Source: an uncultured Tateyamaria sp. (GTDB taxonomy: Bacteria > Pseudomonadota > Alphaproteobacteria > Rhodobacterales > Rhodobacteraceae). Taken from it: DNA of 64,000 bases. The notes beneath the pieces are model-generated. The model searched no databases. It was not told where the DNA came from and was given only the letters and a program-made list of their open reading frames with translations. Positions 1-64,000 of this stretch are shown piece by piece. A program made the translations under genes and the position numbers. The stretch is from NCBI RefSeq assembly GCF_947503465.1, contig NZ_CANNDN010000001.1:930001-994000 (forward strand). Direction: 5' to 3'. Positions within the stretch are counted from its first letter, which is position 1, and each line of letters starts with the position of its first letter.

Positions 1-614
1 ATCGACCACGGCAAGCGCAACGGCACAAGGTTGCCCTTGTCCAGACGCGCCACGTGGCGCGCATCGGGGGCAAAATAAGGATCATAAAGAACGTAGACCC
101 GGGCCGCACACCGTGCCCCGTCAACGGCATCCAGATACGAGCCTGACCAGTCGCCCTGACGGAACCCATCATCATAGCGTGTCTCGAATGGCACGACGGA
201 TGGATCAAGATGCGTCTGTGGGACCAGCGCGACAATGCGGCACCCGGGCGCCGCGCGGGCAAAGGTCAACGCGCCGTAGCCACCCATGGAACTGCCGTAG
301 AACACGACCTCGGCAAAACGGTCGAAAAAACCATCGGCCTGCAGACCGTCGAACATCGCCCATACGTCGCTGTGCCGAAACCAGTCCGCTGGCCCTGCCA
401 TCATCACGCCCAGATGCGACGCCCCTATGCGATCCACAAATCCATATTCCCAAGGGTAGTGGGGGACCGGCGCATTGGCGCTTTCAAGGTTGTCGAAAGT
501 CACGACAAGTCGGTCGGTGCTCCGCTCGAAAAACAGCGCCAGATGGGCCGCCATGTCGTGAACAAAGCCCGTCGCGGCGGCTGCCGCCTCTTGATGTCGC
601 TCTTGCACGGCCAT
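1..614 (-). CDS. alpha/beta hydrolase-like protein, C-terminus beyond window edge
   Basis: This frame is open from an ATG at 614 down to the first base of the window, so only about 204 N-terminal residues are visible. A nucleophile elbow of the GxSxG type (YGSSMGGYGAL, Ser near residue 109) indicates an alpha/beta hydrolase fold. Further on, the stretch VALVPQTHLDP resembles a Rhodobacterales family that is often mislabelled phosphoadenosine phosphosulfate reductase. No signal peptide is seen, so it is probably cytoplasmic. Its substrate cannot be told. It follows pntB on the same strand, but the terminator at about 661-691 lies between them, so it is probably transcribed separately. Confidence 0.75.
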   Translation of the reverse strand, partial: MAVQERHQEAAAAATGFVHDMAAHLALFFERSTDRLVVTFDNLESANAPVPHYPWEYGFVDRIGASHLGVMMAGPADWFRHSDVWAMFDGLQADGFFDRFAEVVFYGSSMGGYGALTFARAAPGCRIVALVPQTHLDPSVVPFETRYDDGFRQGDWSGSYLDAVDGARCAARVYVLYDPYFAPDARHVARLDKGNLVPLRLPWS

Positions 615-660
615 GTCGGCATTTGGCCCCGACCATCACCGAAACGCAATTGCGCGATGA

Positions 661-691
661 AAAAAAGGCGGGCCCGTTGACCCGCCTTTTT
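661..691 (-). terminator. Rho-independent terminator downstream of pntB
   Basis: A perfect 6-bp stem (GGCGGG/CCCGCC, loop CCCGTTGA) is flanked by six A on the left and five T on the right. It can therefore terminate in both directions. It lies about 40 bases after the pntB stop on the minus strand. Confidence 0.85.
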
Positions 692-730
692 CTTCAGTCG
701 CAGCGCAAGGATACCCTGCGCGTCAAATCG

Positions 731-2227
731 TCAGTCGATCATCGGCAACAGCTTGTCGATCGACGCCTTTGCATCGCCATAGAACATGCGCGTGTTCTCT
801 TTGAAGAACAGCGGGTTTTCGATACCAGAGTAGCCCGTGCCTTGGCCACGCTTGGACACAAATACCTGCTTGGCCTTCCAGCATTCAAGCACTGGCATCC
901 CGGCGATGGGGCTGTTCGGATCGTCCTGCGCGGCCGGGTTCACGATGTCGTTCGAACCGATGACGATGGCGACATCCGTGTCAGGGAAATCGTCGTTGAT
1001 CTCGTCCATCTCCAGCACGATGTCATAAGGTACCTTGGCTTCGGCAAGCAGCACGTTCATGTGGCCGGGCAGACGACCGGCAACGGGGTGGATGGCGAAC
1101 CGCACCTCTTTGCCGGCCGCACGCAACTTGCGTGTCAGTTCGGCCACGCCTTGCTGGGCTTGCGCCACGGCCATGCCGTAACCGGGGATGATGATGACGC
1201 TGTCCGCCTCGTTGAGCGCCGTGGCGACGCCATCCGCCTCGATGGCGATCTGTTCGCCTTCCACGGCCATCTGTTCACCCGCAGGACCACCAAAGCCACC
1301 CAGGATCACAGAGACGAAGGACCGGTTCATGGCCTTGCACATGATGTAGGACAGGATCGCACCGGACGAGCCGACAAGCGCGCCCACAACAATCAAGAGG
1401 TCGTTGCCGAGGCTGAAGCCGATGGCCGCCGCCGCCCAGCCTGAATAGCTGTTCAGCATTGACACAACGACAGGCATGTCAGCCCCGCCGATACCCATGA
1501 TCAAGTGCCAGCCGATGAACAGCGCCAGCAGCGTCAGCAGGATCAGGGACAGCACGCTGCCTGTGCTGAAATAGACGATGGCAAGCACCAGCGACGCAGC
1601 CGCAGCAGACGCGTTCAGGATATGGCCGCCTGGCAGCTTGGTGGCGGAACTGTCGACCTTGCCCGACAGCTTGCCCCAGGCCACGTAAGAGCCTGTGAAG
1701 GTGACGGCGCCAATCCAGATGCCCAGGACCAGTTCAATCTGCAGGATCGTGATCTCGACGGATGTCTTCTTGGCAATCAACTGGCCAAAGGCCGAAAGCG
1801 GTTCAAGCACCGACTTTTCAACCGACTGGACCCATTGGCCGTCTACGATCGCACCCCCCAAAGCGGCCCCGTTCTCGGCCAGATGATGGTCCACAAAGCC
1901 GATCATGATATGTGCATTGAAGCCGATGAAGACAGCGGCCAGACCGACCAGCGCGTGCATCCCCGCCACAAGCTCGGGCATCTGCGTCATCTCGACCTTG
2001 GTGGCAAGTTGATAGCCAACGGCAGCGCCGCCCGCGATCAGCACCAGTGACAACAGCCACAGGCCGTGACCGGGGCCGATCAGTGTCGCCACAACGGCGA
2101 TGAACATGCCCACGATGCCGTACCAGACGGCCCGCTTGGCGCTTTCCTGACCGGACAGACCGCCCAAGCTCAGAATGAAAAGAACAGCCGCAACAACATA
2201 GGCGGCAGTGGTAAATCCGAGTTCCAT
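731..2227 (-). CDS. pntB: NAD(P) transhydrogenase subunit beta
   Basis: This is the membrane and NADP(H)-binding subunit of proton-translocating transhydrogenase, which uses the proton gradient to make NADPH from NADH. At 498 aa it has the usual length. About the first 270 residues are hydrophobic segments (domain II). The C-terminal third is the NADP-binding domain III, with the [10 protein letters not shown] motif after IIIP. The ATG at 2227 is preceded by AAGGAG at good spacing and lies 12 bases after pntA, so the two form an operon. A strong hairpin terminator follows the stop. Confidence 0.97.
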
Positions 2228-2239
2228 TGCGCCTACTCC

Positions 2240-3814
2240 TTAGGATTTCTGGAACATGGCGAGCATGCGCCGTGTCACGAGGAAGCCGCCGAAAATATTG
2301 ATCGACGCCATAAAGACCCCAAAGATCGACAGGAAGGTAATGACCCCCGACGTTGATCCAATCTGGATCAGCGCCCCCAGGATCACGATTGAGGAAATCG
2401 CGTTGGTCACGGCCATCAGCGGCGTGTGCAGGCTGTGTGCCACACCCCAGATGACCTGGAAGCCGATGAACACGCTCAGCACAAAGACGATGAAATGCTG
2501 CATGAAGCTGGCAGGCGTATAAAGGCCAGCCAGCAGGATCAGTGCCCCACCGATGGCCAGCAATGTGACCTGGTTCTTGGTCTGCGCCTTGAACGCCGCC
2601 GTCTCGGCCGCACGCTTTTCCTCGGGCGTCAGTTCCTTGGCCGCCTCCTTCTTGGGGGCCGCGGCGATCGCGGCCACCTTGGGTGGCGGCGGCGGGAAGG
2701 TGACGTGTTGCCCATGGGCAATGGTCGCCCCGCGGATCACGTCATCTTCCATGTCGTGGTCGATCACGCCGTCTTTTTCCGGCGTCAGGTCCGTCATCAG
2801 GTGACGGATGTTCGTTGCATAGAGGCTGGAGGCCTGCGTTGCCATCCGGCTGGGGAAGTCGGTGTAGCCGATGATGGTCACGCCATTCTCGGTCACGATC
2901 TTCTCGTCCATGACGGTCAGCTTGCAGTTGCCGCCCTTTTCGGCCGCCAGGTCCACAATGACCGACCCTGGCTTCATCGAGGCGACCATGTCTTCGGTCC
3001 ACAGCTCGGGTGCTTCGCGGTTGGGGATCAGGGCCGTCGTTATGACAATGTCCACCTCCGGCGCCAGTTCACGGAACTTTGCAAGCTGCGCTTCGCGGAA
3101 TTCGGGCGACGAGACGGAAGCGTATCCACCCGAGGAAGAACCATCCTGCTGTTCTTCTTCGAAGTCGAGATAGACAAATTCGGCGCCCATGGATTCGACC
3201 TGTTCGGCCACTTCGGGGCGCACGTCGAAGGCGTAGGTGATGGCACCCAGCGACGTTGATGTCCCGATGGCGGCCAGACCCGCAACACCCGCACCCACAA
3301 CCAGAACCTTGGCCGGGGGCACCTTGCCCGCCGCCGTGATCTGGCCGGTAAAGAAGCGGCCAAAATTGTTGCCTGCCTCGATCACCGCGCGATAGCCCGC
3401 AATGTTCGCCATGGACGACAGCGCGTCCATCTTCTGGGCGCGGGAAATCCGAGGGATCATTTCCATGGCGATGACGGTCGCGCCCTTCTTGGCGGCACTC
3501 GCCATCTTTGCCTCGTCCGCGACGGGGCTGAAAAACGAGATCAGCGTCTGCCCTTCGCGCAGCCGCTTCATCTCGGTCGCGTCCGGCACACGGACCTTGG
3601 CGACCACGTCGGCAGCTTTCCATAAGGCCGCAGCGGTCTTGACCACCTCAACGCCAGCAGCCTTGTAATCGGCATCGGCAAAACCCGCCTCGGCGCCCGC
3701 GCCCGTTTCAACCACACAAGTATGGCCAAGTTTTTGCAAGGCGGCGGCGCTGTCAGGCGTCATGGCGACGCGGCGCTCTCCTTCAAATATCTCTTTTGGT
3801 GTTCCGATCTTCAT
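2240..3814 (-). CDS. pntA: NAD(P) transhydrogenase subunit alpha
   Basis: This is the NAD(H)-binding subunit of proton-translocating transhydrogenase. I chose the ATG at 3814 because the family starts with MKIGTPKEI; the upstream extension is not conserved. The 524-residue protein has an alanine dehydrogenase-like NAD domain with VGAGVAGLAAIG and the RMATQAS loop. A Pro/Ala/Lys-rich linker (FPPPPPK and following) leads to C-terminal membrane helices. The gene is therefore of the fused E. coli type, not split into pntAA and pntAB as in Rhodospirillum. pntB follows after 12 bases. Bases 3815-3960 upstream should hold the promoter, but I cannot pick convincing boxes. Confidence 0.97.
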   Translation of the reverse strand: MKIGTPKEIFEGERRVAMTPDSAAALQKLGHTCVVETGAGAEAGFADADYKAAGVEVVKTAAALWKAADVVAKVRVPDATEMKRLREGQTLISFFSPVADEAKMASAAKKGATVIAMEMIPRISRAQKMDALSSMANIAGYRAVIEAGNNFGRFFTGQITAAGKVPPAKVLVVGAGVAGLAAIGTSTSLGAITYAFDVRPEVAEQVESMGAEFVYLDFEEEQQDGSSSGGYASVSSPEFREAQLAKFRELAPEVDIVITTALIPNREAPELWTEDMVASMKPGSVIVDLAAEKGGNCKLTVMDEKIVTENGVTIIGYTDFPSRMATQASSLYATNIRHLMTDLTPEKDGVIDHDMEDDVIRGATIAHGQHVTFPPPPPKVAAIAAAPKKEAAKELTPEEKRAAETAAFKAQTKNQVTLLAIGGALILLAGLYTPASFMQHFIVFVLSVFIGFQVIWGVAHSLHTPLMAVTNAISSIVILGALIQIGSTSGVITFLSIFGVFMASINIFGGFLVTRRMLAMFQKS

Positions 3815-3960
3815 TCGAAGAACCCCCATCTGGTCGTGGCAGTCAGTTTCGGGCAAAACCCAAAGGCTATGTGGCGCAGCGCCGTGCGCTGTCCACTACC
3901 CAACCGCCGTCCGAGTTACAAGCAGCGCCCCTGCGTCATCCACGCAATATCTGCAAAAAT

Positions 3961-4428
3961 CTATACCCACCGACGCACTTTTTGTTCGTACCGCGCAAAT
4001 TCCGCGCGAAATTCGCGACGCATCCGGTCTTCTTCCGGGATGATGAACTGTTTTTCGATCCACCACACGAAAATGGGTACAAGGATCAGCGACGGCACCG
4101 CATCAAATCGCAGGATAAAACCCGCCAAGAGCAGCGCATCACCAAGGTAAATGGGGTTGCGCGTCCGGGCAAAAACGCCATCGGTGATCAGGCGCCTTGG
4201 CGTCTGGTGCGGTATGACGGTGGTCCTGTGGCGCCAGAAAGCCAAAAGGGCCGCCGCCATCAACAGCAACCCCGCCCCGATCATCAGCCCAGCCATCGCA
4301 TGGGTGACGGGATGATCGACGCTCATCCCCAGTGGCACGAAACGCCCCTGACACCACGCCACGAACAGGCAAAAGACAAGCCACACCGGCGGGATATGCA
4401 GAAGGTTGGTCACGATTGGCGAGCGCAA
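3961..4428 (-). CDS. isoprenylcysteine carboxyl methyltransferase-like membrane protein
   Basis: A small integral membrane protein of about 155 aa with roughly four hydrophobic segments. The motif GVFARTRNPIYLGDALLL is the signature of the ICMT/PEMT-like methyltransferase family, whose members methylate small or lipid substrates using S-adenosylmethionine. The bacterial substrate is unknown. The start is uncertain: the frame begins with TTG at 4428, and a GTG at 4413 is an alternative. No clear ribosome site is seen for either. It stands alone between pntA and a divergent SDR gene. Confidence 0.8.
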   Translation of the reverse strand: MRSPIVTNLLHIPPVWLVFCLFVAWCQGRFVPLGMSVDHPVTHAMAGLMIGAGLLLMAAALLAFWRHRTTVIPHQTPRRLITDGVFARTRNPIYLGDALLLAGFILRFDAVPSLILVPIFVWWIEKQFIIPEEDRMRREFRAEFARYEQKVRRWV

Positions 4429-4588
4429 AGGGTCATACGCGCCAGTTCAAGGCCAGCTTCCCTGCCCTGTCAACGCATGTCCGGTCCAGCGCATCCCATT
4501 GCCGCAGCACGCACACAAAGGTGATTGATGCTTTGGCACCATGGGCGCAATCTGGCGATGCTGCCACCGCCCAAGGGGATCCCACGCT

Positions 4589-5356
4589 ATGACCGACACC
4601 ACATCGCTTTCCGGCAAACACGCCCTTGTAACCGGGGGAGGCACGGGCATTGGCCTGGCCATCGCCCAAGCCCTTGCCGCACGGGGCGCTCAGGTGACCA
4701 TAACGGGCCGCAGGCAGGAGGTTTTGGACCAGGTTGCAGGCGACGGCGTGTTCGGTGTGGCGATGGACGTCCGGGACGAGGACGCCGTGAACGATACGGT
4801 TGCTGCCGTGACCAGGGCCCGCGGTCCCATCCAGATTTGCGTGCCCAATGCGGGCATCGCCGAAGGGCGCGCCGTGCACAAGACGGACCTTGAATTCTGG
4901 CGCAATATGATGGCGACCAATCTTGATGGTGCTTTTCTGACAATAAAAGCCTGCCTGCCGGGCATGCGCCAGACCGATTGGGGCCGGGTGATTGCAGTGT
5001 CCTCTATCGCGGGATTGCGCGGTCTGCCGGGGGCCGCGGCCTATGCGGCCTCGAAACACGGGCTGATCGGCCTGATCCGTTCCCTGAGCGAAGATTACAT
5101 GGGCCAACCCTACACCTTCAACGCGCTTTGCCCCGGCTATGTCGACACCCCCATCGTGGACCGCAATCAAGAGGCCATTGCGGAACGCACGGGTATGAGC
5201 AGCGAGGACGCCCGAAAGGTCATGATCAACGCCAACCGGCACAAGCGCCTGCTGGACGCGGATGAGGTCGCGGCCGCAGCACTCTGGCTCACTGGCCCCG
5301 GATCACAAAGCATCAACGGACAGTGCATCCAGATCTCGGGCGGGCAAACGGTATAG
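4589..5356 (+). CDS. short-chain dehydrogenase/reductase
   Basis: A 255-aa classical SDR oxidoreductase. The cofactor-binding GGGTGIG lies near residue 17, and the catalytic Ser (VSSIAG) and Tyr-x3-Lys (YAASKHG) are present. The C-terminus ends in the usual INGQCIQISGG-like strand. The ATG at 4589 is preceded by AAGGGGAT and matches the family start; the 16 upstream codons in frame are not family-like. The substrate is unknown; similarity in style to 3-hydroxyacyl or 3-hydroxybutyrate dehydrogenases is only a guess. It is transcribed toward the RAYT gene, with a hairpin between the two stops. Confidence 0.9.
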   Translation: MTDTTSLSGKHALVTGGGTGIGLAIAQALAARGAQVTITGRRQEVLDQVAGDGVFGVAMDVRDEDAVNDTVAAVTRARGPIQICVPNAGIAEGRAVHKTDLEFWRNMMATNLDGAFLTIKACLPGMRQTDWGRVIAVSSIAGLRGLPGAAAYAASKHGLIGLIRSLSEDYMGQPYTFNALCPGYVDTPIVDRNQEAIAERTGMSSEDARKVMINANRHKRLLDADEVAAAALWLTGPGSQSINGQCIQISGGQTV

Positions 5357-5376
5357 GGCGCAGGCCGCCTGCGTCC
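5356..5376. terminator. hairpin between convergent SDR and RAYT genes
   Basis: CGCAGG-CCG-CCTGCG, extended by three more pairs (one G-T), sits exactly between two convergent stops. There is no long T run. It could be a shared terminator or, given the adjacent RAYT gene, a REP-like palindrome. Confidence 0.45.
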
Positions 5377-5954
5377 TACGATGGCGCCGCCGCCACCGCA
5401 TCGCGCAACTTGCTGGGTGCACCTGTCGTGTGCGCCCGCAACGGTAGATGCATGGCACCGACCTGACCGCCAGGCACATAGTGCCCCCGCGCGACCGCGC
5501 GGTGTATCGACGAGTGCGGCCATTGCTCTGGTCGTTTCACCAACCCGGCCTGGACCGGGGCCGTCCAGATCATGTGCCGATGTGCCGCCAGGTCGTCTGC
5601 ATCCCGGATCGCATATTCCCAAAACCGGCGTTGCCACACGCCCTTTTCACCGGGGCGCAAGTGTTGCCCAGGCACAGCCGCGGGGGCGTCCACTGCCCGC
5701 GAAAAAAGGCTTTTGATCATGCGCCAGCGGACAGAGACATCCGCATCCCCATCCGGCAAGCGCCACAGCGTGTGGATCACATCGCCCAACACCACGATCT
5801 CGGAAATGTCGAACGGATACCGATCCTTGGTCTTGCGCATGGCCGCGCGCAACGGGTCGATCTCGCGTAGAAAGAGGTCCGTGCCGCGCGACGCGGCCCG
5901 CACGGTGAAGAAATAGGTGACATCGGGGCTGTCAGAGCAAACATAGCGAGGCAT
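5376..5954 (-). CDS. degenerate IS200-like (RAYT/Y1) transposase
   Basis: A 192-aa protein of the REP-associated tyrosine transposase family. Landmarks are YFFTV near residue 14, GVWQRRFWEYAIRD, and RPEQWPHSSIHR near the C-terminus. The usual HUH motif (DHxH in this family) reads DVIH here at residues 58-61, so the first metal-binding histidine is lost. The segment normally carrying the catalytic tyrosine (like YIHYNPVKHG) reads MIWTAPVQAG. The single-strand nuclease is therefore probably inactive, although the frame is fully intact. That could mean a recently dead or a domesticated protein. No inverted ends of a mobile element are evident. Confidence 0.8.
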   Translation of the reverse strand: MPRYVCSDSPDVTYFFTVRAASRGTDLFLREIDPLRAAMRKTKDRYPFDISEIVVLGDVIHTLWRLPDGDADVSVRWRMIKSLFSRAVDAPAAVPGQHLRPGEKGVWQRRFWEYAIRDADDLAAHRHMIWTAPVQAGLVKRPEQWPHSSIHRAVARGHYVPGGQVGAMHLPLRAHTTGAPSKLRDAVAAAPS

Positions 5955-5989
5955 GGCGTCACCCTGCCCCCGCCATGGTTAACGCACGC

Positions 5990-6769
5990 TTAAGCCGAGC
6001 GTAAAACCGGGCGCGCACGGCCCCCATCTGCCCAGTCACGGCACGCATCGCCAAAGGCTTCGAACAATGGGCGCGAAACGGAATCGCATTTCGCGTTCCA
6101 TTCGGGGTGCCATTGGACAGACAGGGTAAAGCCCGGTGCGCCATCAATATAGAGCGCCTCGGCGGTGCCGTCAGGCGCATGACCATCCACGATGACACGC
6201 GGTCCGGGATGCTTGATCCCCTGGCCGTGCAATGTGTTGGTGGGCACAGACTGACGCCCCATCAAACGGTGAAAGACACCGCCTTCGGAAAAGGTCACAT
6301 CGTGGCGCAGGGCAAACTTCTCTTCAAGCGTACCATCGGGGGGCATGCGGTGGTTGTCGCGGCCCGGCAGGTCCCGGATTTCCGGGTAAAGCGATCCGCC
6401 CATCGCCACGTTCACCTCTTGAAAGCCACGGCAAATGCCCAGGAAGGGCTGACCACGCTCAACGCAGGCCCGGATCAGGGGCAACGTCACCGCATCGCGG
6501 TTGCGATCGAAATCACCATGCGCTTCCGTGGGCGCCTCACCATACTCTTCCGGATGCACATTGGCCCGTCCGCCCGTGAACACGAAACCGGCGCAATGCT
6601 CCAACAGGTCGGAAATCCGCACCTTGTTCGGTTCGGCCGGAATCAGCATCGGCACACCTTCGGCCACATCTGCCACCGCCGAGATGTTTATCAGGCCCGC
6701 AGCCTGCACCTCGTACTCATCATTGATGACGTGGTGGTTCGAAATGATGCCGATAATGGGTCGGGCCAT
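5990..6769 (-). CDS. gamma-glutamyl-gamma-aminobutyrate hydrolase family (class I glutamine amidotransferase-like)
   Basis: A 259-aa protein of the peptidase C26/PuuD family, which hydrolyses gamma-glutamyl amides such as gamma-Glu-GABA in putrescine breakdown. The nucleophile motif GICRGFQE (Cys near residue 118) and the catalytic His in SVQWHPEWNA are both present, and FTGGRANVHPEEY is typical of the family. It is cytoplasmic. It lies 111 bases after glcG on the same strand and could be read from the same message, but there is no metabolic link I can show. No other putrescine genes are nearby, so the exact substrate is open. Confidence 0.88.
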   Translation of the reverse strand: MARPIIGIISNHHVINDEYEVQAAGLINISAVADVAEGVPMLIPAEPNKVRISDLLEHCAGFVFTGGRANVHPEEYGEAPTEAHGDFDRNRDAVTLPLIRACVERGQPFLGICRGFQEVNVAMGGSLYPEIRDLPGRDNHRMPPDGTLEEKFALRHDVTFSEGGVFHRLMGRQSVPTNTLHGQGIKHPGPRVIVDGHAPDGTAEALYIDGAPGFTLSVQWHPEWNAKCDSVSRPLFEAFGDACRDWADGGRARPVLRSA

Positions 6770-6880
6770 GGGGGTCCTCTGCGACGTTGCGTTTCAAGGG
6801 ATATACGCCACCGATGCGCGCCCAGACCAGAGAAACGCGCGCGCAAGGACCTGTGCGAAAAGCCGCAGGTGGGCCGTTGC

Positions 6881-7306
6881 CTAAATTTCAGCCGTCAGCG
6901 CGGCCGCTTCGATGCCGGCCACCGCTGCGGCGGCGTCGTTGTCTGACGTGTCGCCGGTGACGCCCACGGCCCCGATGACGGCACCCTTCCTGTCGCGCAC
7001 CAGCACACCGCCGGGCACCGGGACAACCTGCCCACCATAGACCCCGTTCACTGCCGCCATGAAATAGGCTTGCTGTTCCGCCCGCGCCATCTGCGCCGTT
7101 CCGGCAATGCCCAGCATCACGGCACCATAGGCCTTGCCCTGCGCGATCGCGAACCGACCCGGCGCGGCGCCGTCTTCGCGCTCGCAAGCCTGCACATGCC
7201 CACCGGCGTCCAGCACCACCACCGTCAGGGGCTTCAATTCCATCTGCCGCCCCTGCTCCAACGCCTTGCGAATGATGGTCCGCGCCTTGCGCAACGAAAT
7301 CGCCAC
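6881..7306 (-). CDS. glcG: GlcG/HbpS family protein
   Basis: A 141-aa protein of the GlcG/HbpS (DUF336, haem-degrading-like) family, with the motifs VVVLDAGGH, YGAVMLGI and GAVGVTGDTSDND. I chose the GTG at 7306 because GAGGAG lies just upstream and the protein then begins at the conserved ISLRKA; a frame open to 7339 adds a non-conserved tail. In many proteobacteria glcG sits with glycolate/glyoxylate genes, as here just after glcB. Its biochemical role is not settled. A repeat hairpin (7341-7391) separates it from glcB. Confidence 0.88.
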   Translation of the reverse strand: MAISLRKARTIIRKALEQGRQMELKPLTVVVLDAGGHVQACEREDGAAPGRFAIAQGKAYGAVMLGIAGTAQMARAEQQAYFMAAVNGVYGGQVVPVPGGVLVRDRKGAVIGAVGVTGDTSDNDAAAAVAGIEAAALTAEI

Positions 7307-7340
7307 GTCTCTATCTCCTCGAACGGGCCTGTCGCCCATG

Positions 7341-7391
7341 TTTCTTCCGACTGAAAATACGATCGGGGGTCTGGGGGCAGACAGCCCCCAG
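7341..7391 (-). repeat. dispersed hairpin repeat, copy A
   Basis: The plus strand reads TTTCTTCCGACTGAAAATAC, then GGGGGT, then a perfect 8-bp stem CTGGGGGC/GCCCCCAG with loop AGACA. On the minus strand the order is stem, ACCCCCG, TATTTT. It sits directly after the glcB stop and may act as a terminator. Three related copies occur at 15001, 17655 and 52029. Confidence 0.8.
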
Positions 7392-7408
7392 GTCTCTCAA
7401 CCCGGTAT

Positions 7409-9550
7409 TCAGGCCGCTTTGACGTCCAAACGGCGCGCATGCAAGACCGGCTCGGTATAGCCCGAGGGCTGCACACGGCCCTTCAGCACCAGTTCGCACG
7501 CGGCCTGGAACGCCACGCCATCAAATCCGGGCGCCATCGGTGTATATGTTGCGTCGCCTGCATTCTGACGATCCACCACTTCCGCCATCTTCTTCATGGC
7601 TGCCATCACCTGATCCGCGCTCACCACGCCGTGGTGCAACCAGTTCGCCATCGCCTGGGCAGAGATCCGGCAGGTCGCGCGATCCTCCATCAGGCCGACA
7701 TCGTTGATGTCGGGCACCTTGGAACAGCCCACACCCGCGTCCACCCAACGCACCACATACCCAAGGATACCTTGGGCGTTGTTTTCCATCTCGCGGGCAA
7801 TCTCCTCGGACGAGAAGTTGCGGCCGACCGCCACGGGAATGGTCAGCAAGTCTTCAAGCGTTCCCCGCGCACCGCCCGCGCGCAATTCCTCCTGCCGTTC
7901 CATCACATCGACCTTGTGGTAATGCGTGGCGTGCAAGGTTGCGGCCGTGGGCGATGGCACCCAGGCACAGGTGGCACCCGACTGCGGATGACCGATCTTG
8001 GCCTCCAGCATCTCGGCCATACGGTCGGGCATGGCCCACATCCCCTTGCCGATCTGCGCACGGCCCTTCAGACCGCAGGCCAGGCCGATATCCACATTGC
8101 GATCCTCATAGGCCGCGATCCAGGCCGCGCCCTTCATCTCGCCCTTGGGGATCATCGGTCCGGCTTCCATCGAGGTATGAATTTCGTCTCCGGTCCGGTC
8201 CAGGAACCCGGTGTTGATGAAGGCCACCCGCGCCTTGGCGGCCCGGATACATTCCTTGAGGTTGGCAGACGTGCGCCGCTCCTCATCCATGATGCCCAGC
8301 TTCACCGTATTTGCGGACAGGCCCAGGACTTTCTCAACGCGGCTGAAAATCTCGTCGGCAAACGCCACTTCCGCAGGCCCGTGCATCTTCGGCTTCACGA
8401 CATAAACGGATCCGCACACCGAATTGCGCAATCCGTCCGTCTTTTGCAGATCGTGCATGGCGATCAGCGTGGTGATCATGGCGTCCATCAGCCCTTCACC
8501 GACCTCATGGCCGTCACGGTCATGGATGGCCGGGTTGGTCATCAGGTGGCCGACATTCCGAACCAGCATCAGGCTCCGCCCCTTCAGCGTCAACGGCGTC
8601 CCGTCAGGCGCGGTATAGGTGCGGTCAGGGGCCATGCGGCGCGTCATCACCTTGCCACCCTTGTCAAAGCTCTCTTCGAGGTCGCCCTTCATCAGGCCCA
8701 GCCAGTTGCCGTAGGCCAGCACCTTGTCTTCGGCATCCACAGCCGCAACGCTGTCTTCGCAATCCATGATCGTGGACAGGGCCGATTCCAGGTTCACGGC
8801 AGACATCCCGGCGGGGTCCGATGCACCGATCACGTCGTTGCGGTCCACAACGATCTCGATCGCGAGGTGATTGTTGCGGAACAAGAAGGTCTGTGCCTCT
8901 TCATTGCCGCCGTGGCCAAGAAACTGATCGGGGTCCGCAAGGGACGGCCCGCCCAGGTCCAGTACGCCATCGGTCACCGACAGGGTCGTGACGTCCGTCC
9001 ATGCCTTCCCGTTCAGCGGCAGGGCCGCGTCAAGGAACGCCTTGGCCCAGGCAATCACACGTGCACCGCGGGCCGCGTCGTAACCACCGGCCCGAGGCAG
9101 GTCGCCCAGCGCATCTGTTCCGTACAGCGCATCATAGAGGTTGCCCCAGCGCGCATTGGCCGCGTTCAACGCAAAGCGGGCATTCATGATCGGAACCACC
9201 AACTGCGCACCCGGCGTGGCGGCGATTTCCGGGTCCACATTTGCGGTCTCGATCTCGAAATCCGGCCCCTCCGGCACAAGATATCCTATGTCTTCCAAAA
9301 AGGCGCGGTAGGCCGCAGGATCATGCGCATTGGTGCGGTGTGCGACATGCCAGGCGTCAATCTTGGCCTGAATGTCCTCGCGCTTGGCCAGAAGGGCCCG
9401 GTTCTTGGGGCCCAAATCATGGACCAGCGCCGAAAAGCCAGCCCAGAAATCGGCCGAAGCGACACCCGTGCCCGGCAAGGCGCGGGCTTCGATGAAGTCG
9501 GCCAGACTGTCTGCGACCTTCAGATCGCTGCGGTCCACATAGGTTGTCAT
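7409..9550 (-). CDS. glcB: malate synthase G
   Basis: A 713-aa enzyme, close to the usual length of malate synthase G. It condenses glyoxylate with acetyl-CoA to malate in the cytoplasm, feeding C2 carbon into the TCA cycle. Family blocks are visible: [25 protein letters not shown] N-terminal sequence, [53 protein letters not shown] and a C-terminal [15 protein letters not shown] segment. The ATG at 9550 follows AAAGGGAC. A palindrome about 75-95 bases upstream is a likely operator. glcG follows downstream. Confidence 0.97.
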
Positions 9551-9623
9551 TGGCGGGTCCCTTTCGGCCTGAGATGCGAGTCGGCGACAGGCTTAGAGAA
9601 AAAGTTTCCTATCGTAAACATCA

Positions 9624-9644
9624 TTGGTCAAATAATTTTACCAA
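9624..9644. promoter_or_regulatory. palindromic operator candidate upstream of glcB
   Basis: Arms TTGGTcAAAT and ATTTtACCAA flank a single central A. They are symmetric apart from one pair. The outer TGGT/ACCA halves are like those of FadR/GlcC-type GntR operators. It lies about 75 bases before the glcB start in an AT-rich stretch. The assignment to a regulator is inference. Confidence 0.5.
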
Positions 9645-9739
9645 AGCAGTGCAGATGCACAGAAACTCCGCAAAGCGGTGCTGTCACCAGCCCAAGAAAG
9701 CGGCGATCATATTTTACAATATCTGAGAGTGCCGGCGGT

Positions 9740-9994
9740 TCAGACGTCGTCTGTATCGGCAGGTGGATCAGGCCACCGCCAGGCAATCGCGCCAAGGTAA
9801 TTCCCGGTCTCGACAGCATTCACGGTCTGGCGCATGGGGCCGTACCCATCGGCTTGTCGGACCTTGCGGTACGTGCGGCGGTTCTTGGCCAGCCGGATCA
9901 GCCCGGACAGGGTAAGTACCAGGAATGCGCCCTCGCCCTTCCACGGAACCGTGTCGACACTGTACCAGCCCGACGCCAGCGCCTCTTGCGCCAT
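9740..9994 (-). CDS. conserved hypothetical small protein
   Basis: An 84-aa protein I cannot assign to a family. It is Trp/Tyr/Arg-rich in its middle (GWYSVDTVPWKGEG, LAKNRRTYRKVRQADGYGPMRQ) and ends in an acidic tail. Codon use matches the neighbours. I give the ATG at 9994; the frame is open to a GTG at 10033, which has a moderate AGG upstream, so a 97-aa form is possible. There is no signal peptide or clear membrane segment. It lies downstream of the DUF2256/photolyase pair on the same strand, 159 bases after the DUF2256 stop. Confidence 0.6.
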   Translation of the reverse strand: MAQEALASGWYSVDTVPWKGEGAFLVLTLSGLIRLAKNRRTYRKVRQADGYGPMRQTVNAVETGNYLGAIAWRWPDPPADTDDV

Positions 9995-10153
9995 GTCATG
10001 CGGATTTCGACGTTTCGGGACAGTGTGCTGCACGCGACCAGACCTACGGCTTAAGAGTTGTGAGCATAGTCGGCGGGCGCGCGGGGCGCAATGCGATGCG
10101 ACTGACCTGGCCGATCCACCAAACCAGTTCGGTCCCGCACGTCTTGGCCGGTT

Positions 10154-10330
10154 TCAGCCCCCGCTGTCCCCGCGGGGACAGGTACGCGGCCGGGCCGCTC
10201 TTCGGCATCGGTCCGAGCAGTATTTCACCTCGTTCCAGACGTTTTCCCACTTTTTGCGCCAGGTGAATGGGCGGGCACACACAGGACAAGTCTTCTCGGG
10301 CAGGTCCGCCTTTTTCCGCATGCGGCCCAT
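10154..10330 (-). CDS. DUF2256 zinc-ribbon-like protein
   Basis: A short gene (58 aa) with the DUF2256 signature: [20 protein letters not shown] followed by [10 protein letters not shown]. It has two Cys pairs (CPVC and YCSDRC) spaced to bind a metal. Its ATG overlaps the photolyase stop by one base (TGATG), so translation is coupled. An in-frame ATG at 10321 is an alternative start. DUF2256 genes are known to sit beside cryptochrome/photolyase-family genes, which matches here. Function is unknown; a role with the photolyase is inferred from the coupling. Confidence 0.88.
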
Positions 10331-11859
10331 CAGAACTCGAACCCCATCTGACGGTTGTCCCGAGCGGGCGATGCAGGCCCCTTGCGCTTCGGTTTGGCGG
10401 CCCTGTCATTCACAAAATGCCCCTGGCTGTCCTTGCGGCTCGCGTGCTTGTGGATCACTTCTTTTGCCTCGGCGCGAAACGCCCCGCCCCGCCGCACGGC
10501 CCAGACCTGTTCGCGCGCCCGTCGGGCCGCGTCCAGCACGTCGACGACCGGTGCGGGATAGGTCTTGCCCAGAACCGTGCCCGCGCCCTCCCATAGCCAC
10601 GGTTCCTGCAAGAACCGGTCCGGCACAGACGCCAGTTCTGGGCACCACTGGCGTGTGAACACACCCGTGGGATCCTGATCCTTGCCCTGTTTGACGGGAT
10701 TATAGATGCGGACGGTGTTCATCCCGGTTGTGCCCGATTGCATCTGGCTTTGGGGCCAGTGAATGCCCGGTTCAAAATCCGTGAAACGCCGCGCCAGATG
10801 CAGCCCTGTCACCCGCCAATCCAGCCACAGGTGATACGAGGCAACCGCCATAAGCATTGACCGCATTCGAAAGTTCATCCACCCGGTCGCAGCCAGATAG
10901 CGCATGCAGGCATCGACGAACGGGATCCCGGTTTCGCCCGTTTCCCAGGCGGCCAAACGCTCTGCATCCGGCACTTTGGGACGCATATCTTCGTAGGCCG
11001 AATGCAAACAGCGATGCTCCAGCGCGGGTTCGTCCTCAAGCTTCTGCATGAAGTGGTCGCGCCACGCCAAACGCGCCTGGAACGACTTGAGCGACCCACC
11101 CCAGCCTGCGCGCGTGCCCTTGACCTCGCGCTGGCGCATGGCCGCAGCCTGCGACGCTTCGCGACCCGACAGACAGCCAAAGGCAAGGTAGGGCGACAAA
11201 CGCGAGCACGACCACGCGCCCGTGACAGGCGACGACATGTCTTTGCGATAGGTCTGTCCACGCTCGACCAAAAACGACCCAAGCAGCGACATTGCCATCC
11301 GGCGGCCCCCGACCTGCCGCGCGGGACAATGATCGGGCGCGGTCAGGCATGGCACACCATCCGACGGCAACGCGGGTCCGGTCAACGCAACTGGTGTCGC
11401 TGCCTGCGGTTCGCGCATGAAGGCGTTGCGCTGTTTGGCCCACCCATCGCGACCGTTCAGGCGCCGCACGACCCCGGATTGGGCCAGCTCTTCCCACAGC
11501 ACGCCTTGGGCGCGGCACCAGGCGGCCACATCGCGGTCGCGGGCATAGGTCCACCCGCTTCCGGTTTCTTCATGGCTGACGATCCGGTCAAAAGGCACCC
11601 TTGCCCTCAGACTATCGAGGATATCCACAACCCGCCCGACACGAACCACCAGCGGGACCCCAAGGGCAGCAAGGTACTCGGCCAGGACGGTCACGCTTTC
11701 GCGCACAAATTCAAATTGCCGCCCCGAGACATCGGGTTCAGCCCAATACGCAGGCTCGAACACATAAAGCGGCAGCACATCCCCGATGGCCGCGGCCCGC
11801 GCCAAGGCCGGGTGGTCCGCCACCCGCAAATCACGTTTGAACCACACAAGTGTTGTCAT
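10330..11859 (-). CDS. cryptochrome/deoxyribodipyrimidine photolyase family protein
   Basis: A flavoprotein of about 509 aa. The N-terminal alpha/beta antenna domain begins [19 protein letters not shown]. The C-terminal FAD domain carries [27 protein letters not shown] and [25 protein letters not shown]. These proteins repair UV-induced pyrimidine dimers with light or act as blue-light receptors; sequence reading alone does not decide which. The ATG at 11859 fits the family start; 21 further codons upstream are not conserved. It is translationally coupled to the DUF2256 gene. The C-terminal tail ([25 protein letters not shown]) is basic. Confidence 0.92.
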
Positions 11860-11924
11860 GGATGCGCATCTAGCGTGCAGAACACAGGCGCCAACCGATG
11901 CAGTCCGCAATATCTGCAGCAAGA

Positions 11925-12302
11925 TCAGTCTGCAGACCGGTCCCCGGAAAAACAGGCTGTCCCGCTGACGTCGGGCAGCCAGTCCTCGCGTCGCACTGTC
12001 CAGAGTTCATAATCAGGGGTGAATTGGTTCGGGTCATCAAGCGCGCCGAGATGCACCTCGATTTCACCGGGGCTGCGCGCAAAGACCGAACTTCCGCACC
12101 GGGGACAGAAGTGACGGTCCCGGTATTCAGCGGTGCGGCCCCGAACCTTCACCGCGTGCTCGGGAAAGACCGCGGCCGCAAAGAACACAGCGCCGTGGTG
12201 TTTGCGGCAGTCAAGGCAATGACACAGGCCCACCCGGTCAGGCCGGCCCGCCGCGACAAGGCGGACCGCGCCGCACAGGCATCCGCCCTTGACCTCGTGC
12301 AT
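11925..12302 (-). CDS. GFA family protein (CENP-V/GFA fold)
   Basis: A 125-aa zinc protein of the GFA (glutathione-dependent formaldehyde-activating enzyme) family. Three cysteine motifs are complete: GGCLCGAVR, CHCLDCRKHHGA and FCPRCGSSVF. The ATG at 12302 follows GGGAGC and gives the usual family start. Most members have no proven formaldehyde activity, so the function is open. It is divergent from pepN, with 153 bases between the two starts that should hold both promoters. Confidence 0.9.
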   Translation of the reverse strand: MHEVKGGCLCGAVRLVAAGRPDRVGLCHCLDCRKHHGAVFFAAAVFPEHAVKVRGRTAEYRDRHFCPRCGSSVFARSPGEIEVHLGALDDPNQFTPDYELWTVRREDWLPDVSGTACFSGDRSAD

Positions 12303-12455
12303 GACATGGCTCCCTTCGCCTTGCATTGCGGCGGGTGTCGCACGACCGTACCGCCCGTGACAACCGGCCTGCCTCCGCCGCAGGGCACGCGCACCATTGA
12401 AGTCACCCGGTGCCGGACCTACGGTTGCCGGAAACGCCCTGATCGAGAGTGCCCC

Positions 12456-14999
12456 ATGCGCGACGCGAGCCCCCAGACCATCTACCTCAAGGACTATACG
12501 CCATTCGGCTTTACAGTCGAAGAGGTGCACCTGACCTTTGACCTTGCGCCGTCGGCCACGCGGGTGACGTCACGTATCAAGTTCGCACCAAACCCCGAGG
12601 CGACCGACAAGACCTTTTTCCTGCACGGCGAGGACCTGACCCTGATCTCGGCCAAGGTCGATGGCGAAACGGTCAAGCCTGTGCTGACGGATGAGGGGCT
12701 GACCTGCGAGGTACCCAACATGCCCTTCACATGGGAAGCAGAGGTACAGATCGATCCCGCCGCCAATACCGCGCTAGAGGGGTTATACCTGTCGAACGGG
12801 ATGTATTGCACGCAATGCGAGGCCGAAGGCTTTCGCAAGATCACCTACTATCCCGACCGGCCGGATGTGATGAGCGTGTTCACCGTCCGCATCAACGGCC
12901 CGCACCCGGTCCTGTTGTCGAACGGCAATCCCGTGTCGTCGGGTGATGGATGGGCGGAATGGCACGATCCATGGCCTAAGCCCGCCTACCTGTTTGCGTT
13001 GGTGGCCGGCGAATTGATGGCCCACCGCGAAAGCTTTACGACCATGGAGGGGCGCAAGGTGGATCTGGCCCTTTATGTCCGGCCCGGCGATGAAGGGAAA
13101 TGCGCCTTCGGTATGCAGGCCCTGAAGGACAGCATGAAATGGGACGAGGATGTCTATGGCCGGGCCTATGATCTGGATGTCTTCAACATCGTCGCCGTCG
13201 ATGACTTCAACATGGGCGCGATGGAGAACAAGGGGCTGAACATCTTTAACGCCTCTGCCGTTCTGGCGTCGCCCGAGACGGCGACCGATGGCAATTTCGA
13301 GCGGATTGAGGCGATCATCGCGCACGAGTATTTCCACAACTGGACGGGCAACCGGATCACCTGCCGCGACTGGTTCCAGCTGTGTCTGAAGGAAGGGCTG
13401 ACCGTGTTTCGGGACAGTCAGTTCACCGCCGACATGCGGTCTGAACCGGTCAAGCGGATCAGTGACGTGATTGACCTGCGCGCACGGCAGTTCCCGGAGG
13501 ATCAGGGGCCGCTGGCGCATCCGGTGCGGCCCGAAAGCTTTCAGGAAATCAATAACTTCTACACCGCAACTGTCTACGAAAAAGGCGCGGAAGTCATTCG
13601 CATGCTCAAGACGCTGGTGGGCGATGCCGGGTACAAGCGCGCGCTCGACCTCTACTTTGACCGCCATGATGGCGACGCGGCCACGATCGAGGATTGGCTG
13701 GCGGTGTTCGAAGAGGCAACAGGCCGTGACCTGACCCAGTTCAAACGCTGGTATTCGCAAGCCGGAACACCGCATGTTAATGTGTCGGACAGCTTTGAGG
13801 ACGGCACCTATACCCTGTCGTTTTCCCAACACACCCCGCCGTCTGCCGCAACCCGCGATCCGCAGGCGCAAGTGATCCCGATTGCCGTCGGATTGCTGGG
13901 CCCGAACGGCGACGAAGTGCTGCCGACACAAGTGCTGGAACTGACGGAAGACAGCCAGAGCTTCAGTTTTCCGGGACTGAGCGCCAAGCCGGTGCCGTCG
14001 ATCCTGCGTGGATTTTCCGCGCCGGTTGTGCTGGAACATACGCCCGACAACGCATTTCTGTTGGCCCATGACACGGACCCGTTCAACCGCTGGGAGGCCG
14101 CGCGCAACCTCGGCAAAGCCTCGCTCTTGGCCACGGTGACGCGTCAGACCCAACCAGATGCGGCGTGGCTGGACGGGGTGGCGGCCGTATTGACGGACGC
14201 AGGGCTTGATCCGGCCTACCGCGCCTATTGCCTGGCCCTGCCCAGTCAGTCGCAACTGGCCGCAGAACTGCATGGTATGGGCGAAACGCCCGATCCGGAT
14301 GCGATCTGGGCGGCCGGAGAAACGCACCGTCAGGCCCTGTCCGAGCGTGTGGCCAGTGACTTGCCCGCGCTCTACGCGGCCCATCAAATCGACGCGCCCT
14401 ATACCCCGGACGCAGCACAGTCGGGCACACGGGCCCTGGGCAACGCGGTCCTATCTCTCCTGACCCGTCTGGACGGTGGCGATGCCGCGCAAACGCAGTT
14501 CGATGGCGCGTCAAACATGACGCAGCAATTGGCCGCCCTCGGGCTGTTGATCCGTGCAGGCCGTGGGGACGCGGCCCTGGCCCAATTCGAAGCGCAATGG
14601 CAACACGACCGGTTGGTCATGGACAAATGGTTCGGGTTGCAGGTGATGGAGGCCGCGCCGGATGATGCCGCAGACACAGCCAGGGCCCTGACCAAACACG
14701 CGGATTTCACCTGGAAGAACCCAAATCGGTTTCGCGCCACCTTGGGCACGTTCGCCGGGCATCACGCCGGTTTTCACGCCAAGGATGGATCGGGGTACAC
14801 CCTGCTGGCAGACTGGTTGATCCGGCTTGATCCAGTGAACCCGCAGACCACGGCGCGCATGTGTTCCGCTTTCCAGACCTGGCGGCGCTATGATGCCATC
14901 CGCCAATCAATGATCAGCAAGGAACTGGAACGGATCGCGGCGACCCCGAACCTCAGCCGCGACACAACCGAAATGATCACCCGCATCAGGGAAGCCTGA
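12456..14999 (+). CDS. pepN: aminopeptidase N
   Basis: An 847-aa M1 zinc metallopeptidase that removes N-terminal residues from peptides in the cytoplasm. The exopeptidase motif GAMENKGLNIF and the zinc site HEYFHNWTGN with its Glu in LKEGLTVFRD are intact. The N-terminal domain contains the CTQCEAEGFRKITYYPDRPDV stretch (usual of the proteobacterial PepN group), and the C-terminus is alpha-helical. The ATG at 12456 begins the conserved segment; the frame is open about 560 bases further upstream, but that part is antisense to the GFA gene. A hairpin repeat follows the stop. Confidence 0.96.
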   Translation: MRDASPQTIYLKDYTPFGFTVEEVHLTFDLAPSATRVTSRIKFAPNPEATDKTFFLHGEDLTLISAKVDGETVKPVLTDEGLTCEVPNMPFTWEAEVQIDPAANTALEGLYLSNGMYCTQCEAEGFRKITYYPDRPDVMSVFTVRINGPHPVLLSNGNPVSSGDGWAEWHDPWPKPAYLFALVAGELMAHRESFTTMEGRKVDLALYVRPGDEGKCAFGMQALKDSMKWDEDVYGRAYDLDVFNIVAVDDFNMGAMENKGLNIFNASAVLASPETATDGNFERIEAIIAHEYFHNWTGNRITCRDWFQLCLKEGLTVFRDSQFTADMRSEPVKRISDVIDLRARQFPEDQGPLAHPVRPESFQEINNFYTATVYEKGAEVIRMLKTLVGDAGYKRALDLYFDRHDGDAATIEDWLAVFEEATGRDLTQFKRWYSQAGTPHVNVSDSFEDGTYTLSFSQHTPPSAATRDPQAQVIPIAVGLLGPNGDEVLPTQVLELTEDSQSFSFPGLSAKPVPSILRGFSAPVVLEHTPDNAFLLAHDTDPFNRWEAARNLGKASLLATVTRQTQPDAAWLDGVAAVLTDAGLDPAYRAYCLALPSQSQLAAELHGMGETPDPDAIWAAGETHRQALSERVASDLPALYAAHQIDAPYTPDAAQSGTRALGNAVLSLLTRLDGGDAAQTQFDGASNMTQQLAALGLLIRAGRGDAALAQFEAQWQHDRLVMDKWFGLQVMEAAPDDAADTARALTKHADFTWKNPNRFRATLGTFAGHHAGFHAKDGSGYTLLADWLIRLDPVNPQTTARMCSAFQTWRRYDAIRQSMISKELERIAATPNLSRDTTEMITRIREA

Positions 15000-15000
15000 T

Positions 15001-15050
15001 CTTCTTTCGACCAAAAATACGACGGGGGTCCGGGGGCTGGCCCCCGGTCC
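15001..15050 (-). repeat. dispersed hairpin repeat, copy B
   Basis: The plus strand reads CTTCTTTCGACCAAAAATAC, GACGGGGGT, then a 7-bp stem CCGGGGG/CCCCCGG with loop CTGG. It begins right after the pepN stop and is closely related to copies A and D. Confidence 0.8.
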
Positions 15051-15072
15051 TGCCCTCCAAGACGGACCGCAC

Positions 15073-15588
15073 ATGGACCTGTACGACGCCACGATCCCAC
15101 CGCTGAAACGCCTGACCGATGCGGTCCAGCGCCTGCTGTCCTGCCTTGACGATCCCGCGCAGCTCGACGCGCGGCTGGCGCCGGACGGCTTTACCGCCGC
15201 CGAGCATTTCTGCGTGGCCCTGGGGTATGTCGCACGCACGGTCATGCCGCTGCGAGGCGACAAGGCGCCAGACATGCCGATGGACACCGACCCCGGTGCC
15301 ATTCTCGCGCTGGCCCAAGACATGCGGTTTTTGCTGGATCAACTGGATCGGACCGCATTGGACGGGGCCGACACACGCCAGATCGTTCACACCGCCGGAG
15401 AGGCGGAATTGACCCAGTCGGGGCGCGACTATGCCCTGCTCTATGCTCTACCCAACGCGCAATTCCACCTTACGCTGGCCTATGCCACGGTCCGCATGGC
15501 GGGCGCACGTGTCGGCAAGGGAGATCTGGACGGATTTCACATCTACAGCCCCGGCACGTCATTCGTGTCGGACACGCCCCTGAACTGA
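15073..15588 (+). CDS. DUF1993 family protein
   Basis: A 171-aa protein matching the DUF1993 family: MDLYDATIPPLKRLTDAV at the start and YALPNAQFHLTLAYATVRMAG with LGKADFDGFHxY-like VGKGDLDGFHIY at the end. The fold is a DinB-like four-helix bundle in this family, but the conserved metal ligands and function are not established. It starts with ATG at 15073 and is followed after 12 bases by an SDR gene, so the two are probably co-transcribed with the coupled genes downstream. Confidence 0.85.
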   Translation: MDLYDATIPPLKRLTDAVQRLLSCLDDPAQLDARLAPDGFTAAEHFCVALGYVARTVMPLRGDKAPDMPMDTDPGAILALAQDMRFLLDQLDRTALDGADTRQIVHTAGEAELTQSGRDYALLYALPNAQFHLTLAYATVRMAGARVGKGDLDGFHIYSPGTSFVSDTPLN

Positions 15589-15600
15589 AAGGACACCAAA

Positions 15601-16344
15601 ATGCCATCACGCCCTGTTTGCCTGATCACTGGCGCATCCGCCGGCATTGGCGCCGCATGTGCCCGCCTTGCAGCGGGCACCTATGATTTCGTGCTCGCAT
15701 ATCGCAGCGATGCCGCAGGCGCAGACGCCACCAAAGCCGCGGTCGAAGCACAGGGGGCACGGGCCCTCACGGTCCAGGGCGATGTGGCGAACCCGGATGA
15801 CATCGCCGCTATATTCCAGTCTGCCGATGACAGCTTTGGTCGCATCGACGTATTGATCAACAACGCAGGCATCGTGGACCAAAGTGCCAAACTGACCGGG
15901 ATCGATCACGCGCGCCTGACCCGCATGATGAACGTTAATGTGATCGGCGCGATTCTGGTGGCGAAAGAGGCCGTCATCCGGATGCAGGCCCAGGGCGACG
16001 GCGGAGCGGTCATCAATGTCTCGTCTGCGGCCGCGCGGCTGGGATCGGGCAACCAGTATATCGACTATGCCGCGTCCAAGGCAGCCATCGACACGTTCAC
16101 CAAGGGCCTGTCGGACGAGGTGGCCCCAGACGGCATTCGCGTGATGTCGGTTCGCCCCGGCCTGATCGACACGGACCTGCACGCCAAGGGCGGAGAGCCG
16201 GGCCGCGCGCAGAAGCTTGCGCACATGGTGCCCATGCGCCGCGAAGGCTCGGCCGAGGAAGTGGCCAGCGCGATCCTGTGGCTGGCCTCGGATCAAGCCA
16301 GCTATGTGACCGGATCGACATTGGATGTGACCGGCGGCCGATGA
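15601..16344 (+). CDS. short-chain dehydrogenase/reductase
   Basis: A 247-aa SDR with the cofactor loop TGASAGIGAAC, the NNAG motif, catalytic Ser (NVSSAAAR) and YAASKAA. The C-terminus (YVTGSTLDVTGGR) is typical. The likely role is an NAD(P)-dependent alcohol/ketone oxidoreductase; the substrate cannot be read. A GAAAGGACACCAAA stretch precedes the ATG. Its stop overlaps the start of the next gene (ATGA), placing it second in a four-gene unit: DUF1993, SDR, membrane protein, lipoprotein hydrolase. Confidence 0.92.
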   Translation: MPSRPVCLITGASAGIGAACARLAAGTYDFVLAYRSDAAGADATKAAVEAQGARALTVQGDVANPDDIAAIFQSADDSFGRIDVLINNAGIVDQSAKLTGIDHARLTRMMNVNVIGAILVAKEAVIRMQAQGDGGAVINVSSAAARLGSGNQYIDYAASKAAIDTFTKGLSDEVAPDGIRVMSVRPGLIDTDLHAKGGEPGRAQKLAHMVPMRREGSAEEVASAILWLASDQASYVTGSTLDVTGGR

Positions 16345-16772
16345 CGCCCTACCGCTATCAGACAACGGGACGAAACCGACGCACGCTTATGGCGTTGATC
16401 GCGGTATGGGGCGCGATCCTGGCAGCGATTGCGTTTTTGGACGCGTCCCTGTTGCTGATGGCACTGATCGCGCTTTGCACGGCCCCTGCCCTCTATGATC
16501 TGGTGTCTGGACGCGTATCGGGGCTGACATTGGGCGCAGAAGGTCTGTCCTGGTTCGCCGGGCGCCGAACAGGAGAGATTGCGTGGACGAAGATCGACCA
16601 TATCCGCCTCGACACCCGCCTCGATTTCTCGGTGCGCGCCAGCGCAGTTCTTATCTCGGGCCGAAAGGTGCGTGTTCCGCTCGAGGCGACACCATCCGCC
16701 GACATGCTGGAGGTCGCGTTGACCGAACGCGGGATCACCGTGCGGCGGCACCACTTTTCGTTGCTGGGATGA
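16341..16772 (+). CDS. small membrane protein of unknown function
   Basis: A 143-aa protein I cannot name. Residues about 15-60 contain two adjacent hydrophobic segments (LMALIAVWGAILAAIAF, ASLLLMALIALCTAPALY). The remainder is a soluble domain rich in beta-like sequence (GLTLGAEGLSWFAGRRTGEIAWTKIDHI), reminiscent of PH-like domains that follow paired helices. The ATG at 16341 overlaps the SDR stop by four bases, and its own stop overlaps the next gene the same way, so production of the three is coupled. Confidence 0.8.
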   Translation: MTPYRYQTTGRNRRTLMALIAVWGAILAAIAFLDASLLLMALIALCTAPALYDLVSGRVSGLTLGAEGLSWFAGRRTGEIAWTKIDHIRLDTRLDFSVRASAVLISGRKVRVPLEATPSADMLEVALTERGITVRRHHFSLLG

Positions 16773-17671
16773 GGGGGCCCGGACTGGCCCTACTCTGCGC
16801 GTGGCTGGCCGCATGCGCACCGATCCCTCGGGTGGATCATCCGTCCGATCCGCTTCTGTTCGACCTTGTCGCAATGGACCGCGCCGACAGGGTGGTTGTG
16901 GGCATTCCCGGCGTCATGACCTCGATCGGCGTACTGCAGCCGATGCAGGGCCTGGAACGCGCCGACAGGGCCATCGCCTATTTCCGGCTGCCTGGGTTTG
17001 ATGGCCACCCGTCCGATGAAAGCATCGTGATCGACCGGGCGGCCCAGCGTATCGCGGACCTGGTCGGAACACATGATATGGAACGGATCGACCTGATCGG
17101 CCATTCCACCGGGGCGGTCATCGCGCTTGAGGCGGCCAAGGCGGTGCGCAGACAGCATCCCGATGTCACGGTAACCGTCACGGGGATCGCCACGGCCCTG
17201 CCTGCCCCGCAACCCCTTCTGGCGGGCGTCCGGGGTGCAGTGGGCACCGTAGGCGCGGCCCTGCGCACCGGCAGTCTCAACCGGCGGACGGTCTGGTTGG
17301 AATACTACCGTCGCCTCGCCTTCGGCACAGATGTCGAGGCAAGCACGGAGACGGCGGCGGCCGCCGATGCACTTGTCGCCGCCAATGATGACCGGATCGC
17401 ACTGCCCGAAGACGGTCTCTATCGCCGGCACACTCGGGATCTGCAGCGTTGGACCAATCCCGATCCCGAGGCGCTGGCCGGGGCACGGGTCACCTATTAC
17501 CATGGTGCGGCCGACCCGGTGTTTCCGCCGCGACCCACCCGGCGGTTCGTGGACCGCCTGCCCGATGCAAAGATCACGTTCATCGACGGTCACGGGCACC
17601 TGCTGCTGCAAACCTATCCGCAAATCTGGAACCGGATCACGGCTGCGCTGAACCATGTTTCTTCCGACTGA
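16769..17671 (+). CDS. putative lipoprotein alpha/beta hydrolase
   Basis: A 300-aa protein with a lipoprotein signal (MRGPGLALLCAWLAACAP, lipobox LAAC, Cys at 16). It should therefore be anchored in the outer or inner membrane facing the periplasm. The motif LIGHSTGAVIAL (nucleophile Ser) and a late HGHLLL histidine suggest an alpha/beta hydrolase. The start overlaps the upstream stop (ATGA). The last codons (HVSSD-stop) lie within copy C of the dispersed hairpin repeat, so the repeat supplies the C-terminus. The substrate is unknown; esterase or lipase is plausible. Confidence 0.82.
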   Translation: MRGPGLALLCAWLAACAPIPRVDHPSDPLLFDLVAMDRADRVVVGIPGVMTSIGVLQPMQGLERADRAIAYFRLPGFDGHPSDESIVIDRAAQRIADLVGTHDMERIDLIGHSTGAVIALEAAKAVRRQHPDVTVTVTGIATALPAPQPLLAGVRGAVGTVGAALRTGSLNRRTVWLEYYRRLAFGTDVEASTETAAAADALVAANDDRIALPEDGLYRRHTRDLQRWTNPDPEALAGARVTYYHGAADPVFPPRPTRRFVDRLPDAKITFIDGHGHLLLQTYPQIWNRITAALNHVSSD

Positions 17672-17702
17672 AAATACGACGGAGCGCGAGGCGGCGCCTC
17701 GC
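17655..17702 (-). repeat. dispersed hairpin repeat, copy C
   Basis: TTTCTTCCGACTGAAAATAC is almost identical to copy A and here encodes the last residues and stop of the hydrolase. It is followed by a perfect 7-bp stem GCGAGGC/GCCTCGC with loop GGC. A half copy in inverted orientation (about 17762-17780) forms the end of the convergent transglycosylase gene. Confidence 0.75.
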
Positions 17703-17763
17703 ACTGGCGCAGCTGCGGGACGCAGATGCAAAACATGGTGTGCGCGCCCGCGGCGCGCGCGTC

Positions 17764-18432
17764 TCAGTCAGAAGACACGAAGGACGCGGGCCGCGACATG
17801 GGCCGCAGCGTGTCGAGAGGCGCACAATAGCGCTGCCGCTTGAGCCACCCGGCCATGTCGGCCCGTTTGGAGGATGACCGCATCGGCCCCCAGTCAGCCG
17901 CGACACCTTTCCCGCCGCGCCCATAAATCACCCCGTCACGGGGCACCGTCACAGCCATGATACGCACCGCACAACTCAGATTGGCCGCGCCGTTTTTCAA
18001 CGCCTCGCCCGAGCCCACGTTGCAGCCGTATCCGCGGGCCGTCGCAGGCAGGATCTGCAACAGCCCATACCACTTGCCGCCGCCGCCCACGGCGCGCGGC
18101 TTGTAGGTACTTTCGAACTTGGCCAATGCCGACAGGAAACCCAGCCAGAATGCACGCCTGTCTGCCGCATCTGCATCGGGGTAGCGCGGGCACCAGTTTG
18201 CGATGTCAGCGGGCACCAGATCAACCAGTGGACGCCCATGCGACTTGAGCGCTGAAAGCGCCGCCCGGTTCCACAGCATATGATCCGGTTGATGGGTCCA
18301 CCTTGTGCGCGGAATATCCCCACTGCGGGCCGGTGGGCGGAGCCCGTCATAGGGGCCGGCCTCCTGTGCGCCGGACGAAAGCGCGGTTGCGGCCCAAAGG
18401 ACAGTGACAAGGACAAGGCAACGCGTAAGCAT
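17764..18432 (-). CDS. lytic transglycosylase (SLT domain)
   Basis: A 222-aa exported protein. MLTRCLVLVTVLWAATALSSGAQ is a signal peptide, and the ATG at 18432 is chosen because it opens that signal. The catalytic region reads LAKFESTYKPRAVGGGGKWYGLLQILPATARGYGC, with the Glu-Ser pair and the GLLQI strand of the SLT family. It should cleave the glycan strands of peptidoglycan in the periplasm. Its last codons (FVSSD-stop) match the repeat-encoded end of the convergent hydrolase. The 234-base gap to the next divergent gene has no other feature I can support. Confidence 0.88.
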   Translation of the reverse strand: MLTRCLVLVTVLWAATALSSGAQEAGPYDGLRPPARSGDIPRTRWTHQPDHMLWNRAALSALKSHGRPLVDLVPADIANWCPRYPDADAADRRAFWLGFLSALAKFESTYKPRAVGGGGKWYGLLQILPATARGYGCNVGSGEALKNGAANLSCAVRIMAVTVPRDGVIYGRGGKGVAADWGPMRSSSKRADMAGWLKRQRYCAPLDTLRPMSRPASFVSSD

Positions 18433-18666
18433 GGCGCGCAGTATGCAAAGCACGCCTGCATCCTGTCCACCTGTGATTGGCCTGGTGATCGTGTCCTTGC
18501 CAACCCGTCGGCGACAATGCGCACGCATGCCGCGCATTGTCATAACCTATGCAGGAATTTCCGAAAAATCATCCCACACTCAACGTGAACTTGTCCCTGC
18601 TTTGCCCCTTTTGTGTCCCAATTGATCGGCAGTTTGGTACCTGTAAAAAGTAGTGGATGAGTAACT

Positions 18667-19974
18667 ATGGCATTTGCAGAACGCCTGATGGCGCCGTTGG
18701 CGCACCTTCGCGACAAGTTCGCGGGGCCGCAATTTTCAATGGCCCAAGACGGCGTTCTGCAGGCCGGCGTACCTGCATCCACCACCCCGATCCCAGCGAC
18801 GACACCGGACACGCGTATACGGTTCGGGGATCTGTCGATCCCCTGTCCCGATCCAACCTCCGAGGAGCGCGCCCGCGACACCCATCAGGCGCGCGGTCTG
18901 AAGCTCGCGCGCCTAGATGACTGGACACGCCTCAGCGCCGAGATCAACCGGACCAGCACGGCCCGCCAGAAAACCCTTGGCGGCACGCCTGTGGCCGAAC
19001 TTCTGGCATTCGGGGCGCGTGCTGATGTGGTCAGCGCCGCCGAACACGCGCTGATTTCCGGCCGCCCGGACCCCAAGGCCCCCCTTTTGGCGGGGATCGA
19101 GGCGTTGGAGCGTGTTCTGGCCGAACATGCCGACAATCCTGTCATCGCCACCATTGTTGCCCAGACCCACATGGACCTGGGCTGGGCCTGGCGTGGTACC
19201 GGTTGGGACGTGGAAGTGCCCGAGCACAACCGCGAGGCCTTTGCCGCCCATTTCGATCGTGCCGCCGACATCCTGATGCCGTTTGACGCCAAGGCCCTTG
19301 ATTGTCCGTTGATGGCCGCAGCCCATTGCGCCCTGATCACCGGGCGCGGCGGGTCGCCGCGCGAAGTGGTGTCGCGCTATGAAACATGGATCGAACTTGA
19401 TCCGCGCAACCCACAGGCCTTTCGTGCCATGGGCACACATCTGCTGCCGCGCTGGCACGGGTCCTACGAACGGCTGGAACTGGAGGCCCGCCGGGCCGCG
19501 GGCCGTACCTTTGATCTGTGGGGCACTGGTGCTTACGCATGGGTCATGTTCGATGCGATCGCCCAGGATGCAGCGGCCTGCGCGCGGCTTGACCTCGATT
19601 TTTTCCTTGATGGTTTGGCCGACATCGTCAAACGCGCCTCGGATCAGCACACCGTCAACCTGATCGTGGCCTATTGTGCCAACACGATGGGCGGCGCGCC
19701 AACGGGAGACGATGAAACAGATTACATACGCACCCAGATCGCCGCAGCCGCGGACGAGATCGTGCGCGAATACCTGACCGAATTGCACCCGATGCTGTGG
19801 GCCCATGCCGCGCGCGGCTTTGACAACGGGTTGCGCGTCCGCTGCGCGGACAAGTTCGCAGCCTCGGGTCATGCCGATGCATTGCGCTATCTCAAGCAGC
19901 TGTTCCGCCGGGAATTGGCCGCTGGCAAGACGGTTGTCTTTGCCGAGGACGGGCCAGAGCTTTTGTCCGGCTAG
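18667..19974 (+). CDS. conserved protein of unknown function, TPR-like
   Basis: A 435-aa protein that I do not recognise. It is mostly alpha-helical with Ala-rich helical pairs and a passage (WIELDPRNPQAFRAMGTHLLPRW) that reads like tetratricopeptide repeats. No signal peptide or membrane segment is seen, so it is probably cytoplasmic. Codon use matches the neighbours. The ATG at 18667 has only a weak ribosome site; MAFAERL is an acceptable start. Its stop overlaps by four bases with that of the convergent gene at 19971. Confidence 0.75.
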   Translation: MAFAERLMAPLAHLRDKFAGPQFSMAQDGVLQAGVPASTTPIPATTPDTRIRFGDLSIPCPDPTSEERARDTHQARGLKLARLDDWTRLSAEINRTSTARQKTLGGTPVAELLAFGARADVVSAAEHALISGRPDPKAPLLAGIEALERVLAEHADNPVIATIVAQTHMDLGWAWRGTGWDVEVPEHNREAFAAHFDRAADILMPFDAKALDCPLMAAAHCALITGRGGSPREVVSRYETWIELDPRNPQAFRAMGTHLLPRWHGSYERLELEARRAAGRTFDLWGTGAYAWVMFDAIAQDAAACARLDLDFFLDGLADIVKRASDQHTVNLIVAYCANTMGGAPTGDDETDYIRTQIAAAADEIVREYLTELHPMLWAHAARGFDNGLRVRCADKFAASGHADALRYLKQLFRRELAAGKTVVFAEDGPELLSG

Positions 19975-20450
19975 GCCCGGCGAGCGGCGCCTGACAAAAG
20001 GGCGCGCGCGTAAATCTTGTGCGCCGACAACAAGCTTTGAAACACGGGGCCAAGCGTCAGCTTGCCGGATTTGGTGCGCACCGGCACCACCACGGACCCG
20101 AACCGCAACGCCGAAGGTGTCACCATCAACCATGACAACGTCCGGCCGGATCGATCCACCATGAGGATTTCAGCGTCGCGCCGCGCCTCGACCTGCCAGA
20201 CGGCCAAGTCAGAAGACCCGCCGTCGGCCAGCGCCTGCACATCTGCATCGGTCGATGGTTGTCCCGCCACAAGCCGCAGGACCACACGTTCCGCCCGGAA
20301 CAACGGCTGCGTATAGAACGCGCGAATGTAGACCGGCAGGGTTACCGGTGTCGTGACCGGAGTTTCAAAACAGTCAACATAGTGCCCGTCCTTCTGTGCA
20401 TAGGGTGCGATAAGCGTGCCATCCGGCACTGAAATTTCGTCGATCTTCAT
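19971..20450 (-). CDS. conserved hypothetical protein
   Basis: A 159-aa protein of unknown family. It begins [29 protein letters not shown] and is predicted to be a mixed beta/alpha soluble protein without signal peptide. The mid-region [18 protein letters not shown] and the end [18 protein letters not shown] look conserved in style. I chose the ATG at 20450 over an upstream start at 20483. It is divergent from gatB, with 118 bases between starts, and overlaps the preceding gene tail to tail by four bases. Confidence 0.75.
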
Positions 20451-20568
20451 GCGCCCAGTTTGCATGCGGCAAGCCGATGGCAAAGACGCCGGATCGTCGC
20501 GCCCTCTTGCGAGCCGTGCAGCACCGCATTACACCGCCCGAAGCCCCTTGATCCTGATCGGTGACACC

Positions 20569-22083
20569 ATGCTTGACCTGACCTATGACCTGCCCAAACC
20601 CAAAGTGATTTCCGGCGCCAAGCACGACTGGGAATTGGTGATCGGGATGGAAGTGCATGCACAGGTGTCATCCAACGCAAAGCTGTTTTCAGGTGCATCG
20701 ACCCAGTTTGGCGCCGAACCGAATTCGAACGTCGCCTTTGTGGACGCAGCCATGCCCGGCATGCTGCCTGTCATCAACGAGTACTGCGTGGAACAGGCGG
20801 TGCGCACTGGGCTGGGTCTGAAGGCCGAGATCAATCTGCATTCAGCCTTCGACCGCAAGAACTATTTTTACCCGGACTTGCCGCAAGGCTATCAGATCAG
20901 CCAGCTTTATCATCCTATCGTGGGCGAAGGCGAAGTGCTGGTGGAACTGGGGGACGGCACCGCACGCATGGTGCGCATCGAGCGCATCCATATGGAACAG
21001 GACGCGGGCAAGTCGATCCATGACATGGACCCGAACATGTCCTTTGTGGACCTGAACCGCACGGGCGTGTGCCTGATGGAGATCGTCAGCCGCCCCGACA
21101 TTCGCGGGCCGGAAGAGGCCGCCGCCTATATCGTGAAGCTGCGCCAGATCATGCGGTACTTGGGCACCTGCGACGGCAACATGCAGAACGGCAACCTGCG
21201 TGCGGATGTGAACGTGTCGATCTGTCGGCCTGGTGACTATGAGAAGTATCAGGAAACACAGGACTTTTCGCATCTGGGGACACGGTGCGAGATCAAGAAC
21301 ATGAATTCCATGCGCTTTATACAGCAAGCAATCGACGTCGAAGCGCGGCGCCAGATCGCCATTGTCGAGGGTGGCGGGACAGTCGATCAGGAAACCCGGC
21401 TTTATGACCCGGACAAGCAGGAAACCCGGTCCATGCGGTCCAAGGAAGAAGCGCATGATTACCGGTACTTCCCCGATCCCGATCTGCTGCCACTGGACAT
21501 CGAACAAGCCTGGGTTGACGACATCGCGGCATCTTTGCCCGAACTGCCGGACGCCAAGAAAACGCGCTTTATCAATGACTTTGGCCTGACCGACTATGAC
21601 GCGTCCGTATTGACGGCGGACGTGGATACCGCCGCCTACTTCGAGGCTGTAGCCGAAGGCCGCGACGGCAAGCAGGCGGCGAACTGGACCATCAACGAAT
21701 TGTTTGGCCGTCTCAAGCGCGATGACGACAAGGACATCACCCAAAGCCCGGTGTCGCCTGCACAATTGGGTGGCATCATCGACCTGATCGGCAAGGGCGA
21801 CATCTCGGGCAAGATCGGGAAGGACCTGTTCGAAATCATCTATACCGAAGGTGGAGATCCGGCAGAGGTTGTCGACGCACGTGGCATGAAACAGGTGACG
21901 GACACAGGGGCCATCGAAGCGGCGGTGGACGAGGTCATTGCGGCGAACCCCGCGCAAGTCGAGAAGGCCAAGGAGAATCCGAAGCTTGCAGGCTGGTTTG
22001 TGGGTCAGGTGATGAAGGCGACCGGCGGCAAAGCCAATCCGAAGGCCGTCAATGACATCGTGGCGAAGAAGCTGCAGGGCTGA
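20569..22083 (+). CDS. gatB: aspartyl/glutamyl-tRNA(Asn/Gln) amidotransferase subunit B
   Basis: A 504-aa subunit of the GatCAB amidotransferase, which converts misacylated Glu-tRNA(Gln) and Asp-tRNA(Asn) to the correct forms. GatB activates the carboxylate and binds t[39 protein letters not shown] and RADVNVSI are typical, and the C-terminal YqeY-like tail ends [16 protein letters not shown]. The ATG at 20569 gives the family start. gatA and gatC are not in the window. Confidence 0.97.
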
Positions 22084-22109
22084 GGTTGCGCGAAGGCGTT
22101 CTGCCCGCC

Positions 22110-23285
22110 CTACATCAGCCGTGAATAATGCATCATGCCCGCGCCGCAGAGCGCAGCCTCGACCTGCGACCAGACCGCACGATCGCTTTGTGATGGGGCA
22201 ATTTCCGCCAGCGCGCGCCGGCCATCCACCCGTTTGATCAGAGTGGCCGCATCGGCAGGGATGTCGAAGGAAAACGTCTCTCCGGCGGTGTCAACTGTGA
22301 TGCCTTGCCCGTTGGCAACATGGCCTGCCAACGCGCCCGCATCGATGTCGCGGAAATGCGGGACGGCGTCCGGCTCGCCCAGTGGGGGCGACATGACCCT
22401 CCCTTTGGGTCGCGCATATGCGACGTGTGTCTTGAACGTGCCGCGCAGGTCTTCGGCCAGTTGCATCAGCGCGCAGACGTCCATGTCCGGAATGTCATCC
22501 ACCAAGGGGGTTGGATCATAGAGCATCGGTTCGGGTGATCCGGCATAGTCCAGCCCCGCAGCGTTCAGCGCATGCACCAGGTCGGTGATGGTAAAGGGAC
22601 GATCCTGACTGTGCAAAAGCAGGTCGTAAAATCCCGCATCCCCGTTCCTGTGATCCACCAATCGCATGTTGCGCTTGAACGGGTGCGCCTCCGGCAACCG
22701 GTCAAAGATTCGCTTGGCCCGCTTGAGTTGCTTTTCCGGCGTCAGATCTTTCAAAACCGTATTGAAGGCGTCTTGCAGAGGGTAGACCCCTGCCCGGCCA
22801 TGCGGCGCGTAAACCATGAGGCCGATACCGCCGTCTGGCGCAAGCGCGCCTGCCAAAGCATCAAAACCGGCCTGCGGTTCGGGCAGATGGTGCAGCACAC
22901 CGCAGCAATCGATGTAGTCAAATGGTCCATAGTTCGCCGCATCCAGCAAAGAACCTGTCACAAAGGTGATATTGCGAAGACTGCGCACCTCTGCCCGCTT
23001 TTCGGCAATCCGGCGCGACGCCTGTGACAGATCCAGGTATGTGATATCAAATGGCCGTTCCGCGTCGGCCAACTTCTGCGCCAGCTGGATCAGCGCGTCA
23101 CCTGTGCCACCACCCGCAACCAACGCCCTTAGCGGTTGTGACCAATCGCGCGCACCGCCCCAAAGCCAATGGTCCATCTCGACCGGCAGGGATGGCGAAC
23201 CGGTGATCAACCGCTTGCGCTCATCCGTCGGTTTCCGCTCGGGATAAGGAAACGCCTCGTATTGGGCGCGAACTGTGTCGGTCAT
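22110..23285 (-). CDS. class I SAM-dependent methyltransferase
   Basis: A 391-aa protein. The N-terminus (MTDTVRAQYEAFPYPERKP) is a short motif known from a group of bacterial methyltransferases. The SAM-binding glycine loop is ALVAGGGTGDALIQLAQ near residue 59, followed by YLDLS and IDCCGVLHHLPEP. The last ~90 residues look like a separate domain resembling winged-helix or regulatory tails (TLIKRVDGRRALAEI). The substrate is unknown. It is divergent from the thioesterase gene at 23362, with 76 bases between starts. Confidence 0.85.
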   Translation of the reverse strand: MTDTVRAQYEAFPYPERKPTDERKRLITGSPSLPVEMDHWLWGGARDWSQPLRALVAGGGTGDALIQLAQKLADAERPFDITYLDLSQASRRIAEKRAEVRSLRNITFVTGSLLDAANYGPFDYIDCCGVLHHLPEPQAGFDALAGALAPDGGIGLMVYAPHGRAGVYPLQDAFNTVLKDLTPEKQLKRAKRIFDRLPEAHPFKRNMRLVDHRNGDAGFYDLLLHSQDRPFTITDLVHALNAAGLDYAGSPEPMLYDPTPLVDDIPDMDVCALMQLAEDLRGTFKTHVAYARPKGRVMSPPLGEPDAVPHFRDIDAGALAGHVANGQGITVDTAGETFSFDIPADAATLIKRVDGRRALAEIAPSQSDRAVWSQVEAALCGAGMMHYSRLM

Positions 23286-23361
23286 GGGTGTTCCGGTTCT
23301 TGTCGAATTCAGCTTTAACAGCCCTGCCCGGTCATGCAATCCGAGAGGCAGGAGGAACACG

Positions 23362-23835
23362 ATGCAAGCGCCGTTTCAATCAACCGTCATGGCGGTCAAG
23401 CCCGAGTGGATCGACTTCAACGGCCACCTCAACATGGCGTATTACGGTGTTCTGTTTGATCTGGGGGCCGACCAGATGTTCGACCACTTTGGCTTTGGCC
23501 CCGACTATCAGGCGCGCACCGGCAACACGACCTACGCGGCAGAATTCCACGTGCGCTATGTGCGCGAATTGCATGTCAATGACCCTGTCATCGTGACCTA
23601 CCATCTGGTGGATCACGATGAAAAGCGGCTGCATTCCTTTCAAGAGATTCGTCACGTCGATGGGTGGTTGGCCGCCACGGGCGAGACGATGACTTTGCAT
23701 GTTGATCAGTCCGGGCCACGGGTTGCGGCCATGCCGGCAGATGTGCTGGCCCGTGTGACAGCGGTGGCGCAGGCACATGCATCGCTGCCCAAACCGGACG
23801 CAGTGCACGCAAGCATCGGTATCAGACGCCGGTAG
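23362..23835 (+). CDS. thioesterase family protein (hotdog fold)
   Basis: A 157-aa hotdog thioesterase. The motif WIDFNGHLNMAYYGVLFD corresponds to the WxDxNGHxN active-site region of 4HBT-type acyl-CoA thioesterases, including betainyl-CoA thioesterase-like members. A strong GGAGGAACACG precedes the ATG at 23362. The substrate is inferred only at the level of an acyl- or betainyl-CoA ester. It is followed by the DUF4177 gene after 67 bases, on the same strand. Confidence 0.85.
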   Translation: MQAPFQSTVMAVKPEWIDFNGHLNMAYYGVLFDLGADQMFDHFGFGPDYQARTGNTTYAAEFHVRYVRELHVNDPVIVTYHLVDHDEKRLHSFQEIRHVDGWLAATGETMTLHVDQSGPRVAAMPADVLARVTAVAQAHASLPKPDAVHASIGIRRR

Positions 23836-23902
23836 GACCATGCTCTTCCCCTTGGTGCCGGGTGCAGATATATCCGCCCGAAACAAGACGAGGGGACGCG
23901 CC

Positions 23903-24397
23903 ATGTCGGGTTGGGAATACAAGGTCGTACCTGCCCCCACCAAAGGGCAGAAAGGCAAAGGGATCAGAGGCGCCGAGGCGCGTTTTGCCTTTGCGCTGGA
24001 AACACTGATGAATGACATGGCCGGAGACGGCTGGGAATTTCAGCGCGCCGAAACCCTGCCTTCGGTGGAACGGACCGGCCTGACAGGCAGCACAACCGAG
24101 TGGCGCAACCTTTTGGTCTTTCGCCGCACGGTGCAGGCCCCGGTTGACGACTTTGAACCCGAATTGCTGCCCGCACCCGAGGATGTCGCAGCAGCGGATG
24201 ATGCGCCTGCCGACGAGGTTCAGGACATGGAGGACGCGCCGCAGAGCACCGGCATGGACGCAGAATTCATTCCCGGAGAAGGAGCCACACATATGGCCAC
24301 CGACAACGGGGTTGAAGAAACCAGCCCGGTGTCCGGAATGACCACATCGCTCAAGAACCTGGCGAGCCAACGCAAAGGGACGGATGACGCTGGTTAA
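23903..24397 (+). CDS. DUF4177 domain protein
   Basis: A 164-aa protein. The first ~75 residues (MSGWEYKVVPAPTKGQKGKGI, MNDMAGDGWEFQRAETLP, TTEWRNLLVFRR) match the DUF4177 family, a small alpha/beta domain of unknown role. The rest is an acidic, low-complexity tail rich in Asp, Glu, Ala and Pro, probably disordered. The ATG at 23903 follows GAGGGGACGC. Convergent with bolA, six bases apart. Confidence 0.85.
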   Translation: MSGWEYKVVPAPTKGQKGKGIRGAEARFAFALETLMNDMAGDGWEFQRAETLPSVERTGLTGSTTEWRNLLVFRRTVQAPVDDFEPELLPAPEDVAAADDAPADEVQDMEDAPQSTGMDAEFIPGEGATHMATDNGVEETSPVSGMTTSLKNLASQRKGTDDAG

Positions 24398-24403
24398 CCG
24401 GCG

Positions 24404-24673
24404 CTAGACGTCAAGATCCAGCGCAAGGGCGTGAATGCGCCCGATCAATTCCGGCCCAAGCGCAGCATGCACTGCGCGATGTCGCGCAACACGGTTTTTC
24501 CCTTTGAATTCAGCGCTTCGCAGCATGACATTGAAGTGGCTCTGACCGGATGCGGGCGCGCCTGCGTGACCCGCATGGCTGGCACTGTCATCCACTACAA
24601 CAATCTCGCGCGGCGCAAAGGCCGCCCGCAATGCATCTTCGATTTCCTGCCGAACCGTCATCTCGCCTGACAT
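24404..24673 (-). CDS. BolA family protein
   Basis: An 89-aa BolA-like protein. The core SHFNVMLRSAEFKGKNRVARHRAVHAALGPEL with helix-turn-helix-like RVARHR and the terminal IGRIHALALDLDV are typical. Family members pair with monothiol glutaredoxins and act in Fe-S or stress signalling. The ATG at 24673 begins MSGEMTVRQEI; the internal ATG at 24658 is equally acceptable. The divergent J-domain gene begins 75 bases away. Confidence 0.92.
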   Translation of the reverse strand: MSGEMTVRQEIEDALRAAFAPREIVVVDDSASHAGHAGAPASGQSHFNVMLRSAEFKGKNRVARHRAVHAALGPELIGRIHALALDLDV

Positions 24674-24748
24674 TTTTTTCTGCCACCCCCTTCAATCTCC
24701 GTGACCAGACCGTAAACTTAGCGGCCTGAGTCGGAAAGGACCCCTTCC

Positions 24749-25375
24749 ATGCCCAAGCCTGATCCCTTCGGTTTCGATATGTCCGTGTCTTCTGCGAAGA
24801 AGAAGAATCCACGTGGGCGCCGGGGCATGTCGGGCGCGTCCGAGACGTCGACGCGCATTTGCGATCACGAGGGTTGCAACGAACCGGGCAAGTTCCGTGC
24901 GCCAAAGGCCCCCGACGTACTGGATGACTTTTTCTGGTTCTGTCAGCAGCACGTGCGCGAATACAATCTCAAATGGAACTTCTTTGACGGCACGACAGAG
25001 GCGGAGATCAACGCACAGCAATCCAAGGACAAGGTGTGGGAACGCCAGACCAAGCCGCTGGGCGACCCCGAAGCGCGCGCCTGGGCCCGGCTGGGCATCG
25101 AGGACCCGCACCAGGTGTTGGGCAAGAACGCGACCCAGAACCCCGGTCGCGGAGGATCGGCCGCATCACGCCGCCTGCCCCCGACCGAAAAACGCGCCAT
25201 CGAGATCCTGGAGGCCAAGGCGGACGACACCAAGGCCGATGTGCGCAAGGCCTACAAAAAGCTGATCAAGGTGCTGCACCCCGACATGAATGGCGGCGAT
25301 CGCAGCCAGGAAGAGCAGCTGCAAGAGGTCGTCTGGGCCTGGGACCAGATCAAGGACAGCCGCAACTTCAAGTGA
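24749..25375 (+). CDS. J-domain protein
   Basis: A 208-aa protein whose C-terminal ~60 residues form a J domain (ADVRKAYKKLIKVLHPDMNGGDRSQEEQLQEV) with the HPD motif that stimulates Hsp70 ATPase. The N-terminal half has a CDHEGCNEPGKFRAP/FCQQHVREYN block that looks like a zinc-binding region. It is therefore a partner of DnaK rather than DnaJ itself. GGAAAGGA precedes the ATG. The bolA-J protein-cobS order is common in Rhodobacterales. Confidence 0.9.
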   Translation: MPKPDPFGFDMSVSSAKKKNPRGRRGMSGASETSTRICDHEGCNEPGKFRAPKAPDVLDDFFWFCQQHVREYNLKWNFFDGTTEAEINAQQSKDKVWERQTKPLGDPEARAWARLGIEDPHQVLGKNATQNPGRGGSAASRRLPPTEKRAIEILEAKADDTKADVRKAYKKLIKVLHPDMNGGDRSQEEQLQEVVWAWDQIKDSRNFK

Positions 25376-25384
25376 GGCGAAAAG

Positions 25385-25410
25385 CGGCGTGAGATTCCTG
25401 AAACGCCGCC
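25385..25410 (+). terminator. hairpin after the J-domain gene
   Basis: GCGGCGT and ACGCCGC form a perfect 7-bp stem around a 12-base loop, ten bases after the J-domain stop. There is no T run, so termination is only possible, not shown. Confidence 0.4.
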
Positions 25411-25454
25411 CCCTTCCCCTTGCCCTTTCCCGCTATATGTTGCACCACGATCAG

Positions 25455-25478
25455 CGCGCCCATTCGGGGCGCGTTTTT
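25455..25478 (+). terminator. hairpin with T run in the cobS leader
   Basis: CGCGCCC and GGGCGCG form a 7-bp stem with loop ATTCG, directly followed by TTTTT. This is a textbook intrinsic terminator, but it lies only 23 bases before the cobS start, so it may act as an attenuator or a read-through terminator of the upstream unit. Confidence 0.7.
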
Positions 25479-25500
25479 ACATGCTGAAGGACAATTCGAG

Positions 25501-26487
25501 ATGGCGGACGGCGCGATGGACATCAATGCAAAACCAACCGAGGACATCTCGGTCCGCGAAGTGTTCGGCATCGACACGGACATGGTGGTCAAAGGCTTTG
25601 CTGATCGGTCCGACCGCGTGCCCGAGTTGGACAGCACCTACAAATTCGACCCCGACACGACGCTGGCGATTTTGGCGGGGTTCTCCCACAACCGCCGTGT
25701 GATGATCCAGGGCTACCACGGGACGGGCAAGTCGACCCACATCGAACAGGTCGCGTCACGCCTGAATTGGCCTGCGGTGCGTGTGAACCTTGACAGCCAC
25801 ATCTCGCGGATCGACCTGATCGGCAAGGACGCGATCAAGTTGAAGGACGGCAAGCAAGTCACTGATTTCCAAGAGGGTATCCTACCCTGGGCCTTGCGTA
25901 ACCCGACCGCAATCGTCTTCGACGAATACGATGCCGGCCGCGCCGACGTGATGTTCGTGATCCAGCGTGTGCTTGAGGTCGACGGCAAGCTGACGCTGCT
26001 GGACCAGAACCAGGTCATCAACCCGCACCCCTATTTCCGCATCTTTGCGACGGCCAACACGGTTGGTCTGGGCGACACGACGGGGCTGTATCACGGGACG
26101 CAGCAGATCAACCAGGGCCAGATGGACCGGTGGAGCCTCGTGGCGACGCTAAACTATCTGTCGATTGATGCCGAGACAGCGATCGTGCTGGCGAAGAACC
26201 CGCATTACAACACGGCCGAGGGTCGCAAAACCGTCAAGCAGATGGTAACGGTGGCGGACCTGACCCGCACGGCCTTTATGAACGGTGACCTGTCGACCGT
26301 CATGTCGCCGCGGACGGTGATTGCCTGGGCGCAAAATGCCGAGATTTTCCGCAACGTGGGCTATGCCTTCCGCCTGTCCTTCCTGAATAAGTGTGACGAG
26401 TTGGAGCGGCAGACGGTGGCCGAGTTCTATCAGCGCTTGTTCGACGAAGAACTGCCCGAGAGTGCGGCGAGTGTGAGCCTGGGGTGA
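25501..26487 (+). CDS. cobS: cobaltochelatase subunit CobS
   Basis: A 328-aa AAA+ ATPase subunit of the aerobic CobNST cobaltochelatase, which inserts cobalt into hydrogenobyrinate a,c-diamide in B12 synthesis. Walker A is [15 protein letters not shown]; Walker B is [14 protein letters not shown]; sensor region [12 protein letters not shown]. The ATG at 25501 starts [18 protein letters not shown]. Its partner cobT is normally next, but here two AT-rich small genes lie between. cobN is not in the window. Confidence 0.97.
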
Positions 26488-26595
26488 GCCAGCGTTTTCA
26501 AACCAATCCGCAACGCTGTGAAATTACAAAATTTGGTTGTCGACTCACTACTATCCGTTAGAGTGGAGACAATTCGTAATTTGTGAGATCAGACA

Positions 26596-26985
26596 ATGCT
26601 TCGCTCCTGTTTAATAACATGCCTTCTTACGTTGGCTTTTCCGCATATGCTAATTGCACAACAGGGTAAATCTGTTGCGGATTGTGGCGCTTTGCTGACG
26701 GCCGAGTTTGATTATATGGACAAAACGACTGGCCATTACGCTTTGGATCCGAACATGGTTCGGAAATATGAAGAGCGCATGACCATTTTGAAATCATATG
26801 CGGCAGAACACGGTATGACTCCCGCAGCTTTTGATGCTCATCTGAAAAAACGTCGGCTCAAATTCACCGAGCTCGTCTGGAATGCCAGAAGCTACAGCAC
26901 GACGTTCGAGCGGCATTTGCGGGTTACCAGGCGCAAGTGTGACCAAGTTAGAAAACAGCTTTCCCTCCAAGAACTTAGATTCTGA
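26596..26985 (+). CDS. small secreted protein of unknown function, paralog 1
   Basis: A 129-aa protein with an N-terminal signal-like segment (MLRSCLITCLLTLAFPHMLIAQ). It is visibly AT-richer than the flanks and uses codons rare around it, such as TTA and ATA in its first residues. Mature part: a single soluble domain with two cysteines (30 and 115) and the motif DP-x5-YE. It aligns without gaps to the next gene: the same Cys-Cys spacing of 85 residues and about 17 identities in 86. It therefore probably contains one disulfide in the periplasm. No function is recognised. Together with the next gene it separates cobS from cobT, so insertion by transfer is likely. Confidence 0.75.
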   Translation: MLRSCLITCLLTLAFPHMLIAQQGKSVADCGALLTAEFDYMDKTTGHYALDPNMVRKYEERMTILKSYAAEHGMTPAAFDAHLKKRRLKFTELVWNARSYSTTFERHLRVTRRKCDQVRKQLSLQELRF

Positions 26986-27037
26986 CGGCGGATCACTTTT
27001 CCCAAATAGGAAACTGGTAGCAACAAAGGCAAATCAA

Positions 27038-27433
27038 ATGAAGTTGGTTAACATCGCCGCAGCTATCGCCGTCGCCCTAAGTCTTTCAACAGGGCAAGTC
27101 GAGGCAAAGCGCGCATCAGACGCAGCCAAGTGTGCCACCTATTCCTATGCCAACCTTGACTATGAACGAAATCGCGCCGGGATTCGGCAAATTGATCCGG
27201 GGCGTATTCAGGCTTGGGAAAATCAAGCAAACGCATTCATAAATCTTGCTGTTGCGCGCGGCATGTCTCAATCAGAGGTGATAGCATTTATTGCTAAGTA
27301 CCGCAGCAAGTATGAGACGTATGTTCACGAATTCAAGAACGACGGTCATTACGATTTGAAGGCTAGCCAAAGGCTGTTTTCTTCCTGTCGACAGCTGGCG
27401 CGGCGCACGGAAAGCGTTCCGGAAGTGAAGTAA
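27038..27433 (+). CDS. small secreted protein of unknown function, paralog 2
   Basis: A 131-aa protein, starting at ATG 27038, with signal peptide MKLVNIAAAIAVALSLSTGQVEAKR. Cysteines at 32 and 117 are spaced 85 apart, exactly as in paralog 1. Shared positions include Asp-Tyr, Gly, Asp-Pro, Glu, Gly-Met and Lys/Arg pairs. The gene is 52 bases after paralog 1 on the same strand, suggesting a tandem duplication that has since diverged. The family is unknown to me. Bases 27434-27597 up to cobT hold nothing I can support. Confidence 0.75.
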   Translation: MKLVNIAAAIAVALSLSTGQVEAKRASDAAKCATYSYANLDYERNRAGIRQIDPGRIQAWENQANAFINLAVARGMSQSEVIAFIAKYRSKYETYVHEFKNDGHYDLKASQRLFSSCRQLARRTESVPEVK

Positions 27434-27597
27434 CCTACCTCAAAGCGCCTTCATCCCCCGCAAATCGATGAAAGCGTCTGATACTTGCGGGTGACGAAAT
27501 ATTCGTTGAACACCCGGTTTCAGCAATACACGGGTCTGACCACGTATCGGCGCTGGCAACTTCTTTGCAAAGGCCCTAATTTGACTGCGAAAAATGC

Positions 27598-29490
27598 ATG
27601 ACAGGTCCATCCATGGCACAGCAAAACGACAACCCTGCTGACCCGTTCAAAAAGGCCCTCGCTGAGGCCACCAAGGTCATGGCGAATGATCCTGAGTTGA
27701 ACGTCTCTTACTCCGTCGATCCGGCGGGTGTGTCGGGCGACTCTATGCGGTTGCCGCAGGTGTCCCGACGTATGACGCGCGAAGAGGTATTGCTGGCCCG
27801 TGGCACCGCCGATGCGCTGGCCCTTCATCGTCGCTATCACAATGGGCAGACCCATGCGCGCTACTCTCCCCAGGGCGAGATGGCGCGGGACCTTTACGAA
27901 GCGATGGAAACGGCCCGCTGCGAGGCGATGGGTGCGCGGGACATGCCTGGCACGGCTGGCAACATCGACGCCAAGATCGCCAATGAGGCGATGCGCAAGG
28001 GCTATGACCAGTGCAAACAAGCCTCGGACGTGCCGCTGGCGGCGGCCGCCGGGTACCTGGTGCGGCATCTGGCAACGGGGCGTGATCTGCCATCTGGCGC
28101 TGAAAACGCCATGGAGTTATGGCGGGGCTTTATTGAAGATCAGGCGGGTGGGACACTCGAAAACCTGGATGATATTCTGGATGATCAGGCGGCCTTTGCA
28201 AAATTCGCCCGGCAGGTGATTACCGATCTCGGCTATGGCGATCAGTTGGGCGACGACCCCGACCAACTGGACGAAGACATGGAAGACGAAGCCGAGGAAG
28301 GCCAGGAAGAGGATCAGGAACCCGACAGCACCGGACAGGACGATCAGGACGAAGAAAACGCCGAAGGCACGCCGGAATCGTCGCAGGACGAGACGCAGGA
28401 TGCGTCCGAGGCCCAGGTGTCCATGGATGACATGGCCGATCAGGAATTGGGTGAAGAGGCGGAAATGCCCGAAGGCGAGGCGCCGCTGGAACCGCCTGCC
28501 CCGCAACCTGTGTCCGAAGCAGATCCGGACTATCAGGTCTATCTGGACGCCCATGACGAGGAAATCGGCGCCGAGGATCTGGCCGAACCGGTCGAACTGG
28601 AGCGGCTGCGCGCCTATCTGGATCAGCAGTTGGAGCCCTTGAAAGGCGCCGTGTCGCGACTGGCCAACAAGTTGCAGCGCCGGTTGCAGGCACAGCAGAA
28701 CCGGTCATGGGAGTTTGACCGCGAAGAGGGCATGCTGGATGCCGGGCGCCTGGCCCGCGTGGTGGCCAATCCAACGACGCCGCTGTCGTTCAAGGTTGAA
28801 AAGGATACCGAGTTTCGTGACACGGTTGTGACCTTGCTGCTGGACAATTCCGGGTCCATGCGGGGCCGTCCGATTTCCATCGCTGCCATTTGCGCCGATG
28901 TTCTGGCCCGCACGCTGGAACGCTGCAACGTGAAGGTCGAGATCCTTGGCTTTACCACCCGCGCCTGGAAAGGGGGGCTGGCCCGCGAGGCGTGGCTGAA
29001 CGATGGCCGCCCGAGCCAACCGGGGCGCCTGAACGATCTGCGCCACATCATCTACAAATCCGCCGATGCACCCTGGCGTCGGACACGGTCCAATCTGGGG
29101 CTGATGATGAAAGAGGGCCTGCTGAAGGAAAACATCGACGGTGAGGCGCTTGAGTGGGCCCACCGCCGCATGGTGGGCCGGCCGGAGGCGCGCAAGATCC
29201 TGATGGTCATCTCGGATGGGGCTCCCGTTGATGACAGCACGCTGTCGGTGAATCCTGCCAATTACCTGGAAAAGCACCTGCGTGACGTCATCGCCATGGT
29301 CGAGCGTAAACGCGCCGTGGAATTGCTGGCCATCGGGATCGGACACGATGTGACGCGCTATTATGACCGTGCCGTGACAATTACGGATGTCGAACAATTG
29401 GCGGGGGCGATGACCGAACAGTTGGCAGCCCTGTTTGACAGCGATCCAAGAGCGAGGGCGCGCATCATGGGGTTGAAGCGCGCGAGTTGA
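27598..29490 (+). CDS. cobT: cobaltochelatase subunit CobT
   Basis: A 630-aa subunit of the CobNST complex. The N-terminal half covers the CobT domain. A long acidic linker (about residues 220-320, Asp/Glu/Gln-rich) is normal for this family. The C-terminus is a von Willebrand A domain whose metal site is [10 protein letters not shown], with Asp near residue 416. An in-frame ATG at 27613 ([10 protein letters not shown]) is an alternative start. The chelatase works in the cytoplasm with cobS as the AAA+ motor. Confidence 0.96.
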
Positions 29491-29536
29491 GAACGGCCCT
29501 TCGGGGAGAGTTTTTTTGGCAAAGTGAAGGTGGATC

Positions 29537-31327
29537 ATGTTCCAGAGCTTTGAGGTCACCGCCCGTCCCGAGCAAGGTCCACCGCGATTGGCAGCGTTGC
29601 GCGCGGAGTTGAAGGCCGAAGGGTTGGACGGCTTTCTTGTACCGCGCGCGGATGCGCATCAGGGGGAATATGTGTCGGCGCGCGACGAGCGGTTGGCATG
29701 GTTGACTGGTTTCACCGGATCCGCAGGGTTCTGTGCCGTGCTGCGGGAAGTCGCAGGTGTGTTCGTCGATGGGCGGTATCGTACGCAGGTCAAGGCACAG
29801 GTGGCGTCCGACTATACGCCGGTGCCCTGGCCCGAGACCTCGCTGGCGGACTGGCTGACGGAACAGTTGCCCCAGGGCGGCAGGATTGGATTTGACCCCT
29901 GGCTGCACACGCCGGGACAGATCGCACAGGCCGAGGACGGTCTGGCAGGCAGTGGTATCGCGTTGGTGCAGTGTGACAATCTGGTAGATCGGGTGTGGAA
30001 CGACCAACCCGGGCCGGCGGCAGCGCCTGCCAAGGTTCATCCGCTGGAGTTTGCCGGCGAGACCCATGCCGACAAGCGTGCGCGTCTTGCAGAAGCGCTG
30101 AGGACAGCCGGGGCGACATCTTCGGTCATCACGCTACCCGATTCTCTATGCTGGCTTTTGAATATCCGTGGGTCGGACATTCCGCGCAATCCTATTGCCC
30201 AGGGGTTTGCCGTGTTGCACGCCACTGGGGCGGTTGACCTGTTCATGGATCCCGCGAAGCTGCGGGAGGTGGGCAATCATCTTGGCGATGCGGTGACCTG
30301 TCATTCACCAAACGCTTTTCTCGACGCGTTGGACGGGTTGGAAGGCCCCGTGCGCCTCGACAAATCCTCGGTCCCGGTGCGTGTTGCCGATGCGATCGGA
30401 GACCGGGTTCAATGGGGCGACGACCCCTGCGCCCTGCCCAAGGCCTGCAAGAATCCCGCCGAGATCGCGGGCAGCGCAGAAGCGCATTTGCGCGACGGGG
30501 CGGCTGTGGTTGAACTGTTGGCATGGCTGGATCGCCAAGCGCCGGGCAGCCTGCGCGAGACGCAGGCGGTCACGCAGTTGGAACAGTACCGTCGGCGCGA
30601 CAATGCATTGCAGGATATCAGTTTCGAGACGATCGCGGGCACGGGGCCCAATGGCGCCATCATGCATTACCGCGTCACGGAAGAGACCGACAGCACCCTC
30701 GAAGACGGGCACCTGATTGTCCTGGACAGCGGTGGGCAGTATCTGGACGGCACTACCGACATCACACGCACCATTCCCATTGGCACGCCGCCGGAAGATG
30801 CGCGGGCTGCGTTCACGCGTGTACTTCTGGGTATGATCGCAATGTCGCGCCTGATCTGGCCAAAAGGCTTGGCCGGTCGCGATATCGAGGCCATTGGCCG
30901 CGCGCCGCTTTGGTATGCGCACCAGGATTTTGACCATGGCCTGGGCCATGGCGTGGGGGCGTATCTGTCGGTTCACGAAGGCCCGCAGCGCCTGAGCCGC
31001 GTCAGCACGGTGCCGTTCCAGCCTGGCATGATCCTGTCGAATGAGCCCGGTTACTACCGCGAAGGTGGGTTTGGTATTCGGATCGAGAACCTGATCGTTG
31101 CAGAAAAGGCCGAATGCCCTCCCGGCGGCGATGCGCATCGCGAGATGCTGTGCTGGCGCACGTTGACCTTTGCGCCCATTGATCGGCGCCTGATCGTTTT
31201 GGACATGCTGGATGCGCCGTCGCGTGCGTGGCTTAATGCCTATCACACTGAAACGCTTGAAAAAATCGGGCCACGCGTCTCGGATGACGCGCGGGCATGG
31301 CTTGAAGCGGCCTGCGCGCCGCTCTAG
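29537..31327 (+). CDS. pepP: Xaa-Pro aminopeptidase (aminopeptidase P)
   Basis: A 596-aa M24 metallopeptidase that removes N-terminal residues before proline. Two N-terminal creatinase-like domains (GFLVPRADAHQGEYVSARDERLAWLTGFTGSAG) precede the pita-bread catalytic domain with metal ligands in DSGGQYLDGTTDITRT, LGHGVGAYLSVHEGP and NEPGYYREGGFGIRIENL. The long form is typical for alphaproteobacteria and eukaryotes. It starts with ATG at 29537, 46 bases after cobT. Confidence 0.92.
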   Translation: MFQSFEVTARPEQGPPRLAALRAELKAEGLDGFLVPRADAHQGEYVSARDERLAWLTGFTGSAGFCAVLREVAGVFVDGRYRTQVKAQVASDYTPVPWPETSLADWLTEQLPQGGRIGFDPWLHTPGQIAQAEDGLAGSGIALVQCDNLVDRVWNDQPGPAAAPAKVHPLEFAGETHADKRARLAEALRTAGATSSVITLPDSLCWLLNIRGSDIPRNPIAQGFAVLHATGAVDLFMDPAKLREVGNHLGDAVTCHSPNAFLDALDGLEGPVRLDKSSVPVRVADAIGDRVQWGDDPCALPKACKNPAEIAGSAEAHLRDGAAVVELLAWLDRQAPGSLRETQAVTQLEQYRRRDNALQDISFETIAGTGPNGAIMHYRVTEETDSTLEDGHLIVLDSGGQYLDGTTDITRTIPIGTPPEDARAAFTRVLLGMIAMSRLIWPKGLAGRDIEAIGRAPLWYAHQDFDHGLGHGVGAYLSVHEGPQRLSRVSTVPFQPGMILSNEPGYYREGGFGIRIENLIVAEKAECPPGGDAHREMLCWRTLTFAPIDRRLIVLDMLDAPSRAWLNAYHTETLEKIGPRVSDDARAWLEAACAPL

Positions 31328-31403
31328 CTCTGGTTCAGGTGTCATTCATCTGTTACACCTGCCCTTCACACGCAAGCGAAGACGCAAGACAGGAGGCTCA
31401 GCC

Positions 31404-31748
31404 ATGGCTGATCACATCACGATCCGCAAAGCACCCGGCACGTGGACGGTGCGCGCAGGTGGAGCCGTTCTGGGCGAAAGCAACAACGCGTTGGAGTTGA
31501 GCGAAGGTGACTATCCCTTTGTCATCTACTTCCCACGCGACGACATCGCGATGGCGTTTCTGGATCGCACTGACAAGACGACGCATTGTCCGCACAAGGG
31601 CGACGCAAACTACTATTCAGTGGTGACAAAGTCGCAGACGCTGGCCAATGCGGTATGGACCTACGAGAGCCCGAAAGACGGAGTTGCACGGATCAAGGAC
31701 CATCTCGCCTTCTATGCCGGTGACGGGATCACGGTCGAACAGATCTAG
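31404..31748 (+). CDS. DUF427 family protein
   Basis: A 114-aa protein of the DUF427 family: GTWTVRAGGAVLGESNNALEL, YPFVIYFPRDDIAMAFL, THCPHKGDANYYSV and AVWTYESP are typical blocks. The fold is a small beta-barrel-like domain; the function is unknown. GACAGGAGGC precedes the ATG at 31404. It ends tail to tail with the ClC gene, with a four-base overlap. Confidence 0.9.
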   Translation: MADHITIRKAPGTWTVRAGGAVLGESNNALELSEGDYPFVIYFPRDDIAMAFLDRTDKTTHCPHKGDANYYSVVTKSQTLANAVWTYESPKDGVARIKDHLAFYAGDGITVEQI

Positions 31749-33433
31749 CTGTGCTCTTCGGCTGCGGTAGCGGCCAATGCGCGGTTATATGCTTTCAGAG
31801 CATCAACATGGAACAAGGCCCCCTGCAATTCAGGGGCTGCATTTTCGCCCGTCAGCGTGACCACCGGGATAAAGGGAACCATCGTGCGATCAAAGATAGG
31901 AAGGGCGGCTTCCAGCGTCGCACTCTGATCGACATAGATGCCATCGCCGATCATCTCCCAACAACGGTCCGGGTCCGCCGCGCGCGGGTCATCCAGCTTG
32001 CGCATGACGGAACTGACCCGGAACATGGCAAGCAGATAGGCCTGCGGTCCGGCAGCCAGATGTACGCCGCGCCGTTCCAGTTGGGTCAAGAAGAAGGATC
32101 TGTCCACCAGGCGCGACGACAGTGCGGTCGACATGGACACGGCCACCATCACTGCAAGACCCGTTTGCCAATCGCCCGTCAGTTCAAACACGATCAGCGT
32201 CGTCGATATCGGCGCCCCCAGCACGGCAGCCGCGACCGCCCCCATCCCGGCAAGTGCATAAAGCGTGACAGATCCAGACACATCCGGGAATATGCTTGTG
32301 GCCACAAGGCCAAACCCCAACCCCGTCAGCGCCCCGATCATCAGCGATGGGGAAAACACCCCGCCCCCCATGCGCCCGGCCATGGTGATCGCGACGGCAG
32401 CAGTTTTCATGACGATGAACACCATCACCTCGTTCAGGGCCAGTTGGCCGGTCAGTGCCATGGAGGTGGTTTCGTAGCCGACCCCGATGATATGGGGATA
32501 AAAGATTGCCATTCCGCCCAAGAGCGCGCCCGCAACCGCCGGGCGCAGCCACCGGGGCATGCCGGTACGTCGCTGAAAGCTGGAGCCGATATCATCTGTC
32601 CAGAAGATCGCGCGCATCAACACAACAGCCACCAACCCGCACATCAGCCCCAAAAGAAGAAACGCAGGCAGTTCCTGATAGAACACCAGCTCGTTCGTTT
32701 CAGGGGCCATGAATTCGGTCACATCCCCAAATTCAAGCCTGTTGATGACCGTGCCCGCGACCGACGCGATGACGATGGGCGCAAAGGCGTGCACCGCAAA
32801 ATGGCGCAACACCACTTCGAGGGCAAAAAGCGCCCCCGCAATGGGCGCGTTGAAACTGGCCGACACCGCGGCGGCGACTGCACATCCCAGCAGGTCGCGC
32901 CCCGTGACCCCATCTGCCTTTATGAACCGACACACCTTGGTAGAGATGACGGCGGCAATGTGAACGACCGGCCCTTCCCGTCCGGTTGAGCCGCCCGTGG
33001 ACAGGGTGATGAAGCTGGCAAAGGCCGACGCGACGCCCGCGCGCGTACCAACCCGCCCGTCCCGCAGTGCTGCGCCTTCAATCACATCCGCGACGCTGCG
33101 TGCGACACCGTCCTTGGTGAAGTGGTGCAGGATCAACCCGGTGCACAGCCCGCCCACGATGGGGATGACAAGGATGTAGTACCATGGCAGCGACGACGCG
33201 AAGCTATGCAGGTATTGTACGTCCTCTGTGCCATACAACCACGCCTGCAACGCCTCGATCCCCTTGCGGAAAAACAGGGCGGCAAAGCCGGCGGCGATCC
33301 CGATGGCAAGGGCAATGAACCAGAATTGCAGTTGGTTCGGCCCCCGGTGCCGAAGCACATGCCAGCCGTCCTTGCACGCGGTGACCGCGAGGTCGAGTTG
33401 CTGGGTCAGGATCGATCGATCGGAGGCGGACAT
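31745..33433 (-). CDS. ClC-family chloride channel/transporter
   Basis: A 562-aa membrane protein of the ClC family. The selectivity loops are visible: GGSTGREGPVVH with the external gating Glu, and GGGVFSPSLMIG. FNAPIAGALFALEVVLR is the loop that in the E. coli antiporter carries the internal proton glutamate; here that position reads Val (E202-equivalent is Glu, E203-equivalent is Val). The last ~90 residues resemble a CBS-type regulatory pair (SVMRKLDDP, PFIPVVT, GALFHVDALKAY). Chloride transport is likely, but the transport mode is uncertain. Confidence 0.9.
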   Translation of the reverse strand: MSASDRSILTQQLDLAVTACKDGWHVLRHRGPNQLQFWFIALAIGIAAGFAALFFRKGIEALQAWLYGTEDVQYLHSFASSLPWYYILVIPIVGGLCTGLILHHFTKDGVARSVADVIEGAALRDGRVGTRAGVASAFASFITLSTGGSTGREGPVVHIAAVISTKVCRFIKADGVTGRDLLGCAVAAAVSASFNAPIAGALFALEVVLRHFAVHAFAPIVIASVAGTVINRLEFGDVTEFMAPETNELVFYQELPAFLLLGLMCGLVAVVLMRAIFWTDDIGSSFQRRTGMPRWLRPAVAGALLGGMAIFYPHIIGVGYETTSMALTGQLALNEVMVFIVMKTAAVAITMAGRMGGGVFSPSLMIGALTGLGFGLVATSIFPDVSGSVTLYALAGMGAVAAAVLGAPISTTLIVFELTGDWQTGLAVMVAVSMSTALSSRLVDRSFFLTQLERRGVHLAAGPQAYLLAMFRVSSVMRKLDDPRAADPDRCWEMIGDGIYVDQSATLEAALPIFDRTMVPFIPVVTLTGENAAPELQGALFHVDALKAYNRALAATAAEEHS

Positions 33434-33530
33434 GGGGGCCGGGCTGCAAAAAAATGTGGCCCGTCAATGGGTACGCCCTTTGCTGCGGACGCGAAAGCCC
33501 CCGTGTTGTCACAGGCGTGCGACTGTGACC

Positions 33531-35180
33531 CTAACCGCTCAGAAGCGCGCGCGCAGCACCGCGCGCTTCGTCCGTGATGGTATCACCGGCCAGCATACGG
33601 GCAATTTCGTCCACACGGTCGGGCATATCCAGAGGCACCACCTCGGAAGTGGTCATGCCCTTGCTCACTTGCTTTTGCACCCGCCAGTGATGCGCGCCCA
33701 AGGCCGCCACCTGTGGCGAGTGTGTGACAACCAGCACTTGGCCCGTCTCTGCAATCTGGCTGAGCCTGCGCCCGACAGCATCGGCTGTCGCCCCGCCGAC
33801 GCCGCGGTCAATCTCGTCAAAGATCATAGTCAGGCCGGTCTGCTCACGCGTCAGACACACCTTGAGGGCCAGCAGGAACCGGCTGAGTTCACCGCCTGAC
33901 GCAATCTTGTTCAGCGGCCCTGCTGGCGCGCCGGGGTTTGTCGCAACGGTAAAGGCCACCGCGTCGCGCCCGTCGGGCCCGGGATGATCATCAGTGATCC
34001 GGGTTTCAAACACCGCTCGCTCCATCTTGAGAGGGGCAAGTTCGGTCATCACCGCCTTGTCGAGCGCCTTGGCAGACTTTCGACGGGCCGCGCCCAGCTT
34101 CTCCGCTGCGCTGTCATAGGCGGTCTCGGCCTCGCTGACCGCAGCGCGCAACCGGCCCAGGTCGGCGTCGCCTGCATCAAGGGCGGACAGTTTGGAACGC
34201 AACCCCTCAGCAAAGGAGGTAAGGTCGTCCGGGATGACACCATGTTTGCGCGCCAATCCGCGAATGGCAAAAAGTCGCTCTTCCGTATCTTCCAACTCAG
34301 ATGGATTGAAGGTCAGGGTATCGAGGGCCGCAACAATGCCATCCGTCGCCTCGTCCAGTTCGACCATGGCACGAGCAAGCGCAGCGAGCGGGACATCCAA
34401 GGTCCCTTCGGCGCTTTCTGCCACGCCATCCAACCATCGAATGGCATCGCTCATCGCCCCTTCAGCCCCGTCGTGGCCCAAAATCTGGTGCGCACGCTGT
34501 ACGTCTTCGCGGATGCGTTCGGCCCCCTGCATCAGCCTGCGCCTGGTATCAAGCTCGGCCTCTTCGCCCGGTTGGGGGTCGAGCGCATCAAGTTCGGCCA
34601 CCGCATGGCGCAAGAACTCTTCTTCCTCGCGAATGGCAGCCATCGCGGCCTCGGCTTCGGCCAACGCCTTGCGGGCCTGCCCCATGGCCCGCCACGCTTT
34701 GCGGGTCTTGTCGCGTGCGCCGTCAAGCCCGGCAAACTCGTCAAGAATGGCGCGATGACCGCGCGGGTTCAAAAGACCCCGATCATCGTGCTGCCCGTGC
34801 AGTTCGATCAACGTATCCGACAGGGCACGCAGTACTTCACCCGAACAGCGGCGGTCATTGACCCATGCCGTCTTGCGCCCGTCGGCAGAGTTGACGCGGC
34901 GCAGTATCAATTCATCATCGGCGGGCAGACCCGCCTCCTCTAGCACGGCACGGGCCGGATGACCCGCAGGCAAATCGAACCAGGCTGTGACCTCACCCTG
35001 TGCCGCGCCCTGTCGGACCAGATCGGCCCGCCCGCGCCAACCCAGCACGAAGCCAAGACTGTCCAGAAGGATGGATTTTCCTGCGCCCGTTTCGCCCGTC
35101 AGTACGTTCAGCCCCGGCTGGAAATGCAATTCCAACCGGTCGATGATCAGCATGTCGGAAATGTCCAACCCACGCAGCAT
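33531..35180 (-). CDS. recN: DNA repair protein RecN
   Basis: A 549-aa SMC-like ATPase for recombinational repair of double-strand breaks. Walker A GETGAGKSILLDSL is at residues 29-36, a coiled-coil middle follows, and the C-terminus carries the ABC signature SGGELSRFLLAL and Walker B MIFDEIDRGVGG. The ATG is at 35180. bamD lies immediately upstream on the same strand, and recN is commonly the last gene after ftsZ/lpxC/bamD in this group. Confidence 0.96.
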   Translation of the reverse strand: MLRGLDISDMLIIDRLELHFQPGLNVLTGETGAGKSILLDSLGFVLGWRGRADLVRQGAAQGEVTAWFDLPAGHPARAVLEEAGLPADDELILRRVNSADGRKTAWVNDRRCSGEVLRALSDTLIELHGQHDDRGLLNPRGHRAILDEFAGLDGARDKTRKAWRAMGQARKALAEAEAAMAAIREEEEFLRHAVAELDALDPQPGEEAELDTRRRLMQGAERIREDVQRAHQILGHDGAEGAMSDAIRWLDGVAESAEGTLDVPLAALARAMVELDEATDGIVAALDTLTFNPSELEDTEERLFAIRGLARKHGVIPDDLTSFAEGLRSKLSALDAGDADLGRLRAAVSEAETAYDSAAEKLGAARRKSAKALDKAVMTELAPLKMERAVFETRITDDHPGPDGRDAVAFTVATNPGAPAGPLNKIASGGELSRFLLALKVCLTREQTGLTMIFDEIDRGVGGATADAVGRRLSQIAETGQVLVVTHSPQVAALGAHHWRVQKQVSKGMTTSEVVPLDMPDRVDEIARMLAGDTITDEARGAARALLSG

Positions 35181-35223
35181 CAGCGGCCCCTCGAAAAACG
35201 CAACGCGCGCAGCGCCGTGGCGA

Positions 35224-36093
35224 TCAGAGCCACCGGCCCTTGATCATCTGGCGATAGATTTGCGCCAGCCAGTTGTTGCCACGGGCGTTCGGTTGCAGTC
35301 CCTGCCCGGTCAGCAAATTGAAACTGTCCTGATACCATTCGGTGGACTGGTAATTGAAACCCAGGATCGCACCGGCAGTCTGTGCTTCGTCCGTCAGTCC
35401 CAGGGACAAGTACGCTTCGACAAGACGGTGCAGCGCCTCGGGCGTGTGGCTTGTGGTCTGGAAGTCCTCGACCACGACACGGAACCGGTTTATGGCAGCG
35501 CTGAAATTGTCCCGGCGCAGATAGAAGCGCCCGATTTCCATTTCCTTGCCCGCCAGATGGTCAAAGGCGAGGTCGAATTTCAGAATCGCGGACTTGGCAT
35601 ATTCGCTGTCGGGATAGCGCTCGATCACTTGGCGCAACGATTGCAGTGCCTGGAAGGTCAGCCCCTGATCCCGGCCCACTTCGTCAATCTGGTCGTAGTA
35701 GCTAAGCGCCAGCAGATACTGCGCATAGGCCGCATCATCATCATCTGGGTAGAAGTCGATGAACCGTTGCGCCGCGGAGCGGCTGTTGGGATAGTCCTTG
35801 TCGCGATGATGGGCAAAGGCCTGCATGATCAGCGCCCGGCGGGCCCAGTCGGAATATGGGTAAAGACGCTCGATTTCCGAGAAGTAAAAAGCCGCTTCGG
35901 GCAGATCGCCCTGTTCCAATTCGAATTCACCGCGCTCAAAGATCTGCTGGGCCGTAAAGTTCTCAAGCGGCACTTCCTGACGATTGAAGAAACCGCCCGT
36001 AGTCGGACGCCCGTTCCCGTTGCCGCAGGCTGCAAGCAACGCCGTGATCGTGACCACGGCCGTCAGTCGCACGATGGATTTTCCGCGGATCAT
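35224..36093 (-). CDS. bamD: outer membrane assembly lipoprotein BamD
   Basis: A 289-aa lipoprotein of the Bam complex, which inserts beta-barrel proteins into the outer membrane. The signal ends in LLAAC (lipobox) of MIRGKSIVRLTAVVTITALLAAC. Five TPR-like repeats follow (ERGEFELEQGDLPEAAFYF, QRFIDFYPDDDDAAYAQY). I chose ATG 36093 because it opens the lipoprotein signal; a start at 36156 is not family-like. Gap to lpxC is 108 bases. Confidence 0.94.
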   Translation of the reverse strand: MIRGKSIVRLTAVVTITALLAACGNGNGRPTTGGFFNRQEVPLENFTAQQIFERGEFELEQGDLPEAAFYFSEIERLYPYSDWARRALIMQAFAHHRDKDYPNSRSAAQRFIDFYPDDDDAAYAQYLLALSYYDQIDEVGRDQGLTFQALQSLRQVIERYPDSEYAKSAILKFDLAFDHLAGKEMEIGRFYLRRDNFSAAINRFRVVVEDFQTTSHTPEALHRLVEAYLSLGLTDEAQTAGAILGFNYQSTEWYQDSFNLLTGQGLQPNARGNNWLAQIYRQMIKGRWL

Positions 36094-36201
36094 CCCTTGC
36101 CACCCCCAAGATGCTTTGGCACCGCCCATTTTGGGCTGTTTGCCCGTCTCTAGCACAAAGTTTTGGCGGGGTGAAATGACGATTTGCCCGGTTCTCGCAG
36201 T

Positions 36202-37125
36202 TCAGGCGACCTGGGGGATTTCATCCCAGACCAGGCCCGCGCCCGGCAGGCGTTCTGCCATGTCTGTATCGCATGTGACCATGCGAACCGCATCGGGTGT
36301 CGCAAAGAGCGCGCGCAGCAATTGGTTGGTCAACGTGTGCCCTGCCCGGACGCCGGTATAGTGACCAAAAACAGGCGCGCCAGCCAGCGCCAGATCACCC
36401 AGCGCATCCAGCATCTTGTGGCGCACCGGTTCATCTGCGTGGCGCAGGCCGCCCGGGCTGGATACCTTGTCGCCGTCAAACACAACCGCGTTCACACCGG
36501 GGGCACCGCCCAGCGCCAGACCATTGGCCTGCATGTTTGTCACGTCATCTTGACGGCAGAACGTGCGACTGTCGCTCAGCTCGCGCGCGAAGCTGCCGTT
36601 GGACATGTTCAGGGACTTGGACTGACGACCAATGGCTGCGTCCGCAAAGTCGATGTGGAAATCGATCCGCATCACGTCAGATGGTGCGATGGTTGCGGTC
36701 GCGTCCCCTTGGGTGACAGTGACCGACTTGAGCACTTCGAATGCGCGTACACGCGCCGGCAAGCGCCGCAGGCCACGTTGCATGATGCCGCGAACAAACG
36801 GCAGGGCCGATCCGTCCACGATCGGCACTTCCGGGCCGTCAATCTCGATCAGCGCATTGTGCACGCCACAACCCGCAACGGCCGCCATGATGTGTTCGAC
36901 GGTGCCAACGGATACGCCCGCGTCATTCACAAGCGTCGTGCACAGCGGCGATTGACGCACCGCATCAAAGCGGGCGGGGATCAACGCATCGCGGTCGGTG
37001 ATGTCTGTACGGCGGAACCAGATACCGTGTTCAGCCATGGCAGGGCGAATTGTCAGTCGGGCAGGCTTGCCGGAATGCAGGCCGCATCCGGTAAACACCA
37101 CAGGTCCTTTGACAGTTGCTTGCAC
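36202..37125 (-). CDS. lpxC: UDP-3-O-acyl-N-acetylglucosamine deacetylase
   Basis: A zinc hydrolase of about 307 aa for the committed step of lipid A synthesis. Zinc ligands sit in VGTVEHIMAA, RHKMLDALGDLALAG and GHTLTNQLL. The GTG at 37125 gives VQATVKGPVVFTGCGLHSG, which aligns with the usual MQTTLK start; an in-frame GTG at 37134 adds three residues. Separated from ftsZ by 198 bases that include a strong terminator for ftsZ. Confidence 0.95.
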   Translation of the reverse strand: MQATVKGPVVFTGCGLHSGKPARLTIRPAMAEHGIWFRRTDITDRDALIPARFDAVRQSPLCTTLVNDAGVSVGTVEHIMAAVAGCGVHNALIEIDGPEVPIVDGSALPFVRGIMQRGLRRLPARVRAFEVLKSVTVTQGDATATIAPSDVMRIDFHIDFADAAIGRQSKSLNMSNGSFARELSDSRTFCRQDDVTNMQANGLALGGAPGVNAVVFDGDKVSSPGGLRHADEPVRHKMLDALGDLALAGAPVFGHYTGVRAGHTLTNQLLRALFATPDAVRMVTCDTDMAERLPGAGLVWDEIPQVA

Positions 37126-37274
37126 GGGCCCCACCCATCACAGTTTTGTAACATCTTGAGAGCTAAGGGGCTGGGGCCAAACACTCAACTCACTCTTTGC
37201 AACGGTCTGAAACATGGTTGTAACAGGTGCGCGGCAAAGCGCCCACACATTGGTAAGATTATGAAAAACAACAC

Positions 37275-37301
37275 AAAAAGGGGCCGCCCCATGGCAGCCC
37301 C
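37275..37301 (-). terminator. Rho-independent terminator after ftsZ
   Basis: On the minus strand GGGGCTGCC and GGCGGCCCC pair (one G-T) around ATGG and are followed by TTTTT. This is a strong intrinsic terminator 23 bases after the ftsZ stop. Confidence 0.9.
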
Positions 37302-37323
37302 TGCATTTGTTTGTGACCGAAAT

Positions 37324-38949
37324 TTAGTTCGCTTGACGGCGCAGGAAGGCCGGAATTTCGATCCGTTCCTGGTCCGGATCAGCTGCTTCCGCCGGACGCG
37401 GCGCCGGTGCCGGCGCTGGCGCAGCGCCGCGACCTTGCACCGGAGGCTGCTGGCGTGCGGGCCGGTCCGCAGCTGGCGCGCCCTCGGCCGTGCCCGTCAT
37501 GCGGTTGATCAGCGAATTGATCCCAAAGCGCGGCTTGTCCGCCGGTGTGGCATCTGTGGCCGTGGGCTGCTGCTGCGCTGCGGCGGCGGGTGCTGCCTTT
37601 TGTGTCGCGGCGCGCAGGCGGGCCAACGCTTCGGGCGACGGCGTGCCGGGCGCAGGCGCGCGGGGTGCAACGAACTCTTCGGCGGCGGGTTCCGGCGTCG
37701 GCTCGAATGCGGCAACCTGTGGCTGGTATGCAGGCGGCGGCAGATCATCCTGCGCGGCGGCCGGTGTGTCGTCCGCAAAAATGTCTTCTGCCATGTCCGC
37801 GGCTGCTGCCCGTTCCACATCCAGACCCTGGAACAGCGATGGCTCTTCGGCGGCAGCGGCCACCGGGGCCGGTGCAGGCTCGGGCATTTGTGCAGGGGCC
37901 GGAGGGGTTTCGTCCATCGCGACCGGCGGCGTCAACGGTGCCGCCATCGACCGGCGCGGCACCGGGATTTCGGAATTTACGTCGCTTGCGTCTATGCCAG
38001 TCGCCACAACGCTCACACGCATCATGCCTTCCATCGCCGTGTCGAGGGTCGAACCCACAATGATGTTGGCGTCCGGGTCCACCTCTTCGCGGATTCGGTT
38101 GGCCGCTTCGTCCAGTTCGAACAGGGTCAGGTCGTGGGCGCCGGTGATGTTGATCAGAACACCTTTGGCACCGCGCAGCGAAATCTCGTCCAGCAGCGGG
38201 TTGGCGATGGCTTTTTCTGCGGCCTGGATGGCGCGATCTTCGCCATCGGCCTCGCCCGTGCCCATCATCGCCTTGCCCATTTCGTCCATCACGGCACGCA
38301 CGTCCGCGAAATCGAGGTTGATCAGGCCGGGACGCACCATCAGGTCAGTCACGCCCTTCACGCCCTGATACAGGACATCGTCAGCCATACTGAACGCTTC
38401 GGTAAAGGTCGTCTTTTCATTGGCCAGGCGGAACAGGTTCTGGTTCGGGATGATGATCAGCGTGTCGACCATCTTTTGCAGCGCATCCACGCCGTCCTCG
38501 GCCTGGCGCATACGCTTTGCGCCTTCGAACTGGAAGGGCTTGGTCACGACACCGACGGTCAAAACCCCCAGCTCGCGTGCGGCTTGCGCGATGATCGGCG
38601 CAGCGCCTGTGCCCGTTCCGCCGCCCATACCAGCGGTGATAAAGCACATGTGGGCACCTGCAAGGTGGTCCACGATCTGTTCAATTGATTCTTCGGCAGC
38701 GGCGGCGCCGACTGAGGCGCGTGCCCCGGCCCCCAAACCTTCGGTGACCTTGATCCCCAGCTGGACCCGATTTGTCGCAGCGGACTGTTGCAGCGCCTGC
38801 GCGTCGGTGTTGGCGACAACGAAATCAACGCCATCCAGTTGTTTTTCAATCATGTTGTTGACGGCGTTGCCACCTGCGCCACCGACACCGAATACGGTGA
38901 TGCGCGGTTTCAGCTCGTCATGGCCGGGCATGGAGAGGTTCAGGGTCAT
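37324..38949 (-). CDS. ftsZ: cell division protein FtsZ
   Basis: A 541-aa tubulin-like GTPase that forms the Z ring. [11 protein letters not shown] and [10 protein letters not shown] (GTP loop) are present, followed by an Ala/Pro/Glu-rich linker of about 200 residues (residues 330-525) and the conserved C-terminal peptide [12 protein letters not shown], which binds FtsA. The long linker is usual in Rhodobacterales. ATG at 38949. A 350-base gap upstream holds a perfect palindrome and presumably promoters. Confidence 0.97.
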
Positions 38950-39063
38950 GGGTCAGGTCCGCCTGTCTGGTTTGCCGCATTCGCGGGTGTTTTTGTGCCT
39001 AAATCCCCGCAATCTTAGCGTTTCAACGCCCCAACGTCACCCACAAATCGCAGATTTACCGCA

Positions 39064-39079
39064 AAATATGGCCATATTT
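39064..39079. promoter_or_regulatory. 16-bp perfect palindrome upstream of ftsZ
   Basis: AAATATGGCCATATTT is perfectly symmetric and lies about 115-130 bases before the ftsZ ATG within a 350-base stretch (38950-39300) that has no gene. It is AT-rich, unlike its neighbours, so it could be an operator or DNA-bending site. No regulator can be named. Confidence 0.5.
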
Positions 39080-39300
39080 GGTCGGCCAGTCGCAAAATTT
39101 CGCCGAAGTGCGGACATCTTGGGGGTCAGCGCCACGATGACACAAGCAAGCGCAATGTGCCCGCAGCAAGCGCGAGCGAAACAAATGGTCTGGTGCAAAC
39201 TGCTCGGTCTGCCATGTGATGCGGTCTGCCTTGTGCCGCGCGCCTCTTTCGGGCGTTGGTCGCAGCATGATCAATAACGCCCTGACAATCAAGCGATTCT

Positions 39301-39708
39301 CTAGCTCAATGGCACCTCGGGACAGCCCAAATCCTGGCCATCGAACTGCGCAACAAGCACCGATCCGAAGATGCGCCCGACCCCAAGTGACATAAGCGTG
39401 CCATCCAGATCGAACACGGACCAGCAAACCGGTTCTGACTGATCAAGGCCCCGGTACAAAAAGCATAGCAAACCGTCAGGTGTCGTGATTTCCCCGTATA
39501 CGCATTTGTTTTCCGGGCCGCGCCATACGGACAAGCGCGGCGACAAAAACTGCTCGACCCCGACAAGTTCCCCTGTCGTCTGCCTGTAAAAGGACACGGT
39601 CTTCCCATTGACCCTTTCCAGAAAGTCTTCAGGCGTGATGCGATCTTGCGCCGCGCAGGGCAGTGCACATGCCAGCCAGCAGGCACTTATTTTCAGGAAC
39701 CGCTTCAC
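39301..39708 (-). CDS. secreted protein of unknown function between ftsA and ftsZ
   Basis: A 135-aa protein with signal peptide VKRFLKISACWLACALPCAAQ. I place the start at GTG 39708 because this overlaps the ftsA stop by three bases (GTGA), implying coupled translation, and gives a clean signal. The mature domain (FLERVNGKTVSFYRQTTGE, NKCVYGEITTPDGLLCFLY, PVCWSVFDLDG) has two or three cysteines and looks beta-rich. Similar small periplasmic proteins seem to occur in this order, but I cannot name the family. Function in division is inferred only from position. Confidence 0.72.
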   Translation of the reverse strand: MKRFLKISACWLACALPCAAQDRITPEDFLERVNGKTVSFYRQTTGELVGVEQFLSPRLSVWRGPENKCVYGEITTPDGLLCFLYRGLDQSEPVCWSVFDLDGTLMSLGVGRIFGSVLVAQFDGQDLGCPEVPLS

Positions 39709-41039
39709 CAGTTGTCGCGGAACCACTTGACCGCGCGGCGCAGGCTTCGCGCGGGATAGCGATCCGCCGGGATGTCGAAATCCCACCACTCATCCTGCGG
39801 ATGTGCCGCAAACAGGGCCAGCCCCACCGCAGAGGCAAAACCTGGCCCGGTCGCCGCCTGCGGCAGCCCGTGCACGCGCAGCGGACGCCCCAGGCGCACC
39901 TGCTGCCCCAGAATTTTGGAGGCCAGCCCATCAAGGCCCGGAATCTGGCTGCCCCCGCCCGTCAGCACGATCTGTTGACTGGGCAAATGGTCAAAGCCTG
40001 CGGCATCCAGACGGGCGCGTACTTCTTCCAGTATTTCCTCCACACGGGGGCGCATGATACCGATCAGTTCCGCGCGGCTGGCCGTGCGGCGGTCATGCTC
40101 GTAATCGCCCGTATCACCGCCAATCTCGATCATCTCGCGGTCGTCCATGCCGGTCGCGTGCACGCCTCCGTAAAACGTCTTGATCCGCTCGGCGTTGGTG
40201 GTCGGCACCTGCAGGCCCATGGAAATGTCGCTGGTGACATGATCGCCGCCCATACGCACCGCATCACCGTAAATCATGTGCTTTTTGATGAAGATCGATA
40301 CGCCGGTCGATCCACCTCCCAAGTCGATGCAAGCGGCGCCCAGTTCCTGTTCATCCTCGACAAGGGCCGCAATACCCGACGCATAGGCAGACGACGCGAT
40401 ACCCGCTAGTTCCAGGTCACAGCGCTTGATGCAATGCGCCAGGTGCTGCACGGCAGACGCCTCGACCGTCAGCATATGCAGGTCCACGGCCAATTCGTTG
40501 CCCAATTGGCCGCGCGGATCCGACAGGCCCGACCGGTGATCAAGCGCAAAATTCACAGGCTGCGCGTGTAGCACCTCGCGCCCGTCACCATAATCCGGCA
40601 CATCACAGCGCGACAGCACACGCGCCACATCCTGTTCGGTGACCACGTCGCCATCCAGGTCAAGGCGGGCGTCCAGCCCATAGCTGCGCGGTTCGGCCCC
40701 GGCAAAACACGCGATGACGTGATCCACGCGGATGCCGGCCATTTTCTGTGCGGCCTGCAGCGCCGTGCGAATGGCGCGTTCGGTTTCCTGCATGGCGCAA
40801 ATCTCGCCAAAGCGGACACCGCGCGACCGCGTGGTTGCGGCCCCGATAACGCGAAACCCCGACTGACCGGCCAGCGATCCGATCTCGCCCTCTTCACCCA
40901 ATTTGGTAGTGCCGTCAAAACGCAGGACAAGGCAGGCGATCTTGGAACTGCCAACGTCAAGAATGGCGACCACCCCACGTTGCATCGCGATCTTGCGCAT
41001 GTTCCGCATGCTGCGCTGGCTGGCGTAAAGGTCAGTCAT
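39705..41039 (-). CDS. ftsA: cell division protein FtsA
   Basis: An actin-like ATPase of 444 aa that anchors FtsZ to the membrane. AILDVGSSKIACLVLR begins the actin fold; GAACIDLGGGSTGVSIF and VLTGGGSQIPGLDGLA are phosphate/adenosine motifs; the C-terminal amphipathic segment RRAVKWFRDNW is the membrane-targeting sequence. I chose ATG 41039, five bases after ftsQ; the frame is open to 41084 inside ftsQ. Confidence 0.96.
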   Translation of the reverse strand: MTDLYASQRSMRNMRKIAMQRGVVAILDVGSSKIACLVLRFDGTTKLGEEGEIGSLAGQSGFRVIGAATTRSRGVRFGEICAMQETERAIRTALQAAQKMAGIRVDHVIACFAGAEPRSYGLDARLDLDGDVVTEQDVARVLSRCDVPDYGDGREVLHAQPVNFALDHRSGLSDPRGQLGNELAVDLHMLTVEASAVQHLAHCIKRCDLELAGIASSAYASGIAALVEDEQELGAACIDLGGGSTGVSIFIKKHMIYGDAVRMGGDHVTSDISMGLQVPTTNAERIKTFYGGVHATGMDDREMIEIGGDTGDYEHDRRTASRAELIGIMRPRVEEILEEVRARLDAAGFDHLPSQQIVLTGGGSQIPGLDGLASKILGQQVRLGRPLRVHGLPQAATGPGFASAVGLALFAAHPQDEWWDFDIPADRYPARSLRRAVKWFRDNW

Positions 41040-41044
41040 AATTG

Positions 41045-41911
41045 TCACTCGGTCCCGGAATTCAACTGTCTGATGCGCCACCATTCTTCGGTGGAGTGGT
41101 CTGTCATGCGTACGGTGGGGCGGTCAGGCAGACGCAGGTCGATGCGCGCAATGTCGCGTTTCAACACCTCGTCCACACCATCAAGGGCGATCACCCGGTC
41201 CAGCGCCTGCACGGCATTTTCGGTGGGCAGCATGATGCGCTGGCTGCGATCCAGCACCACATCCCAACGCCGGTCACCCAGACGGACGAGGCCACGCAGA
41301 CGCTTGCCCAATGGCGCACCGGCGGCAATAAGGTCCAACGCCTCGCCCACATGGCTGGCGGCCCCTTCCCCGGCGATTACCGGTAGATCAGGACGCAGGC
41401 TGCGCCGTGCAATCGTGCGCACATGGGCACCCTCGGCATCAATCAGGGTCAGACCATCGGGGCGGCGCCAAATCGCGACGGGGATCCGCGGCGTGATATC
41501 GACCTGCAACACACCACCCGGACGGATACGTACGGACACCTCTTTGACCGGAGGCATTTCCAGCACCGTGGCCCGGATCGCCGCCGGGTCCAGATCAAAA
41601 GATGAAATCGGAAAATCAAGCGGGACGGCCACGCGCACCGCTTCGGACAGTTCAGTGTCCGCGCCGTCTATCGCCATCAGGTTAACCATGAATTCCGGGC
41701 GCTGTTCGATGCTGGCGCGGGCCTCGGCCACGGTGGCCTGGATTGCGGCCTGCGTGTCGGGATCCGACAACCACCAGCTCGCCCCGCCAAAGCAAAGGGC
41801 AAAGGGGATACCAGCCCGCAGCATCAGCCGGATGCCCGGTGTCAGCATCATGCGCTGCAAGCGCCATGACCAGCGCGACGGTGCGGGATCGGAACGCTTC
41901 ACCGCTGGCAT
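41045..41911 (-). CDS. ftsQ: cell division protein FtsQ
   Basis: A 288-aa bitopic divisome protein. A basic cytoplasmic N-terminus ([20 protein letters not shown]) leads to one membrane helix near residues 30-50. A POTRA domain ([31 protein letters not shown]) and a FtsQ domain follow in the periplasm. It overlaps ddl by 13 bases. Adjacent ftsA follows after five bases. Confidence 0.93.
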
Positions 41912-42819
41912 GATGCGTCCTCAACCATCCAGGCGCACAATTCGCCAAAGGAGACACCCGCCGCCTGCGCCTGTTCCGGCGTCAGCGACGTCGCCGTCAT
42001 GCCCGGCTGGGTATTTGTCTCCAGCAGGATCAAACCGTCGGCACCCTTGGTTTCGTCCCAGCGAAAGTCGGTCCGACTGACACCCCGGCACCCCAGCGCA
42101 TTATGGGCCCGTATGGCATAGTCGAGGCACAGCTCAGTGATTTCGGTTGGCACATCGGCTGGGATCACGTGGCGCGAGCCGCCCGGCTTGTACTTGGCGT
42201 CGTAATCATACCAGCCATCGGTGATGATGTCCGTCACCCCCAAGGCCTGGTTCCCCATCACGGTCGTGGTCAATTCGCGGCCATGAGCGAAGGCTTCGAC
42301 CATGACGAAGTCGGGCATATCCGCATCCAGCACGGGCGGGCTGTTGGCGCCCTCATCCACAAGATAGACACCGACACTCGACCCTTCGTTGTTCGGCTTC
42401 ACGACATAGGGCGGTAGCATCGCATGGGCTTGCATCACCTCGGCCTTGGACCGGATCACGCTGTCGACCACCGGCAACCCGGCCGCCCGGTACACGTCCT
42501 TGGTACGCTGCTTGTCCATCGCCAGCGCCGAGGACAGCACGCCAGAGTGCGAATAGGGAATGCGTAGCCACTCCAGAATGCCCTGCACACAACCATCTTC
42601 GCCCCAGCGGCCATGCAGGCAATTGAGAACGGCGTCCGGCGCGATGTCCTGAAGAACAGCACTCAGGTCGGGGCCCGCGTCGACCTCGATCACCTCGTAC
42701 CCCATATCCCTCAGCGCGGCTGCGCAGGCCTGTCCTGTTGACAACGACACCTCGCGCTCAGCCGAGGGGCCACCCAATAACACCGCAACTTTGGAACGTC
42801 TGCCCGACTGTTCCGCCAT
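41899..42819 (-). CDS. ddl: D-alanine--D-alanine ligase
   Basis: A 306-aa ATP-grasp ligase that makes the D-Ala-D-Ala dipeptide for Mur[20 protein letters not shown] (start), [32 protein letters not shown] and [21 protein letters not shown] are standard blocks. ATG at 42819. It lies 76 bases after murB and overlaps ftsQ by 13 bases. Confidence 0.96.
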
Positions 42820-42895
42820 GTGCCTCTAAGTCCCGGAGCCCTTTTCCGGGCCCTCGAATTATCGCCGATTTTCGGCCTGTTCCGCGGCGCGTTCC

Positions 42896-43819
42896 CTAAT
42901 CCGGTTCGCCGATCCGCATAATTTCCCATTCTAGCGTGATGCCGCTGGAATCGTAAACCTTTTTTCGCACCTCTTCGCCCAACCCTTCAAGGTCAGCGGC
43001 AGTTGCGTCCCCGGTATTGATCAAAAAGTTCGAGTGCTTCTCGCTCATTTGTGCGCCGCCGCGGCGGGCACCGCGCAGACCAGCATCGTCAATGACCTTC
43101 CAGGCCTTCAGGTCATGCACGTCATCCGCCTTACCGGTAGACGAGAACCCCGCCGGATTGCGGAACGTGGACCCCGCGCTCCGGTCCTTGGTGGGTTGCG
43201 TCGCATCCCGCTTGGCCAGCTGGTCGGTCATCCGCGCGTGCAGCGCCTCGGGGTCGCCCTTGGGCCCGCGCAGGGTCACATGGGTCAGCACCGCGCCTTC
43301 GGGCACATCGCTTTGGCGGTAGCGGAAATTCAGATCGTCTGCCTTTAACGTCGCAGGCGTGCCATCACGCAGGATGACATGCGCCGCAACGAACACATCT
43401 GCTGTGTAACTGCCGTAGCAGCCCGCATTCATTCGAACTGCGCCGCCGACCGCACCGGGAATGGTCCGCAAAAAGGTCAGGTCCACACCTGCATCGGCCG
43501 CCTTGCGCGCCACATGCGCGTCCAGCGCCGCAGCGCCTGCGGTCACGGTATCGCCGTCAATCTCGATCGCATTGAACCCGCGCCCCAGTCGGATGACAAC
43601 CGCGCGCAGCCCCCCATCCCGGACAATCAGGTTGCTGCCCACGCCCATGGGAAAGACCGGCACGGCCGCATCAAGGGCGGACAGAAACGCGCTCAGATCG
43701 TCCACATCCGCAGGCTGGAACAGCCAATCCGCCGGACCGCCCACACGCAGCCAGGTCAGGGCAGACAGGTCCTTGTTCGCGGTCAGGGTTCCGCGCACGG
43801 GGGGCAGGTCAAAGCTCAT
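42896..43819 (-). CDS. murB: UDP-N-acetylenolpyruvoylglucosamine reductase
   Basis: A 307-aa FAD flavoenzyme that reduces UDP-GlcNAc-enolpyruvate to UDP-MurNAc with [27 protein letters not shown] binds FAD, and [15 protein letters not shown] and [14 protein letters not shown] (catalytic Ser) are present. ATG at 43819 starts the family; the frame is open 46 codons further upstream but inside a different context. 31 bases separate it from the upstream small membrane gene. Confidence 0.96.
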
Positions 43820-43850
43820 GACGTCGCAATGCCGCCCTGTGCGGCAGAGG

Positions 43851-44120
43851 TCAAGCCGCGGTGTCGCGTTTGCGGAACAGCCATCGCAAGACAGCGCCGC
43901 CCAAAAGCCCCGACGCCATCGGCACGGCGACCAGATAGGTCGCCACGATGGTCGCAAAGCCGTCGCCGGGCAACATGTCTGGTGCCAATCCCACCCAGAT
44001 CACTGCGGCCACAAGCACAAGGAAAAGGCCCACAAGGCTGCGCAGCATAAAGCGCGACGCCAACGACCAACCCGCAACAATGCCCAAGCCCAATGCGGTC
44101 AGTGCGATCACATACATCAT
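43851..44120 (-). CDS. small integral membrane protein of unknown function
   Basis: An 89-aa protein with about three hydrophobic stretches ([58 protein letters not shown]) and a basic tail LRWLFRKRD. Two adjacent ATGs (44120 and 44117) are possible; the first overlaps the upstream stop, so it is coupled to the preceding DUF2484-like gene. It is the last of four such genes before murB. I do not recognise its family. Confidence 0.8.
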
Positions 44121-44365
44121 CGGATCATCCTCCCCTTGATCCAGCGGCTCAGGTAGATCACCGGCCAGCGCAGAACGCTCATACCTGCCACCATGACCAG
44201 AATGCCGGCCCACGGCCCGTGTTGCCAGGTGACATAGCCGATGATCGGAATGCCAATGGCGATCAGGATGTAAGCATTTGTCCAGTGGCTGTCTTTGCTG
44301 GGCATCATCGCCAGCACGTTCGCCACAATGCCCCAAAGGCAGGCAAGGATAAGGGACGGGCTCAT
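44117..44365 (-). CDS. DUF2484 family membrane protein, copy 2
   Basis: An 82-aa membrane protein with the DUF2484 pattern: an N-terminal helix pair (LILACLWGIVANVLAMMP), then WAGILVMVAGMSVLRWPVIYL near the end. The pattern WAG-x-L and S-x2-R-x-P-x2-YL is shared with copy 1. DUF2484 proteins are known in Rhodobacterales between murC and murB; their function is unknown. ATG at 44365 overlaps the stop of copy 1 (ATGA). Confidence 0.85.
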   Translation of the reverse strand: MSPSLILACLWGIVANVLAMMPSKDSHWTNAYILIAIGIPIIGYVTWQHGPWAGILVMVAGMSVLRWPVIYLSRWIKGRMIR

Positions 44366-44625
44366 GAGCGCAGCTCCGGTGGAAGTTGTGGGTTCTGGCC
44401 ACGGGCCTTGGCCCACAGGTAACGCAGCGGGTTGCGGAACATCGACACGAAGGCGGCCAGGGCCAAAAGGCCCGCCCACCACGCGACGCTGATCCCGACC
44501 CAAAGGATCAGAAGCGGGGCTGCAATCAGCAGCGCGATGCCCGGAAAATATTGTTGCCGCATGGGCAACATCGCAACGATGGTTGCAGCAAAAACCCAGG
44601 CGATACAGGCCCAAAGCAACATCAT
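44362..44625 (-). CDS. DUF2484 family membrane protein, copy 1
   Basis: An 87-aa membrane protein (start at ATG 44625; an ATG at 44622 is equally good). LLWACIAWVFAATIVAMLP and WAGLLALAAFVSMFRNPLRYL align with copy 2, so the two are tandem paralogs. The C-terminus is basic and polar (WAKARGQNPQLPPELRS), suggesting it faces the cytoplasm. It overlaps the upstream 76-aa gene by one to four bases and copy 2 by four. Confidence 0.85.
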   Translation of the reverse strand: MMLLWACIAWVFAATIVAMLPMRQQYFPGIALLIAAPLLILWVGISVAWWAGLLALAAFVSMFRNPLRYLWAKARGQNPQLPPELRS

Positions 44626-44852
44626 CCGCGCCCTCCGACCCATTTGCCGGCGGTCCAGCCCAGCATAAGCGCAAGCGCCATGGGCCCTGCAAAGAACAGC
44701 GGTGATCCCGGGCTGCCTGCAAAAAGGTTGTACAGGCTGAGAACAACGCAGATCAGTACCAGCACACCCAGCACCATCGAAAGGTTGCGCATCCGCAGGA
44801 TGATACCCAACGGCAGCATCAACAGGATGAAGATGATGACAAGTGTGGTCAT
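44622..44852 (-). CDS. small integral membrane protein of unknown function
   Basis: A 76-aa protein with two or three hydrophobic segments ([55 protein letters not shown]). Its ATG overlaps the murC stop by four bases (44849-44852), and its stop overlaps the DUF2484 start. It is thus translationally coupled into the murC transcript. No family is recognised. Confidence 0.8.
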
Positions 44853-46255
44853 GCGGCCCCCTTGTGCAACCGCGCGGGCAACCCATTGGCCCAGGCGCTG
44901 ATCGACCCGGCCCCAAGGCAGACAACCATATCGCCGGGACGTGCCTGTTCGCGCACCAGACGCTCCAGATCGTTCTCGTCCACCACCGCGCGAGCGTGAC
45001 GGTGGCCATGACGGATCAGGCCCGCCACCAGATCATCGCGGCTGGCGCCTTCGATCGGGTCCTCTCCGGCGGCAAAGACATCGCCAATACCCACGACATC
45101 CGCGTCGTTGAAACATGAACAAAAGTCTTCAAAATGATGATGCAGTCGCGTGTAGCGGTGCGGCTGGTGGACGGCGATAACGCGGCCTGACGTGGCTTGG
45201 CGCGCAGCTTTCAACACGGCGGCAATCTCGGTTGGATGGTGGCCGTAGTCGTCGATGATCGTAATACCCTCAACCTCGCCCACACGGGTAAACCTGCGGT
45301 TAACGCCGCCGAAATTGGCCAGAGCGGTGCGGATCTCATCCGCCTTCATCCCCAGATGACGCGCCACAGCGACCGCGCTCAGCGCGTTCGACACATTGTG
45401 GTCCCCGGGCATCGGCAGGCTGCAGTCCTCGATCACCTGATCTTCGGCCTGTAGCGCGATGTCGAAATGTGCCACACCGTTTTCATAGGTCAGGTTCATG
45501 GCGCGCACATCGGCCTGGGCGTTGAATCCATAGGTCGTTACGCGCCGGTCGGTGATCTTGCCCACCAACGCCTGCACATCCGGATCATCGGTGCAGCACA
45601 CGGCCAGACCGTAGAACGGGATGTTCGACACAAAGTCATAAAACCCCTGATGCAGTGCCTCCTCAGTCCCCCAATGCTCCATATGCTCCGGGTCGATATT
45701 GGTGACGATGGCAATGGTCGCGGGCAGCCGATTGAAGGTGCCGTCGCTCTCGTCCGCCTCAACCACCATCCACTCGCCGTCACCCTTGCGCGCGTTGGAG
45801 CCATAGGCATGGATGATGCCACCATTCACGACCGTCGGGTCGAACTTGCCCTCATCCAGCAGGGCGGCAACCATGGTGGTTGTCGTTGTCTTCCCGTGTG
45901 TCCCCGCCACGGCAATGTTTGACCGCAGGCGCATCAGCTCGGCCAACATCTCGGCCCGGCGCACGATGGGCAGGCCCCGCGCGCGGGCGGCGTCCAGTTC
46001 GGCGTTGCCCGGCTTGATCGCGGAGGAAATCACGACAACCTCTGCGCCTTCCACGTTCTTGGCGTTCTGGCCCACGAAAATATGTGCGCCCAACTCCTGC
46101 AACCGGTCCGTTATGGCCGTGCGCTTCAGGTCAGACCCCTGCACAACATAGCCGTGGTTCAACAATACCTCGGCAATACCGGACATCCCGATCCCGCCGA
46201 TACCGACGAAATGAATGGGGCCCACGTCTCCGGGCAGTTTGGTTGCAGCATTCAT
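44849..46255 (-). CDS. murC: UDP-N-acetylmuramate--L-alanine ligase
   Basis: A 468-aa Mur ligase adding L-Ala to UDP-MurNAc. [15 protein letters not shown] binds the nucleotide sugar; [16 protein letters not shown] at residues 118-125 is the ATP P-loop; [15 protein letters not shown] and a late [11 protein letters not shown] are typical. Its start overlaps the murG stop (ATGA) and its stop overlaps the next small gene. Confidence 0.97.
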
Positions 46256-47352
46256 GGGGCAGTCCCTTTCTGTGCGAGGGTTTCGACCATATGGACAAGG
46301 TGTTCGGTGGCGTCTGGCTTGCCGACGCTCAGCGCGGCCTGCGCCATCTGCAATGCGCCATCCGGATTGTCCAGCACAGCGTTGATCTGGGCCGTGACGT
46401 TTTCCGGCGTCATCTGGCTTTCCGGGATCAGTATAGCGGCGCCCGCATCCACAAGGCCGCGTGCATTCGCAGTCTGATGATCTCCGGTCGCCGCAGCGTA
46501 CGGGATCAGGATTGAAGGTCGACCAATCACCGAAATGTCCGCGACCGAAGACGCGCCAGACCGCGATATGATCAATTGCGCCTCGGACATGCGGCGCGGC
46601 ACGTCATGGAAAAAGGGCTGCACATCGGCATTGATACCGCATTCGGCGTAAAAAGCGCGCACGCGGTCTTCATCCTCGCCCCGGGCCTGATGGCTGACAC
46701 GGACATTCCGAAGGCGGTCCATCGACAGGCTGGCAATGGCGGGCGGGATCACATCCGACAGGATGCGCGCGCCCTGACTGCCGCCAATGACCAAAATCTC
46801 CATCGGATAGTCGCCGGGCTGAATATATCCTGCCCCTGCCCGTTCCAGCACTGCACCGCGCACCGGATTGCCGACATGGGCACTCTCGACACCTTCGGGC
46901 AAATCCGTCGGCCATGTGCCACAGGCCACCGCATCGACCCGTTTGGCCAGCATCTGGTTCACGCGCCCCAACACACCGTTCTGTTCATGGATCATGCGGG
47001 GCAGGCGCAGAACCGTTGCAGCAGCCATGGCTGGAATGGTGGGATACCCGCCAAAGCCCACAACGACCACGGGCTTGTCACGCATCAGTTTCAAGGTCGC
47101 GCCGACAACGCCCGCCGCAATGCGAAACGGCACCGCAGCTTTCGCCAGCAGGCCGCCCCGGGCAAAGGTTGCGGACGATACCTGCTCGATTTCGGTGGTG
47201 TGGGGAAAGCCGCCGGTATAGCGCGCGCCACGGGCGTCAGTGCTCAGCTTCACCCGCCAGCCGCGCGCCAGCATCGCCTCGGCCAGCGCCTGGGCCGGAA
47301 ACATGTGCCCGCCCGTGCCGCCCGCCGCAATAAGGAGAAGCGGTCGGCTCAT
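46252..47352 (-). CDS. murG: UDP-GlcNAc:lipid I N-acetylglucosaminyltransferase
   Basis: A 366-aa GT28 glycosyltransferase that converts lipid I to lipid II at the inner face of the membrane. [19 protein letters not shown] is the N-terminal glycine loop; [17 protein letters not shown] and [16 protein letters not shown] are typical. It overlaps ftsW upstream and murC downstream, four bases each. Confidence 0.96.
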
Positions 47353-48512
47353 CTGCGGCGCCCCAGGAGATCGGAAATCTCGCCTTGTGGGCGGCTGCGG
47401 GTGAAGGCCAGCAACATTCCGACGGCAATGCCCGAGGCAATGACGGAGGAGCCACCATAGCTGACAAATGGCAGCGTCATGCCCTTGGCGGGCAAAAGGC
47501 GCACAGCCACGCCCATATTGATCATCGCCTGCACGCCGAACATGCAGGCCAGACCCGTACCTGCGAGGCGAATAAAGGGGTCACGTTCGCGCACCAGACG
47601 CAGCAGCGATCGCACCACGATGCCAGTGTACAGCGCGATGATGCACAGCACGAGGATCAGGCCATATTCTTCGGCCGCAACCGCAATGATGAAATCCGTG
47701 TGCGCGTCCGGCAACGACCACTTCACCTGCCCTTCGCCCACGCCGACACCAAACAGTCCGCCCTCTTGGATCGCGTTGGTGGCATAGCCCAGCTGTGTAC
47801 GTGGATCGACGTCCGGGCTTAGAAACCCGTCGATGCGGCGGGCAAAGTGTTCGGAATTGGAATACGCAATTGTGCCGCCAAACACGACCAACCCGGCCAT
47901 GCCCACCAGCAAGATCATCGGCGCGCCGGCCACGAAATACATGACGCCCCAGCCAAAGAGCACCAGACAGGCCTGACCAAAGTCCGGCTGCAAGGCCAGC
48001 ATCAACACGATGGAAATGCACAAGGCAAAGGACCACGTGCGTCCGGGAGGGCCGTTCAAATCCTGACTGGCCGCCAACATCCACGCCGCAGCCACGACAA
48101 AGCCGGGCTTCAAAAACTCGGACGGCTGAACAGACGCAAATCCAAGCGAATACCAGCGCACAGCCCCCTTGCCAAAGTCGGTGCCGAAGAAGGGCAACAT
48201 CGCAAGCGCCACGAACGACACCAGAAAGCCCAGCACCGCCAGACGGCGCACAACGACAGGCGACATCATCGACGTGATGATCATGACGATCAGTGCCAGC
48301 ACGCCAAAAAACGCCTGACGCGTCACATAGTGAAACGGGGGAAAGCCGTTCTTTTCGGCCAGAGGCACCGACGCTGCAAAGCCAAGCAAGAGGCCGATGG
48401 CAAACAGGAACAACACACAGCTCAACGACCACTTGTCGACTGTGCGCCACCACTTTGGAAGAATGGGTTCGCCGTCCCGCACCGGGACCGCGCCATAGAC
48501 CATTTCAGTCAT
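47349..48512 (-). CDS. ftsW: cell-division SEDS protein FtsW
   Basis: A 387-aa SEDS glycosyltransferase that polymerises lipid II at the septum with FtsI. About ten membrane helices; [23 protein letters not shown] passage reads [27 protein letters not shown], and [17 protein letters not shown] is the signature near the C-terminus. Start at ATG 48512; an ATG three codons later is also possible. It is preceded by a 122-base gap holding a hairpin for the peroxiredoxin. Confidence 0.95.
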
Positions 48513-48598
48513 GATCTGCCGCCTTGCTGCCTGTCTCTGCCTCATGCCGCCGGTTGATCCGAACGTGCATGGGACGCAGCATAGCGCCAAATAGATGC

Positions 48599-48626
48599 GC
48601 GGGCCAGCCTTAGTTTACTGGCCCGC
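48599..48626 (-). terminator. hairpin after the peroxiredoxin gene
   Basis: GCGGGCCAG and CTGGCCCGC form a perfect 9-bp stem around a 10-base loop, nine bases after the peroxiredoxin stop. Only a weak T-rich stretch follows on the minus strand. It may separate this gene from ftsW. Confidence 0.6.
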
Positions 48627-48634
48627 AGGCAACG

Positions 48635-49162
48635 TTACGCCGCCTTGTGTGTACCCCGGATCGGGTAGTCATTGGCGCGAATGAACTTGATGCCGTTCAG
48701 CACCCCCTGCAAGTCCGGACGCAGGAAAGGCGCGTTCGACACGTCCACCATCTGGATGGCCCCGTCCCCGTTCACCACGAACAGGCCAGGCTCCGGGAAC
48801 GGACGGTCGGTTTCCTGCGGGCTGCGCGGGTCCGACACGTATACACCCAGCGCTTCCATCTGCGCCACGGACAGGTCATAGCCCATCGCCAAACGCAGCC
48901 CCTTCTCGTCGGCCATGGCCTTTGCCTTGGCTTCGGGGTCTCCCGACACCACGACGACATCGACACCGGCCTCGCTAAAGTCGCCTTCCATCTCCTGCAG
49001 CTGCGCCAGGTACTTTTTGCACAGCGGGCAATGCAGGCCGCGATAAACGATGACAAGCTGCCAGTCGTGCCCGCCCTGCGGTGCCCCCAGTGTCAGCGTT
49101 CCGCCACCAAGTTTGGCAACATCCAGTTTCGGAAAAGCAGAGCCAGCGGCCAAAGCAGTCAT
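48635..49162 (-). CDS. AhpC/TSA-family peroxiredoxin-like protein
   Basis: A 175-aa thioredoxin-fold protein. IVYRGLHCPLCKKYLAQLQEM has a CxxC motif at the place where peroxiredoxins carry the peroxidatic Cys, and VVVVSGDPEAKAKAMAD and GLFVVNGDGAIQMVDV are typical of AhpC/TSA-related proteins. Peroxide reduction in the cytoplasm is likely. ATG at 49162 gives the conserved start. It lies in the gap between murD and ftsW, divergent from the YhiN-type gene. Confidence 0.88.
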   Translation of the reverse strand: MTALAAGSAFPKLDVAKLGGGTLTLGAPQGGHDWQLVIVYRGLHCPLCKKYLAQLQEMEGDFSEAGVDVVVVSGDPEAKAKAMADEKGLRLAMGYDLSVAQMEALGVYVSDPRSPQETDRPFPEPGLFVVNGDGAIQMVDVSNAPFLRPDLQGVLNGIKFIRANDYPIRGTHKAA

Positions 49163-49268
49163 GTCCAGTATCCTGTAATTGGGTTCGTTACGTGCGAGGT
49201 AAGCGCGAGGTCGTCGCGCACAACCCCACCGGGTTGACCCTTTCTGTGCGATGCTGCACGGGGACGTC

Positions 49269-50435
49269 ATGGATTTCGATACGCTTGTCATAGGGGCCGG
49301 GGCCGCCGGAATGATGTGCGCCGCCCACGCGGGCGGCCGCGTCCTGCTGGTCGATCACGCCAAATCCCCGGGCGAGAAGATCCGCATCTCCGGCGGCGGC
49401 CGGTGCAATTTCACCAACCTGCATTGCGACGCACATGCCTTCATCAGCGAGAACCCGCATTTCGCCAAGTCCGCCCTCGCCCGCTATACCCAATGGGATT
49501 TCATTGCGCTGGTGGACCAGCACGGCATCCCGTGGCACGAAAAAACACTGGGACAGCTGTTCTGCAATACATCTGCCAAGGACATCATCGCGATGCTGCG
49601 CAGTCTCATGCAGGCCGCGGGGGTCGAGCTGCATTTGCAAACAGAGGTGACCGCATTTGCAAAGCGTAACGAAGGGTTCACCTTCACACTCAACGGCACC
49701 CGCACCCTGACTGCGCGCAACGCCGTGATCGCCACGGGGGGCAAGTCCATCCCCAAGATGGGTGCCACCGGCTTTGCCTACGACATCGCGCGCCAGTTCG
49801 GCCACCGGGTCACATCCACGGAACCGGCCCTTGTGCCCTTCACCTTCCCCGATCGCCGCTTCGCCGATATTTCCGGCGTGGCCTGCCCGGCCCGCGTGAC
49901 GGCAAGCGGCCCCGCGTTTGACGAAGCGCTGCTTTTCACCCACCGGGGCCTGTCGGGCCCCGCGATCCTGCAAGCCTCAAGCTATTGGGAGGCGGGAGAA
50001 GCGATCACCGTACACCTCGTCCCGGACACAGACCTGGCAACCATCCTGCGCGACAAACGTACCAGTGACGGCAAAAAGGCCCTTACCACCGAACTGTCCC
50101 GCCACCTGCCCGCCCGGCTTGTCGATCACCTGAGCACCCAGTTGGACCTATCGGGTCGATTGGGCGATCTCTCGGACACGCGCATCGACGCGCTCACCCA
50201 CGACCTCAGCCACTGGCACCTCATCCCCGGCGGCACGGAAGGTTACCGTACCGCCGAGGTGACACGCGGCGGCGTTGCCACGGACGGGATCAGTTCAAAA
50301 TCCATGGAATCCCAAACCATTCCCGGCCTCTACTTTATCGGCGAAGCACTTGACGTCACCGGCTGGCTCGGCGGCTACAACTTTCAATGGGCCTGGTCCT
50401 CGGCCATGGCCGCCGCCCGGCATCTCGGCAATTGA
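49269..50435 (+). CDS. NAD(P)/FAD-dependent oxidoreductase, YhiN/HI0933 type
   Basis: A 388-aa flavoprotein. The dinucleotide-binding loop is VIGAGAAGMMCAAHA, followed by ISGGGRCNFTNL, typical of the HI0933/YhiN family. The end GLYFIGEALDVTGWLGGYNFQWAWSSAMAAA is the second FAD motif. The substrate is unknown. It is on the plus strand, inside the dcw region, facing murD and divergent from the peroxiredoxin; redox pairing of the two is only a guess. Confidence 0.92.
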   Translation: MDFDTLVIGAGAAGMMCAAHAGGRVLLVDHAKSPGEKIRISGGGRCNFTNLHCDAHAFISENPHFAKSALARYTQWDFIALVDQHGIPWHEKTLGQLFCNTSAKDIIAMLRSLMQAAGVELHLQTEVTAFAKRNEGFTFTLNGTRTLTARNAVIATGGKSIPKMGATGFAYDIARQFGHRVTSTEPALVPFTFPDRRFADISGVACPARVTASGPAFDEALLFTHRGLSGPAILQASSYWEAGEAITVHLVPDTDLATILRDKRTSDGKKALTTELSRHLPARLVDHLSTQLDLSGRLGDLSDTRIDALTHDLSHWHLIPGGTEGYRTAEVTRGGVATDGISSKSMESQTIPGLYFIGEALDVTGWLGGYNFQWAWSSAMAAARHLGN

Positions 50436-50589
50436 TCTCTGGCACGACGTCGCACTTGCAGAAGACAAACCGCAATTTGGGCGTGCCGCGCCTGACGTGA
50501 ACCTCAGGCGACGGCGCACCTGAACACCTCACCCAGCGGTTGCCCGGACAGCCGCAACCATCCCGTCTTGGTCAGTGTGAAGCGGCAAT

Positions 50590-50617
50590 GCAAAAAATGT
50601 CGTGCGCCGTCAGGCGC
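50590..50617 (-). terminator. weak terminator after murD
   Basis: On the minus strand GCGCC-TGAC-GGCGC is followed after a few bases by TTTTTT. The stem is short (5 bp), so this is only a candidate. It lies in a 191-base gap between the convergent YhiN and murD genes with nothing else visible. Confidence 0.35.
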
Positions 50618-50626
50618 GCAATTGGA

Positions 50627-52021
50627 TCACAGCCGGACGGTCACCTGCGCGACGAAATCCTCGCCGCGCCGCTCGAAACTGTCATACTGGTCAAAACTGG
50701 CGGCCGCCGGAGCCAACAGGACCACATCGCCCGCCTCGGCATCGGCCATCGCGGCGGCAACGGCATCCGCCATGGTGCCACATACCTGTGCGTCGACATG
50801 CAACTGCATGGCGATTTGTGCAGCTTCACGGCCGATGACGTAAGCTTTTTTCACCCCGCCCATCGCCGCATTCAGTGGCTCCAAGCCGCCTTCCTTCTGT
50901 AACCCACCGCAAATCCAGCGAATGTTGTCAAAAGCGGCCAGCGCTTTGGCTGCGCTGTCCACATTTGTGGCCTTACTGTCGTTCACGTATCGCACGCCCG
51001 CAGCTTCGGCGATGGTCTGGCTGCGATGCGGCAAACCATCAAAACTGTGGAAGGCCTGTTCAATAACCTTGGGGTCGATCCCGACCGCACGGGCTGCCGC
51101 ATAGGCACAACAGGCATTTTGGTGATTGTGCGCGCCTGGCAGGCCCGCAACATTCCGCAAGTCGATGGAAGCCACCTGGCGCCCCTTGCGCTGCTCGGAC
51201 AGAAACCCTTTTCTTGCAAAGACCTGCCACCCCGGACCGGTCAGCTTTTGATCGGCGGACACACGGATCACGCGGTCATCTGTTGGCCCTTCCGACAATT
51301 GACCGGCCAGAAACCGCCCTTCGTCCTCATCCACACCGATCACGGCCCGGTCCGGTCCGCCTTCTGCGAACAGGCGCCGCTTGGCGGCAAAGTACCCCCC
51401 CATACCCGCATGCCGGTCCAGATGATCCGGCGTCAGGTTGGTGAACACGGCCACATCCGGCGTCAAGCTGCGCGCCAGATCGGTCTGGTAACTTGACAGT
51501 TCCAGCACCACGACCTCGCCGTCATGGGGCGGGTCGATGTCAAGGACACCACGCCCGATATTGCCCGCCAATTGGCTGGGCCGCCCCGCCACTTCCATGA
51601 TGTGATGGATCAGGGCGCATGTGGTGGATTTGCCGTTTGACCCGGTCACCGCGATCACCCGCGGCGCCGTGTCGAAACGGTGCCAGTCCGACGTTGCAAA
51701 GGACTGGAAGAAGAGGCCAATGTCATTGTCGACGGGCACACCCGCTGCCCAGGCCGCCGCTATGACCGGGTTCGGTACGGGATAAAGATGCGGAATGCCG
51801 GGGCTGACGATCAGGCGTGCGATGTCATCGAAGGCGCCCTGTTTCCTCAGGTTGAGGCAGGTGAACCCCTCCTCGGCGGCGCGCGCCTGCGCGTCCGGAT
51901 TGTCGTCCCAGCACACCGGCGTCGCACCGCCTGCGGCCAGCGCGCGTGCAGCGGACAGGCCCGAACGGCCCAGCCCCAGCACGGCCACGCGCGCGCCGGT
52001 CAGACCCAGGACCGGGATCAT
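50627..52021 (-). CDS. murD: UDP-N-acetylmuramoyl-L-alanine--D-glutamate ligase
   Basis: A 464-aa Mur ligase adding D-Glu. [18 protein letters not shown] is the P-loop; [15 protein letters not shown] and [15 protein letters not shown] are typical. ATG at 52021. A repeat (copy D) separates it from the SDR gene upstream. After murD the dcw order is broken by the convergent YhiN gene and the peroxiredoxin. Confidence 0.97.
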
Positions 52022-52028
52022 AGCATTG

Positions 52029-52079
52029 CGCCCTGGGGGCTCTGCCCCCAGACCCCCGAAGTATTTCCGGCCAGAAGAA
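52029..52079 (+). repeat. dispersed hairpin repeat, copy D
   Basis: The plus strand reads CTGGGGGCTCTGCCCCCAG (8-bp stem), ACCCCCGAAG, TATTTCCGGCCAGAAGAAG. It is in the opposite orientation to copies A-C and lies between murD and the SDR gene. Confidence 0.8.
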
Positions 52080-52082
52080 GCA

Positions 52083-52739
52083 TCACCACGCCTTTTCCTG
52101 GCGATCGCGGAAAAACCTGCCGGTCACCTCGCCCGGCGCATCAAGGGCAAGCCAGATGGCCGTGTCGGCCCCCTGTTCGGGTGTACGCGGCGCAGCGCTG
52201 CCCCCCATCCGGGTGTGTACCCAACCGGGGCACATCGCGTTGATGCTGACATTCTTGGGCAAGTCGCGCGGGAGCGCATAGCTCAGCGCATTCAGCGCCG
52301 CCTTGGCCACCCCATAGCCGCCCGGACCTTCCATGCCTTCATCATACGCCCCCCAGCCGGAGCTGACATTTATGATCCGCCCCTGCCCGGTCTGCGCCAT
52401 GTGCGGCAGGCACAGCAGGATCAATTCGAAAGGCGCGTGGAACATCACCTGCATGGACCGGCGCACTCCGTCGGGATGCGCGATCATGCTGTCTTCGATC
52501 AGGATGCCCGCATTGTTGATCAGAACATCGACGCCGCCCGCAGCCTTGACCGCCGGGGCAAAGGTGTTCGGTACTTCAAGATCCAGATGGACCCAGTCGC
52601 ACCCGAGCGCTAGCGCGGCTTTGGCCCCTGCCTCCGCATCGCGTGCCCCGATCACGACGTCGCTGCCGCGGGCCAGCAGCCCCTGTGCCATGGCATAGCC
52701 AATCCCGCGATTGCCACCCGTGACCAGAACGCGCGGCAT
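52083..52739 (-). CDS. short-chain dehydrogenase/reductase inside the dcw cluster
   Basis: A 218-aa [17 protein letters not shown] loop, [18 protein letters not shown] and [12 protein letters not shown] (Tyr-x3-Lys). The start ATG 52739 overlaps the mraY stop by one base (TGATG), so translation is coupled to a lipid I synthesis gene. The substrate is unknown. SDR genes at this place occur in some Rhodobacterales as far as I recall, but are not part of the classical dcw set. Confidence 0.88.
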
Positions 52740-53821
52740 CACCGCACCTTCAACGTGGCAAGGCCGATCATCGCCAGGATCAGCGAGATGATCCAGAACC
52801 GGATCACGATCTGCGGCTCTGCCCACCCCTTCTTCTCATAATGGTGGTGGATCGGTGCCATCAGGAACACGCGCTTGCCTGTCCGTTTGAAATAGAGCAC
52901 CTGAATGATGACCGACAGCGCCTCGACCACAAACAGGCCGCCCACGATGGCAAGCACCAGTTCGTGCTTGGTCACCACCGCAATCGCACCCAGCGCACCG
53001 CCCAGGGCCAGCGACCCGGTATCACCCATGAAAACCGCCGCAGGTGGCGCATTGTACCACAGGAACCCCAATCCCCCGCCAAACAGAGCAGAGGTGAAGA
53101 TCAACAATTCGCCCGTGCCCGGCACGTAATGCACATCCAGATATTCGGTAAAGTCGACCCGTCCCACGGCATAGGCAATGATGCCCAGCGTGCCGCCCGC
53201 GATCATCACCGGCATGATCGCCAGACCGTCCAGCCCGTCTGTCAGGTTGACCGCATTGGCCGATCCGACAATCACGATGATCGAGAACGGGATAAACAGA
53301 AAGCCAAGGTTGATCAGCAGGTCCTTGAACACTGGGACTGCCAGCTGGTTCTGCAACGCGTCGGGGTGACTGAGCGTCGCGAAATACGCCGCAAGCGCGG
53401 CAATGACGAAGCCCAGGAGAAGCCGTACCTTGCCCGGCACGCCCGCCGTGGTCTGCTTGGACACCTTGGCATAGTCATCCGCAAAGCCGATCAGCGCGAA
53501 GGCCAGCGTCACCCCCAGCACGATCCACATGAACGGATTGTCCCAGCGGGCCCACAGCAATGTCGATGTCGCCAGCGCACCTACAATCAGCAGCCCGCCC
53601 ATGGTGGGCGTTCCTGCCTTGGCAAAGTGGCCTTCGGGACCATCATCGCGGATCGGTTGGCCCTTGCCCTGCGTGCGCCGCAACACCGCAATCAACGGTC
53701 GACCAAACAGAAAACCAAAGATCAGGGCGGTCAGAAATGCGCCCCCGGCGCGGAACGTGATGTAGCGGAACAGGTTGAAAAAGTCCCCGCCATCCGAAAG
53801 TGCCGTCAACCAATAGAGCAT
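52739..53821 (-). CDS. mraY: phospho-N-acetylmuramoyl-pentapeptide-transferase
   Basis: A 360-aa membrane enzyme that makes lipid I from UDP-MurNAc-pentapeptide and undecaprenyl phosphate. About ten helices; [11 protein letters not shown] and [16 protein letters not shown] are catalytic Asp motifs, and [16 protein letters not shown] and [15 protein letters not shown] are signatures. ATG 53821, 12 bases after murF. Confidence 0.97.
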
Positions 53822-53833
53822 GCCTGCCTGTCC

Positions 53834-55282
53834 CTACGCTTTATCTTGTGGGTCTTCGCCCTTATCCACCGGATGGCCCATTTTGCGGATCGCGTCAACG
53901 ATCACGGCCAGTTTCATACTGAGCGATCCCTTGGCCAGCACCACATCCCCGCTGTCCAGACGGCGCGGCACCTGTGCCGCCATCTCGTCCGAGGTTTCGG
54001 TCCAGAGCCCCTGTTTCTCGGACGGCAGCGCATCGTGCAGGTGCTTCATCAGGGGGCCAATGCAATGCACCACGTCCAGCGCGTTCACCGCGTTCAGCCC
54101 GGCCAGCTCTGCATGCATGGCGGGGCCATCCGCACCCAATTCCTTCATGTCGCCGACAAAGGCGATGCGCCGCCCCTTGCTGACCCGCCCGATGTCATGG
54201 GTCACCTCGGCCGCCGCAAGGACGGTCAACGCCGCTGCCATGGATGTGGGATTGGCGTTATAGCTGTCGTCGATCAGTTCAAGGGTCATATGCGTTTCAA
54301 CAGGGTCCAGCGTGATCACCTCGCGTGCGCCCCGGCCCTGATAGGGCGACCATCGGCCAAGCGATTGCGCTGCCAGCGCAAGATCGGCCCCCAAGGCCTC
54401 GGCAGCGGCCAGCGCCCCCAGCCCGTTCATCGCATAGTGCTTGCCCACCGCCCGGATCTTGAACAGCAGCGGCGCTTCGTGCGCCTCGGCCTGGACCACG
54501 GTGGTGTCACGCAGCAGATCCACGGATTTCAGTTTGAAATCAAACCCATGCTCACCAAAGCCGATGTCGCGTCGTTTCACGTCATGCGCCTTGGCCTGGA
54601 GGATGGCGGCAGTGGAACAATCGTTGTTCAGGACAGCTGTGCCGCCAAATTCCAATCCCTCCAGGATCGACGCTTTTTCAACGGCGATCCCTTCAATGTT
54701 CTCGAACGCCTCAAGGTGCGCCGCTGCAACGGTCGTGATCATTGCCACATGCGGGCGGGTCATCTTCGCCAGCGGCGCAATCTCTCCGGGGTGATTCATC
54801 CCGATCTCGATCACCGCGTATTTCGTATCGGCAGGCATCCGGGCCAATGTCAGTGGCACCCCCCAGTGATTGTTGTAGCTGGCGACACTGGCATGCGTGC
54901 GGCCCTGATCCGACAAGACAGCGCGCAACATTTCCTTGGTCGAGGTTTTGCCGACAGACCCGGTGATCGCCACAACGCGCGCCATCGTCCGGGCGCGGGC
55001 CGCCATGCCCAAGGCTTCCAAACCGCGCAATACGTCATCGACGATCAAGAGCGGTGCGTCCTCGGCGACACCGTCGGGCACATGTGTGACCAGCGCGGCC
55101 GCCGCCCCCTGTTCCAGTGCCTGCGCAACAAAATCATGCCCGTCCCGGGCCGCTTTGAGTGCAACAAAAAGATCACCGCGCTGCAATGTCCGCGTGTCGA
55201 TGGACACACCGGTCGCCGCCCATTCTGTTGTGGCGGTCCCGCCTGTGGCGGCCACAGCGTCCGCCGCGCTCCAAAGTGTCAT
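53834..55282 (-). CDS. murF: UDP-MurNAc-tripeptide--D-Ala-D-Ala ligase
   Basis: A 482-aa Mur ligase that adds D-Ala-D-Ala. P-loop AITGSVGKTSTKEMLRAV; IEIGMNHPGEIAPLAKMTRP and LELIDDSYNANPTSMAAAL are family blocks. Its ATG overlaps the murE stop by four bases. Confidence 0.97.
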   Translation of the reverse strand: MTLWSAADAVAATGGTATTEWAATGVSIDTRTLQRGDLFVALKAARDGHDFVAQALEQGAAAALVTHVPDGVAEDAPLLIVDDVLRGLEALGMAARARTMARVVAITGSVGKTSTKEMLRAVLSDQGRTHASVASYNNHWGVPLTLARMPADTKYAVIEIGMNHPGEIAPLAKMTRPHVAMITTVAAAHLEAFENIEGIAVEKASILEGLEFGGTAVLNNDCSTAAILQAKAHDVKRRDIGFGEHGFDFKLKSVDLLRDTTVVQAEAHEAPLLFKIRAVGKHYAMNGLGALAAAEALGADLALAAQSLGRWSPYQGRGAREVITLDPVETHMTLELIDDSYNANPTSMAAALTVLAAAEVTHDIGRVSKGRRIAFVGDMKELGADGPAMHAELAGLNAVNALDVVHCIGPLMKHLHDALPSEKQGLWTETSDEMAAQVPRRLDSGDVVLAKGSLSMKLAVIVDAIRKMGHPVDKGEDPQDKA

Positions 55283-56754
55283 GTCAATCGTCCTTCAAGT
55301 GCGGCCACGGCCACGCTGGCCTGCTCCACATCGTCAAACGGCAACACGTCGTCGCCAACGATCTGCCCCGTCTCGTGCCCTTTGCCCGCGATCAGCAGGG
55401 CGTCCCCGGGTCCCAGCGCGTCTACGGCCCGCAAGATCGCTTCGGCCCGGTCGCCCACCTCGGTGGCCTCCGGGCAGCCTTCCATCACCGCCGCACGGAT
55501 CAGCGCAGGGTCTTCGGAGCGGGGATTGTCATCGGTGACAAAGACGATGTCAGCGTTCTGCGCCGCCGCCTGCCCCATCAACGGGCGCTTGCCTGCGTCC
55601 CGGTCACCGCCCGCCCCCACAACCGCAATCAGGCGGCCCATCACATGCGGGCGCATCGCCTTGAGCGCGGTCGCCACGGCGTCAGGGGTATGGGAATAGT
55701 CGACAAAGACAGCCGCACCATTCTCGCGCGTGGCGGCCAGCTGCATACGGCCCCGCACGGTGCCCATATGAGACAGGGTCTCGAACACGCGCGCTGGTTC
55801 GGCCCCGCACGCAATCACCAGACCACAGGCCAGCATGACATTGTCAGCCTGAAATCCACCGATCAGCGCCAAACGGGCGGTATGGGCCTTGCCGGCATAC
55901 TCGAACCGCACGTCCTGTCCTGTCGCATCAAAGCGCTGCGCGGTCAGGCGCAAATCGCCCCCATCGCGGCCCACGGCAAGAACGGTCTGGCCCCGCGCCC
56001 GCGCAATGGCCGCCATGTCGACACCGCGCGCGTCGTCCATATTGATCACGGCGATCCCATCGTCGGGCAGCACGCGCGCGAACAGGCCCGCCTTGGCGTC
56101 GAAATACGCCTCGAACGTCTTGTGATAATCCAGATGATCCTGGGTAAAATTCGTAAACCCGGCCGCTTTCAGCGTAACGCCATCCAGGCGACGTTGATCA
56201 AGCCCATGAGACGACGCTTCCATCGCCGCGTGGGTGATGCCGTTGGCTTTCGCCTCGGCCAAGGTCCGGTGCAATGTGATCGGCTCGGGCGTGGTGTGGG
56301 CCAAGGGTGCCGTCCACGCGCCCTCGACACCGGTTGTCCCAAGGTTCACCGCAGGGAGGCCCATCTCGATCCAGATCTGCCGGACAAAGGTGGACACCGA
56401 TGTCTTGCCGTTTGTACCGGTCACCGCAACCACGTTTTCGGGTTGTCCACCAAACCAAAGGGCGGCTGTCCGGCTCAGAACCTCGCGCGGGGCATCCGTC
56501 ACGACCACGGCCACATCGGTCAGCCAGTCCGTGGCCAGTGCCGCCCCTTCGGCATCGGTCAACACGGCAGTGGCGCCCATCCGGACGGCGTATTGAATGA
56601 ACTCCGCCCCATGTACCCGGCTGCCGGGCATCGCGGCGAATAGAAACCCGTCCTTCACCTCGCGGCTGTCGACGGCAATGCCGGTGATGTCCGGGTTGGC
56701 CCCACCCCGGGCCGTCAGGCCCAGCGATGAAAGTGATCGTGCCTGCCCGCCCAT
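55279..56754 (-). CDS. murE: UDP-MurNAc-L-Ala-D-Glu--meso-2,6-diaminopimelate ligase
   Basis: A 491-aa Mur ligase. VTGTNGKTSVSTFVRQIW is the P-loop; the motif TDDNPRSEDP (DNPR) points to meso-diaminopimelate as the amino acid added, the usual Gram-negative type. ATG at 56754; the gap to ftsI is 34 bases. Confidence 0.97.
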   Translation of the reverse strand: MGGQARSLSSLGLTARGGANPDITGIAVDSREVKDGFLFAAMPGSRVHGAEFIQYAVRMGATAVLTDAEGAALATDWLTDVAVVVTDAPREVLSRTAALWFGGQPENVVAVTGTNGKTSVSTFVRQIWIEMGLPAVNLGTTGVEGAWTAPLAHTTPEPITLHRTLAEAKANGITHAAMEASSHGLDQRRLDGVTLKAAGFTNFTQDHLDYHKTFEAYFDAKAGLFARVLPDDGIAVINMDDARGVDMAAIARARGQTVLAVGRDGGDLRLTAQRFDATGQDVRFEYAGKAHTARLALIGGFQADNVMLACGLVIACGAEPARVFETLSHMGTVRGRMQLAATRENGAAVFVDYSHTPDAVATALKAMRPHVMGRLIAVVGAGGDRDAGKRPLMGQAAAQNADIVFVTDDNPRSEDPALIRAAVMEGCPEATEVGDRAEAILRAVDALGPGDALLIAGKGHETGQIVGDDVLPFDDVEQASVAVAALEGRLT

Positions 56755-56788
56755 GTCGTCGCCTTACGGTTCGGGTGCGATACGCACC

Positions 56789-58576
56789 TCAGTTGCTGCT
56801 GGTCAGCGTTATATCAGCGAGGGTGGCAGGTTCAACGCTTGGGCGCAGGCCAAGCAGCGGTGCAATACGGCCAATCATCTCGGCGGCCACGGGCACAGCG
56901 GTCCAGCCCGCAGTGCGGCGCGGCTTGTCGCCCGAGGTTTCGACCGGTTCGTCCAGCGTCACAACCAACACATATTTCGGATCGTGGGCGGGGAACATCG
57001 TGGCAAAGGTCGCGATGACCTTGTCGTCGTAATACCCGCCCCGCGGCTTTGGCTTGTCGGCCGTCCCCGTCTTGCCGCCCACGGCATAGCCCGGCACCTC
57101 GGCCATACTGGCCGTGCCCTCGGTCACCACCTTGCGCAACATCTCGCGGGCGGCTCGGGCCGCGCCCTCGCTCATCACCCGGTCGCCCAAACGAGGGCCA
57201 TGTTGCTTGAGGATCGTGGGCGCGACCAGCCGCCCGCCATTGGCGATGGCCGCATAACCCGCCGCCAGATGCATGGGCGAGGAAGACAGCCCGTGACCAT
57301 AGCTGACCGTAACAGCACTCAGCTCGGTCCAGCGCTTAGGCAACAGCGGCTTGCCGGTGCGCGCCTCGACAATCTCGAAACCCGTCGGCTCGAAAAACCC
57401 CAGCTTTTTCAGGAATTCCTGCTGACGCTCTACCCCGATCTGCAACGCCATGCGCCCGGTGCCGCGGTTCGAGGATTTGACGATGATGTCAGCCACACTC
57501 AGCTTGCCGTAGTTCTTGTTGCGGAATTCACCGATGCGGAACCCGCCCACTTTCATGGGTCCCGATGTGTCGATGATGGTCGACGGCGACACCAGACCCA
57601 GATCAACGGCCTGCGCGGCGGTAAAGATCTTGAAGGCCGAGCCCAGCTCGTACACCCCTTGCACCGACCGATTGAACAGCGGGCTGTCGCTCTGGTCACC
57701 TTGGGTGGCGGGACGCGGGCGATTGTTCGGATCAAAATGCGGCAGCGACACGACCGAGATCACCTCGCCCGTATGCACATCCATCAGAACCGATGTCGCC
57801 CCCTTGGCGTTCATCAGCTTCATACCGCCATACAGCACCCGCTCGGACGCGGCCTGGACCGTCAGGTCCAGTGACAGTTGCAACGGCGTCTGCCCATTGG
57901 CCGGGTCACGCAGGTACTCATCGAACTGCTTTTCGACACCCGCCACACCGATCACTTCGGCAGCGCTGACGCCTTCCTTGCCGAAACTGGCACCGCCCAA
58001 TACGTGGGCCGCCAGCGATCCGTTGGGATATAGGCGCATATCGCGTGGACCAAACAGCAAGCCCGGGTCGCCGATCTCGTGCACCGCCTGCATCTGCTCG
58101 GGGCTGATTTTCTTGCGGATCCACAAGAACTTGCGCGTGCCGGTGAAATCCTCCAGCAGGTCCTTTTCCTTCAGGTCGGGGAAAATCGCGACCAGCCCCT
58201 TGGCCGCCGCCACCGGGTCCACCATCTGGGGCGGCTGCGCATAGAGGGCATGGGTCTCGAAATTGGTCGCCAAAAGTCGTCCCTTCCGGTCCACGATATC
58301 CGCACGGGCCGCCGAAATGGCGGCACCCTGCACGCTCGCGCGCGGCTCGACAGGCTCGGAGGTCGCAAGCATTCCCATGCGCACCGCAACCGTGACAAAG
58401 GCACAGAAAAAGAATAGGCCCAAGACCAGCAAACGCCCTTCGGCCCGTTGCCTGGCACGGTCACGCATCTCCTCGTGCCGGGCGCGCAGGTTCTCGCGTT
58501 CGATGGCTTCGGTGCTTTCTCCGGCCGCACGGGCTGGCAGGATTCGGGCCAATGGGCGCAAAGGTGTGCGGGTCAT
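56789..58576 (-). CDS. ftsI: peptidoglycan transpeptidase FtsI (PBP3)
   Basis: A 595-aa septal class B penicillin-binding protein. A membrane helix lies near residues 48-70, then a dimerisation domain, then the transpeptidase domain with ELGSAFKIF (active Ser and Lys), VKSSNRGTG and GKTGTADKP. It crosslinks septal peptidoglycan with FtsW. Start overlaps ftsL stop (ATGA). Confidence 0.97.
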   Translation of the reverse strand: MTRTPLRPLARILPARAAGESTEAIERENLRARHEEMRDRARQRAEGRLLVLGLFFFCAFVTVAVRMGMLATSEPVEPRASVQGAAISAARADIVDRKGRLLATNFETHALYAQPPQMVDPVAAAKGLVAIFPDLKEKDLLEDFTGTRKFLWIRKKISPEQMQAVHEIGDPGLLFGPRDMRLYPNGSLAAHVLGGASFGKEGVSAAEVIGVAGVEKQFDEYLRDPANGQTPLQLSLDLTVQAASERVLYGGMKLMNAKGATSVLMDVHTGEVISVVSLPHFDPNNRPRPATQGDQSDSPLFNRSVQGVYELGSAFKIFTAAQAVDLGLVSPSTIIDTSGPMKVGGFRIGEFRNKNYGKLSVADIIVKSSNRGTGRMALQIGVERQQEFLKKLGFFEPTGFEIVEARTGKPLLPKRWTELSAVTVSYGHGLSSSPMHLAAGYAAIANGGRLVAPTILKQHGPRLGDRVMSEGAARAAREMLRKVVTEGTASMAEVPGYAVGGKTGTADKPKPRGGYYDDKVIATFATMFPAHDPKYVLVVTLDEPVETSGDKPRRTAGWTAVPVAAEMIGRIAPLLGLRPSVEPATLADITLTSSN

Positions 58577-58920
58577 GGCTGTTGCTCCAAAGCGCCCGAC
58601 ACGTCGACGGCATTGTCGATCACCAGCGGTTCGGGTGCGGGATAGGCCACCTCGTCCACATGTCCGAACTGATCGGGCCGGAAGGGCAGAAGGCCCAACC
58701 GGTCAAAGTTGATGTCAGCCAGGTCGCGCAAACGGTCGGGGCGGTTCAAGTAGGCCCATTCGGCCTTGAGTACGGCCAGACGGGCATGCGCCTCGCGAAT
58801 GTCGCGGTGCAACTGATCCGTTTCGGCCAGCACCTCTTGCGTCGCGTAATTCTCGCGGTAGGCCCAAAAGGCAAGGCCAATCACCGCCATCGTCGTCAAG
58901 ATATACAAAACGGTGCGCAT
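58573..58920 (-). CDS. ftsL: cell division protein FtsL
   Basis: A 115-aa bitopic protein: a short N-terminus, one membrane helix (VLYILTTMAVIGLAFWAY), then a coiled coil (ATQEVLAETDQLHRDIREAHARLAVLKAEW). It links FtsB and the FtsQ/FtsWI complex. Identified mainly from this architecture and its place between rsmH and ftsI. Its start overlaps the rsmH stop by one base. Confidence 0.9.
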   Translation of the reverse strand: MRTVLYILTTMAVIGLAFWAYRENYATQEVLAETDQLHRDIREAHARLAVLKAEWAYLNRPDRLRDLADINFDRLGLLPFRPDQFGHVDEVAYPAPEPLVIDNAVDVSGALEQQP

Positions 58921-59885
58921 CAGATGGCCCCCCTGACCTGCGGCATTCCAATACTCTTTGCATCGATCGTTCCGGGCGCTGCATCCGTGCGCACGGCCAC
59001 CCGCAATTTCGCCGACCGGCTGCGCGGGTTTGCCGCCAATTCGTCCTTGTCAGGACCAATCGCCTTGCGGGTCCGCAATTCGAACTGAGCCGGGGCTGTT
59101 TCGACCTCGGGCGCATAGCGGTTGGCATTGGCCTGCCGCCCCCCACGCGCAGTCAGAAAGCGTTTGACCATGCGGTCCTCAACCGAATGAAAGGTGACGA
59201 CGGCCAACTGCCCACCCGGCTTCAACGCGCGTTCCGCCGCCATAAGCCCCTGATACAGCTCGTCATATTCGTTGTTCACCGCAATGCGCAGCGCCTGAAA
59301 ACTGCGGGTTGCGGGATGCGATTGGCCGGGCTTGGGCCGGGGCAGGCATTTCTCGATAATACCCACCAGCTCAAGCGTCGTGATGATGGGGCGCGCGGTG
59401 ATGATGGCCCGCGCAATGCGCCGACTGGCGCGCTCCTCCCCATATTGAAACAGAATATCGGCCAACACACTCTCGTCCGCCGCATTCACGATGTCCGCAG
59501 CCGAAGGCCCGTCTTGCGACATGCGCATGTCCAGTGGCCCGTCCTGCATAAAGGAAAAGCCGCGCTCGGCCTGATCAAGCTGCATCGACGACACGCCCAG
59601 ATCCAGAACCACGCCGTCCAGGCCCCGCCCGTAATCATCCAGTTTCGAAAACACACCCTGCTGCATCACGATCCGGTCGCCATAGGCGGCGGCCCATGCG
59701 CCCGCCAGTTCGAAGGCCAGCGGATCGCGGTCCACCGCAATCACCTGTTCTGCTCCAGCCTCCAGCAAGGCGCGGGTGTATCCGCCCGCTCCAAAGGTTC
59801 CGTCCAACCAAACGCCCGCGATGGGCGCGCATTCCTTCAGGATCGCGTTGATCAGAACCGGAATATGTGGCCCCCCAGCCGACAT
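58920..59885 (-). CDS. rsmH: 16S rRNA m4C1402 methyltransferase
   Basis: A 321-aa SAM-dependent methyltransferase (formerly MraW) that modifies C1402 of 16S r[24 protein letters not shown] and [17 protein letters not shown] hold the SAM site; [22 protein letters not shown] and [14 protein letters not shown] are signatures. ATG at 59885; the frame continues upstream into mraZ, but that part is not conserved. Confidence 0.97.
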
Positions 59886-59886
59886 C

Positions 59887-60378
59887 TTATTCCATGTCCC
59901 CGTCCAGATAGGCAGACGGGTCAAGGTCCGGGTCGAACCCCTCGTCATCGAGCACCGCAATACTTTCGTCATAGGCGTCGGGCTGCCAGATTTCGAATGT
60001 GTCACCGGAAGAGACAAAGCGCGCCATGCCATCAAGGCCGATCTTTTCCCGCAACTTGGCCGGCAGCACGATGCGGCCTGTGTCATCCACAACCGTTTCG
60101 ATGGACTGTGCGCTATACAGCCGCTCCATCGCCTTCCGCTTGGCGGAACCGCGTGGGAATTTTGCAATCTTGTCGTCCACCTCGTCCATGGCCTCGATCG
60201 TGAAACCTTCGAGGTAGTCACGGGTCGCCCCGCCATAGACGATGATGATGCGGGGCGGCAGGCCTTCCGTCCACTCGGGATCGCAGGCCTCGATCACACG
60301 ACGAAACGAGGCCGGGATAGACACCCGCCCCTTTGCGTCCACCTTGTGGTCGCTTTCGCCTCTGAACCTGCGTGCCAC
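59887..60378 (-). CDS. mraZ: transcriptional regulator MraZ
   Basis: A 163-aa DNA-binding protein with two AbrB-like repeats ([17 protein letters not shown] and [18 protein letters not shown]) that controls the dcw operon. I place the start at GTG 60378, giving [14 protein letters not shown], in line with Rhodobacterales MraZ; AAGGGAC lies 11 bases upstream. The next ATG-type extension upstream has no conservation. It is one base from rsmH. Confidence 0.93.
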
Positions 60379-60480
60379 CTGTTGGCCCGTCCCTTGTTTT
60401 TCCGTCGCGCCCCCGCGCCTTTTCCGTCCCCAGTCACCGCGGCCCTCTTGCGGGACCTGTTGGCTGCCCTTCGAAGGGCT

Positions 60481-60690
60481 GAAATGGAAACGGCGGGTTG
60501 ATCTGCTGCCACTGATCAACCCGCCGCCCTCGTCCCGCCTTGCGGGATGTCCAGCTGCGCGCGCCACCTGGGGGGATGTCTGCTCGCTCGCGCGCCGGAT
60601 CTCTGGTCTGATGAAAGCGAGGTGCCTGTATGAAACCTGCTAGAGTTTTGTTTTTTGCTTGGGGTCGTTTGCTGCCCCGTGCTCGTTCTC
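60481..60690 (-). ncRNA. UpsM-like sRNA in the mraZ leader
   Basis: The leader of mraZ is over 300 bases long. It contains a perfect 13-bp stem: CGGCGGGTTGATC (60491-60503) and GATCAACCCGCCG (60514-60526) around a 10-base loop, followed on the minus strand by TTTCCATTT. A second hairpin TCCCGC-CTT-GCGGGA lies at 60533-60547. In Rhodobacter sphaeroides the dcw leader gives an abundant sRNA, UpsM (about 200 nt), ended by a hairpin before mraZ. Position and layout match here; the 5' end is a guess set by length. Confidence 0.55.
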
Positions 60691-60701
60691 ATCCGATGCA
60701 T

Positions 60702-60730
60702 AAGGGATGACATGGGATTTGATGGGAAAC
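60702..60730. promoter_or_regulatory. three GGG direct repeats at 10-bp spacing (MraZ-box-like)
   Basis: AAGGGATGAC, ATGGGATTTG and ATGGGAAACA follow each other on the plus strand, so GGG recurs at 60704, 60714 and 60724. E. coli MraZ binds TGGGN repeats with 5-base spacers, that is the same 10-bp period. It lies about 325-350 bases before mraZ, near the likely dcw promoter. Promoter boxes are not clear. Confidence 0.6.
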
Positions 60731-60739
60731 AATAGTTTT

Positions 60740-61078
60740 TTACGGACAACAGCGCCTAAACCTTGTGATCAAGGGGCTTGGAAAACAAGATGTAGTGGCT
60801 GAAATGAGGAATTGTGGCGCTTATTATGCGATACATCTGTCGCCTCATACCATATGTAGTGTTGTTACTGCATCCAGCACACGCGCCCACAAAATCCCAA
60901 AAAATGCGCATCACTTGACGGCCGGAAAGGCATGTTCTTTTTATGTTCTACTGTTTGACACTGAATTCAACCAGTTTCCAAAGGAAATTGATTCGAATCA
61001 TTTGGGTTTGGCGGATAAATCCCACGCTTTCCCACGCACAGGCCCATGGCATCCCAGGCACGGGACGCGGTCTGTACG
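60740..61078. other. gene-free stretch upstream of the dcw leader
   Basis: About 340 bases, more AT-rich than the surroundings. A 105-codon plus-strand frame (60765-61082) lacks a ribosome site and any family resemblance, and it runs into the antisense of the GGCT-like gene. It should hold upstream control elements, but I see no firm signal. Confidence 0.4.
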
Positions 61079-61420
61079 CTAATCGGCCAATGCGTAGATA
61101 AAGGCCACCACGGTCCCGGCATCCGTTTCGATCGGCACAGCGACACGTGCATAGCCCGGCCCCTCGAACGCATCCAGTCGGGACCAATGATCCGGCAAGT
61201 CTTTCGAATGGAGCAGGTGGACCTCAACCTCGGGTCCGTTTGGGTCAAGGATCAAGCCGGGAAACCCCATCTGAGCGCCCCACCCGGCTGCCTTGAGATG
61301 ACCGCGGACGCGACCGAGCGACCATTTGCCCTGTATTCCCTCAAGCTGATCCGCATTGGCACGACCCGGCGCCAATGTGCCATAGGTCGCCAAACGGTGC
61401 CCGGGATCGGATGAGGTCAA
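61079..61420 (-). CDS. gamma-glutamylcyclotransferase-like (GGCT) protein
   Basis: A 113-aa protein. LATYGTLAPGRANADQLEG is the N-terminal YGxLxxG substrate-binding loop, and SRLDAFEGPGYARVAVPI (with the catalytic-type Glu) and VVAFIYALAD complete the GGCT-like fold. The start is TTG 61420, which overlaps the mrp stop (TTGA), implying coupling; no better start exists. It may act on gamma-glutamyl amines or glutathione-like substrates. Confidence 0.85.
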   Translation of the reverse strand: MTSSDPGHRLATYGTLAPGRANADQLEGIQGKWSLGRVRGHLKAAGWGAQMGFPGLILDPNGPEVEVHLLHSKDLPDHWSRLDAFEGPGYARVAVPIETDAGTVVAFIYALAD

Positions 61421-62490
61421 GCCATACCACCTTTGATCAACCCGTCGGCAATACGTGCGTAGGCTTGCGCCATCGGGCCGTCACCCGCAGCAATCGGGGT
61501 ACCGCCATCCCCAGCCAGTCGGGTTTCAAGATCGATTGGGAGCGCGCCCAAGAGAGGCACACCCATCTTTTCGGCCTCCGCCGCCACACCGCCCTGACCA
61601 AAGATCTGATGCTCCGCCCCGCAATCGGGGCAGACAAACATCGACATGTTCTCGATCAGCCCCAGCACCGGGGTCTTCAGCGTGGCAAACATATCCAGCG
61701 CCTTACGGGCGTCGATCAGAGCCACATCCTGCGGCGTGCTGACGACAATAGCGCCGGTCAGTTCGGACTTCGTACACAGCGTCAGTTGCACATCGCCCGT
61801 CCCCGGCGGCAGGTCGACCAGCAACACGTCCAACTCGCCCCACTCAACCTGCCCCAGCATCTGCTGCAAGGCGCCCATCAGCATCGGGCCCCGCCAGACC
61901 ACGGCCTTGCCCTCTTCCAGCATGAAACCGATGGACATCAAAGTGACCCCATGGGCTTGCAGCGGAATGATGGTCTTGCCATCAGGTGATGCGGGGCGCT
62001 TGTTGACACCCATCATCCGGGGCTGGGACGGTCCATAGATATCTGCATCCAGCAAACCCACCTTGCGGCCCTGCTTGGCCAGCGCCACGGCCAGGTTGGA
62101 CGATACGGTCGACTTGCCCACGCCCCCCTTGCCGGACCCGATGGCCAGGATGCGCTGGACACCCGACGGCTTGGTTGGCCCCTCTTGCGGCTTGGGATGA
62201 CCACCGATCTTCAGGCTGGGCGGCGCCGCGGGCTTTGGCGCAGGCCCATGGGCCGTCAACGCCACGCGCGCCTCCGCCACCCCTTCCATATCGCGCACCA
62301 TCTTTTCGGCGGCTGCACGAATGGGCTCCATCCGCGCGGCCATCTCGGGCGTTGGCGCTTCGATCACAAAGTGCACGGCATCGCCCTGCACCTGAACCGC
62401 CCGAATCAAATCGCGGCTGATCAGGTCCCCCCCGTCCGGCATTCCGATGCTGGCCAGTGCGTCCATGACATTTTGTTTCGTGACGGCCAT
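61417..62490 (-). CDS. Mrp/ApbC-type Fe-S cluster carrier ATPase
   Basis: A 357-aa P-loop NTPase. The N-terminal ~90 residues form a MIP18-like domain; IGSGKGGVGKSTVSSNLAVAL is the deviant Walker A; MFVCPDCGAEHQIFG holds the CPDC pair that binds a bridging [4Fe-4S] cluster. It delivers Fe-S clusters in the cytoplasm. ATG at 62490. It is divergent from the DUF1127 gene, with a 224-base gap. Confidence 0.95.
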   Translation of the reverse strand: MAVTKQNVMDALASIGMPDGGDLISRDLIRAVQVQGDAVHFVIEAPTPEMAARMEPIRAAAEKMVRDMEGVAEARVALTAHGPAPKPAAPPSLKIGGHPKPQEGPTKPSGVQRILAIGSGKGGVGKSTVSSNLAVALAKQGRKVGLLDADIYGPSQPRMMGVNKRPASPDGKTIIPLQAHGVTLMSIGFMLEEGKAVVWRGPMLMGALQQMLGQVEWGELDVLLVDLPPGTGDVQLTLCTKSELTGAIVVSTPQDVALIDARKALDMFATLKTPVLGLIENMSMFVCPDCGAEHQIFGQGGVAAEAEKMGVPLLGALPIDLETRLAGDGGTPIAAGDGPMAQAYARIADGLIKGGMA

Positions 62491-62621
62491 GCTCGAATTC
62501 TCCGCGTTATGGCGCAAGAAATGGCACATTCCACGTCAGAGGCAAGGGCCCGCCGACTGCCCCGGCGTAAACGCCGCATCCTTGTGCGACTTGCCCAGCA
62601 ATTCAACCGCAGGCCTATGCA

Positions 62622-62681
62622 AATGCTGCATGGCAGCATTGAATTGGTGTGCATTGTGCACCCGCAGCATTGGCTTATATT
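62622..62681 (+). promoter_or_regulatory. candidate promoter with palindromes before the DUF1127/CcsR unit
   Basis: TTGTGC (62654-62659), 16 bases, TATATT (62676-62681) makes a plausible promoter. AATGCTGC-ATG-GCAGCATT at 62622-62640 is a perfect palindrome; GTGCA-TTG-TGCAC (62649-62661) overlaps the -35; GCAGCATTG recurs at 62633 and 62664. In Rhodobacter the homologous unit is driven by RpoH-type sigma factors; which factor acts here cannot be read. Confidence 0.5.
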
Positions 62682-62714
62682 TGGGTCAACGAAATGAGCA
62701 TGAGGCAAAAAAAC

Positions 62715-62945
62715 ATGGCCTATTACAATGATGTAGCACAGCGCAGCGATCTGGTGGAACGTATCCTCGGCTCCGCTGCACGTGTTTTCCAAGCCGCTGC
62801 AGAGCGTCACGCGAAACAGCGTATCTTCCGCAGCACCTTTACCGAGCTGAACGCTTTGTCGAACCGCGAACTGGCCGATCTGGGCCTGCACCGGTCCGAA
62901 CTCAAGCGCGTGGCCTGGGAATCTGCAAACGGCGAAACCGCCTGA
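62715..62945 (+). CDS. DUF1127 protein, CcaF1-like
   Basis: A 76-aa protein. Its C-terminal half RSTFTELNALSNRELADLGLHRSELKRVAWE is the DUF1127 motif. In R. sphaeroides the DUF1127 protein encoded directly upstream of the CcsR RNAs is an RNA-binding factor (CcaF1) involved in their maturation; here the same arrangement is present. I chose ATG 62715 (MAYYNDV), though ATGs at 62694 and 62700 are in frame. The basic surface (KQRIFRS, RSELKRV) suits RNA binding. Confidence 0.9.
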   Translation: MAYYNDVAQRSDLVERILGSAARVFQAAAERHAKQRIFRSTFTELNALSNRELADLGLHRSELKRVAWESANGETA

Positions 62946-62960
62946 CACGAAACACACGAG

Positions 62961-63038
62961 ATCAGATGGCCCTCTCCTCCTCCCTGGGGCATCTGAAATT
63001 GGCGGCGGCGCCTTCCTCCTCCCTGGCGTCGCCGCACC
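62961..63038 (+). ncRNA. CcsR-like (cuckoo) RNA 1
   Basis: Two hairpins. The first pairs CAGATG/CATCTG (62963-62968, 62990-62995) with CCTCCTCCC at 62976-62984 in its loop. The second pairs GCGGCGGCGCC with GGCGTCGCCGC (63002-63012, 63025-63035; one wobble) with CCTCCTCCC at 63015-63023 in its loop. Two CCTCCTCCC loops per RNA is the mark of the CcsR family, whose loops are anti-Shine-Dalgarno-like. It begins 16 bases after the DUF1127 stop. Confidence 0.88.
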
Positions 63039-63050
63039 TTTAACACCGCG

Positions 63051-63139
63051 ATACATCGCTGCACCGGTCCTCCTCCTCCCTGACCAGCGCGATGTTGCAA
63101 GGGCGGCGGCATTCACCTCCTCCCGAATGTCGCCGCACG
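63051..63139 (+). ncRNA. CcsR-like (cuckoo) RNA 2
   Basis: The first hairpin has ACATCGC/GCGATGT (63053-63059, 63089-63095) and an inner GGTC/GACC, with CCTCCTCCC at 63072-63080. The second pairs GCGGCGGCATTC with GAATGTCGCCGC (63103-63114, 63125-63136; one wobble) with CCTCCTCCC at 63116-63124. The first stems differ between copies, but the second stem is shared with RNAs 1 and 3, which points to tandem duplication. Confidence 0.88.
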
Positions 63140-63165
63140 AATACCGCACCACACCGGTGCGTCAG

Positions 63166-63252
63166 ATTGCCTGACACGGTCTTCCTCCTCCCTGACCGCG
63201 GGCATGAAGAAGGCGGCGGTTCCCTCCTCCGGGGGATCGCCGCTTTTTCTTT
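63166..63252 (+). ncRNA. CcsR-like (cuckoo) RNA 3 with terminator
   Basis: The first hairpin has CGGTC/GACCG (63177-63181, 63194-63198) with CCTCCTCCC at 63184-63192. The second pairs GCGGCGGTTCC with GGATCGCCGC (63213-63243, wobbles) around CCTCCTCC-G at 63223-63231 (one base off the motif), and is followed directly by TTTTTCTTT. This makes it the terminator of the whole unit. R. sphaeroides has four copies; three are seen here. Confidence 0.86.
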
Positions 63253-63515
63253 GTGGCACTCCAAAAAATCGCACCAAACCTGTCACAGCACGGTCCCCCG
63301 GCACGTCACTTCCCATGACACCGGCAAGGAAGGGACGACATGCTGTGCATTCCGTGGAAAATACGGGGCCCGTTTCATCGAACAGGTGGCAGGACATGCG
63401 TCCTGCCCATGGCGCGGCAGCGCCTCCCCCAGTGTCTGCGCGGCATACCTCGCCCGCGTCCGTACTGGACAAGCCCTGCCATCGCATTCTCAATACCCCT
63501 CAAGGAGCCTACGCC
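63253..63515. other. intergenic stretch with one palindrome
   Basis: Between the last CcsR RNA and the next gene. GGCAGGAC-ATGC-GTCCTGCC (63388-63407) is a perfect 8-bp inverted repeat, an operator or hairpin candidate. A small frame at 63340-63513 has no ribosome site or family look. Nothing else is supported. Confidence 0.45.
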
Positions 63516-64000
63516 ATGATCCGCGCATTCCTGCATTCCGGCACCCGCCGCTTTGCCAAGCAATTCGGGTACAACGCCCGGTACCAGCATGACATCATCG
63601 ATACCGACTGGGGCGCCGGGGCCCGGTTGGCATTGTTCCAGGTGATCAGCAATTACGCCGGACCCAGATCCGCGCATCACATCCGCATGGGCGCACTTGT
63701 AGGTTCGGCCGTCGAAGGCGATTGCGGGCCATGCGCGCAACTGACGGTGGACATGGCATTGGCCTACGGCGCACGCGCCGCCGATATCCAGATTGCCCTG
63801 AACGGCGCCCCGGAGGCGGCGGGCGATTTCGGCCTTGGCTACCAATTTGCATGGGCCGCCATTCGCGGCGATGACACGCTGGATGACCTGCGCGCGCGGA
63901 TCGAAGCAGTCCACGGTCCCCGCGCGGTGATCGCGGCGTCGTTCGCGGCCGCCTTTGCGCGCACCTACCCGGTGATCAAGCGTGGCACGGGCCATGGCAA
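63516..64000 (+). CDS. AhpD-like/carboxymuconolactone decarboxylase-type protein, cut by window end
   Basis: AAGGAGCC precedes the ATG at 63516, and the frame is open to the end of the window (161 residues visible). The motif EGDCGPCAQLTVDMAL has the CxxC of AhpD-like proteins, where the cysteines act as redox centre. LGYQFAWAAIRGDD and following are helical as in that superfamily. The function could be peroxidase-like or decarboxylase-like; the family level is as far as can be said. Confidence 0.7.
   Translation, partial: MIRAFLHSGTRRFAKQFGYNARYQHDIIDTDWGAGARLALFQVISNYAGPRSAHHIRMGALVGSAVEGDCGPCAQLTVDMALAYGARAADIQIALNGAPEAAGDFGLGYQFAWAAIRGDDTLDDLRARIEAVHGPRAVIAASFAAAFARTYPVIKRGTGHG

Follow-up and report, generated by a model that had tools for sequence, protein, structure and literature searches.

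Introduction

A gene for a small DUF1127 protein, ccaF1, is co-transcribed in R. sphaeroides with the CcsR RNAs and the transcript ends in a 3′ terminator. According to the available part of the same source (PMC10253847), the RNAs are processed by RNase E together with the DUF1127 protein and the ccaF1-CcsR operon has an RpoHI/RpoHII promoter. The level of ccaF1 is very low in the stationary phase of the wild type (PMC11354728, available text). For the RNA NfeR1, silencing of two mRNAs that encode periplasmic components of ABC transporters is reported (PMC10746234, available text).

The available part of PMC12542648 describes PhaR as a repressor which PHB granules attract as PHB accumulates, gives its R. 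sphaeroides site as CTGCNNNGCAG and reports that the S. meliloti mmgR site, CAATTGTGCACCGCAGCATTA, is efficiently bound by PhaR; the regulated mmgR dyad is placed within the -35 and -10 boxes in a review (PMC8401924, available text). A literature search found no link of PhaR or PHB to CcsR, CcaF1 or DUF1127 loci, and none is made in the accessible portions of PMC9230146 and PMC11354728; the papers that first described CcsR, CcaF1 and cuckoo were outside the scope of that search and may mention one.

A DUF1127 gene followed by three two-hairpin RNAs

The window, by which we mean the whole stretch of 64,000 nucleotides analysed, corresponds to C1:930001-994000 of a 4.1 Mb genome. Near its end a CcaF1-like DUF1127 gene of 76 aa is located on the + strand at 62715-62945, stop codon included (62715-62942 without it), and its product scores 37.5 bits against Pfam PF06568 (cut-off 23.3). 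The gene is small and lies directly upstream of the aSD RNAs on the same strand, as in the CIN1/CcaF1-CcsR layout. Searching named genomes with the protein returned five loci, and the four in which 93 or more of 98 residues are covered, at 89-91% identity, are all from Tateyamaria, to which we therefore assign the genus of this genome. The minus-strand ORF upstream of the locus (61417-62529) carries Mrp-like words; another minus-strand ORF, at 59887-60567, resembles MraZ by eye.

A sequence-only reading of 62622-63252 had described six hairpins here, joined pairwise by a common GCGGCGG stem into three RNAs, with five exact loops and a sixth altered one ending in a T run. All of this was borne out. 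The exact loop CCTCCTCCC is present on the + strand at 62976, 63015, 63072, 63116 and 63184; for these five copies within 62976-63192 the expected number is 0.53, and none of 100 shuffles reached five. The sixth loop is CCTCCTCCG (63223-63231), its hairpin being followed by T5. GCGGCGG is found in hairpins 2, 4 and 6, and matches of the CcsR1 model fall on three two-hairpin units of the + strand: aSD RNA 1 (hairpins 1 and 2; 62958-63040; 52.5 bits), aSD RNA 2 (hairpins 3 and 4; 63054-63141; 28.4 bits) and aSD RNA 3 (hairpins 5 and 6; 63166-63248; 28.0 bits). Folding of 62946-63256 gave -148.1 kcal/mol (z = -8.7), and equally low values were reached by 0 of 100 shuffles. In this fold hairpin 6 is the terminator of aSD RNA 3, with CCTCCTCCG partly paired, and a T-rich tail occupies 63244-63252 on the + strand. 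The locus has hairpins in tandem whose loops carry CCUCCUCCC, a mark of CIN1/CcaF1-CcsR loci, five of the six being exact.

No part of the window matched Rfam at the gathering threshold. The covariance search proposed in the sequence-only reading did give matches of the CcsR1 and ar14 models at the locus, all of them below the gathering scores: the best value for CcsR1 (RF02791) is 52.5 bits against 65.3, and those for ar14 (RF02344) are 46 and 33 bits against 58.8. The locus is for this reason not assigned to RF02791. Sub-cut-off CcsR1 scores are the rule in the family, where a CcsR1 match with an E-value no higher than 1e-6 is present in 135 of 198 genomes and only 9 reach the cut-off. Elsewhere in the genome the next best CcsR1 match has an E-value of 0.115; this and all worse matches were dropped because 12 of 14 control genomes also match at E up to 10. 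As regards the proposed CcsR/cuckoo-type identity, layout, loops, DUF1127 gene, terminator and model matches agree with it (PMC10253847, available part), and membership of RF02791 or RF02344 by gathering score does not follow. We conclude, with great confidence in the RNA locus itself, that it is of the CIN1/CcaF1-CcsR type by layout and not an RF02791 member by score.

Comparison within the genus

Nineteen loci of the genus were compared; the twentieth genome, G019, gave no match in a CcsR1 search at E 0.01. Six hairpins are present in 13 loci and four in the other 6, that is, three versus two units. Copy number, which had been put forward as a point of difference, was accordingly discarded as a distinguishing feature, three units being common in the genus. 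The altered last loop is real and private to this genome, CCTCCTCCC being retained in 17 of the 19 loci (CTTCCTCCC is found in G010), and a new function for it is unsupported. At a locus in another genome (L071, G208) at least 16 tandem aSD motifs follow a single DUF1127 gene; four two-hairpin RNAs would give eight hairpins.

In the alignment of RNA 1 from the 19 loci (18 distinct rows) the paired cells amount to 97.0%, and changes on both sides are seen at 6 of 22 pairs. Neither value was equalled in 500 shuffles, a control that may be inflated by related rows, and the number of further pair types was reached by 20 of 500; pairing falls to 52% or less when the partners are slid. This apparent covariation supports the two stems of RNA 1. 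It also bears on the view that the hairpins are mere stable 3′-UTR or terminator repeats with no regulatory role. Such a view can point to the last hairpin, which is a terminator, but the stems covary while the loops stay, the loops are kept across the 19 loci, and in R. sphaeroides the related RNAs are produced by processing (PMC10253847, available part). We regard it as very improbable.

A bipartite element with PhaR-type dyads

Upstream of the DUF1127 gene there is a bipartite element at 62616-62680, which lies partly inside the 62622-63252 region of the sequence-only reading and was absent from its description. All of its parts are on the + strand. It starts with the palindrome TATGCA-N5-TGCATG (YATGCR-N5-YGCATR; 62616-62632), which overlaps PhaR-type site A, TGCTGCATGGCAGCA (CTGC-N3-GCAG; 62624-62638). 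Site A fits the published R. sphaeroides site and is located upstream of the predicted -35. PhaR-type site B, ATTGTGCA-CC-CGCAGCAT (62653-62670), overlaps the predicted promoter, read from the sequence as TTG-N17-CTTATAT (62654-62680), so that ATTGTGCA..GCAGCAT stands between the predicted -35 and -10. Given as ATTGTGCACCCGCAGCAT, site B is a near copy of the mmgR site (PMC12542648, available part) with a spacer one base longer. The putative DUF1127/aSD operon promoter thus carries the CTGC-N3-GCAG dyad expected of the PhaR regulon.

A phaR gene is present in the genome (TIGR01848, 147.8 bits; cut-off 109.45). The pattern TGCTGCA-NN-GCAGCA occurs with zero mismatches in four places: at this promoter, at C1:1535946 before a second aSD hairpin (see below), and twice at C2:54762-54803, between a phaC gene and the phasin gene and upstream of the latter. 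With one mismatch it is also found at the start of phaR. Allowing up to one mismatch gave 33 rows, many of which are both strands of one palindrome, versus 1 row for the reversed pattern.

An alignment revealed a strongly conserved block ahead of the DUF1127 start. A strict pattern of the element, GCATNGCNGNATTG-N8-14-ATTGTGCANNNGCAG, was found in 94 of 198 family genomes at 97 places (three genomes have it twice) and is absent from the remaining 104; the reversed control gave 0 of 198. The sequences around 30 of these places were retrieved: aSD motifs lie downstream in 29 (the exception is L092) and a DUF1127-like ORF, sought with a rough pattern, in 25. These 30 loci served for training a weight matrix, which gives the element a score of 74.8-84.5 in every one of the 19 genus loci. 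Applied to 28 RNA-model loci, which were the top-scoring RNA-model matches and not a random draw, the matrix gave at least 49.9 in 26, the best control (reverse strand or shuffled) being -6.0. With ten loci of other genera added, 35 of 38 comparison loci score at least 40; this set includes L102 (from G209, which has no PhaR match) and leaves out L037, which belongs to another family. When the ten of these that had served in training are removed, 28 untrained loci are left, all from PhaR-positive genomes and L102 not among them, and 25 of the 28 score at least 40. The loci from PhaR-positive genomes that score below 40 are L014, L115 and L122. In five loci (L108, L111, L113, L119 and L121) the distance from the end of the element to the first aSD loop is 47-62 nt with no DUF1127 gene between; there is no room for one, which indicates that the element goes with the RNA.

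Decay of the element in near-complete genomes without PhaR

Of 395 family genomes that are near-complete, 386 have PF07879 and nine, from seven genera, lack it. Among these nine, aSD-RNA loci are present in two pairs of congeneric genomes, G022 with G411 and G193 with G469, and in G337. The set leaves out G379, whose weak RF02791 match (24.6 bits) is without CTCCTCCC, and the weak matches L153, L154, L156 and L157 (in G022, G411 and G193), which are also without it; the RF02791 search found nothing in G133, G179 and G310. Upstream of the G022, G337, G193 and G469 loci there is still a GKGGVGKS word from an Mrp-like protein, as in the locus under study, and none was seen upstream of the G411 locus.

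All five PhaR-less loci, from three genera, score 14.4 or less for the element and both dyads are gone. The comparison of 5 of 5 decayed PhaR-less loci with 25 of 28 intact untrained loci gives a Fisher value of 2.4e-4 by locus and 0.004 by genus. The YATGCR-N5-YGCATR palindrome is retained in the same five loci, and TTG and an AT-rich -10 region are still readable there. Survival of the palindrome makes at least one further factor likely, and suggests that a second factor reads this palindrome.

These results can be set against the explanation that we are dealing with an ordinary CIN1 locus under stress sigma factors alone, the conserved upstream block being simply their promoter. That the R. 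sphaeroides operon has an RpoHI/RpoHII promoter (PMC10253847, available part) and that a TTG-N17-CTTATAT register is readable here both agree with it. However, many of the invariant columns of the element are TGC/GCA dyads outside the promoter hexamers, and it is these dyads that have disappeared from the five PhaR-less loci while the promoter-like bases remain. We therefore consider control by stress sigma factors alone unlikely.

The 198-genome sample contains seven genomes without a TIGR01848 match, and the strict element is present in two of them, G141 (84% complete) and G209 (71% complete; element score 80.6). It is possible that in both cases PhaR is on a missing contig. Among genomes at least 90% complete the strict element is found in 0 of 4 without PhaR versus 80 of 170 with PhaR, a difference which alone proves nothing.

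The retained element in these two incomplete genomes raises another explanation, namely that a different transcription factor reads the TGCA-rich element and was lost along with PHB storage; the PhaR-less loci span three genera and other regulators may have been lost together with storage. The persistence of the palindrome in the five PhaR-less loci would fit such a factor, as would the base before the right GCAGCA of site A, a purine (A or G) in all 30 training loci as against Y in the S. meliloti PhaR consensus. Against it stand the match of site A to CTGCNNNGCAG, the resemblance of site B to the PhaR-bound mmgR site (PMC12542648, available part), and the dyad carried by the phasin gene and phaR of this very genome. 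This explanation, too, appears to us improbable. A link with PhaR, to which the motif, the dyad shared with the pha genes and the decay in near-complete genomes without PhaR all point, is in our judgement quite probable.

Candidate targets and a second aSD hairpin

The pattern GGGAGGAG-N4-10-ATG occurs in 17 places of the genome and its reversed control in 1. Four places were set aside, three because their ORFs do not exceed 27 aa and one because it lies antisense to the locus under study, leaving 13 usable. Six of these 13 are starts of solute-binding proteins (two DctP, SBP_bac_1, TctC and two Peripla_BP_6). The others belong to a response regulator, an alcohol dehydrogenase, an IclR regulator, an acyl-CoA dehydrogenase, a GFO/IDH oxidoreductase, a flavocytochrome c sulfide dehydrogenase and one protein without a Pfam match. 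For the control Shine-Dalgarno pattern, AAAGGAGA-N4-8-ATG (spacer of 4-8 bases as against 4-10), 38 places were found and 34 were usable after removal of four with ORFs under 50 aa. No solute-binding proteins were recognised among these 34, ten of which were classified by Pfam and the other 24 by translated start and length (the longest has 232 aa, which is short for this class of protein). The candidate targets are thus enriched for solute-binding proteins (6/13 versus 0/34; Fisher 1.6e-4).

There are 13 other CCTCCTCCC places in the genome, and only the one at C1:1536105 is in the loop of a hairpin with a T run behind it. This hairpin terminates a leader that has ANTAR and NMT1_2 genes on one side and another NMT1_2 gene on the other; we take these genes to be nasT-nasS-nrtA. 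In this leader locus (L132, G000:C1:1535500-1536700) the PhaR-type box at C1:1535946 precedes the CCTCCTCCC terminator loop. The leader was matched in 13 of 20 genus genomes; CTCCTCC is kept in the loop in 13 of 13, and a CTGC-N3/4-GCAG box is located 118-167 nt before the loop in 11 of 13. As a CcsR1 hairpin it scores 13.4 bits only.

Discussion

From the computed anatomy, family resemblance, element conservation, decay in near-complete PhaR-less genomes and target-type enrichment we derive the following model. A single transcript would encode the small DUF1127 protein and yield, on cleavage, three two-hairpin RNAs, which may pair through their CCUCCUCCC loops with GGGAGGAGG-type Shine-Dalgarno sequences and so block translation. 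The two PhaR-type sites at the predicted promoter, one upstream of the -35 and one between the -35 and the -10, would act as operators: without stored PHB, PhaR would occupy them and presumably keep the operon down; once PhaR is captured by newly formed PHB granules, the operon would be released and the RNAs would damp the synthesis of nutrient-uptake proteins. In this model we infer the promoter, that PhaR binds there and with which sign it acts, the processing of the RNAs, and silencing. Taken as a whole, this chain of a CIN1-type operon repressed by PhaR, released by PHB granules and damping uptake proteins is somewhat favoured by what we have found. The strongest points against the PhaR link are G141 and G209, the purine of site A, the extra spacer base of site B, the low scores of L014, L115 and L122, the RpoH control in R. 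sphaeroides and the low stationary-phase level of ccaF1.

A wider proposal is that of a family-wide carbon-satiety circuit, in which granules would remove PhaR, aSD RNAs would shut the ribosome sites of uptake proteins, and the nitrate-assimilation leader of the genus would be wired in, so that through one aSD code carbon storage would be coupled to the uptake of both carbon and nitrogen. The leader is included because its PhaR-type box and its terminator with a CCUCCUCC loop are found repeatedly within the genus. We offer this circuit tentatively and hold it to be rather doubtful.

As an RNA locus it belongs to a known kind. The novelty, if the model is true, would lie in a main switch upstream, a widely conserved operator tying a family-wide aSD-RNA operon to the PHB regulator PhaR. 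It would give a physiological reason for the operon (storage full, uptake down) and explain part of the promoter conservation, and the role of CIN1 would become simply testable in R. sphaeroides or Tateyamaria.

Among described systems the locus resembles CcaF1-CcsR1-4 of R. sphaeroides (CIN1; RF02791) in its DUF1127 gene, RNAs, 3′ terminator and model matches, and its two-hairpin RNAs with aSD motifs are like the CcsR RNAs (PMC3927594, available text). It differs in having three RNAs instead of four, an RF02791 score below gathering and an altered last loop, and also in its PhaR-type operator, the available text on R. sphaeroides mentioning an RpoHI/RpoHII promoter alone. Hairpins with CCUCCUCCC loops are shared with NfeR1/alpha-r14 (RF02344) and the cuckoo family; NfeR1, however, is described in the text available as having three hairpins and its own promoter, and the ar14 score here is 46 against 58.8. 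MmgR (alpha-r8) of S. meliloti is likewise a small RNA, repressed by PhaR/AniA, and its promoter site nearly matches site B, but in the part of the source available it is a single 77-nt RNA of another family. Finally, phaP promoters under PhaR (PMC12542648, available part), and the phasin gene of this genome itself, have two dyads in the promoter region as does the locus described here, with different spacing and centre bases.
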